A stretch of DNA of 64,000 nucleotides, taken from Aquila chrysaetos chrysaetos. Taxonomy: Eukaryota > Chordata > Aves > Accipitriformes > Accipitridae. How positions within the stretch are numbered: the stretch's first letter is position 1; the number at the start of each line of letters is the position of its first letter. The stretch covers positions 2,976,001 to 3,040,000 of the forward strand of contig NC_044019.1 of assembly GCF_900496995.4 (NCBI RefSeq), read 5' to 3'. Positions 1-64,000 of the stretch are shown here, in pieces. Made by a program: the position numbers and the translations under genes. A model generated the notes under the pieces. That model was not told where the DNA came from. It saw only the letters and a list, made by a program, of their open reading frames with translations, and made no database searches.

Positions 1-1081
1 AACAGGCACCTCTGGAGAGCCTGGAAGCAAGGCAGGTCTAAGAACTGCTTTTCTTTTTTTTAACCGGAGCTCTAAATGTCCAGCAGGGATTAGCAATACC
101 TTGTGAAGGTCCAAAATTGGGTGAGATGAATTTCACTTGATAGCCACACGTTAATACTAGACACTTTTTTTTTGAGACTGGGTTGGACAAACCTTAGTAC
201 AAGGAATGTTCTACAGCCCCACTTTGGTGTAACTGTTAAAGAGCTCAAGACTTGATATGCAAACAATTTCCTGAATCAGTACCTCAAACAGGGAAAACTG
301 ATCTTGTAGTATAACATCTCAACCTTTATGATGGAAAGGAAGCTCATATGTGAGCTGATACTGACAAACTTGGGAATACCCATGTTTATGTAAAATGTTA
401 TCTTCAAATTTAATTCTCTCTTTTTGCATCTGACTTCATAAATTAGATATTACTTGTGTGCATATCATTTGATTTTAGGAAAAGTAAAATGCTATCAGCA
501 AATGTATTGGAGTCCTTCATCTTGTTATTACCAATAGAAAGGCTAAAGTGAATGGCAGTAGAAACAAGCATTCATATTTTTAGATGAGTTCCCCACATCT
601 AAATTTATGCACTTTGTAAAAGCACACGGGAAACATTGCACTACTTCTACCTGTAATTTGTGTTAAAGATTTTAGTTTCTAATGCTGTTTAATGCTAATG
701 GTATCTTAAAAAAAAAGAAAGTTGGAGACTTTCTATGGCTGAGAGAGCACAGAAACCCCACTGCACTAAAAGCAAATTTTTGGCACATAATTAAATGGCT
801 TCTTAAAATAAAATTCATTTGTTTTTCTGTTGTGAGCCAACTCCCTTAAAGTATCAGCTATGTAAGCATAGGCAGGCAGATTTTCAAGGGACTTGATCGT
901 CTGCAGCTGCATGATGTCTTCTGAAATTGCACAACCTACAGGAGTTCCAGGTAAGCCAAATACAATGAGAGGTGAAAGTGCAATTATCCTGACTCAGATG
1001 TGCAGCAAGGAGGATAAGAAACCAACACAGCTAATGTTGGTGAACTGCCTAATCTAATGCATTGTGTTTTTTTTCCAAAAG

Positions 1082-1890
1082 GTGATGTGTTAGTTGTGCC
1101 AATCAAGCTTCACAAATGTCCGTTTTGTCCCTACACGGCTAAACAGAAAGGAATACTAAAACGGCACATTCGCTCTCACACAGGTGAGAGACCCTACCCC
1201 TGTGAGACGTGTGGGAAACGTTTCACTCGGCAGGAACACCTTCGGAGTCACGCTTTAAGTGTAAGTTTGAAAGATTATATTTATCAGGAAATATTTTCCC
1301 GATCGTATTCCCAAAATACGTTCGACAAAATGATTGTTGCCAATGTGAGATGAACTTTTCTAATAATAAGTTTAAGCCACGGATATTTGGTTCGTTAGCA
1401 CTTATGTAGCCCCAAATCTTTGTCGCTGGAAATGTGATGGGATCATCTGCCCTTTAGCTTAAGTGTAGATGTTTTTCTGTTCCAGGAATATATGCAAACC
1501 AGCACCCTAGAAAGGGCTAAAGTGAGAAGGCAGATTGCCTTTTTTACCATAGTGTTCTATTTTTAACCTCAGGTGCATCGATCAAACAAGCCAATTATCT
1601 GTAAAGGTTGCAGGAGAACATTCACAAGTAGCCTGTCTCAAGGATTACGACGCTTTGGCTTGTGCGACAGCTGCACCTGCGTGACCACTACCCATGAGGA
1701 CTCGATGCCCATTAACCTCAGCCTAATGGAACCTTCATCAGAAGGCCAAGAGAAGGGTGATGCTGATAATGATTGGCCCATATATGTGGAGTCTGGAGAG
1801 GAAAACGATCCAGCTGATGATGATGATGCCGATGGTGATGACAAGCAGGAAATCCACAGGAGCTTATCAGATCGAGAAACACTTATGTAG
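1082..1890 (+). CDS. ZBTB8B: ZBTB8B, last two coding exons (5' part lies outside the window)
   Basis: This is the C-terminal part of a BTB-zinc-finger nuclear protein, a presumed DNA-binding transcription regulator. Exon 1082-1260 follows a pyrimidine-rich acceptor and ends at a GTAAGT donor. Exon 1573-1890 follows CTCAG and ends at TAG. The first exon encodes one complete C2H2 finger (KCPFC...HIRSH) and most of a second (YPCETC...RSH). The last His of finger 2 lies in the next exon, so an intron splits the finger. The last exon also carries a CX2C-X17-CX2C element (ICKGC...LCDSC) and an acidic Asp-rich tail ending in DRETLM. The sequence matches my memory of human ZBTB8B closely, including the tail with [12 protein letters not shown]. 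The BTB-domain exon is upstream of position 1. Position directly before ZBTB8A supports the call. Confidence 0.9.
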
Positions 1891-4800
1891 CAGTGAGAGG
1901 AGAGTGGGAGCATTTAAAGTGTTTCCCTGGCAGTGGTCAGTCTGCAACTGGAAACTGCATGTTTGCCCAATTAGTGAGACTGTGCTGGTTTTTTATATTC
2001 CATTTTTTAATAGAATAGTGGGGAGAATTGGAATTTTTAATACTTTTCAGTGCTGTGCACCAGAAATCTGTGAAGAATCTTCTGTCTGGGGTTCACAGAG
2101 GTTGTACTTGAGCAATTTCCAGTGGTGTCTCTGCCTCCTAATTTTGATTTTGCAGGTGGAACATCTCTGTTTTGTTTTGATAACAGGTTTCTTCAAATAA
2201 TGCTGTCATGGTCCTTAATCCCTGATCTGAAAGGGGCACCATCTTCTCTCTGAAGATTACATTAAAAGAAATGTAGTTCTCATCCATTATCTTGGACTTT
2301 TCTAAACTAAGTTGTGATCCTTCTGTATTAGGACAGTATTATCTAGATTGTAAACCTTAAGTGTTTGCTTAGACTGGATTTGACCTGGAAGCCAGGACAG
2401 ACAAACCAGGATAACAAAAATATGCTCCTGATGAAAGCATAGACAGAATAAACATATTTCACGTGTCCTTAATTGCAGGTATTTAGAGAACAAACTTCTC
2501 TTTCTGTATTGTTTTTATTGCATCTTTCTCTCTGAAGAGCTTGGACTACAGATCTTCAGATGTGTCTTTAATGTCATTTAGACATTAGTAGTCTTGGCTT
2601 AAGAAATATTAAGCATACATTATGGTGTCTAGTGTCCTGGTCTCTCAGTTTAGACTAAGCAAACTGCCCAATTTTCTTCAGTTTTTTACACTAGAAGTTA
2701 AAAGCTGTCAAGCAGGTTACTTGGCAATTCTGATTCTGGTAGATTAAATAGCCAGATTCACAGCTGATGTAGCCGAGGAGCAGTTAAATATAAATATCTG
2801 AGCTATGCATATAAACCAGCTCTGAATACCCTTTTTGAAGCAATTGGGTAGGAAATCTCAGAAATTTTTACTAGCCTCTTTGTATGCAAATCCTTTTCTT
2901 TTACTATATTTTCTTCTAGTCTTTGGTAATCCTTCTCATGGTTTGTGTTGTTGTGTGAACTTATCCAAGTACTGTTTTGTTGTTTTTTTTTTTTAAAAAA
3001 AAAACTTAGCGTGGACCTCATGTTTCTTTGCTGGGATAGATAAAGGTTGGCTTTCAAAGGAGGTGAGATTTTTTTTTGCCTTTCCAGTAGCAAGTTGATA
3101 CAAGCTATCAAAAATCAAGCTGGGAAGCTTTAGAAGAAAATGCACCACCAACAGAAAGCCTGTTTGCCTATGGGTAACCTACTGTTTCCTAATGAAGAGA
3201 CAAAACTGAAATATACTGTGAAACAAGACTGTTAATGCTTCTTTAGTATATTGTTCGTAAGTGTTTCATGAAAAGGCAAATTGTATGAGTCTTTCTAGCT
3301 GGAGTAAGTGCTAGATCAGAAGCCTGTAGACAGACATGGCTGACAAAAATTGAGCAGTTCCTCCCATTTAACAAGGCAGCGCTTCTTAAGGTTTTTAGTG
3401 TAAAGGCTTTACATTTGGCAAACATTAGATGGAACCTAAAAAACAAAGAGCCCCCTGATTTAACCAGGGTTTGTTTGGGGTTTTTTTGCATACCTTTTGT
3501 TTTTATTTTACATACTGAAAAAGAACAATTCAGCTTCTCTATCTGCTTCATCCTACAGTGAAACAGTAGTCCTATAGTCGTGTCGCAATTTACTCATTGA
3601 GAGGTGATCTGATATCACAAATGGAGTTTAAAGTTCATTGCCAGATCAGGTAGGATGAGGAAAGAAGAAACAAGCTTCTTTTTAAACAAGTCCCTTTACT
3701 GTTGATTCCTGAAAAGAGCAGAAGGTAAAGAGACTTGTTTTGAAATAGTCTGGTCTAAATTCTTCATGAGTGCCACCTTCGCAAGAAGATACTGGCATCC
3801 CGTGCTACATTTATTTTCTGTAACTTAAGTTGCATAAGCTTTCAGTAGTCCCTATTCCAGGTCATCTGTAAATTTGAGTTTGTAATAGCTGAACTGTATC
3901 ATAGTGACATATATCATCATAGAAAAATCTCACTGGGACAAGATCTTTAAAAAATTCAGGGCTCTATAGCCCCTATTTCAGTCATTGAAATTAAGACCAT
4001 CAAAACTCTTGTAGATGCCAGATTTGGAGCTGAGCTCCTTTGAAGATCCTGCTGCGGTTTTGGGTCCTTAGCACTTTTGAAAATCTGAGCAAAATGTCGG
4101 CTTGTAAATCATGTTGGCAGATTTGAAAATGCCACCTCCAGCCTACCAGGGTTAGTCTTTTGGAATACTACTCTATTTTTGTTGAGTCCATCCAACATCA
4201 GAGGGTGGTTTTTTGGTATCTGCTTATCTGATAAAGGATGGACTTCTGCATGTGAGAACACCTGAAAAAGAGTCATGGATTATCTGTGTTTGTTGGGAGA
4301 CGAACTCGCTAATGCAAGTGGGGTAAGAATGTAAACAGGGATCCAAAATGGTATTTAGTGACCAGGCATCCCAATTTCCGGCCATTCTAGCGTGAAGATG
4401 CCACCTCATTGTAAATATTGGTAGAAGCCACTAGACGTGGAATATCAGCTGGGCATGGTTCTGGCTAGTGCACCACAATTAAACCGTCAGAAGATTTAGC
4501 TTCTCACACGGCTGAGCTGTGCTGAGGTGCGGGCTAGCTAACTCTGAAACTGTAAAGTAATTCAGAGTACAGAAAATTAACCTCTTGCGAAAGTCTGTTA
4601 GTAAGAGCTGCAGGAATGACTGCAGAGACCTTCAGCAATTTTACTTCAACCTGCTTTCTTTGGTCTTAGAGATTGTTCTTGTGTGTCTTGTGCATAGAGA
4701 ATGGAGCTGTGTTAAGGTTTGTGTAACACTGGGTAAGGGGTGCGGGTGGGGGGTACGCCGTTCACATTCCAGATTGAAAGTGACCACCAAAATCGATGTT

Positions 4801-6227
4801 TCCTGTTGATCTGTCATATTGTGCTGCTTTGTTTTCAGTGGAGTCCTTCAGCCTTTGTATTTAGAAGAGGATGTAGTTTATCCACATTCTTGTGACCAGA
4901 TGTTCATGTAAATCTGTTTGCTGTGCTTTCCATTTAGTTTTTGGATGTTTTTCCTGAAATCTTCCATTGTAGATCCAGCCTCTACAAGCTTTGAGAAAAT
5001 GATGCAGCTGTTTTAAAATATTCATATGGTGCTTAATGAAGAATCAAAAATAATGTTTTTAGGAAAGTTATTTCTAATATCTCTTTCTCAAAGTTTTTTA
5101 AAGGCCACGCAGACTACATATCTTAAAGTCTTAGCTCTATGTAATTGACTTTGTTTAGGAGTATACGTTTTAACGTACTTTTGCACATAATTGCACTGTA
5201 TTTCACTAAAGGAATACATGCTGCACTGGTATTTGTAGCGCATTTAATTTCTTGGTGCAAGACCTTGTAAATCTTCCAAATGTGGTCATTTAATTTACTG
5301 ATGTTTTGTAAGGCAGTTTCATAACTGAAGTCCTTTAGTCTAGTTTAAATGACAAATTCTTATAAACCGAACCTTATTTGTAGAAGTGACTTAACTATAT
5401 TTGTGGATCTTGGAGCATTCTGGAGCTTTTTGATTGTCTAGAAAATAAAACTCTCTGAGAGGGTTGCTTTGATTTTTTACCGTTCAAAAGGTGACTAAGT
5501 AAACCTGAGAGTGTCTAGATTAAGGCTCACATTTCAATTTCTGGGAATTAAAAATGAATATATCCATTTCTGGTGGCAGACAGTTTGCAAGCAAGAATCA
5601 GATTCTTGGTAGGAAAGGACTAAAAGGATGCTGTCAACTTAAAACCCAGCCAACCTGGTGGGTTTTTTTTTAGAAAATCTTTTATGTTATTGACACTGAC
5701 TTTGTTACCTTACCAGTTTTTGTAGTTTTATAATCATCTTAACTTTTGAAACTCTTTTTAAACCTTTTCATTTTTTCATGCTGGGTGAGAGAAATCCATG
5801 CAGCTGGGAAGCAGTCACTGATCCTAGCTAGAAGAAAATGCTGTCAAATGCCTACAATAAAATGCATGCAGATGGGGGGGAACAGACTCCCAAATATTCT
5901 TTCTAGATAATTTTGAATTATATTGGGTATTTCACAAACAGACTTTTTAAAACCTGCTTTTACAGACTATGATATTTAAAACCTCTATTTACCTGTTGTT
6001 TTAGAATATCCTGAATCAATGAAGAATGTAATAACCCCTTTTTTCTTTTCACTGTTTTCAGTCAAACAGTGAAATCTGTTCATTTTTATTTTATTGGGAT
6101 CTTTAGGTTTATACATTTTTGTTTCAGAAGTGCCTGGGAATTATTCATATTTCAAAACGTCTTTTTTTTTCTTTTTAAATTATTAAAACATTTTCATTAG
6201 TATTAAAGATTTTTGGATCCAACTTAA

Positions 6228-6291
6228 GTTGACAGTGCCCTTTAACGTGCACATAAAAATTGCATTTCTTCTCTTAAAGGGCACTGTTAAC
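6228..6291. repeat. Inverted repeat (18-bp arms, 28-bp loop)
   Basis: The arms at 6228-6245 and 6274-6291 are complementary at 17 of 18 positions, around the core ACAGTGCCCTTTAA. In the ZBTB8B 3' UTR this would fold into a stable stem-loop. It has no obvious transposon ends or target duplication. Confidence 0.6.
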
Positions 6292-8533
6292 ATGTCAACC
6301 AAATAACTGAAGAGAGTCTGTTTTTTGCCTTTTGTTGGATTGTTTGAAATTCAGATTTTCTACATGTCTAGAAATGTTAGTAGCATGTATGAGAACAAAA
6401 AGGTTGTGAAGTTGTTAAAACCTTGCCAGCGGCTCCATTTATACACGTACGTGTGGTGTGCATGCCCACACAGAGCTGCTTTTAGGTCTGGAGTTATAGT
6501 TAAGATGTCATCATCTCTGCCATGTAGGTCAGCAGAGCACTTTTACTAAAACACCACCAGTGAGTATAGCGACTTCTTTGTTTTTTATTAAATAGTTATA
6601 GGCAGGTGTCTGAGTACTAGTAAGTTAAAAAAAGAAAGAAAAAAATCAAACCAAACCAAACACTACCCACCACCCAAAAAAAAAAGTCTCAAAACAACGT
6701 GCTGTACACAGCAACTTTAAATGCCACCCCCAAATATCCAAAGACAATATACTAGACTTTAAACTTTGGACTGCCAGTCAAGATACAAAATATTTTAACT
6801 GTCAAAATACATGACTCCACACTTCTTACGTGCTTTTAGCATAACCAGCTAAGTCTCCAGTCCTATGAAGGCTTAGACACACAATTGGTCCCACTGATCA
6901 CGAGACTAGTTATAAGGGTAAAATTTAAGCACACACTGACAGTTTTGCAGAATTAGAAGTCAAATCAGGTCTTAGAAATTCTTAAAGTTCTTCAGTGGCA
7001 AGGCTTATTTTAATTTTTAGCTGCTGGCTTCTTTTTGGGTTGGAGGGGAACTATGTGAACACAAATTTAATTTTAGAGCCAATGGCTGTGCTACTGATTT
7101 TTCAAATTCTGTCTTGTTGTTTGGTTGTTAGTAACTAAGGTATGCGAGCTCTGACCCAAACCAGTGTGTGTTACTCAAAAATAGGAAGCTTGCTTTGAAA
7201 TTGTTTCTTCTTGTAGTTGTTTGTGTTTCTAATACAAGACAGACATCTTTTGCTGGTAAATAATGGCTATTGATAGCTATAACAGCCTTTTCTAGATCAC
7301 TAAAGTTTTGAATACTTCAGTGTTTGGAGACTTGGAGGATTCTTCTCTCCTCCTGTAGGAAAGTGAAAACTAGAATACTCACTAAACTAAACAAGAGTTA
7401 ACACTTTGGGGAGATGCCCTGATTTTAGAACCTGCTTATTTTAGATACCATCATGCAGATGGATTTATGGGTAGATTCAAGGACCTTCATAAATCTCCAA
7501 GCCCATTCCAGGATCTGTCCAAGTGAAAGCCAGTACAGTAATAGCACTGTATTATTAAACAAGATGCTATATATTTGTTGAGGAAGATTTTCACTTTTGA
7601 AAACCAATGTGTGAATGTTGCCAGTTAATACAGTATCTTCAGACAGATCAGTGGAGTAGTTTAATCAAAAGTAAATTGTCCTAAAATACTAATTGGTACA
7701 ATAGCATTTTCATTTGTACCATCTGAATCTGATGTATGTGAAATCCAGTTACCCCGGCTTTCTCTGTATGGCCATCTTCTTTTAAATTTTTTACTGTTTT
7801 AACTCTTCTTTTGTTGTTTACTGAACTTTTAAACATAGCAGATTATGACTTTTTAAAAAGTGCTCCAGTACAAGCAAAATAAGGGTACTTAAAAAAAACC
7901 ACGGACAACTAAGAAGAAACAGTATCCAATGTTAAGCAGATTATTTTGATGAGAAAGAGGAGTGCTAGGGAATGAAAGAAGGGACTGATATCCGGTGCTC
8001 TGCTTCCACAGGTATTTGGGATCAATAGTTCTATGTGGGGAAAAAGGTCGCGTAAAGTTCTGAATCGTGGGTCTTTATAGTATTTTAGAAAAGACAGCCT
8101 GGCAGCATTCACAGACAATTCAGAGTACAATCCGGGTGGCAGTGTGAACCCAGCAGCCCTTTCCAGATTTAGTAACTGGATGTTTTCTGCAGATCAGTAA
8201 TAGAGAAATTGCACTGATGTTTTACCACAAGCTGCCAGATCTGCAAGTGTACCTGACCTGATGCTGAGGTGTCTGTGAGTGTATGTGTCAGGCTGGAAGA
8301 GAGAAAACCAAACTGAACCAAAGTTGAGAATTAACGTGCATCACCACCATACAGGCAATTTACCCTTTTTAAGGGGTGGGGATCAAATCTTTAAGTGCTT
8401 TTTGTAACATTTTTTCTACAGTGGTGCATTACTGAATTTGTCTTTATTGTATGTTAAATTGTGTATGTACTACATATGTTTATATTGTTGTATGTAGTCT
8501 GGTTCTTTTATAGTTAAAGAACAGAAAACATTA

Positions 8534-8539
8534 AATAAA
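8534..8539 (+). terminator. Candidate distal poly(A) signal of ZBTB8B
   Basis: AATAAA preceded by a U-rich stretch. It is the last hexamer in a UTR-like region before the sequence changes character near 8.6 kb. Use is inferred, not shown. Confidence 0.35.
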
Positions 8540-8560
8540 TACTAATCTCACAGTAAGTAT

Positions 8561-11500
8561 ACATTTTTTCCATTTTTTTACATGACAGATGTGGGGCACT
8601 GAAGCACTCATCCCTGCTCTTGTCTCCCTGGCTCTGAGGGCCACGGGCTTGTTGCCATCCCTGGTGAAAGGGACTCTCACTGTGGGAGAAGGAAAGTGGG
8701 AGTGCAGGGCAATCAAGGGAGATGAGAGGTTGTCAAAGAGCTTGCTAATGATTTGGGGAGAATTAATTGTCTAGATCAAGGTCTAAGTCGTCAACATAGA
8801 TGAGCCATATGCAAATATGCTCACAATTTTAGGTGTTAAAGGAAGCTGGGTTGAAGATAAGGATACATCTAACAAGTATTTAATTTAATTCTATTGGTAC
8901 AGGATTAGGATTCTGGGTTCCTAGTACAGATGAAGCTACTGACAAGTTATGCTGAGATGCTTGTACAGCTGCTGCCTCTGTTAACACTGCCATCAAACCT
9001 CAGACTTTTCCTAAGTTGTAAACTTTGTTTAGAAGATGGCCTGCTCGGTTACTGTTAGGCGTACTGGCAGATGGAAGATTCCTCCCTGTACTCAACATTT
9101 TAGGACAGTGTATTATGATTTCCTTTTAATTTTGAAAAATGAAGGGATCTCCTGGTGACCTGGAGGCTGCACAATCATTTGTATTTGTAGCAGAAGTCAA
9201 GGATGTAGCTTGGGATCTTCGTGAAGACTGGCTTTGTCACACAGAAAGCTGATGACAGTAAAGATGATGTCGAGGCAACTGAACTAAAGCCAAATAGAAG
9301 TTGGTAGTTTATTAGATGAAAATTGTAATCTCATTCTTAATTCATTTCTAGTGTCTTGCTTATTCCCCTGTCTCCAGACCATGTCTGTGTAACTTAAAAA
9401 GCTCTTTCATTATGACGGGGATATGGTCTGATCTTGCATATTCCTCAATATCTTTGTATTCCTCAAGGCATTAGGTCCTGTAACACTGAAAAGTTTTCTG
9501 ACATGGAACGACTAGCAACTCATCTATGAACTACTGAAAAATATGTATTTTTATGTCAAAGTTTCTTGAAAGCTTTTAAACAAACAACATATTCTCAGAA
9601 AATTACTTTTCCTTTAAGACGTATAACACTATTTTAAAAGCAACAATTTTTGCAGGAGCATGGATTAAAATTCCTGCTGTTCACATTTTCTCATTAAATG
9701 CATTTTTAGATCCAGCGCAAAAAAAAAAAACCCGGCAACTAATTAATTCTAATTAATTCCCCAAGCATGGTACATTTCTGATCCAGTGGAAAAAACCAAT
9801 GCATCTATTTCTTCAGTGGTAGAAGAAGGAAATAAATTGTGTTGCTTTAGCCCAAGGTTATATGCTATTTTACTTATACTTTCAAAATTTAAAATAAAAC
9901 CCTTGGTAAATGCATATTACTTCACTCACACATTTGGGAAAAATCCATTGCAACTCTAACAAATTAATCTTGTGAATCAATGCATGTCAGTCTTCGAACT
10001 ATGGTACTTCAGTTGTTCTAGCATACGCTCTTGAGTTTTCTTTGGCCAGAAATATCACTATATATTTAAAGTCAGAAAACATACCATAACTGAACTCTGT
10101 GATTTTTGAGAAACATTTGTTTTAAGGAAAACTGTTTAAGGAAAATCTTTTAACTGGTGTTACTGTTAATTATATTTCGTTACCGAAACCCAAATAAGAC
10201 AATGCAAAATTTATGTTAATAATTTTTGTATCAGGACTAACAATGTCATTTTTTTTAAAGTAATTTGTAAATTGTTCTCTGAAAAGCAGACTATTAGTCT
10301 TGCTTTGCAACACTCCTGTTGCTGTGAGAAGCACCTCCTCCACATAGCTGCCAAGTTTATTCCCATTGGATATGCTCTCCAAACAATATCTCAACTTCAA
10401 GTGGAACTGTCTTGGCTAGACACCATAATTCTAAAATTTAGAAATACAAAATGAAAAAATAGATTAAACAACTAAATACATTTCTGGAATCAGTGGATTG
10501 TTTGTGATGTAGTACTGTGCAAAATAGGATGAAATCAGTCCCTATGCACGAGAAAACCAGTCTGTTCCATGGCCGTTCCTAGCTGCACTGCGCAGACTCG
10601 AGGGCACGGTTTCTGAAGTGCTCTGAGTAAAGCACTTGCAACATCTTTAAAAATTCTAATTAAGCTACTCTAGATACCACTGCATTTTTTTCTACATTTT
10701 AAATTCTATTACCTGTTCCTAGCAGATGGAGAACCCTTGAAGTCCCATTAATATTGATACAAACTACCAAGCAAAGCACTCTCCGATATACAACTGAAAG
10801 AACCAATTACCTGAAAAGTCAGCTAAGTCAAACAGAGAAAATACCTACAAATAGTTCTTTTCAAAAGGAAGTTTTCAGCAGATGAAGTAATTTGGCATGG
10901 ATCTGAAAAAATATGTAGAATGTTATATAAAAAGAGGTGCTACTTAGTTGAATTGACAGGCAAAATCAAACTGTAGAGGAATGAATTCAAGCGGCATTAA
11001 AAACTGATACTGCAAATAAATTTTCTAGTTTGTATTAAACAAACTAAGTCATTGTTTAATTGTCTGTCGTCTTTATTTCTCAATATCAGAATCAGTAGTT
11101 GAAAGGTTATGTTAGTTGGCAATAAACTAAATTCAATGAAATTCCCCAACTCAAGACTTTTGCGTCAAAATTGGTTGCTGTATGGAAGAACACGACAGGC
11201 AATATTTTTACTTGAATACTCTTCCAGTCTCCTACAGTTTGTGACTTGGGGACTTGTGAAGGCACAGGACATTTCTACATGTAGCTCTCAAGTCTCTCTC
11301 ATGACCACGTCTAGTACAGCCCTGTAACACTCACAAACATTTTGCATCCGTAACAGCCTATAGCAAGCAGTTCCAGTGCCGAACTACGTCATATACAAAG
11401 AACCACGTCCTCTTCTTTGCTCTGACCCTGCCACCTGCTAGCTTCATTTGCTATCACCTTCCTCTTAGGCTGGAATAAGCAGTGAACAATCAGTCCCTAT

Positions 11501-12750
11501 TGATCCTCTCATGATTTTATAGATTTCCATTTACATCACCTGCTTAACTTTTTTTCCTAGCTCAGACATCTCTCACTCTACAGACATTTGTACAAAGCTG
11601 TGCCAGACTTTGATCATTTCTCTTTTCCCTCCCTGAAGCATTACAGGTTCCTGTATACACACTTTGAAATGAGTGACCCCGGGGCTGCATACAGTATTCA
11701 GTGTGCAGGTGTGCACTATTAATTAATGGTAAGAGCTGTGAGAAGCTGCGTGCTAGGGTTGTGTTGTCTAACCCTGACAGGGGAACGATGAGGAAAAAGA
11801 TGCTCTAATGGTCCTCTGGGCTGCCTTTGGAACCGGTTCTGCTAATACAGTCTTTAGACTTTGATGTAAAAGCAAGATAAATTACATGAAATTTGCACGT
11901 GACACTGATCAGAGGATGACTACGGACTGGCAATGTGCCATGGCTGGAAAAGGCTGGTCAGTTGTAGGTACATCAGATTGAAATGTTTTCAGTTGATAAT
12001 TAACACCATTGCCCAGTGGACTGAAAAGATTCATGCGAAATACTGTGTAAATTCCAATTGCTTTCATGTTCAAGAATGATTAATTTAAACTGGTCAGGTA
12101 CAGAGTGGAGTCATACGCAAGCAGAACGGGTCTCATGAAAGATTTTAAAAGTGTGGCCTGCATTTGAAAGGAGATGGAATCTACAAAGCTATGGATGTTT
12201 ATTAAAAAGGGGGAATTAAGCCAGTGAAAAATACTGTTGCAATATAAATGGATATAAATTGAATATGAATAAATGATATACTGGGTGAATGTTTCTAACA
12301 ATCAGAGGAAAGAGTCTTTAGATGTCTTTCCCATTTTGCTATAGTGGGGAAAGGAACATGAATTGTTTCAAGATGGAATGTCTTAAGTTTATGGAAGGGA
12401 AGGCTAAAAAGGATACAACGGATACAGTTAAGGCAGAATGGCTCCCACGGGAAAACAAGTATTTATGAGAAATATCTGGGGTGTCAAGAGCACAGAAAAG
12501 ACCCTGGTGGCAAGAAGAGGAAGGAGAAAGACATCAAACTTCGAGTGAGAGAAGGTGAGAGGTTCAGGTACTAGGATTTCAGATGTGCTTTTTTCAGAAG
12601 ATAACAGACATGAACAGGAAAAAATAAAAAAATAAAAGAAGACGTTACATCTCCTTTTGAGGAAGCTGCAGGCGCGTTAAAGAAGGATTTGGGTCATCAA
12701 GGCCCCTGCTATACATAAAGGTGTGAGAAGGAAGCATCTAGGGCATCGCA
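8561..12750. other. Intergenic DNA between ZBTB8B and ZBTB8A
   Basis: AT-rich sequence with only short, unsupported reading frames on both strands. The only recognisable element is an old CR1-like remnant near 11.5-11.73 kb. I see no splice-flanked exon, RNA gene or CpG island here. Confidence 0.6.
11490..11735 (-). mobile_element. Ancient CR1-type LINE remnant
   Basis: On the plus strand the segment runs from a CCTCTCATGATTTTATAGA-like stretch to CGGGGCTGCATACAGTATTC. Both resemble the antisense of the internal 3' part of old amniote CR1 LINEs (the region usually reading ACTGCACACAGTATTC). It is highly decayed and has no open frame. The match is from memory of the repeat, so the exact ends are uncertain. 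Confidence 0.45.
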
Positions 12751-12753
12751 TCC

Positions 12754-13781
12754 CCTCCCGGACAGCATGTGGGTGTGGGAAGAGGCGAGCAGCCCCGACT
12801 GCAGGGCGAGCAGGCAGAGGAAAGCCGCTGGGCTGCGCCTGCAATCGGTGCGTTGCCCCTTTAATTGTGTCCCCAGCCCTCGGGCGTCTCTGTCCAACGC
12901 CCACGTCAGCAAATACCTTTTGTTTCTCTCACGTTCGGGCTTCCAGGGCTCGGGGCTGCGGGACCAGCGCGTCGCCTTCAGCCACCGCGAGCCCCGACGC
13001 GGGGCCGGGGACCCCCGCATCCACCGCCCGCTCCCTTCGGCTCAGCGGCGGCCGCCCGCAGGACCCAGCCCGGTGAGTGGCGGCTCCAGCACGCCGGCAG
13101 GCCAGACAGGGCGTTGGGATCTGGGGGGCGGAAACGGCCCCGGAGCGAGCCTTGCTGCGAGGGGCAGCGAGGGACGGCCCCGGGCTCCGCGCTCTCCGAG
13201 GGCGCCGGTGTCCGTGTGCCGCGACGGCCCGCGGGCAGCTGCCCCCGGGAGCCGATGGTTACCGGGGCTGCACGGCGTCCTAGGCGGGCGCCATTTGCAG
13301 CCCCGGGCGCGGCTGCGAGGAGCCAGGCGCGGCAACAAAGGGCTGCGCGGGAGCAGGAGCGGGCGGCGGGTGCGCGGCGAGAGGGGCCGCGCAAGGGGGC
13401 GGCCGGGGCGCTGCCCCCCGCGGGGAGGCCGCGGGCAGCTGCGGCGGGAGCGGCCCCGGCCCGGGCCACGCCGGGCGCCCGGCACCGGGCGGCGGCCGCG
13501 GGAGCGTGGCGGGCAGCTCTCGCGGAGCGGCAGCCGGGGCTCCGCTAAGGCGGGCGGCTCCGGGCTGCGCGCCCGGTCCGGCCCGGCGGAGGGGAGCGCG
13601 CAGCCGCCCGGAGCGCTGGCGGGCGCCGGCGCTGCGGTCCCCGCGGCGGGAGCGGGAGCGGGGGCGGCCGCGGCAGCCCGCGAAGCCGGGAGGCGCCTCC
13701 GCGCTTTGGCGGGCGGGTCCGGCGCCGTCGGGCGTCCCGGGCTCCCGATGGCCGAGCCACCAATTCGGCCGGGCGTTGCGG
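12754..13781 (+). promoter_or_regulatory. ZBTB8A: ZBTB8A CpG-island promoter and noncoding first exon (copy A)
   Basis: A dense CpG island lies directly upstream of the ZBTB8A coding exon. It holds a CRE-like CCACGTCA at 12901-12908. There are two good splice donors: GTGAGT after 13072, and GTGAGT after 13781, which also exists unchanged in the second copy. The likely noncoding exon ends at 13781 and splices to the exon that starts at 14264. Blocks 12754-12987 and 13174-13815 look identical to 22949-23182 and 23329-23970 of the paralogous promoter. Between them lie a 21-bp net length difference and a diverged patch at 13084-13173. The transcription start is not determined. Confidence 0.75.
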
Positions 13782-14291
13782 GTGAGTGACGGCGGCCTCC
13801 GCCAATGCCGCGGGATTGAGGCCGCCGGGTCTCGGCCGCCGGGTCCCATTTCTGGTCGCTTCGGCGGCGAGGCTTGGAGCCCGGCGGGAGCCGGGGCGAT
13901 GCGGTAACGTCGGCTCAGGGCGCGGACACGGTCCTCCACCGCAGCTGCTGGAGCGCTCCTCGTCTCGCTGGAGAGCGTCTGAAGGGTGTGCAGCTGCCTT
14001 CTGTGTCCTGCATCCTTCGGAAGGAGATGCTCTAGGTGTAGCACGCGCGTCTCTGCCAGATAACATGTACTGATTTGGCTTTTTCATCGCTCTTTAATTC
14101 TTGGAAAAAGAATGTATGGTTGCGCATATTGTAATTTAAATGTATTTATAGATTTAAATACATAAGATTATTTGTAAAGATGTCTGTAAAATTGGGTCTG
14201 ACATCTTTGGCTGCGTTGCACGACGCTGAAGTCGAGACTCAGGTTATTTTCTTTATCTTTTAGAGCGACGCTTCATTTCATCTTTTCTGGA

Positions 14292-16617
14292 ATGGAGATT
14301 TCTTCTCACCAGTTTCACCTCTTGCAGCAACTAAATGAGCAGCGCAGGCAAGACTTATTCTGTGACTGCAATATCCTGGTGGAGGGCAAGGTCTTTAAAG
14401 CACATCGCAATGTGCTGTTTGCCAGCAGCGGCTATTTCAAAATGCTCCTTTCGCAGAGCTCGAAGGAGGCGAGTCAGCCGACGACAGCTACTTTCCAGGC
14501 ATTTTCTCCTGACACATTTACAGTTATTCTAGATTTTGTGTATTCGGGCAAACTGTCTCTCACTGGTCAGAATGTCATCGAAGTCATGTCAGCTGCTAGC
14601 TATCTGCAGATGACCGATGTTATCAGTGTGTGTAAAACGTTCATTAAGTCATCGCTGGACATCAGTGAGAAGGAGAAGGATCGCTACTTCAGTCTGTCAG
14701 ACAAAGATGTAAATTCAAATGGCGTGGACCGATCCTGCTTGTACAGCGCAGGCTGGAGGGGAGAAAGCAGCCCCCCGCATTCGCACTTAAGTCCAGACCA
14801 AGGGACATGTATGATGGGTGGAAACGCTTGGAGCAATTTCAGCTACTATCCGACTTCTCAAAGAAATGCCCAGCAGCAGCTGTCCAAACACGAGCAACGG
14901 CAGGATTCCATAAAGAAATCCCGGCACCTGGGACTGCAGCAACCTTCTGACATTCCTCACTATAAATCAAGCAAACTGGAGGACAGGGCTGCCGAGCCCG
15001 CTGGCCATATTGCTCAGTCTGAGGAGCAAGTTCAGATTGAAACAGAAGTTGAATCCCCTCACGTGGGATACCAGTACGGCCAAGGGTCTGACGTGATGCC
15101 GAGGAGCTTGGCTGTGTCACAGCAGGAGCATGAATCACCCCGTTCTTCTAGTAAATCGAAGTCTTCAAAAGCAGATGAGCAGTACGCGAGCATGCCCTCG
15201 ATTCTAGGTGTCATGGGAAGCTGGGCTGAAGGTAAGAATTAGTTTTAATGCTGTAGGTGCACAGTCATCTGTGAATCGTCTGTTCTGTCCATGAGAAAAC
15301 CTACTTTACTGAATGGGTGTACAATTTCCAAAAAGACATCTGTATTGTCCAGAATGTAAGTTTGGAAAGTTTAACTCTTATTTTTCAGTAATTGTGAATG
15401 ATTGAAGTACCCGGTTTATTAAAACTAGCCCATCAAAATACATGATCTTTAGCATCATCTTGCAAATTTGTCATCTTTTTGGATATTTTTAAGCTCATTT
15501 TAATATAGCTAACGGTCCGCTCCTTTTTGTTTGTTGCACTCCTGTGTATTTTACAAGAAAACACAAGATCTTTGTGCTTGAAAAGACCTACGGTAATATT
15601 TTTTTAATAAAAGTGATTTGCTATTCTGCTCATAGAATGCCTTTTCCTAGAGCATTATGTGACTAGACATGTTATGACTTAATTTTTTTAATCGCATTAT
15701 TTTCTAACAGATGATCTGCCCAGGATGAGGTTCAAGTGCCCATTCTGCACTCATGTGGTGAAAAGAAAAGCAGACCTAAAGCGTCACCTTCGCTGTCATA
15801 CAGGAGAGCGCCCTTACCCTTGTGAGGCATGTGGGAAAAGATTTAGCAGGCTAGATCACCTAAGTAGCCATTTTCGAACAGTATGTATTTTTAGTAACTG
15901 CATGATTTGTTTAATGTGTAAATCTGTCTCAGTACAGTTAAACACAGTACAAGTGTATCTGGTTGATATATTGACTCCTGTAAAGAAGAGGTAATAGAAA
16001 ATGAATTTGGTTTTGTTGTCAGTTTGAAACATAATTTGTATGAAAGGGGATGAATTTCTGTGTTAACTGATGGCTCACAAAGGTACTGCTCTGTGCAAGT
16101 CCTGTAACAGAGCTTAAGTGGGTAGTTACAGCACCTGCGATGGTTTAATTTTTAACTTTGGATGACTGTCTCTCAAAATGAGTTAACACTACCATTTGAC
16201 GCTACTCCAGCCCTACTTTTTGTCATCTTAAAAAATGCTTCTTTGTGGACATGTTATCAAATTTATTCCTTTCAATTTTCCCAGATTCATCAGGCTTGTA
16301 AGCCTATCTGCAGAAAGTGTAAACGCCATGTGACTGAGCTAACAGGACAAGTGGTCCAAGAGGGGACACGACGTTACAGACTCTGTAATGAGTGTTTGGC
16401 CGAAGCTGGCATAGACAGTATTCGCATTGATTTGGAGGCTGAAGCACCCCTTGAATTTCCACAAGATGGGGATAAGGATTCCAGGTGGCACTATGGGGAA
16501 GACAACAGATCCGATGTGGAGATTGTGGAGGATGGGTCAACCGACTTGGTCATTCAGCAAGTTGATGACAGTGAGGATGAAGTAGATGAAAAGGAAGTGA
16601 AACCAAATATTAGGTAG
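14292..16617 (+). CDS. ZBTB8A: ZBTB8A, BTB and zinc-finger protein
   Basis: Predicted nuclear BTB-zinc-finger transcription regulator of 480 aa. Coding exons are 14292-15231, 15711-15880 and 16285-16617. The first coding exon begins after an acceptor at 14263, leaving a 28-nt leader before the ATG. The BTB domain is at about residues 15-115 ([17 protein letters not shown] start, [26 protein letters not shown]). A long polar linker follows. Two C2H2 fingers lie at about 320-371, with the last His of finger 2 supplied by the final exon. The last exon adds a CX2C-X21-CX2C element (ICRKC...LCNEC) and an acidic tail ending KPNIR. It agrees residue for residue over long stretches with human ZBTB8A as I remember it. 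The linker ends with a segment ([13 protein letters not shown]) that I do not recall in the 441-aa human form. Confidence 0.93.
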
Positions 16618-16942
16618 TTGCAAGAGAAGAATTAGGAATTCTGTGTAAGAGGGAGAATGTACTGTCTTGACCACAAACTCTCCACCAGCCTGTTGTTAAT
16701 CGTGCAGAGATGTACTGGTTTCTCTTGAACAGGTCCAGACTTGCATGTATTTATGGACTTGCCATTGAGTCCACCCTGAGTTTTCTTATCAGAATACCCA
16801 TGCTTCGCTTCATTAGAAAGAATCCACCCTTAAATGAAATAATGGATGAACAAGGAAACTGAAGTACTACATGGATAACTTTTTATAGTAGACAATGGGT
16901 AACTTCTCAAAACCTCTTTCAAGGGAGTGAGGTCTAAATACT

Positions 16943-16970
<28 letters not shown>
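16943..16970. repeat. Homopolymer A28
   Basis: Uninterrupted run of 28 A directly after the ZBTB8A stop-proximal UTR. No retrotransposon body is recognisable upstream of it. Confidence 0.95.
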
Positions 16971-16973
<3 letters not shown>

Positions 16974-17439
16974 CACAGTACTGTAAATTGCCCACTTTTT
17001 AAACTTGTAGAGATGTGGGTTTTATATGTAATATCATCTGGCGATAAACAAAGTATAAATACCCCACACACCAGAATATAGAGAAAACCTCTCTTCAGAA
17101 ATGAAGATAATCTTCCAGGAAATTTCATGAAGTCTTCATATTATGATAAGGAAAAAAGGCAGCTAATTAAGAAAAAGCATATAAAAATGTTTTAGAACAT
17201 TCGTCTGGAAAAGCACTTTCTTGTAAAATTTATTAGAATAAGGAGAATCTTTAGCAGATCATTCATTCAAGACATATTTCTTTACAAGAAAATAAACACA
17301 TGAATGCTAGTCCTAGTCAGCACATCAGAGATAAAATTATTACAATTATGGATCATTAATTGATGCAAGTAGATGTTTTATTGATTCTGAAAATTGGGAA
17401 CTTGAACTGGGGTATATTTTAATAAGCACTAGTAAAATA

Positions 17440-17442
<3 letters not shown>

Positions 17443-17480
<38 letters not shown>
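17443..17480. repeat. Homopolymer T38
   Basis: Uninterrupted run of 38 T, complementary to the A28 run about 470 bp upstream. It is probably length-variable between individuals. Confidence 0.95.
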
Positions 17481-17484
<4 letters not shown>

Positions 17485-19921
17485 CTCTCAAAAGTGCTAG
17501 ACTGACATGACTGGTAGCCCTGCATCCACAGCATTGCCAATGGTAGTGTCAGCTTCTCCATGCCAATGTGAAGGAAACAACCCTTATGAGGTTACTTTAG
17601 CTGTTGTTTTCTCTCTTTGTCCCGTTTTATTTGCCAATAACAGTGGCAGAACAATTTGTACAGTATATGTACTATATAATTAGAAATGGAACTGATGAGA
17701 TTTTACATCTGAAACCATTGACTGCTCTTGTTTGTATTGACCTGTACTCAGTTTAAACTGATTAATTTTAAGATGGAGTCATTATCAATTTATATATTCC
17801 CAAAGTCATTCGGTCACCAGGAGAACACACTTTAACCTTTTTCAGTCTGTACTATATGCTGATGAGAACAAGATGTACGGGAAGTTCTAGACATCTTCTT
17901 TGTGTAATTTTACCTACAATTAGACTACAAGAGATGAGATGACTAATGGTGAAGAAAGTTTACTTCTATAACAAAATAAGCCAATTTTTGTTTTGTTACT
18001 TAGTGAGTTTATCTTAACCAGCACTGTAAACAGGAGAGAAGTATGCTCCTGGGGTGCTTTTACTCTGCGTTTCCTTGGACAGACCTGAGTATTAATACAG
18101 TCTTCATCCCGTGATCATTAAACTCAATGGGTAAAGGCTTAGAAAACTTTTTTTTTTTTATTATTATTTTTTACAACTTTGTAAGCATGTTTGGCTGAAA
18201 CCCGGGATTAATTACAGAACAATCCCATATATATACACTATATAATCTCTTTCCCAGGGACAGCTAAAAAGTCACTATTTTTATTTGTGTAAAAACTATA
18301 TAGCCTTATTAGTATCATCATTACCAGAGAGTGCAGCATTTTCATTCCAGGCTGCAGATGGCCAGCCTACAGGTCTCTTAAATGACAGCTCGTGCACTTC
18401 CTTCTAAGTTCACAGTGTAAGCATTAGGAGCCCTTCCCCTCAAACGTGCCAGGCTATCGAGAAGCAGCCTGCTTGTATGTTCTAAGGAGACAAGAAGTGG
18501 TATTTTGTTGTTCCTACAAAAATTATCATCCATTGGCTTGGACTTGGGGAAGTGGGTTGAAGGGGGGAACTTACAAAACTTTCTGATGACCCAGATGAAA
18601 ACATCTTTTCCAAACAAGACTTACACTTGCCTCAATTTTATGTTATGCTTTGGTCAGCAGTCCAGAAAATGGACTTGAAGTGAAAACAGTTGGTTATTTT
18701 CTTGAACCTTATTACTCCTAAAATGCATATTATTAAATGGCTGAAATATTCCTGAGCAACCTTAACTAAATCAAATATAGAACAAAGAAATATATAAAAG
18801 AATATGGAATGACTTCAATCAAATTTCAAGAGAAAATGCTTGCTGAAATCAAATTTAATAGATTTTTCCGTTTCCCTTTACATTAAACACTATGCGCAAT
18901 AAATTCTAGGTATTGGTGCCTGCTCTCCCAGAATACAAAGTGGCTGGGATTAGTCTGTGTGTGTGTTTGGGGATGGATTAAGGGGAGGGGAAAATAAAGT
19001 GTCACTCTAGGTCTAAAACCTTAACTGCAACTGTAAAGGTGAGACTACTAAGTGTTTCTGTATACTTGGGGGCGTTTTTAGAAGAAAAGGGATTTTTGGA
19101 TCAATACTCAATCTAATTAGATACCATAAATCTAAGAATACTGAGGACCAGATGCTTCAGAAAAAGATGTGAGGTGGCTATAAATGGGCAAATGGAACAA
19201 TCCATCCATATGAAGACGTTTACTTTTTAAATATAGGCAGATTAATTGTTGATTTGCCTGGCAAATAAGGGTTTTTACTGCTTTTATATTTTATTGTTAG
19301 TAGCATAACTAGATATCTGTAGTAATTTTTAAGGTATCTTATTAAGCTTGGAGTTTTAGCTCAAGACTGCGATTCCCACAGGTCAATTATGTTCTGTATT
19401 TTAAAAAGGTTACCATTTTTACATTTGTTGCCTTAATTTCCGTTGTTGTTCCCTTATTTTTGTATTGCAAGACAAGATAAATGTTAAGTGCCTTCTATTT
19501 TCTACGTCTTCATTTTACATAGCCAGTCATATATTTTGCTTGTTTTTCTCTAAATGAAAGTAATCCTATTTGTTTTCTTTTCATCTCCTTGCATTGCCTC
19601 TGATGACTGTCGTCTTCATATTTGTTATGATCACGTACCACTCATTAGCAGAAGTAACATTCTCTTTCTTCTCAAAGAAGAAAGTAAAGACCATATAGGG
19701 TTGTTCCCACAGAATTTCATTTACCTGGCAGTAACTGATTTGAATGTGTTGCTTTTAGAACAAGTCGGGTCACAAGTAGGACACCTGATTTTATCTTTAA
19801 ATGCTAGAGGATGCTGCATAGAACTGTATTGACTTCTGCGAATAGCAATCCATTCAGATTCTGTTTCTGTCCTGCCTCTGTACATCCAAATCACAGTTTG
19901 AGAGGTTTAAATTGTAGTGCA

Positions 19922-20093
19922 GCATTGGAATGGGCTGTGCAGAAGGTTATCCTTGAAGGTGTTCAAGACTTGGCTAGACAAAGCCATGGCTGATCTGATC
20001 GTGATCTGATCTTGATGCTGGCCGTCTTCCTGTGGGAGATGGGACTAGAGACATTCACAGCTCCCCTATGACCAACAGTTCTGCGATTCCTCT
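19922..20093 (+). mobile_element. CR1 LINE 3' fragment, decayed
   Basis: Contains the CR1 3'-part signature TGGAATGGGCTGTGCAGAAG, then GGTGTTCAAGACTTGGCTAG and an ending resembling TTCTGCGATTCC. These correspond to the end of the CR1 reading frame and the terminal repeat. It is 5'-truncated, as is typical for the family. Confidence 0.75.
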
Positions 20094-20384
20094 CAAATTG
20101 GTTTTTGCCTTTTTTTTTTAAATTTTTTTCCTTGCATTTCCTTCATCTTATTCATGTTGCTTTGAATGCTCTTAAATACTACTTCTTAATGCATGTTTTG
20201 ATTATTCACTGGTTTTCAGTACATCATTCTCTTGTCATTTGCTTTTCCATTCCCATTTCATCTAACATTGGAGGGATGTCTACTTCAAGAGACATTCCTC
20301 TTGTATATCTCTACTTTCTGTGCAATCCTAGTGTCTTTGTCCTTTTCTCTCCTCTATCTGTCCTTTGTCACTGAAAGCCTGCCT

Positions 20385-20493
20385 CTTAGGGACATGCTTT
20401 AGTGGTGGACTTGGCAGCACTAGGTTAACCGTTGGACTGTATGATCTTAAAGGTCTTTTCCAACCTAAACAATTCTGTGATTCTATGATTCTT
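20385..20493 (+). mobile_element. CR1 LINE 3' end
   Basis: Begins in GGACATGCTTTAGTGGTGG and passes through GTTGGACTGTATGATCTTAA and GGTCTTTTCCAACCTAAAC. It ends in the diagnostic 8-mer repeats TTCTGTGATTCTATGATTC. This is a 5'-truncated avian CR1 copy, less decayed than the fragment about 300 bp upstream. Confidence 0.92.
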
Positions 20494-21371
20494 TTTGCTT
20501 GGCTTGTGTTTATCGTGTTCACAAAACCACAGTCAAGAGTGAAGACAGATTCATCATCTTCTGTTTAGTGTCTCACCTTTAACTATCCTTATTTTCTGAC
20601 AACTATCTTGCCGTCCTTTCAAAGGCTGAAACACTGAATTAAAAAACATTTCTCTTTCTCCCTTTTCAGGTATTTCTTACAGAATTCTACCTGCCACATA
20701 AACCTATGACTTGTGTGATACTTGATTAGTTTTTCTCCTTCACATCATATCCCATTTTTTTTGTTTTCCATTAAATTATCTAAACTTCTGTATTTACTAT
20801 CCCCCAAAAGTGACACTTATCTTTATCTTAATGGTTCAACTGTTGGTTTTGTTGGTTGTTTTTCTCTTTTCCCCAAATTAATAAAAAAAAAAGCAGACCC
20901 TAAAAAACAACTTCATAATGAATCTCCCTTTCCAACTTTTTGATATATATTCTATTCCAATTCTGAATAACTGAGATGAAAAAAAAATTACAAAAATATT
21001 TAGTGTGAGTTTTGAAAATACCTGTAAACCCACAGATCTAGTGGAGGACTGACACTTGACTGCTACATGTATCATCCTTCCTTTTCATGGCTCTTCAGAA
21101 GAACATTCCATCCTCCAGTATTTTGGGATCCCTCCCAGTTTTTCAGTGATAACTTAGAAAAAAAAAACCGCAACTCTGTTGTATATAAAATTATGGAATG
21201 TACTACATTTCTACCCTGAAGCATCTGGTCACTGTCAGAGGTTATCCCATTACCTAGCAATGCCAATGTCTACCTTTCTTATATTTTGGTCTCTTAGTCT
21301 GCAGAAATACTTGGCTTTGAACTTCAGATAGCCTACACAGGGGCTAACAGCACTATCTTCAGCCCCATTTA

Positions 21372-21409
21372 TTATTTATATGGACCTTGATTATTTATAT
21401 GGTCCTTGA
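21372..21409. repeat. 19-bp tandem duplication
   Basis: Two units of TTATTTATATGGACCTTGA (21372-21390 and 21391-21409) differing at one position. This is a small local duplication with no known function. Confidence 0.85.
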
Positions 21410-22948
21410 TGGACCAAGCTGAAAAATGCCTGACCTGCCATCTGGCTACAGCTGAGTCAATGGCTGTGCCCGGATCCCAGGATCCCCCTCTGACTATCGT
21501 TAGCATCTGTCAGCATAACAACAATGCTATATAGTTGAGTATCTATCTAAAACCTTAACTGCTGAGGGCTAGCAGAGTTGAGGTGTGCGTTAAGTGAGGA
21601 TTACAGCTAAACTAAACTTGTTTAGTTGAATTTATCCTAAAAAAGGCATTTAAAAATTATATTTTAATTGAAGCCTTGAGGCTAAAGATAGCAGCAGTCA
21701 GACTGGAATAAGCACATGCGTTTAGGGTTTATTTAATAAGATTACAAATTCATAAGGAACTACTTCAGTGGACTGCTGAGGCCAGTATCTATGTGATCTG
21801 CTGAAGGTGGCACTGGGGACTTCTAACCCTTTGCAAGGTAGAGAAATGTAAATTATAATCCAGAAAGAGTCCAGATAGTTAATTCTGTATTCCTTTTATT
21901 GTTTCTACATGAATAAGTACAGCGGAATTGTAAGAGTAGTTCAATATTCTAGTACAGGCATTTGAACGCTTGCTTCTTGATTTTTCTGGAACATCTCAGG
22001 AAAAGTCAGAAGTCAATTACAAGGTTACTATTAGTTGGAAGGCAACATGTATGAGAATGAAATAGCAGAAAATTTCTCTAATTCTGGCCAAAAGGTTGAG
22101 TTTTGAAGAAAAGGATCTTATAATCATCCAGTCCCTGCCTCCAGACTTTCAGTGTACTTTTCCCATTAGGTATAAATCTGTACCAACAGTCTGTATGTCT
22201 GTTGAGTGGTGGGTATAATTTGATAAGCTACTAAGAAAAGCTTATAATACCATTTAGTTAAATATTTTCTATACTGTTTAACTTAAAAAACCTCCCACAC
22301 TGGAGTAGCATAACCTTTCATCATATTTAACTCTTGAAATGCGGAGAGGCATCTTATTTGGTGCATCAAGAATTTTAAACATAGCAACACAGAACAAAAA
22401 ATCTTGTAAGGAAAAACTGGGAGGAGTGGCAGGAAAAAGATTTCCGTATCTTGGTTCACCTGTTGTACTAAATTAAACACTAAAGAAGTTCTCTGCCACA
22501 CTCTGACCTGACACTTTTTACTGTGCAAATGGGAACTGTTCTTTGACCGCGTTCTAACTGAGCCTGCTTTGAGGAGGGGACTATACCTGAGGACCTGCAG
22601 AGGTTCCTTCTCAAAATTATTCAATGGTCTCGAGGAACAAGTTTGAAAGTGTCTTGTCTTCTCACGGGCATCCTGATTTGATTTTCTTTTTTCACAAAGA
22701 AGTGAAAAAAAAGGACAATCTGTCATATTGCACTCCCACTTGCAGTACTTTGGTTTAGGATTATCTCCATTGTCTGAATACAAAACTTGCCTGTTATGGA
22801 AGTGCTGCTGTATTGAGTAATAGCATATATCCTACGCCACAGAACTACAGGTATTTCCAACATTCAGGTGGCGCCTTCCTTCTACATACAAAGCTATCCA
22901 GACGGGCCTTTAACAATAGCCATGCATTGTCTGCGGTAAGGCAGTGAG

Positions 22949-23936
22949 CCTCCCGGACAGCATGTGGGTGTGGGAAGAGGCGAGCAGCCCCGACTGCAGG
23001 GCGAGCAGGCAGAGGAAAGCCGCTGGGCTGCGCCTGCAATCGGTGCGTTGCCCCTTTAATTGTGTCCCCAGCCCTCGGGCGTCTCTGTCCAACGCCCACG
23101 TCAGCAAATACCTTTTGTTTCTCTCACGTTCGGGCTTCCAGGGCTCGGGGCTGCGGGACCAGCGCGTCGCCTTCAGCCACCGGGGACCCCGCATCCACCG
23201 CCCGCTCCCTTCGGCTCAGCGGCGGCCGCCCGCAGGACCCAGCCCGGCGAGTGGCGGTTCTGCTGTACACCGATAGGTCGGACCGGGCGTCGGGGCTGAA
23301 GACGGGTAGGAGCGGGCTGCTGCGAGGTACGGCCCCGGGCTCCGCGCTCTCCGAGGGCGCCGGTGTCCGTGTGCCGCGACGGCCCGCGGGCAGCTGCCCC
23401 CGGGAGCCGATGGTTACCGGGGCTGCACGGCGTCCTAGGCGGGCGCCATTTGCAGCCCCGGGCGCGGCTGCGAGGAGCCAGGCGCGGCAACAAAGGGCTG
23501 CGCGGGAGCAGGAGCGGGCGGCGGGTGCGCGGCGAGAGGGGCCGCGCAAGGGGGCGGCCGGGGCGCTGCCCCCCGCGGGGAGGCCGCGGGCAGCTGCGGC
23601 GGGAGCGGCCCCGGCCCGGGCCACGCCGGGCGCCCGGCACCGGGCGGCGGCCGCGGGAGCGTGGCGGGCAGCTCTCGCGGAGCGGCAGCCGGGGCTCCGC
23701 TAAGGCGGGCGGCTCCGGGCTGCGCGCCCGGTCCGGCCCGGCGGAGGGGAGCGCGCAGCCGCCCGGAGCGCTGGCGGGCGCCGGCGCTGCGGTCCCCGCG
23801 GCGGGAGCGGGAGCGGGGGCGGCCGCGGCAGCCCGCGAAGCCGGGAGGCGCCTCCGCGCTTTGGCGGGCGGGTCCGGCGCCGTCGGGCGTCCCGGGCTCC
23901 CGATGGCCGAGCCACCAATTCGGCCGGGCGTTGCGG
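22949..23936 (+). promoter_or_regulatory. CpG-island promoter and noncoding first exon of the second ZBTB8A-like gene (copy B)
   Basis: This island is nearly a copy of 12754-13781, about 10.2 kb upstream. 22949-23182 and 23329-23970 appear identical to copy A. A 21-bp net deletion lies just after 23182, and 23258-23328 has unrelated sequence where copy A has 13084-13173. The CRE-like CCACGTCA recurs at 23096-23103. The donor GTGAGT after 23936 is preserved. The upstream donor of copy A is changed to GC here (23247-23248). The noncoding exon should splice to the acceptor at 24394. Flanking sequence on both sides is not shared with copy A. Confidence 0.75.
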
Positions 23937-24424
23937 GTGAGTGACGGCGGCCTCCGCCAATGCCGCGGGAGGGCTGAGGCCGCCGGGGCTCGGCCGCCGC
24001 CTTCATGCGCGGCCCTGCGGAGCTCCGGCGGGGGCTCTGTCCGCGGCGGACGGGTTGGAGGCGCGGGCTCTCCCGTCGGGCGCGGCAGTCCCCAGGGCAG
24101 AAGGGCCGAGTCCTTGTAAGTTTGCGAGCCGTTCACGTCTTCGTCGGTGTAATCGTAATTCTTTTAGGATATGCAGTAACCCTGCTGAGGCGTCTTTTCA
24201 CCTCTTCTAGAGTTGTCAAGTTTCTTCTCTCATGTTATTATGCGGGGTAGGGGCTGCAGGGAGTTTGGAGATATACTGGGAACGTGATACCATGTACGAT
24301 GTTCATGTTTTTAAAAACAGAACTCATCCCTTTAAAATAGGATTCAGCAACCTTGGTTCAGACTGTCATGGTTATACTTGTTTTTTTACTTTAGAGCAAG
24401 CCTTCCTCTTATTCCTTGACTGGA

Positions 24425-27083
24425 ATGGAGATTTCTTCCCACCAGTTTCACCTCCTAGAGCAGCTAAACGAACAACGGAAGCAAGACTTGTTCTGTGACT
24501 GCAATATCCTGGTGGAGGGCAAGGTCTTTAAGGCACATCGCAATGTGCTGTTTGCCAGCAGCGGCTATTTCAAAATGCTCCTTTCGCAGAGCTCGAAGGA
24601 GGCGAGTCAGCCAACAATAGCTACTTTTGAGGTCTTCTCCCCAGAGACATTTATGGTTATCCTGGACTTCGTGTATTCAGGCATACTGTCTTTAACCGGT
24701 CAGAATGTCATCGAAGTCATGTCAGCTGCTAGCTATCTGCAGATGACAGATATTCTTAATGTCTGTAAGACATTCATTAAGTCCTCACTCGATATTAATG
24801 AAAAGGAAAAGGATCACTACCTCAGCCTTTCGGCCAAAAGTGCAAGCAGTGAACCTGCCCATCCATCTATTTATCGGTCAAGAAGGAAAGCAAAGAGCAA
24901 CCCCAGGCGTTCCTATTCAATCCCGGATGAAAAGGCTAATACAGTAAATGAAAATTCCTGGAGTAGCTACAGCAGCTACCTGTCCTCACAGGTGATTCTT
25001 CAGCGGGCAGAAACACAGCTATCGAAAAGAGGCAGAAAACAGGGCTCAACGAGAAAGCGCCGAAAGCACCTCGGACTGTCACAGACCCGTGATTTTGTGC
25101 AGTATAAATTGAACAAAGCTGAGAGGGCCAGCGGAGGTTGCAGCGCGTCAGATTCCAGCCACATCTCTCGGGTTAGAGAGGAGGTTGAATTTGATGCCGA
25201 GAATGACGTTGATCATGATGATTACGGATATAATCACGAATCAGAAGTGATACCAAAGAAGTGGTCTGTTGCTCAGCTAGAACAAGAACTTTCAAGAACT
25301 CCTGAGTTCATGGAATTAAAGGCAGAGGAACTGTACACCTCAATGCCCACAATTTTAGGTGTAATGAGTAGTTGGAACGAAGGTAAAAAATACATATGGT
25401 TTTGCAAAGTTTGTCTTTTTTTGGAAGAATTCAGATGATCTTTTGGAGAGAATTTGTATGGCTGCATGAAAACCAAAATGATGCCTAGTGTTGCAGATTA
25501 TTTTCTTGATCTACTCGATTATAGTACCTAACAGAATGAGAAACTTTGAAGCCAGAACCGGGCATGAGAATTAGAATCAGAGAACTTGACCCATGTATTC
25601 TGTAAAGTTAAAACAATACATGCCAGATTACTTGGACCCAAGTGGAATTTAATGAAGCCTCAAGAGCTGTAATTGACTTGGGGACCTGAAGGACTGAGTT
25701 TCTCTTGTAAGGTCCCCAATACCTGGCAGTCATAGAGGCATCCAACCTAAATCCAACCAAAGTCCTTCCCAAGAGAAGGTCCTGTCACTGGCAGGATGCT
25801 GCATTTCCCGTAAGGTCCAAACCAGCCCAATCTTCACGACTGTTTGGCCACACTACATAAAGCATCTAAGCTCTTGACAGCATATGCCTGAGATGGTGGA
25901 ATAAAGTTGACAGGTGTATTCTTACATGCATTCTGATGGAAACTAATGTACCTATATTTTATTATAATCGCATATTTTTAAGACTTTGGGCATCCTAGTA
26001 TATTACACAGAGATTATAAATGTTAAAGCTATGAACTGTTAGCTGATGGAAGGGTCAGACATGATGACTATATGTAATAGCTATGTATTTATGATCATCT
26101 GTATGTCTAAAAAATACCCTGAGTAAGAAAGAATATACTATCAAATGGCCGTTTAACAATTTCAGTAAGAACTACTGGGTTTGGAGGATTGTATTTTGGG
26201 ATTTTTCCTATTTAGTGACAGAGCAGAGGGAAAATGAACTGCTGCTTATTTAAGCTGAGAAATAATCAAACTACTACATAAAGAGAGGCCACTGCTATTT
26301 GACATTTTACCTGTATTTCTTTGTAACAGATGACCTACCTCGGATGCGATTCAAATGCCCCTTCTGTACACACACAGTGAAACGACGCGCAGACCTGAAG
26401 CGACATCTTCGGTGTCACACAGGGGAGCGACCGTACCCGTGCGAAGCGTGTGGGAAAAGGTTCACCCGACTAGAGCATCTACGTAACCACTTCCAAACGG
26501 TACGCCATTTCTGTCGGAGACTCAGCCTAGAAAAAAAACCCACAAGATGTCATTGGTACCAGCTGTTCAGTCATTTCCAGAACTAATACCAGAAAAGCTT
26601 CCTAGCTGCACATCAACTTTAATTATTCATTATTTAAATTGGCAAATTATATTTTAAATTTAATTTTTTAGAATGATTCAGTGAATTTTCTTTTTTTAAA
26701 AAAAATCTGCTTTTGGATGAACACTGACATTTTCAAATTTTAAATCTCTTTAGATACATCAAGCTGGCAAACTGATCTGCAGAAAATGCAAGCGTCACGT
26801 AACTGAACTAACAGGATGTGTTGTTCAGCAAGGAACAAGACGCTACAGACTGTGCCCTAAGTGTCTAGCAGAAGCTAATTTTGATAGCATCCCTGACGAT
26901 TTAGATGCAGAACATTCTCCTGTCTCCTCCACAGGAAACAAACGTTCCAAATGGGCTTTGGAGGAGGAACAGAAATCAGATGAAGAGACAATGGAGGAGG
27001 AACCATATAATTTGGTTGTCCGACACGTTAATGATGATATTCCAGATGAGGTAGATGAAAAGGTGAAACCAAATCTTAGGTAG
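24425..27083 (+). CDS. ZBTB8A-like paralogue, BTB and zinc-finger protein
   Basis: Second BTB-zinc-finger gene, 485 aa. Coding exons are 24425-25382, 26330-26499 and 26754-27083, with exactly the exon plan of ZBTB8A next door. I chose the ATG at 24425 because it aligns with the ZBTB8A start ([11 protein letters not shown]). The BTB domain lies at about residues 15-115. Basic clusters sit at residues 150-164 and 200-215. Two C2H2 fingers are at about 325-376, followed by a CX2C-X21-CX2C element (ICRKC...LCPKC) and an acidic tail ending KPNLR. The linker is very different from ZBTB8A, while parts of the BTB exon are almost identical. It probably corresponds to the zbtb8a.2-type gene known in Xenopus, an assignment made from memory. 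Open frames, intact splice sites and a poly(A) signal argue against a pseudogene. Confidence 0.88.
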
Positions 27084-27786
27084 ATATATTTGTGTATTTG
27101 TTACTGTTGTATTCAAGATTAAATTACTTGTGTCCTACCAACTAATGCTGGTTTATTACTCTCATTAAAATGAAATATAGCTAAAATTCTATTATGAGAA
27201 GCAAAAATACGGACTACAGACAAGTCGTTTTGTACTTACAGACATGCAACAGTGTAACTGCTTCTAAATATCATCCAGAAAGTACTTATTATCTGGAAAC
27301 TATGTAGAAGAATTGGTTTATATTTCAAAGACTTGCTCAGAGCTCCTGTTCATAATGGAAGTGTGAACCAATTTACAGTTCTACAAAGATTCTATATTAT
27401 ATAGATTTTTAAAAAACAAATATTGATGATTTGCTTTGAAAAAGTCTTACTAAAGCAGCTAAGAAATGTAAAACACATTTTTGTTGACACTGTAATTAAC
27501 ATGTATATACACTTCAGAAACTTCATAAGAAAGGAGTAAAGAAAACAAGTGGAATTCTTCCTGTTGAAGAACCTTTTTATGAGAGCTTTGTTTTCTGAGT
27601 GAGCTTATTGCATCTTATAGTTCAGAAAAGCATGATTAGTTTTAAAGAATACACACAGCCGTACAGAGTAGAATAATGAACAGAGCATCTGTAGTGCACT
27701 TGGATAGTATGAGTTTGCCTTTTCAGATATGCAGTGTTTTTGTACTGTGAATTTTAAAGAAAGATACACTAACGTGGTTCCAAGGA

Positions 27787-27792
27787 AATAAA
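27787..27792 (+). terminator. Poly(A) signal of the ZBTB8A-like gene
   Basis: AATAAA about 700 bp after the stop codon. It is followed by GT- and T-rich sequence (GTTGTCAGG, then a T run), the expected downstream element. The 3' UTR would be 27084 to about 27815. Confidence 0.6.
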
Positions 27793-27815
27793 AGTGCAAT
27801 CACTGGAAGTACAGT

Positions 27816-29199
27816 TGTCAGGTTTTTTCCATTTTTTTTCAGGACTGGTGCAAGATTTGCTTAAACTCCTGTCTATCTTACGCTAAGATAACAAAGACGA
27901 CAAGTCCCTTTAATTCCAGTGGGACACTTGTGACTTAGATCAGGGAGCTACTTTAGAAAGGCTTTCCTGCTCATATAAATTTAGGATGCTTAACGGCTGC
28001 TTGACAGTCAGCATAAAAACATCTGTTTATTTGGACAATTTCCCTTAGAGTTTAAGTAACCTTTGTAATCCTGGAGTCTCTTCAGCTTTTTTAGTAATAA
28101 TTTTTTTCCCCGGTCATTTGGCTCAGAGAACCTCCACTTGCTAGAAAGCAAACTGAAAATGCTCAGTACTAAAATGATTTAAAAAAAAAAAAAAATCTCA
28201 GGGAGAATGTGTAGAAGAAACATTCTGCCTGAGAGCAGAGAATGGCATTCCCATTAGGTACTCTTGATAAAGAGCCACTGTTTGGTCTCATGTCTCATTT
28301 TATGCTATGTTTCCTTTCCTGTTAGCAGAATCTGTAGCCTGAGGTTACTGCCAAGCAAGCAAAGATTCCCTGTAGAGAATTTGAGAACAGCCATATTAAT
28401 TCACATCAAGGTTCTCCCTGTCTCCAATAGTTGCTGTTAACAGATACCTAGGGAAAAGTGAGAACAGGGCAAGCCTGTATAATAATTCCATAATGCTCTC
28501 CCAAACTCCAGCCATTTTCAGTTAAGGGGATTTTCTTAATTTGGGATTTGTACATTTAGAAACCACCAATGCACATCTTTACCCCTCTACCCTTAAACTC
28601 ATCTAAACTTCTTGCATCAGCAGTATCCTTTGGCAAATGCCTCCACCAGTCTAGTATGCCCTGTGAGTCCCATCTGCTTTGAATCTGGCTCCTAGAACAG
28701 CCACCACTGTGTCTAGCTGATCCACAGAGATGCACACGAACTCAGTGCAGAACTTGCTCAACCAACAGCCAGAAAAGAAGGGTTTGCAGTTTTAGCATGT
28801 TTTTTAATTAAACACTTTCAGGTAGTTAATTGTCTCAGTGGGCCCCAGCTCAGTGACAGACTGCAGCCAGCCATGGGGCTCCTGTGTAACGCAGCAGGAG
28901 AACAGGACTTACAGTAAACACACCGCTAGCTGAAACCTGTCACTCCCACAGCTGTGGAAATGGAACAAGGTAAATTTAAGGCCTGTTTTATAGTAAGTAT
29001 GTAATAAATACTGAAAAAAAAAAAGATGACTAACACTTACTTAGTTAATTCCAAATGTTTTTCTAGGAAGTTCTGTCACCATTTCTAAAAGCAGAGGACT
29101 TGTGTTACTACAGCCTGTGACTGATGGTGTAGACAGGGCATCTCAGCACTTCTACAAATTTAACTACATAAATTTCTCCTCTCCCATTTTAGAGGGCTG
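27816..29199. other. Intergenic DNA without a recognised gene
   Basis: AT-rich DNA with only short frames on either strand and an A-run near 28182. I see no repeat family, conserved exon or RNA gene. Confidence 0.55.
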
Positions 29200-29630
29200 G
29201 GCAAAAGGAAGGGACTCCCCCGCCGCAGCCCTTCAGCCCCTGCGCCCACCTCCCCGAGGGTCCCGGCTCCCTCCTCAGCCTCTCTGGAGAACCAAGCCGC
29301 CTCAACTCGACGCCTCATTGGCTAACTCCCAGTCGCCTGACCCAGCCGGCCAATGAGGTGTCAAAAGCGCTGCTGAGGGGCGGTAGCCGCGCTGTGCCCG
29401 CCTGACGGGCCCGCCCGCCGTGGCCTTCAGCTCCCGGGGCGGTTGGCCGCGCTGAGGGAAGGCCTGGAGCCGTTCACTTCGAGCAGCGCCAACAGGCGGG
29501 CGCGGGCCTCGCTCTTCCTCCACAGCGCTGCCGCGTCTGGCCTGGCGCCTTCGCGGGCGTGTGCTGGAGCCCTGGGGCTGCTCCTGAGGAGGGAAGAGAA
29601 CACAGCGTGTGAAAATCGTATTTATTTTTG
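29200..29630. promoter_or_regulatory. Orphan CpG island with paired CCAAT boxes
   Basis: This GC- and CpG-rich island sits between the end of the ZBTB8A-like gene and the 3' side of ZBTB8OS, where no known gene starts. At 29313-29322 and 29349-29358 the sequence CCTCATTGGC and its exact reverse complement GCCAATGAGG form an inverted pair of CCAAT boxes about 33 bp apart. This resembles NF-Y-bound TATA-less promoters. No coding frame I recognise begins here. It may start a noncoding transcript in either direction, possibly antisense to ZBTB8OS. Confidence 0.6.
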
Positions 29631-30955
29631 TACCATCAAATAGGCCTGTCGTCACTCTTGCTGACAAAGAAGTCTGCTCGCCTTAGCAGAGAACAAAGCA
29701 CAAATGTCATTCATTGGTGTTAAAACTCCGCTGGCCAAAATTATTCACACACAAACCCGTTAATTCTTTCAGTCCAAGTTTTATTTCAGCATTGAATCTT
29801 TCTCAAAAAATAAAAGGGATTTTATCCCTCAGTCTTCACAATGTGGAAGTAAAACCAGATCTATTCAAGATGACTTTACAATGAAATCAAGATGAGACCC
29901 TGCCTCCAGAGGTGAGGCACTTGTAGCATTTAAAATAAAAAAAGCAGGTCAGGCCAGTGCTGACCATCCCTTACTGTGTCCCTCTCACATTTAAATAGCA
30001 ATAGCAGGTAACACACGCTTGCTGTCCTGTGATTTAAAACAAAACACACTTTTGATTATTTTTGATTAATTTTGATTCAGTGAACTGCCCATAATGCTTT
30101 GACATGAAAGGATTGTCTGTATTGTCCTTTCTAAAGGAAGAAATGGAAGCTGATCTGAATTGTCTGCTTTTTCTACAAGAGAATCGGCTTTCGCAAGACA
30201 TAGTTGGGAGTGAACCCACAGAGAGTCTGGTGCATCCCCTTCTACCGCCACAGCAAAGTTGCCTGCTTTTTAGAGTGGTAATAGGTGCTATTAGGATTCC
30301 ATGTACATGTGGAAATTTATTTACAGCAATTCAGCACCACCTGCTGGCATGACTTTTTTTTTTTTTTTTTTTTTAAGTAGTCCAGAAGGTGTCGTGGTTT
30401 GTTTTTTTAATTGGTACGCTTTCTTAGGTGTCCTTTGAACAGTCAGAAATTTTTCTACATTAAATCTGACTCACTGCTGATATTTTGGACCCTTTATATA
30501 ATATGGAGGAGGGCTGTCACCTCAGAATTAGAGTATTTAAATCTAAAAATGAAATCATGTCGATGAACATTTACCTCCTGCCACTGTACAAAAAGGTAGT
30601 ATTTTAGCTAGCAGCTCCACTAATTTCTCTATTTAGTTCATACAGCACCTAACACATATATCAACCTTAAAAACTGACTACTAGCACTCCTGAGAGACTT
30701 TCAACCCCTGCAACCCTCTTTCTTCTTCTCAACACCCCCAAAACCCCAACTAGGTCTTTTTTTTTTCCTGGCATGCAGGTATTTCTCTGTCTCGCCATCC
30801 TCAAGTCAAAACAGGGGCTGACATTCCCCGCATTTATGCCCTTCAATTTATGACTTGAATTGGCAAATTCCTTAGTTACTTCCACAGGGATTACAGTTTT
30901 CAAGGGACTTTTGCCAGCCAATGCCAAGTATCCACTCAACCACACTTTTCTTGCT
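29631..30955 (-). other. ZBTB8OS: ZBTB8OS 3' UTR and downstream DNA
   Basis: The minus-strand sequence after the archease stop codon contains AATAAA (seen as TTTATT on the plus strand) at 30316-30321 and 29780-29785, both candidate cleavage signals. A T-run lies near 30354-30374. No other gene is seen. The extent of the UTR is inferred. Confidence 0.4.
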
Positions 30956-33900
30956 TTAAATGTCAATGATGACAAAGACTTCTGGCTTTTCATCTTCACA
31001 GATCTGCATTGCTGAGTAAGTTATGGCTTTGACCTCCGTACCCTAGAGAGAAAAGACACAAAAGCATGGATTTTCTAAATGACATCCCTTGTAGCAGTTC
31101 ATGACAGTACATTATCACCTTCTACAAATGCTATCCAGTTTAATAGTTTTTCTCCCCAAAAAGCTGTAACTGCATTTGTTATGATGAATAAGAAAGTTGG
31201 CATACTAATGGCAAGGTCTTGGCCAGGCCAAATAATGAGTAAGTAACTCTTCCCTTATTTTATTGCCTCTTGAATACTACAAATTCCTCCTCTTACCTCT
31301 GACAGAACATCAACATTTGCTATGCTAATACTGACACAGCTGAAGAGCTGGTGGGGAGATAAGGATTTGCTTCTAGCAATTCTTTAGATCAAAAAAAAAA
31401 AAAGCAAAAACTGACTAAGCAAAAAGCTGTGATAATAGCATGAAAACCAAACCCACATACACATTCTGGATATAGATTGGTTTACTGTGTTATCAGCATC
31501 ACAAAAAGGAAGCCAACTGCTGAGTTTTGCTAGTGCTGAGGAAGCACCAGATGCTCAGGTCAACAGTTTCAGGAACTCATTCACAAAAAACAAGCAGAAA
31601 GTGAGATCTTAAGTTTAGTGCCTGTGATACCATTCAGACATGTTTATACTTGGATCTCTGGAGAACTTAAGAGGTCTGATTTAAAAGACACCACACCTCC
31701 CCACCCTAACCCTAAAATGTAAAAGACGTATAGACGAACCACTGCATACCTGAGGGTGTTTGGGTAAAGAGAACTCTTCTCCCCACCTTTAAAGGCAAAA
31801 AGAATAGAGGTGGTTGGAATTTTGGTAGTATTTACCAAATGTTGTAATTAGTTCCACTGATGAGCATAGGACAGTGAGATTTTCATTTAAAGCATCAAAG
31901 GAAGAAAAAAAAGTAGTCCACAATCCACTTTTTAGAAAGCACCAGTGAACTCCAGCACATCATGATACTGCAGAGTGGTTACTCTGAAGACAATATATGT
32001 GTTTTCAGTGAAGATATTCATTACTCAACTGATCGTTTAAGCTCACCCAATTGATCTTATTTTGAATTGCATTCGGTCAATGTAAAGCACTTTCACCTCC
32101 TGCAGAGAAAGCGAGAGGAGAAATATGTCAGTAACATCTTCTATCTTCAGGCAGAAATTCTCAGTAAATCCCATTTACAAGGGTTATATTCCACTGTTTA
32201 GATGGAATCTAGAACCAGAGAATATGAGCAGCCTCAAAGAGCTACACTGCTACTTGGAACATGAAGGCAGCAGAGCTGCCTGTACTGTGTAATAGCAGCT
32301 AATAATTGGTGTTTGTGGTAGCAAAGCTTAACGATTTGTTTCTCAAGTCTTTCTGCCCCGGTATTTTCAATTCTCCATGTGTTGTGCTTAAGTGATCTGC
32401 TGTGTCCCTTTTTCTTCCCTAAAGTAACATTGCATTCAGAGCTGGTATTATCAGAGAATGGCCTCGACCTACAAATGGAAAAAGATCAAAACAGAATACT
32501 TACCCTGGGTATAAAGAACTCATTAGCACTGAATTTATACAGCCACTCATCCAAGAAATGGAAGAGAAGAGACAACATGTCATGTCCTGCATGGTTGAAG
32601 CAGAGAAGATAGTCAGTTGATTGTCTCAGCAAGAACGCCCAAACGTTTCTAAGAGTACGTCAGATGTACAGCTTCTGCACTACTAGAAGATTCAGATTAG
32701 TGTGATGCTTAATTAGATTTTAATTAACTGCAACAACACTACCTGTAAAGATTCAAAATGTTGGTACCCTTGTCCCTCAGGGTTCATACAGTTCCAATAT
32801 AAAAAGTCAACACAGTCTTACCTTCTGCCTCTACCTCTACTGTATCCACAGGCTCCACAGTCTCTGTATCAGTCATGTAGCCAAACATGGCCATAACGCA
32901 CTGCTCAAATGCTTCTTCCAAAGTGTCTCCCCAGGCATGTAGCCTAAAAAGACATGGGATAATTTACCGGACCATAAAACAAAAAAAAAAAGCCAAAGTA
33001 ATATGCATGCGAGCGATCAGGACACGAGAATTAATGGAGAGGAAGTGAATGAACAAAAATACTTGCTTTTCTATACCTATGCATTTGGGCAGATTACAGA
33101 GATTTTTCTCCTTGAGGTTTGTGAGAAGAGTTTCTTGGGAGAATATGGAAAATAAATGTTTTACCAGACAGCAAGTAAGTTCTTTCTCAATATAGCTAAT
33201 TGACATCTATAAAAGTGAACTACTCAGAAGAAATTTGGTTTAAAAGGAAGAGATTAAAGGAGATTTCAAAAGACATTTCCAAATAACAGAGTCTTAATCA
33301 GAAGCACCATAGGAATATTACACTAGAAAAGAAACCAAACACATGGTTCTATGCTCTCCCAAGAGCAGAAACAAAATTGACCATCAAAAGACCTGGTGTG
33401 TGACATTTCATAGTTCCATAAGGTGTACATCTGCAACCAGTCTTCGACAGTTACTCCAGATTTATCGCAGTGTAAGAAATAATCGATTTGTCATATTGAG
33501 AAATCCCAGCTGCCCATACTTACTGCACATCTGCCGTGTGATCCAAATCTGAGGGGGAAGAAAAAAAGAAAAGGCATGACATCACCAAACATATTAAAAA
33601 AATGAGGATAAAAAAAAAAAGAAAATCAGATATTGTTGTTATAACAAGAACTTTTTGCATTCATTTTCAGATGTGAAACAGTGATAATCTATTTTGCAGT
33701 ATATTAGAAAAAGTTAGCATACGTGGAATCTGGGATTATTTCTGCAAAGCAGAAAAACAGTGTTTAATGTAATTATGTCAGTGCCCTACATGTACAGCAC
33801 TGTGTGCAAGGTATGGCTGTTGTAACGCAACAGGCTTCTACAAGTTAACTGCAATAAAAAGAAACTTTAACCAGTAGTAAAGAGTTCTTGCTGAAGTCTG

Positions 33901-35084
33901 CAGGACTGAAAATTATTCATGCAGAGGACGAGATTTGCAAATATTTCCAGCTCAGTGAAGAAATATACCTGTCCACACCCAAAAACACCCATTATGCAAA
34001 AAGGAGAACTAAAAAAAAAAAAAGTATGTAATACAAAATAGAAGGCAACCTTCACTAGTAAGGTAGGATTAACATCCCAAGCATGTATCCAGTTTTACAT
34101 TAACATCATTTATATTCATTCAGAGGAATGAGAGAAATCCAAAATGGTATAAAGGTTGGCAGAAACAGAGCTAACTTGGGATGTAAAATAAATGCCACAC
34201 CATGATCACTCTAACCAAAAGATTGTTCTGATGCTGTTTAGATCGTTCACACACTATTAATGGATTCTCAACAACAGTCTCTAAAGCAAACAAATTCCAG
34301 TGGATGTAAAAGAAGAATAAAACCTCTTCCAGTTATGGAAACAGCATGACTATTGTAATATGTCACCATATTTCTGCACTGCTATCAAATAAAGATCTGA
34401 ACACATCCTAAAAATATATATTCTAACAGAGCAATAGACACTGTCCCTCCAGACAGACACCGCTGAAGTAGAAAACAGTCACTGACACTGACTGGTCTCC
34501 TGTGAGTGCCTTAAGCTAGCCCTTCGGCTGCCACCCACTTGCTTGACATGTTCTTAGAAGACAGTCCAGGGGTGGGGAAAGGGAGAGATAATGATCTTTT
34601 AAGTAGTGCATGTAGGAGAAAAAACACCACACAGAAGACCAACACACTCTTGAATGTCTCTTCCTAGATCAGAGAGGTAGAAAAACGTACTGCCTTGCTA
34701 AGAAATAGCTTGAAAGGGGAAAGTTTTCAAGGTGAGACTTAACTAATTTATTTCTATCATGATTTCTTTAGCACCCTTAACAAGAAAGGCATTTGTCTGT
34801 GACAAAGAAAATTGTAGATATCTCAATTAATTCAATTACAGATGCATCCCACAGTCTAAACAGATACAATACTGGCATACTAAGAAACCCCACATGTGCT
34901 TACAAAGCATATCCTGCTATCTTCCTTCCCCTCCCTCCCCCTCACGACTGCACCGTCACACGTACGCTGCATCACGATAGCGTTACAAATACTCACATTC
35001 ATATTTCTTATTGAGCGGTGGGTATTTGGCTTTGATAGCCTTCTGCTCCTCCGTCAGGTTGTAGTCCCTCTCATCGGCTGCCAT
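30956..35084 (-). CDS. ZBTB8OS: ZBTB8OS, archease (RTCB tRNA-ligase activating protein)
   Basis: Archease helps the RTCB ligase complex form its guanylylated intermediate, so it supports tRNA splicing and XBP1 mRNA ligation. There are seven coding exons on the minus strand: 34997-35084, 33524-33548 (a 25-nt microexon), 32822-32943, 32504-32586, 32047-32099, 31750-31786 and 30956-31042. All boundaries are GT-AG and the sum is 495 nt, giving 164 aa, against 167 aa in human. The start reads MAADERDYNLTEEQKAIKAK. The family motif DHTADVQLHAWGDTLEEAFE spans exons 1-3, and the protein ends EVFVIIDI as in human. The conserved Asp/His of DHTADV and the C-terminal Asp are the metal-site residues of the family. 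It is transcribed away from RBBP4, as in mammals. Confidence 0.95.
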
Positions 35085-35170
35085 AGCTGCTGGGCTTGAG
35101 CAACACTCACTCACTTCCTGGTGGTAGGAAACATGGCGACCTCCGCGAGTGCTTCAAGCCTGCCAGGCTT
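35085..35170 (-). promoter_or_regulatory. ZBTB8OS: ZBTB8OS proximal promoter with ETS and YY1-like sites
   Basis: Directly upstream of the archease ATG are an ETS site (CACTTCCTG at 35112-35120, reverse of CAGGAAGTG) and a YY1-like AACATGGCGAC at 35130-35140. This is the usual make-up of TATA-less housekeeping promoters, where YY1 sites sit just at the transcription start. The transcription start is inferred to be within about 60 bp of the ATG. Confidence 0.55.
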
Positions 35171-36500
35171 CTCATGTGATGCTGCTGTGAAAAAGGGAGA
35201 ATTGCCTCTCAGTTCAGTTCTTCACTTGATAGCAGTTTGGTAACACTTGTACACAGGCTTGGGTATTCAAAACAAGATATTAAATGCACATCATTTAAAT
35301 TGTTTGCTATCGAAGCTGTCACTGGGAGATGGGGGAAGTTCAGGGTTCGATCCTACACTGCTTGCCTCATGAACTGATAGGAGTTATGTTCAGCCAGTGA
35401 AGGCAAGGGCTTACAGTTCTTACAGAAAGCGTGGACTTTGACCTTTTCTGGGAAGAACCATGTTTCTTCCTCCTTGTTGTGTATGCCACCAAGCATTTCA
35501 CTCATCCTCAAATAATAAAATACAGTAATAACAAAAAATAATGAAAACAGCTGTAAAGTGAATTAAACTTTCATGCTTCTGAATCTTCATGCATCTACTG
35601 AATTTTACAACTGAGGGTACTCAGCCCACTGATACGTTACACAGCAAGCCAAAATATGCACTGCCTCCAAACTCCTAGACGTGACTTTACACATGATTTT
35701 TCTTCAGGAAAAAAAGTCTTGTTTTCTCTTAGGACAGGGATTGTATTTAAGCCTTCAAACCTAGAAGCACATGCATGGCAAATACAACTGTCACACAAGT
35801 GCAGGGATTTTCCTATGTTCCTTTTCTTGCATAATGTGGTTGGTTTTTTTTAATTAAAAAAAAACAAACCACCAATGAACTGTATCAAATCCCCATTTAA
35901 AAGTCAAATTCTCAGACCAGATCTTAGTAGTTACTGTTTCATGCAAGCTATTATTTGTAAATCTAACAGACACAAATTAGAAAACCTGATTAACTTCAGG
36001 CTAATTAATTTTCCTCAGATGAAATCTCCCCAGGTTTCCCGATATAATAACCATTCTCACTCTTATTTTTTTTGTCCATTACAAGATTTATTCACAGCTG
36101 AGCCCAAGACTTCCCCAAATAATGCAAATGATAGATTTATAGATAGCACGTAATACCATCAAAACTACTTTCAAACGGGAGTGGTTCTTATTCCGAGGCT
36201 TAGAAACAAGACTACACAGGATTTCCAGTTTGTTTTCAGGTAACCGCCTAGATACATTGCAAAGACAGCTCTGAAATCGAGACGCCAGTGCTCCTCTTAG
36301 GGAATAAACCCAGATGAACACACATTTTGATTTTAAACCCGTTAAGCCTTGACTGCAGAGGGTCAGATCCAGGACTGATCACCCCGGGTTACCCACAGCG
36401 GGCCCATCAGAACCAGCTACGTACTAAGGAGGGCTGTCTGTAAAGCTCACCGCTGCACTGAATTAGGGGAAAAGGGAAGTTATTAGTGATTATAGACAAT
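35171..36500. other. Spacer between ZBTB8OS and RBBP4 promoters
   Basis: AT-rich DNA with no gene, repeat or CpG island that I recognise. It separates the two divergent promoters by more than 1 kb. Confidence 0.55.
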
Positions 36501-36539
36501 TAATAACCCAAGAGCAAGCTGAGGATACTCCGCAGGTTT

Positions 36540-37147
36540 CTGGGCAGTCCTGTGAGGAGGGGAGGGCCGAGCCTCGGTCCCACACACGCACCAGTCCGGT
36601 CCGGTCCGCTCCCATCCGCTCCCGACACGGTCGTGGTGACCGAAAGAAACCGCGGCCTCAGCCACGGACCTTCCCGCTCCCGAACCGGGGCCTGGCCCCC
36701 GGCCGCGGCCGCCGCAGAGCCGCCCCTCAGCGCGGAGCGCTGCCGCTTTAAGAGTGAGCCAGGGGGTCCCCTCCGGAAAATGGCGGCTCCCAGGGGAGCT
36801 TCACCAGCACCCTCCTCCTCCTCCTCCCCCGCCCGCCTTCTTCCCGGCCGCCTTCCCACGTGACCTCCGGGCGCGCTCGCCTGCCCCGCGTCCCCGCCCC
36901 GTGCCTCTCGTCGATTGGCGGCAGCGTCCCGGCGGCGGGCGACGATTGGCCGGCGTTGGCGCGCGAAGGGGTGCGCGGCGCCGGAGCGGCACGCAGCGGG
37001 GGCAGGAAACAATAGAGCCGCGGCCGGAGGGGTCCGAGCAGGGAGCGGAGGAACCGGCCGCCCGCCTCGCTCAGCCCAGCCCAGCCCAGCCCAACCCAGC
37101 CCAGCCCGCCCCGCGCCCCGCAGCCGCCCCGCTGCCCCCGCCCCGCC
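36540..37147 (+). promoter_or_regulatory. RBBP4: RBBP4 CpG-island promoter
   Basis: A dense CpG island covers the RBBP4 start and continues into intron 1 to about 37.56 kb. Two inverted CCAAT boxes (ATTGG at 36914-36918 and 36945-36949) are 31 bp apart, as in NF-Y-regulated cell-cycle promoters. An E2F-like TTGGCGCGCGAA lies at 36956-36967. No TATA box is seen. The 5' UTR close to the ATG contains a CCCAG/CCAGCC pentamer-like repeat (about 37074-37107). Confidence 0.75.
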
Positions 37148-44903
<7,756 letters not shown>

Positions 44904-45945
44904 ACGACAACCTTTTCCTGTTTTTAGTCTTTTTCCTTCTCTTCCCTCTCAGCCCTGATATTGACTTAACACTGGTTTTGAGACACACGTAGACTTTGTG
45001 TTCAGCCATCCTTCTGTAGATACCATCAACAGGCTTTTTAACCCAGACAGTGAGTACTCCCTAAGAAAAGGGCTTAGCCCGACTCAGCTGGTACCGTGCT
45101 GTAGCTCCTTGGTCAGATTTCCTACAGCAACCTCTTGCGTATAGGGCTGGCCGTCCCATTTTAGCTGCCTTCATCACGCAGAGCAAACTTGGTTTTGTTT
45201 TTTCTTCTGTTGTTAGCTTGCTACAGTTGTGGGCTTTTGCCTAATTTAAACAAAAATTAAATTGGTAGAGCTGCCAGAGTATGCCTGAGCCAATGGAGAT
45301 GATGCAAGTGTTAATCCACTGACAGTTCAGAAATGGTGTGGAAGGTCTTGTCCTCTTCAGTACAACTCAGAAGTCTTGGGATTCCTTTAGTTAATCTGTA
45401 CCTTGTGGATTTTTCTGCCTCTGCAGATACAAAACAGACTTGCAGATTCTGACTTGAACTGAAATTAAATTTCTTTCTGTATTTTTTCGTCTCTACTGGT
45501 AATTCTGGGTTTTTCATTCCTTCCTTCCTTCCTTCCTTTCCCTTTTCTCCCGTCTGCTGGGCGACAGCGGTTTGGATTCGTTAGCTATTCCTGCAGAGCA
45601 TTGTTCACCTTCCATGTATTTTGCTCTATTGTGTGTTTCTTGAGCTGTGTTTTCACATATATTTCTTTCCTTTCTGTGAAATGGTTTTTAAAACTTGGGG
45701 CCACCAAGTTGTAAAGGTGTATGTTTTTACCAACTGATGTACCACAGATGGCATGCCCGGTAACCTAAAACAGCATTGGTAGCTGGTATCTGTAAAGCAA
45801 ATTAAATGTGGATGAACTACTTTTTTTAGGAGTTAGTCCTTGACCACTAGTTCCTGCACATCTTCCACTAGGGTGTCCTGTTCCACCAGCAACCTGTTAC
45901 TCTCCATGCTCCTCATGACTAATTGCGTGTAAGTGCTTCAGATGG

Positions 45946-45951
45946 AATAAA
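45946..45951 (+). terminator. RBBP4: Candidate poly(A) signal of RBBP4
   Basis: AATAAA about 1.04 kb after the RBBP4 stop, followed by T-rich and GT-containing sequence. It gives a 3' UTR of about 1.06 kb (44904 to about 45970). A small CCTT repeat lies within it near 45517-45540. Longer alternative UTRs cannot be excluded. Confidence 0.55.
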
Positions 45952-46433
45952 TTTTTTCTACGTAAATGCTGTGTAGCTTTGTGATTTTTGTGCTGAAGTT
46001 TTCCTTCTGCATTAACTACTTTGTCGAGAGTGAAGTGTACCTCTTCAGAAAGCAGAGAAAGCAGGGGCGTAGTCTTTATCTATACGTGTCCTATGAGACT
46101 AGATGCCAGTATAGATATTCCTTCGTTTGTAACACGTGGACACTTCTCCCCCTCTTGTTTCTGCTGCTTTCTTTGTGAAATGAGTAAATGAGTACTTCAT
46201 ATCCCCAAGCAGTCAAGAATGCACTGAAGTGTGCCTTCCACCTGAAGCATGCTGCTGTCTGGATTTTGGGTCTGCCTATAGCCCTTACCACAGAACTATT
46301 TTTTTTTTTTTTTTTTAATTATTATTGGTCTGCAGCATGAATAGTTTGATACTTTGAAGTACCTTGGTTTGACACACAAGCTTGTTTTTTTGAGACGGCT
46401 TTGAGAATGAAAAGGATCCTTAAACTCCGACCT

Positions 46434-46439
46434 TTATTT
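46434..46439 (-). terminator. SYNC: Candidate poly(A) signal of SYNC
   Basis: The plus strand TTTATT is AATAAA on the minus strand, 1.8 kb downstream of the SYNC stop and about 480 bp from the RBBP4 signal in convergent orientation. The minus-strand 3' UTR would be 48251 down to about 46415. Use is inferred. Confidence 0.35.
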
Positions 46440-46504
46440 TCAGTGTGAGACTTTTATATAATATAAAGTGGAAACCTCTTATCCACAAACTAGTTTCTGT
46501 GGCC

Positions 46505-46560
46505 CACAGTGGAGCATAGAATCAGGTTGGAAAGGACCTTTAAGCATGTCACAATACAGC
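46505..46560 (-). mobile_element. CR1 LINE 3' end fragment
   Basis: The plus strand reads CATAGAATCAGGTTGGAAAG then GACCTTTAAG. This is the reverse complement of the avian CR1 terminus (CTTAAAGGTC...CCAACC...GATTCTATG). It is a short 5'-truncated copy in the presumed SYNC 3' UTR. Confidence 0.8.
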
Positions 46561-48251
46561 AGAGACTCTTGAAATACAAAAGAAAATCCTGTTAAAAGGA
46601 TAAAGCTTCTCTTGCATGTAAACTTTTAAAAATCACCCCCCCTAACACTAGCTTCCAGAACAATACTTTCTGTATACAATCCACCTATGAAACAAGACAA
46701 GATACATTTTCCGAACACAGCAAAACATATATCTTATCCTTCATATATGTCCATTGTTCAGTGCAAGTATTATTTCCTCTGCTCCTCTATGGAAAAGCAG
46801 TTTTACTACACAATCAGCAGCAGCGCCTTGAGAAATACACACAAGCAAATGATGGGTACTCCTGACTTCAGGCAGCTGCTGCGCATCAGGTAGGATAAGC
46901 AGCAAGAGGCGAGGTGTCCTGCAGATGCCTCTGTCCTTTGCTTTTGCTACAACAAGGAAAAGTCCACCGTTCCTAGCAGCCCTGGTCTGCTTTTTCTTCC
47001 GATTTGCAAAGGTGGCCGTAGATTTCTAAGCAGCTCCTGTATGGGTAGAAAGTAAATTTAGGCTACTGAATATTTACATCAGGTACTCTGGCTGGAGGAA
47101 ATGGGGAAGGGCGGACAGATGTTATTTCTGAAAAACATTCTTTCTTTTCACGGTATGGAAGAAAGTAATTAAGAAATGCTTAAACTGGCTCAGTACATGG
47201 TCTTGTGAGCATGCAGACCTAGCCCAGCCCTTCCAGAACCCCTGGCAAACAAACTAGCTTTAACAGAAGGAATGTAATTTTTGGTGTGAGCTATGGGAGA
47301 CGGCAGCTCGGAGCCATACTTAACTCTGAGGTCCCCGGTGCAAATGTGAAACTTAATGAGGTGTCCTGACATACGAGAAGCCTTGCACGCTATCGCTTCC
47401 AGGGAGGGAAATTTGTAGATTGCCAGGAGTTAAGAGACTGCGCTGCTGCACCCAGGCTTAAATATTAGTCTGTGATTTAGAAGGACCCCAAGCAGCAAAG
47501 ACATGGGGTTGCTGGCATCTGGTCTGAATGGTAAATGCAGTTACTCTCATTAATATGTCCTGGAATGGCTGGTGATGTGCCAGGCTGAAACAGAGATGTC
47601 TTCCCCTGTGCTTACCATGCTGAAGTCTTACCTGGATAAAAGAAACTATAGCTATTTGTGGCAGGGAATATCTTCCTGCGGTGTGCTTGCATGAGGAGGT
47701 TTGAGTGGAGAAGAGGAAAAAAGTACTAAAGTGACAGTGAAGCTACAGAAAATGGTTAAGAGTGTGTACAGCTGAGATTGGAGTAACACATAACACCACA
47801 AATTTTGGTGAGTAAAATAGTCCACAAACTTAAAGACATTTTCTGGAGCTTTAAAAAATCCTGTGTAATGAAGACCTGAGTGAAACCAGCAGTAGCGAGC
47901 GATAAGCAGATAGTTCTCTCTCACTGGAAAGCACCCACAACGGTGTTTCCCAAACCTAAGCCACAGCTCCTTTCCAATATTCCTAAGGAAACTGGCACTT
48001 AGTTTTAAGTTGCCACGCCTGCTTCTCGGAAAGCAACTTGGAAAGCAACCTCCACTCCTCGTGTACAGGTATTTCCACCAAATCCCTATTTCCTGGATGG
48101 CCAAAGGTCTGGAGTTCCTGCTGTGCTGCCCCACCAGACCCGTTCCTTACGCACCGGCCACATGCCCAGGGACCAGGACCAAAAGCCCATGGTGTCCAAT
48201 AGCTGTGTGACCACCAGCCTCTCTTCTCCACCATCCTCCTCCTCCCAGCCC
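46561..48251 (-). other. SYNC: Presumed SYNC 3' UTR
   Basis: Sequence downstream of the SYNC stop on the minus strand. No other exon is recognised. Frames here are short, and none is flanked by good splice sites and matched to a family I know. Confidence 0.4.
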
Positions 48252-51210
<2,959 letters not shown>

Positions 51211-52477
51211 TCACCCACAGGCTGTGCAAACAGGGCAGGGCACGCTCTGATGACAACTTGGAGCCAAACTGTCAGCTTTGTCACGGGCAAAAACAAGGGA
51301 AGAAAACCCTCTTAAAGTGACTGACCGCCACAGAGAAAGAGCGAGGGATGCAAACCCAGACCCCAAAACCAAGAGCTACTCTAGTGCCGGCAGGAACTGC
51401 CACCCTGTCGCAGCCGATCTCCCCCAGCGGCACCGGTGAGACCGGCGTGGGCACTCCCAGTAAAACTTGCGGGGATTTTAGCATGTGGCATAACCTCACA
51501 GCAAGGGAATGTGCTTCTAAAGCGCAGGCAGGCTCCGAGATGGTTGAGATGGAGTAAAGCACCGCATGCACAGTGCCGGAGCGAGCGGCAGTTTCTGCAG
51601 CAGGAGCCCGGCGAGCTCCTCTTTGCAGAGTCATCCGATCCCATCATTATCCCCAGCCCCGGTACCTGCAGCTGCCACCACCAAATACTCGTGTCTCACA
51701 TTTGCTCGGGTGCTATTTGGGGTAGGATGGAGAGGACAACCCTTGGGGACGAGCCGGGGCTTTTCCTGCTGCTTCCAGGAGCCGGGGCCGGTGGGTTTGG
51801 TGGGAGGATGCTCTCACCTCCCGGCCACACCGCTGAGCTCATGTCTAGTCATCCCCCAAGGAATGAGCGCAGGCTGGCACTCGCAGGCAGCCCTCGGCTC
51901 GCAGCAACGGCTTTAAGGAAAGAACTGATTTTCACCGATACTTTCTCTCCTAATAAGGTAGTTTTCGGCAGCGATGACACATCGCAGCCTCGGACTTAAT
52001 GGCCCGTTGGCTGGAGAGGGGGCAGCGCCTGGAAAGGTGGGGAAAGGGCTCCGCTTCGTTTTTCCTTGCCCTCCTCCAGTGCCAGCGCTTATTTTTCAAA
52101 GTTCTCGGCTCTGCTTCGCATCGGTGGGGCAGGAGGGGAGGACGGCTGTCCCACCCTCACAGTGGGGCGCGGGGGCTCGCTCCCCCCCCCCCAACTCCTT
52201 GTCCCAGAGCCCCCCAGGTGGGCAGCACTCCTGGGTGCCCCGGAGGGGCTGTTCCCCCCCCCCCCCCCGTCCCACTCCTGAGGGTCCACGGATGCTCCCC
52301 GGGTGCTGAACCTCTGATCCCCCCACCCCATCCCTGCACCCCAAGCTTTGGCAGCCCCCTCGCCTGCCCCACGCCCCCCACCTCGTCAAGGATCCCGCAC
52401 CCATGGGACCCCCCCACCCGGCCAGACACCAGCCCCTTCTCCGCTCCCCCCCCTGCTCGCCCCGGGTGGGCTCTTAC

Positions 52478-52560
52478 CTTCCTCCCCTGGAGCCCAGCAC
52501 CTCCGGCTCTGCGCTGCACATGGGCTTAGCATGGGGCGGGGGGTTATTAATAAACAGGGT
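52478..52560 (-). promoter_or_regulatory. SYNC: Candidate SYNC first exon and core promoter
   Basis: On the minus strand a strong donor (AAG then GTAAGAG) ends an exon at 52478, and TTATTAATAA at 52544-52553 is a TATA-like element about 30 bp before a start near 52515-52520. The exon would splice to the acceptor at 51071. An ATG at 52521 is in frame across this junction with MAEPEPR and would add 17 residues. It lies right at the predicted start site, so I keep the downstream ATG for the CDS. Confidence 0.45.
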
Positions 52561-52644
52561 TGGAAATCAGACTCCCCGGAGCAGCCGCTTCGCTCGGCCA
52601 CCGCCTGCAGTGCCAGCTGCGGGCGGCTGCTCCCTCCGCCCCGG

Positions 52645-52686
52645 GGAGGAGGAGGAGGAGGAGGAGGAGGAGGAGGAGGAGGAGGA
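52645..52686. repeat. (GGA)14 microsatellite
   Basis: Fourteen perfect GGA units upstream of the SYNC first exon (TCC on the SYNC strand). A polypurine tract of this kind can form triplex or G-rich structures and is probably polymorphic. Confidence 0.95.
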
Positions 52687-52689
52687 GGG

Positions 52690-55600
52690 CGGGGAAGGCC
52701 AAGCCGCCTGCATCCCTGGCAGAGGCAGCTGCAGGGGCTGGCTGCAGCCAGCCTGCATCCCTAGGGAGCATCCCCCGCATCCCCCCATATTCCTCTCCGG
52801 CTGTTCCCACCCGTGATTTAAGGTGGAGGTTTGCTTTGTGCAACCTCAAACGTGCCCCTTCCCACGGTGCTGGGGGCTCCTTCCCGGGAGCTGCGGGGCT
52901 GGGGTCCCGGGCAGGACGTGGGGGGGCCGGGATGGGGACAGCGGGGTGCCTGGGCAGTGTCCCCTGGAGCTGCGTGGGGTTCGCCTCTGACGCGGGCGGC
53001 GGGAAGGGGAAACGCCGGAGGAGGATGCGGCACGTGGCCGCCAAACGCTGCGGCCTCATCCTGTGCACAGAGCGGGGTGCTCAGCCAGCCAGCGAAGCAC
53101 TCCCCTTGGTATTTATTAAAGCATATTCATGTATTAAATAACTCAGGGGTCTTTAGGTGCCCCCGTCGGGCCCTGCAAACAGCCCAGTAACGGCAGAACG
53201 CAGCCTCCGCTTCCTCTTCCACCCACAACCCCATCTCTGCCCCCCCTTCCCCCTCTGCTTTGGGGATGGAGTTGGTTGCATTTCGCTCTGCAAAGCCCTG
53301 CGGTGGCCAGGCGCCCGGCAGCGATGCCGCCCTCACCGCTGCCTTCGCTGCCCACAGACGTGGTTTTCCACCTCTGCTCACCCACCGTCCCCGCAGCTCT
53401 GCTCGCCCGCAGTGCCCGTCCCCATCGTCCCCACCCCGCGGCACCCTAAACCGGCCCTTCACTGGTTATATTATTAGCATGTATTTATATAAAATACATA
53501 TTTTAGATACACTGCCGTGTTGGCACGGGTGCAACTGCCCAGGGTGGTGACACGGCCAGCGGGCGCTTCGCCCGGCTGCCCCCCGTGGTATTAGAGCCAA
53601 CCGAGCCTACCTCCGCCTGGGCCCGATCCTGCCCGCTGCCGCCGTGACTGAGGAAGTCGGCACTCGCCGTTCAGGAAGTCGCCCGCTTACGTGCCCCGAA
53701 ATCGCCCAGCAACGCGTACCACAGCTTGCAACATCGCCCGGTGCCACCCTGTCCCTGCGTCACCAACACCATCACCGACACCTTGCCCATGCCTTGCTCG
53801 CTGCCGGGCTGCCGAAATCAGCTTTAAAATAACTGCACTTGTCCATCTCCCGGGAACAGAGCTTTAAAAGGAAAAGGGAGATTTAGGTGGGGGGTTTTTT
53901 CTTTTTTTTTTTTGATCCTGTTGCTTTTTTCAGCACGACCCACCTTTTTTTTCTCTTTTTTTTTCCATGAAGCGCCTCTATTTGTGCCGAGATTTTTGAC
54001 TCAATAGGAGAGGAATGCTGTTAACTCGCACAAGTTGCGTGTATAAATATATATCTCGAGCTGAAACTGCCAAGGGGAGAAACCTGCGGGTCGTGTGGGC
54101 TGGGTCCAACAAACCCTTGTAGGGGATGGAGGGGACGATGGCAGCGGCGCTGCCGAGCCCGGGCTGGGGTTTATCTAATGAGCTGCCAAGGGCAGGGTGG
54201 GGATTGAAGAGGCTCAGCTGTTCTCTCCTCCGTAAGAAGATACCCCGGCCCCGGCGCGGGGCTGTTTTGTGGATATAACCAGGCAACGGCCAGCTCGGGT
54301 GTCAGCAGCCGGACCCCGATGCACTCGGCAGAGCCTGGCCGGCCGCGGGCACGCGCCGAGTTGGGCCGGCACGGAAAGACACCGTCGTCTGCGAACCGGA
54401 GTGGACTTTGCTTGGGTAAACAGAGCTGGCGGGGAGTTATCGGCGCTGCTGCCGAAGGGGAAAGCAAAAGGCAGGAGAGTATTTCAGAGACAAAATGTTC
54501 CGGCTGTTAGAATAAATGGCAGCAGCTCCAGTCACTGCCCTGCCCCACCACCGCCGCGGTGTCCCCGGCACGGACCCGGTGAGCGGCTGAAGACGGTCAC
54601 GGGGAGCAAAGAGCAGCTGTGGGTCCCTTCGCCTCGCCTCCGGTGACCTGGTGCTGCCATCCCCCTTCCCGGTGGATTTTTCCTTCCCGTTACGCATGGC
54701 AGATCCGCCCCAAGGGCAGAGAAGGAGCCGACGCCGTGGTCTCGCCACCCTGGCACCACCATCTTGGCACCGGCACCCTGGCACCGCTACGGCAGCTCTG
54801 GCTCTGTCCCCGTGCTGTCCCCCTCCCACAATCTTTAGGGACAGGCTTGAGGTACCGGAGAGGCTTCCCCAACTTCGGGACCTCCTCGGTCAGAGGCTCC
54901 GGCAGCGCCGGCGGCACCGCGGGGCACCCAGCCTGCCCAAACCCCAGCGCCGACTGGTTTTAGCAGCGGCGAAGCTGGGTGATGCTGCCAGCCCGGCGTT
55001 CTCCGCACGCGGCTCACGGTGGGTCTGTTTGCCGAGGCCGCGGGGGCTCCGGCTGCAGCAGGGTGAGCGGTGCGGATCTGGCCCCCCCCCGCCCCGTGCG
55101 CAGGAGCTGCAATCTGATCTCAGGGGGAAAGTGTGATTCATCGCTGGAGCTGGGAACGCTTCCAGGGACGGATCCTGGCTCCGAGGGCGGCAGCATCGTG
55201 CGCCTGCTCCTGCCCTGCCCTCGCAAGGTGGCCCCTTCGCCCCGGCCGGGTGGGGGGTCCCCGGGTGAAGCCGAAGCGGCCGTGGCTGTGTAGGGATGGC
55301 ACGTGGGGGCATTCACCCGGGCCTGGCGGGGTTGGATGGCACTGGCCCCTTGGGAACAGCTTGGCTCGCTTCACCTCCTGCCTCAGTTTCCCCAGCTGAG
55401 AGCTGGGGGGGGGGGCCCTGCCTTGAGGCCCACCACCAGCAGTGAGGCGGGGGTGCCGTGGGGATGCCGCGGTGGGAGACGACGGCACGGGGTGAGCACC
55501 GCAGTCGAGTCGCTGGAGCCGGCACCTGGGGTCTCATCGTGCACCCGCCATGGAGACGCCGGAGTCGTTGCAAAACTCCCAGCGCACCGGCCCGGGCAAA

Positions 55601-58600
55601 GAGGGTCAGGATATAGATCCTGCCAGAGGGAGGCAAGGTCACGCAGTGGGGCCGGAGGAGGAGGAGGAGGAGGAGGAAGAGGAGTGCAACGTGGGCACGT
55701 GCCCAGCTGGGGCAGAGACGAAAGGGAGCCCGAAGGCGCCGTCTGCCCCGCAGGGACCTTGGGAGCTCCACGGGAGCAGGGCAGGATCCCACCCCTGGGC
55801 CACAGGCGCCGGCGGCTCCCGCTTATCTGGGTGCCTGGGTGCCAGGTCCCGCTCTGCCCCGCAGAGAAGGGGGACGAGGAAAGCGCCATTCCTGCCATAA
55901 TTGCTCCCGAGGGAGACGCTGGCCCAGCCAGGGGAGCGGAGCAGGGACGGGTGGGGGGGTCTGGCTGCAGGGACCGAGCACCGGAGCCCCCGCCAGCGCA
56001 CCCGCTCCCGCATCGTGCTCCTTCAGCTTTATCTTTGCTCAGCCCAGATACCGGGCTTTAAACACTTGCAGATACTGGGTTTTAAATATTTGCGTGAAGG
56101 CTGCCTGTCCCGGCAGCTCCCCCGGCAGCCCCTGCGTGTGCGTGTGCCACCCCGTGCCACGGGCTTACGGGTGCCCCAAGCAGCGCTCGGCCACGCTCCT
56201 GCAATGCCCACGCACGCGCGCGTGTGGACGTGTGTGCACAGCTCAGCGCGCACGAACAGCCCCGTAACAAGCAGCCATTGCAACCGGTGACCCACATTAT
56301 TAGCAGCCCGTGCGCTTGTGCGACGGAGCTGGCGGGGGGCCGATGTGGTGGGGTCAGGCCTGAAGGCATCTTTGAAGCAACGGTGATGGACACCCTCTTC
56401 CCCCAGTTGCCTCCCGGAGCTGGTGGCTGCCAGCCACGCTCGGGCCGTGCCGGGGGGGATTTCACGCCCCAGGTCTGGGGCTGCCATCCACCAGCAGCCC
56501 CATCGAGCGCCTGCCGCCAGCCCACGGGGCAATTCTGGGGCAGATCAGCCAACCTGTCCATGACATCTCACACGGCACCCTGTGCCCGTCGGGCACCGAG
56601 GCCGTGCCGACTTTCCTGCGGGTTTTTCCCTTTGTATTGAATCCAGATGCTCACACGGGAGCCGGAGCTGCCTCTCGTGACCACCCGGCCGGGACGCTGC
56701 AGGCAGGGGTGATGCTCCTGGGAGGCCGTGACAGAACCGTCCCTTCCCAGCACAAGGGAGCTGGGCAGGGAGCAACTGCTGCTACTTATTCATCACCGTC
56801 TCCGTGTGCACCGCACCTCAGTAAGGGGCCGCTTGCCTTCGTTCTTCCAACGACATTTACGGCCCAGGCACCCTTTTATAAAACCCCATTTTTAAAACAA
56901 CGAGCACAGCGCTGATTTTAAGCGTCGCACCAACCAGTCCCCGTGTCCCAACGATCGCTAGCAGGGTCACTCGTCGCTGGGTTTTTCCATATCCCGGGGC
57001 AAGCAACGGGGATCAGCGGCTCCAGCTCCGGCTCCTGGCCCCGTGGGAGGGATTCGGAGTGAGCGGCTCCTGCTCGGGGACACAGCGGGGTGGGAAGCGG
57101 CACCCAGGGGCTCAGCGGAGCCGGAGTGGCCGTGCGAGAACCTTGTCCCGGCCGCCCGTGAGCGCCGGAGGTGTTAATGAGTAATGAGGGAGCAGCCATC
57201 CCTCCCGCTGCCCCGGCGAGGGGAAGGAAATGGGGGCAGAGGACGGGCCGAGCACACCCCAACGCGCCGGCTGCACCGAGCTCGTGCCGTCCCGGCGCAA
57301 CAGGGCAGGATCTTCGGCAGCTGCTGAAGCGCACGATGCTGCAGCCGGTGGCCGATGTGTTTTGGCACCCTTAGGTGCCGTTTGGGATCTCGCCTCGCGG
57401 GGATCAGGCACGGAGGGGTCTTAGGGCACATCCCAGCCCCCTGCCTCTCTGTCTCCCCTCCCGTGTGCCTCTGCCTTGGCCTTGCAGGAGCCGAGCTCCA
57501 GCCGGCTGCTCTCCCGGCGAGGCGCCCGGCATCCTTGTGACCATCTTGGCTGAGCAAGCGGAAAACGAGTTACCCAGCTGGGTACCCCGGCACGCTGCCG
57601 GCACCGGAGCTCTCTGGGGAAGGGGTAAAGCTTTCTGGGGCTCTGCACGAAGGGCTGGTGCTTTAGGGAGCTCCTGGACTTCCCTTTTCCACCAGGACCG
57701 GGACTGTAACAGAGGGAAAGCTGAGGATGACCTTCCTCTTTGCCTTCCTCCTCTACTTTACTTGCCCATCTGACGAGAGCTCTCCCCGGAGGGTAACGGA
57801 TACTCTCCCTCTCGCTGTGATTATTTGGACAATGCTCCATAACTGTGTGCAAATATATTTTTCAAACTGGTTCTGCTTCCATCCGAGGAGGGGCAAGATG
57901 TGAAAACCAGGATCTGTTTTTGGAGGCTAATGACTCGGAAGTTAGAGCCGGCGGCGGAAAGTAACACAAACACCCTAATTGGGGATTAGCTTTTCCCCAG
58001 CGCAGTTCACCTCGACGTGGGTCACCAAAGCCTCGGAAGGCAGCGGCGTGCTCAGCCCTCGCCCTGGGAAGGAGCCGTTCCCCCGGGACCATGGAGGGGG
58101 CAGGGGGTGCCAAAAAATCGCTGCCCAGTGGTTGCAGAGCTCATTTAGGTCTTGAGTCCAGGTTCAGGGGGGTAAAGGGGAGGAATGAGAGGCAGAGACA
58201 CAAAAGCACAGCGAGCCCCAGCCCTTCTGCAGGCATCACCCAGGATTCAGCGTCACGACCCCATCCCTGGTCACTGGTACCACTGAAGAGCAGCAGGATG
58301 CTCAGATTTGCACAGCCCACAAGACATGCGGTGCTGGCCCCCAAATCCCACAGGAGATGGGAACATGCCGGGAAGCCCACGGGAAGGACAGTCTTCTTGT
58401 TTTATAAATTCTTCTAGTCATTTCCAGTGGTTGGCAAACTCCTCCGGGCACACAGCCAGGCACTTGCGAGCCTCCGGGAAGGATGCAGCTTAAATGCAAC
58501 GCTGCAGCTTTTCACATCAGGAAACTCATCCGCACAGGGACCCAAACTCGACTGAGCCGAGAGCGTGGAAATGTGGCAGAAACCACCTGTTTTCCGTGCC

Positions 58601-59190
58601 CCTGGCTTTGCCATCTGTCCTGCCACTGACCTGCTCGCCGCCGGGATGTGTTGCCGCTCCGGCCCAGGCTCTTGTGCATCCTGTTGTCCCCTCGCAGCCG
58701 GATCCGCGTGGTCATGCTCCTGAGCAACATAGGCTTGTAGCAAGCAATGAAACCTTTTATGAGAGCCGCTGCCATTCCCGGGCAAGCTCCCAGGCGCGCT
58801 CTCGGCTGCAGGCAGAGGCTGGTAGGGCCACGTCAAGCGGCTGAACACCCCCCCCCCCATCCCCATCCCCGTGTCATTTCATTTTCAGGAGCTGATTTAT
58901 TATTAGCAACAAGAAGCAGCGTGGCACAGGGTGTTTCACGGGAGCGTGTCGGTGGCCTCAGGTGCGCCCAGGTCGGCCGCTGTTTGGGAGCACTGTGTCC
59001 CCCCCGGGCGCTGCCATCGGCGGTGGTGACATGGCAAGCGTCACCCTCGGGCCCGTCAGGTGAGGAACCGGTGGTGGCTGCGGGGAGAGGGCAAGGACGG
59101 GACACGGCCACCGACCCCGGCTCCTCTCCTGGGGACAGGGACAGCCACCCCTGGGGACCCGCAGGACACTGCTCCCGGGGGATGACGATG
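52690..59190. other. GC-rich intergenic DNA between SYNC and NHSL3
   Basis: About 6.5 kb of GC-rich sequence with many overlapping frames on both strands. This is expected from composition, since stop codons are AT-rich. None shows a known domain together with splice sites. Short AT-rich islands stand out near 53460-53510, 54035-54060, 56040-56095 and 57780-57880. A (GGA)n-like stretch lies at about 55654-55684. Regulatory elements for SYNC or NHSL3 may be here, but the sequence alone does not show them. Confidence 0.5.
56047..56094. repeat. 24-bp tandem duplication
   Basis: Two adjacent 24-bp units starting GATACCGGGCTTTAAACACT and GATACTGGGTTTTAAATATT match at 19 of 24 positions. All five differences are transitions. 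Confidence 0.75.
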
Positions 59191-59199
59191 CTGTAATTA

Positions 59200-59740
59200 C
59201 TTACCCCGCTCCTGCACAGCCTGTTGTGCTCCGGTTCACTCCCGCTGATGCTCAGCACCACGGGAATGGGATGGAGACGGGGCCGGGGGGGGAGATGGAG
59301 GGTCCCAAGGGACGAGAGCAGCCCCCAGCTGTCCCCGCACACCCCCCCCCACCCCGCGCAGACCCGCACAAAACCGGGACCCACCGGGTGGGTGGGTGGG
59401 GGGACAGCTCGGAGACCCCCGGCAGCCCCGGGGGGGGGACTCGCCCTTGCTCCGGACCCCCCCCCTCCGGTGCCATCCAAGGGAGGGTCGGACCCCCGCC
59501 CGCCCGCAGGTGGCCCCGGTGTACCGGAGGGGGGGGGGGGGAGAGGCGGGGGCCGGTGCGGGCGGAGCCTCCCCCGCAGCCCGGCCCCGCCCCGCAGAAA
59601 CTTTCCGTCGGCTCCGGGCGTTCGGCGGGAGCCCGGGGCCGGAGCCGGGGTTTGGTAGCCAAAGCCGGGCGGGCCCGGCCCTATGGGCAGCGGTTACCGG
59701 CGGTGCGGGGCGGTGCGGGACGCTGCCCGGCCCCGCGGCC
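59200..59740 (+). promoter_or_regulatory. NHSL3: NHSL3 CpG-island promoter
   Basis: Very GC- and CpG-rich sequence with several uninterrupted G or C runs (for example near 59349, 59431, 59458 and 59530) leads directly to an ATG with a good Kozak context (GGCCATGT). Closely spaced G runs are potential G-quadruplex formers. There is no TATA box. The island continues through the coding exon. Confidence 0.6.
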
Positions 59741-59796
59741 ATGTCCGCCGGGGCTGCACCTGCGGCGGGCGGCGAGAGGGAACCGGAGCGGAGCGG

Positions 59797-59827
<31 letters not shown>

Positions 59828-59975
59828 TCCGGTTCGGCGGCGGCGGCGGCGACCGCCCCCCCTTCCCGGCGGAAAAAGGCCCGGGCGGGCTCGCTGCGCC
59901 GGGCCCTGAGCTGGCTCCGCGGCCGGCGGCGGCGGCACAAGGGCGGCAGCCCCTCGGCCGGGGCGGAGGGACGAG
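59741..59975 (+). CDS. NHSL3: NHSL3 (KIAA1522) first coding exon, partial gene
   Basis: A 235-nt coding exon begins with MSAGAAPAAGGERE and ends at a GTGAGG donor after 59975 (phase 1). It encodes an 11-residue Gly run, a 5-residue Ala run, then a basic segment (PPSRRKKARAGSLRRALSWL) followed by Arg-rich sequence. From memory one KIAA1522/NHSL3 isoform starts with a similar basic SGLRRAFSWLRGK segment, and the gene lies next to SYNC on the plus strand in human. Both support the call. NHS-family proteins act on actin remodelling through a WAVE-homology region, which is encoded early in NHS-type genes. The downstream exons are outside the window. If my recollection of the isoform is wrong, the exon would still be a credible GC-rich first exon. 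Confidence 0.55.
59795..59851 (+). repeat. NHSL3: GGC/GCG trinucleotide runs coding poly-Gly and poly-Ala
   Basis: 59795-59827 encodes eleven Gly (ten GGC and one GGT), and 59837-59851 encodes five Ala (GCG). This is typical of avian CpG-island first exons and is probably length-variable. Confidence 0.9.
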
Positions 59976-60086
59976 GTGAGGGGCGAGGGGACGGCGGTGG
60001 AGGTCGTGGAGGTGGGCGAGGAGGAGGGGACGGGGTGGGGGGCGAGGAGGTGGGTAAGGAGGGGTCAGGGCAGTGGCTGCGGAGGG

Positions 60087-60620
60087 CTCGGGGCGGTGGT
60101 GGCAGAGGAGGGGTCGCGGCGGTGGCCGAGGAGGAGCGGGAGTGGTGGCCGTGGAGGTGGGCGAGGAGCGGTCACGGTGGAAGCCGTGGAGGGTCGGGGT
60201 GGTGGCCGTGGAGGTGGCTAAAGAGGGGTCTCGGCGGTGGCCAAGGAGGAGTCGGAGTGGTGGCCGTGGAGGTGGCTAAGGAGAGCTAAAGGTGGTGGCC
60301 GTGGAGGTGGGCGAGGAGGGGTCACAGTGGAAGCCGAGGAGGGTTGGGGTGGTGGCTGTGCAGGTGGCTAAAGAGGGGTCTTGGTGGTGGCTGGTGAGGG
60401 GTGGAGGTGGTGGCCGTGGAGGTGGCCAAGGAGGGGTCACGGTGGTGGCCGAAAAGGAGGCGAGGTGGTGGCCGTGGAGGTGGCCGAGGAGGGGTCACAG
60501 TGGTGGCCAAGGAGGGGCGGAGGTGCTGGCCGTGGTGGTGGCCAGGAGGGGTGGAGGCGCTGGCCATGGTGGCAGCAGAAGTGGCTGAAGAGGGGTGAAG
60601 GTGGTGGTGGCCGTGGTGGT
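60087..60620. repeat. G-rich minisatellite, period about 57-58 bp
   Basis: The core GTGGCCGTGGAGGTGG recurs at 60145, 60202, 60260, 60295, 60410 and 60468, with a variant at 60352. Spacing is 57 or 58 bp except for one 35-bp step between 60260 and 60295. Between cores are degenerate AAGGAGGGGTCACGGTGGTG-like segments. The plus strand is almost free of C runs and strongly purine-rich. It lies just after the first NHSL3 exon, in intron 1. Confidence 0.85.
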
Positions 60621-63600
60621 GGTGGCCATGGGGGCTGTGCTGGCCACGGTGGCCGCTGCGGCCGCGGCAGCAGGCCGGATCCGGCAGTCCCTGGTGCAAT
60701 CTCGCCCCTGCCCCGAGGGCTGGTGCCGGTTCACTGGGTAGGTTCTCTCTCCGCTGAGTCAGAAGGTCACTGGGGCTGAGGGAAACCTGGAGGAACGCCA
60801 GCCGCTGCCGCTGCCGCCTTCTCCTCCTCCTCCTCCTGGGCAGGGTGTTTGCGTGCTCCAGGTGTGGCCCTTCCTGTCCTAGATATGGCCCTCGCCCCGG
60901 CCGGTTTGCGGGGTGCTGCCTCCGGAGCCCAGCCACGTCCCTGCCACCTTGACCAGGACAATCCTGCAGCGGAAGGTGCTGTGGGTGCCCTCTCTTCACT
61001 GCCCCGGGGCTGTATTATGGGGACCCGTGGGCTCCGCCTGGCCTCCCGTGGGCCGGTACCCTCAGCAGAGTGATGGGTGGTGGCGTGTCTGGTCATGCTC
61101 ATCTCCTTGGCACGCTTGTTTTGAAGTAGTAGGTGTCCCGGCGAGGCAGCAGCCTCTGGAGGTATCGCCCCGTGCAGCAGAGAAGTGCTCAGCCTCTCCC
61201 ACCCCATGCTATCAGGGACACCGTCTGCGTCATGCCACTGCCCTCCTGCAGGGCACCTCCGGCGAGGACGTCACCACGCTCTTGCCAAGGGAAAGGCCGC
61301 TTCTGCGGCACCCAAATGCAGCAGGATGCCGTCGCCTGGGACTTGCTTCCTCCATTTGCCCCGGGGAGTGAATTTCCAGGCATCCAGGACTGCATGCAGG
61401 CACGTTTACCGCTTGGAGAAGCACAGGGAGATCTGTGATAGGAGAGGAGTGGCCGTAGAAAGGCAAAAGGGCCTTGGGAAGAGGCTGAGCTCTCTGCTTA
61501 GCTGGTCCATCGGATGCTGCCGGTGCCTCCCTCCCGGCCTGCCGTGCGTGGACACCGCTGCCACGGCCCAACGCTGAAACCTGAGCAGAAAAAATGAGAT
61601 GTGCTGGAGCATGTGATGTTCCTCTTTGCAGTGTAGAAACGCCCCCAGCAGCTCTGCCAGCCCTTTTCTTTTTTTTTTTTTTTTTTTTTGCTTCCCCTAA
61701 AGTTGTAACGTTCACCAGCTAATCCTCAAAATGCGAAGTCACTGCCCGTCAGGGTCACAGTTCGGGGACCTCCAGCCCACTCGCCGCATCATCCCTCGCA
61801 AGCACGCCCTGCCAAAGTGTCAGCCGGGGCTCCGTCACCGCGGCGTTCAATTAGATATCCCCGTGTCCGGGAGAGCTGCCCCAAGTGCCCGCCTGCCCAC
61901 GGTCCATGCTGGTGATGGAGGGGCTGTGCGGTGCCACGGCCAGCCCCGGGGCTGCAGGACCTTTTCCCTCTGGGCTGTGCTTTTGGTTGTGCTGGTAGCT
62001 CACGGCATCCCGTTTGGCGTGCGTGGGGCCGGGAGGTGCCGCGTTCCGCCGCGTTCCACCGCGTCGCCGCTTGCTCGGCGGCGTGCAGTGGGGAAGCAGC
62101 GCGGTTGTGTGATGGTTGCAGCTTGCGTGCATGATTGAATCACCCTCCCCGCTCACTTCCAGCGTGCAGAGCGTGCCGGGAGCCCCACCCTGCTTAACCA
62201 CCTCCGGCCCGGCTGCGGCCACGAGCATCCTCGGGACACCGCCAGCACACGCCGGGGTTACCAGCATCCTTCCCCACGAGATGGGGGATAACGCTTCCCT
62301 GTATGACGGGGGTCAGGTTGCCTCGAGCGGCGGTTTGGGCTGAGCTGTGGAAATGGAAGGAGTGTTGGCTCCGGCGGCGCCGAGTGCCGGCTGCTTTCCG
62401 TGGGCGGCTGCGGCTGCAGAACTGCGTGCTGGAGCCGGCGGCATCGGCCGCCGCCGCTTGCAGCTCTGACCTGCCCAGAGGCTGCGTCGGCCTCGCTGCC
62501 GACACCACGAGCCCTCGTGCAGCAGGAGCCGGCCAGGCCCTGCCCCAGCTGGGAATTTTTCCAAACATCAGCTGGGAGCTGTGGGAGGGGGAAAGGGGAG
62601 AGCTTCAGCGGGTCCTTGTAGGCTCTGGGTGCCTTCGGCTTTCTCCCTGTGTCTGCACGGTGCTGCGGGGTGGTCTGGATCAGGCCCATGACCCGGCAGC
62701 TCCCCATCGCCCTGCCGTTCCCGCAGTTGGCTTTGGTCATGGAGGGGGGACAGGGCACATCCGACCATCCCCGGTGCATCCCGGCTGTGGGGGAGTGGGG
62801 ATGGGCCGTGCAGGGTCTGGGGATGGCGCGGGGGCGAGGGAGGGAAGGAAGCCGTCCCCGGAGAGACGCGGGTCAGGACTAGCTCCTCAGCCTGGGCATC
62901 TGCCCGTTCACGACCTGGGTGTCGGTGAGGTCGGAATTGCTCAGCACTGAAATCATGGGAGCAGGAGGATGAAAGCATTTCCACTTTGGATCAAACCCGT
63001 GGGTCCGTCTAATCAGAGATCCCATCTCTGGCTGCTCAAACAGCTGAGCTGTGTAGAGGAAAGACGCAGTAATCCTGCTCATGGGCGAGTTTCAGGCCAC
63101 CTCTCCGGGTGGGAACACCAGCGGCTTTATGCTGAGTGGGGGGATGGCTCCATCCCAGCTGGAAGCCGAGTCCTCTCCCATTTCCCGACTGGACGCTCTG
63201 CCCTGTTTGGGTGAACGGGCCCCGCCGGCTGCAGCGTCCCCTTTTTATACCAGTGCAACTCTTTGCCGCAAGATAATTCCTGCTGCGAGCTGTAACGCCA
63301 CATCCCAGGGTATGCAGCATCCCAGGGTATGCAGCAGCTGCCAGGGTGCTGCCAGCCCCAGGCTGTTTTACCTGTACACAGCCTGACTGCTTTGAGCACC
63401 TCCGTGGCCTCATCCCTGTGGTATCTGAGCACCTCGATTCCTAACAAACTGTTTATTTCCACAATAACCTTTGGAGGCAGAGGAGTGATTAACACCTGAG
63501 ATGGGAACTGAGGCTGGGAGAGCGGCTGGGCTGTACCGAGGGTCTAATACGGAGCAAGGAACTGGGGTGCTTGGCCAGCTCTGGTTTGCTGCCTGTGGCT

Positions 63601-64000
63601 GCTTTTTCCTGATGGAAGCTGGGAGCAAGAAAGCTGAAAGCTTTTCCTTCTCCTCTGTGAGCACTGCCTGCAGCCCCCCGGATGAAAGCAGCCTGTTAAC
63701 CCTCAGTGGCACGGCAGCAGCGAGCCTGCTCCCGCTCCCCGGGCTCCCCGAGCGCGCGGTGGTGGAGTACTGCTGCCTGCGAGTGGTTTTAGTCCAGTTT
63801 TTGGCTACTGCTTTATCCAGGTTTCGCAATATTCTTCTTAATTCCCTGATGAAGTAAAGGAATTGATGTTCCAGAAATATTAAATTAGGGTTTGTTTTTT
63901 TTTTTTCCTTTTTGATGCCAGTTTAGTCCGGCAGCAACAGATTTCCTGACTGGGGAGGGGGACACTGTGATGTTAAAAATAAAGCCTTCAATGCACACAG
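60621..64000 (+). other. NHSL3: NHSL3 intron 1 (start)
   Basis: GC-rich sequence without a supported exon. Notable pieces are a T run at about 61670-61690, a 17-bp tandem duplication at 63301-63334 and a T run near 63892-63906. The second NHSL3 exon is not recognisable within the window. Confidence 0.4.
63301..63334. repeat. 17-bp perfect tandem duplication
   Basis: CATCCCAGGGTATGCAG occurs twice in direct succession (63301-63317 and 63318-63334), a recent local duplication. Confidence 0.95.

Follow-up and report, generated by a model that had tools for sequence, protein, structure and literature searches.

Probable recent gene conversion across the CpG-island promoters of two ancient tandem ZBTB8A paralogues in Aquila chrysaetos

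How can two neighbouring genes that have diverged along most of their length begin with promoters in which not a single base differs? The question arose in a stretch of 64,000 nucleotides from Aquila chrysaetos chrysaetos (NCBI RefSeq assembly GCF_900496995.4, contig NC_044019.1, positions 2,976,001 to 3,040,000 of the forward strand), here called the window. A first-pass annotation of its letters had noted two identical promoter blocks on a pair of ZBTB8A copies and had proposed repeated gene conversion, confined to the CpG island, with an assembly error as the main alternative. We too find recent interlocus gene conversion between old tandem ZBTB8A paralogues to be the best explanation, at a probability of about 80%, given the age of the duplication, the diverged surroundings of the identical tract and the differing orthologues.

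Both genes lie on the plus strand. Copy 1 has coding exons at 14292-15231, 15711-15880 and 16285-16617 for a BTB and zinc-finger protein of 480 residues, ZBTB8A; copy 2 has them at 24425-25382, 26330-26499 and 26754-27083 for a protein of 485 residues that records call ZBTB8A or ZBTB8A-like. The exon borders of both were predicted from open frames, splice motifs and homology. Pfam matches to a BTB domain and to C2H2 fingers were obtained for both products, and protein searches, whose match lists consist of cluster representatives, gave ZBTB8A as the closest named relatives of both, the best listed matches being Falco proteins (97% for copy 1, 96% for copy 2). Judged from their sequences, the two genes are tandem ZBTB8A-type paralogues. 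The nearest solved relative of their BTB domain is Xenopus ZBTB8A.1 (PDB 8p2n and others), a name whose ".1" suggests further frog copies. The two proteins were 64.6% identical over 475 aligned residues. At fourfold silent sites they differed at 15/48 positions in the BTB part, 17/25 in the linker, 13/20 in the zinc-finger exon and 13/25 in the last exon. Heavy divergence, as first described, was thus seen in intron, linker and zinc-finger sequence, silent sites included, and did not extend evenly to the BTB exon, which is patchy.

Direct comparison of the two copies bore out the promoter identity to the base. Block 1, at 12754-12987 in copy 1 and 22949-23182 in copy 2, matched in 234 of 234 bases, and block 2, at 13174-13815 and 23329-23970, in 642 of 642 with zero indels, all on the plus strand. 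The first covers exon 1a and upstream sequence of the CpG island, the second the core of the island (GC 0.83, 116 CpG) with a putative exon 1b. In 1-kb windows at 13001 and 23001, GC was 0.79-0.80 and CpG observed/expected 1.01-1.02, as for a CpG island. Between the blocks, a 79-bp stretch of copy 1 (13008-13086, plus strand) was 95% identical to 23182-23260 and held a possible splice donor, GT in the first copy and GC in the second; a diverged patch follows at 13087-13173, with its counterpart at 23261-23328 (both plus strand). Here copy 2 has features of its own, namely the loss of about 20 bases, one C fewer in a C run, a T to C change at that possible donor and the diverged patch itself. 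In the gapped alignment of the copies, matches per 50-column window numbered 14-19 over the upstream flank (12601-12750) and 15-25 across intron 1, starting at 13844. Identity is near background 5' of position 12754 and, on the other side, across intron 1 from about 13.84 kb. Diverged homologous sequence therefore flanks the identical tract on its 3' side and separates the blocks; at the 5' end the flanks of the copies stop resembling each other, so that this border may be a limit of homology. Comparing the window with itself, we found gene-pair homology of 93.9% over 1094 columns in the island, 85% in the BTB exon, 76% in the zinc-finger exon and 67% in the last exon, the other matches being tandem repeats and one 74-base match of a zinc-finger exon at 1.2 kb with copy 2. 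At the divergence of the surroundings, 642 identical bases cannot be put down to chance. A search against Rfam returned 0 matches at gathering score. An upstream ATG with a short open frame also lies in block 2 of both copies, at 13748 and 23903, directly ahead of a splice donor.

The identical blocks follow each other in matching order and orientation, about 10.15 kb apart, which is what a recent duplication of the gene, or a recent insertion of a copied promoter in front of an old gene, would leave behind. The age of the genes speaks against both. Protein records place both genes across birds and in a turtle, and introns and silent sites have diverged. In a tree of 31 proteins, built from the region after the BTB domain, copy 2 of 11 birds and copy 2 of the turtle Emydura formed one clade with support 100/100. 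The copy-1 proteins, from birds, gharial, turtles, lizards and two mammals, fell on the other side (fork 97/91, copy-1 group 90/72). On this tree the copies are separate since before the turtle-archosaur split, which took place about 250 My ago or more, and a recent duplication is thereby excluded; the long branch of the copy-2 clade (0.6) makes the deeper rooting less certain. The Mauremys protein P0214, which lay outside both copy groups, may be a third turtle paralogue. By their sequences, both Tinamus proteins are copy 2. With a duplication older than that split and with silent divergence of the coding exons, the paralogues are older than the tract that they share, the argument of the first-pass annotation against recent duplication holds, and recent whole-gene duplication was rejected. 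Insertion of a copied promoter fares no better, since copy-2 islands at the corresponding place in other birds are indicated by the exon-1a peptides of four copy-2 models (Falco, Tyto, Colius, Phalacrocorax). The upstream flank of copy 1 matched a chicken model, which is assigned to copy 1 because its first residues match that flank, and also a turtle model; among the matches listed, the upstream flank of copy 2 matched the copy-2 model of Phalacrocorax. These flank matches imply that both promoters stand in their old places. Duplication or insertion in recent times is thus scarcely credible. The chicken protein P0245 ("spidroin-1-like") corresponds to the translated copy-1 CpG island and seems to be a spurious gene model.

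Could purifying selection have kept both promoters identical since the duplication? Part of block 1 is indeed conserved. A core of 105 bp at 12840-12944 (plus strand; second copy at 23035-23139), found by tblastn of exon-1a peptides, has been kept in both bird copies and in turtles. Among the matches listed, its translation is preserved in the copy-2 models of Tyto, Colius and Rhynochetos and in a model of the turtle Trachemys with a copy-1 body; in Emydura copy 2 it was found, by eye, to be kept with three differences. The reading frame of the core in the chicken and Chrysemys models is one, that in the remaining models another, and the constraint therefore seems to act on DNA rather than on protein. 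The core probably represents a noncoding element of the promoter or 5' UTR under deep conservation. An exact search for 30 of its bases gave 0 hits among viral contigs and 0 among prokaryotic ones, in keeping with bird DNA. Conservation of the core accounts for part of block 1 and for none of block 2.

Outside the core, orthologues differ where the two window copies do not. Exon-1a peptides, taken as the N-terminal residues of protein models from other species, report on block 1, and for five of them we counted the fewest changes that would turn the window DNA into any DNA coding for the peptide. The copy-2 peptides of Falco (72 residues), Tyto (74) and Colius (71) required at least 7, 6 and 11 changes within block 1, the chicken copy-1 peptide (69) at least 9 and that of protein model P0242 (60) at least 7, against 0 changes between the two window copies. 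The counts of 19 for Falco and 25 for Tyto obtained against window copy 2 are inflated by the deletion in that copy and were left unused, block 1 being alike in both. A fit to Falco, Tyto and chicken requires the loss of one base near 12818-12822 that both window copies possess. For block 2 the comparators were chicken, the sole named species, and three further models. Of 206 residue columns, the chicken copy-1 island had 99 identical, 90 mismatched and 17 gapped, a count that is approximate in this low-complexity stretch, yet far from zero. In the tract, then, the window paralogues are closer to each other than to their orthologues, by peptide minimum counts in block 1 and by chicken in block 2. 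Of the comparison with islands of other birds that had been proposed as a check, this covers the part that exon-1a peptides report on, where orthologues differ and window copies match. Since the five peptides require a minimum of 6 to 11 changes in block 1, and chicken mismatches block 2 in 90 columns, selection as the whole explanation is highly improbable; the differences in Falco, Tyto, Colius, chicken and P0242 rule it out for the sequence outside the core.

Two positions in exon 1a bear on the direction of conversion. At 12797-12799 the window copies read GAC, where copy 2 of Falco and Tyto implies GGC and chicken copy 1 and P0242 require no change. At 12809-12811 the window copies read AGC, where Falco and Tyto imply ATC, Colius another change and chicken copy 1 GGC, and P0242 again requires none. 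These readings tilt slightly towards copy 1 as the donor, and conversion probably ran from copy 1 to copy 2.

The proposed confinement of the exchange to the CpG island finds no support and was rejected. In the BTB exon, 14358-14479 differed at one base from 24491-24612 (runs of 41 and 80 bases) and 14565-14614 at none from 24698-24747 (a run of 50 bases), all on the plus strand. The exon had 37 silent differences at 120 informative codons, with longest silent-identical runs of 25 and 14; on permutation, the longest run had P = 0.00085 and the two longest P = 0.00025. A Fisher test contrasted 3/55 silent differences in the patches with 30/59 outside; its borders were picked from the data, and we therefore relied on the run permutation.

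The same part of the protein co-varies within species in other birds. We gathered 24 copy pairs including the window and tested 22 birds, omitting Rhynochetos, whose copy-2 model is labelled low quality, and Emydura; the species are cluster representatives in which both copies were found, and no random sample. Residues 22-63, a range chosen from the window DNA, showed 30 differences between copies of the same species against 43.5 between shuffled ones (0/5000 shuffles). Pairing elsewhere was none in the linker (0.77) and weak in the zinc-finger and last part (0.0156). For nine non-passerines, using all permutations, the result was 204/362880 for residues 22-63, 0.91 for 126-310 and 0.19 for 311 to the end. 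The test was repeated without the window: residues 22-63 then gave 138/40320 for eight non-passerines and 276/362880 with Rhynochetos added, and 0/20000 for 21 birds, for which the zinc-finger and last part gave 942/20000. Among the 13 passerines alone the pairing signal was absent. The weak signal in the last part of the protein means that relatedness adds to the pairing test. Both copies of a species sometimes share a motif, for example KETGQ (Apaloderma), KEATQ (Aegotheles), KETTQ (Chaetura) and KEASQ (the window). Because Aegotheles is a relative of Chaetura, not every shared motif need be an event of its own. In a tree of the BTB domain, poorly resolved with 2/25 inner branches starred, bird copy 2 stayed together and there was no grouping by species. 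In Campylorhamphus, copy 1 (P0204) has ILN, the residues of copy 2, at the site that is VIS in the remaining listed copy-1 proteins; this may reflect an exchange running the opposite way.

These patches also bear on the possibility that the assembly is at fault and that reads or contigs of one GC-rich island were used at both places. Block 2, at 83% GC, is of the kind that is hard to assemble, and zero differences in both blocks are also what a copy error would give. To produce the private features of copy 2, however, two pastes would be needed, each ending in locus-specific sequence, and the BTB exon points to an independent, older exchange in the same gene pair, seen in records of other species as well. 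On both grounds a copy error appears rather unlikely.

Under the preferred reading of interlocus gene conversion, the two tandem ZBTB8A paralogues, already distinct before the turtle-archosaur split, would have exchanged sequence. In the lineage of this bird a recent event, or a close series of events, would have overwritten most of the CpG-island promoter and the first exons of one copy and left a short unconverted patch in the middle of the island; this diverged patch is consistent with either patchy repair or two events. The repeated conversion first proposed was not borne out for the island, where one recent event would fit. Older and smaller conversions would have struck the conserved BTB exon, and the linker, zinc-finger and last exons may have escaped, perhaps because they are too diverged for pairing. 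The conserved promoter element and the slowly changing BTB exon could preserve enough shared sequence for pairing to start.

For the age of the island conversion we used the zebra finch rate of 2.0e-9 per base per year given in the consulted part of PMC12047795. With zero differences over 876 bp, 3/876 divided by twice this rate sets an upper 95% bound of about 0.9 My, and three other rates gave 0.49 to 1.14 My. Less than about 1 My is the best reading; selection on the promoter would loosen the bound. According to the same study, recombination in the zebra finch, where PRDM9 is absent, is enriched at CpG islands, which makes the island a natural starting point, and breaks at CpG islands in birds that lack PRDM9 may have initiated the exchange. 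A block of 642 bp far exceeds the mean non-crossover tract of about 32 bp given there and would call for one long event, several events or a different repair route.

Interlocus conversion of tandem genes is well known; this case is unusual in the age of the pair and in having a promoter as the main target. HMA4 of Arabidopsis halleri, as described in the sections of PMC3749932 drawn on here, is alike in that segments of tandem paralogues are homogenised while the remaining gene parts diverge. In HMA4, however, the coding sequences are homogenised, whereas in the window pair it is the promoter and first exons, with coding sequence mostly diverged, and the window paralogues are far older. The window tract lies in a bird CpG island, like the recombination described for birds without PRDM9 in the portions used of PMC12047795 and PMC5519329; that exchange is between alleles, whereas here it would be between loci. 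A connection with PRDM9-free recombination at bird CpG islands is appealing but unproven. That breaks directed to CpG islands make promoters the favoured site of exchange between tandem paralogues, and so repeatedly homogenise the promoters of ancient tandem duplicates while their bodies diverge, a promoter-centred concerted evolution that as a general habit would keep control shared, is a tentative and rather unlikely extension. A search of literature titles among open-licence papers found no report of this case.

If the conversion is real, a brand-new promoter is common to two genes whose separation predates that of turtles and birds; identical promoters are then no proof of conservation, and old duplicates can have their regulation reset jointly. 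The pair would also enable a direct test of whether CpG-island recombination in birds drives exchange between loci. Short reads from expression, methylation or variant studies could then not be placed uniquely on these islands.

The surroundings of the pair show further features. Near 1.1 kb lies a zinc-finger exon that we take to belong to ZBTB8B, the mammalian neighbour, and an RBBP4-type exon lies downstream of the pair at 38.9 kb. Also downstream, at 49690-51210 on the minus strand, is an intermediate-filament gene (Pfam Filament), by position presumably syncoilin, which contains in-frame repeats at 50505-50812 of 33 and 27 bp, that is, units of 11 and 9 residues. A G-rich minisatellite occupies 59985-60572; its units, about 23, 35 and 58 bp long, lie within longer periods of 115 and 150 bp.
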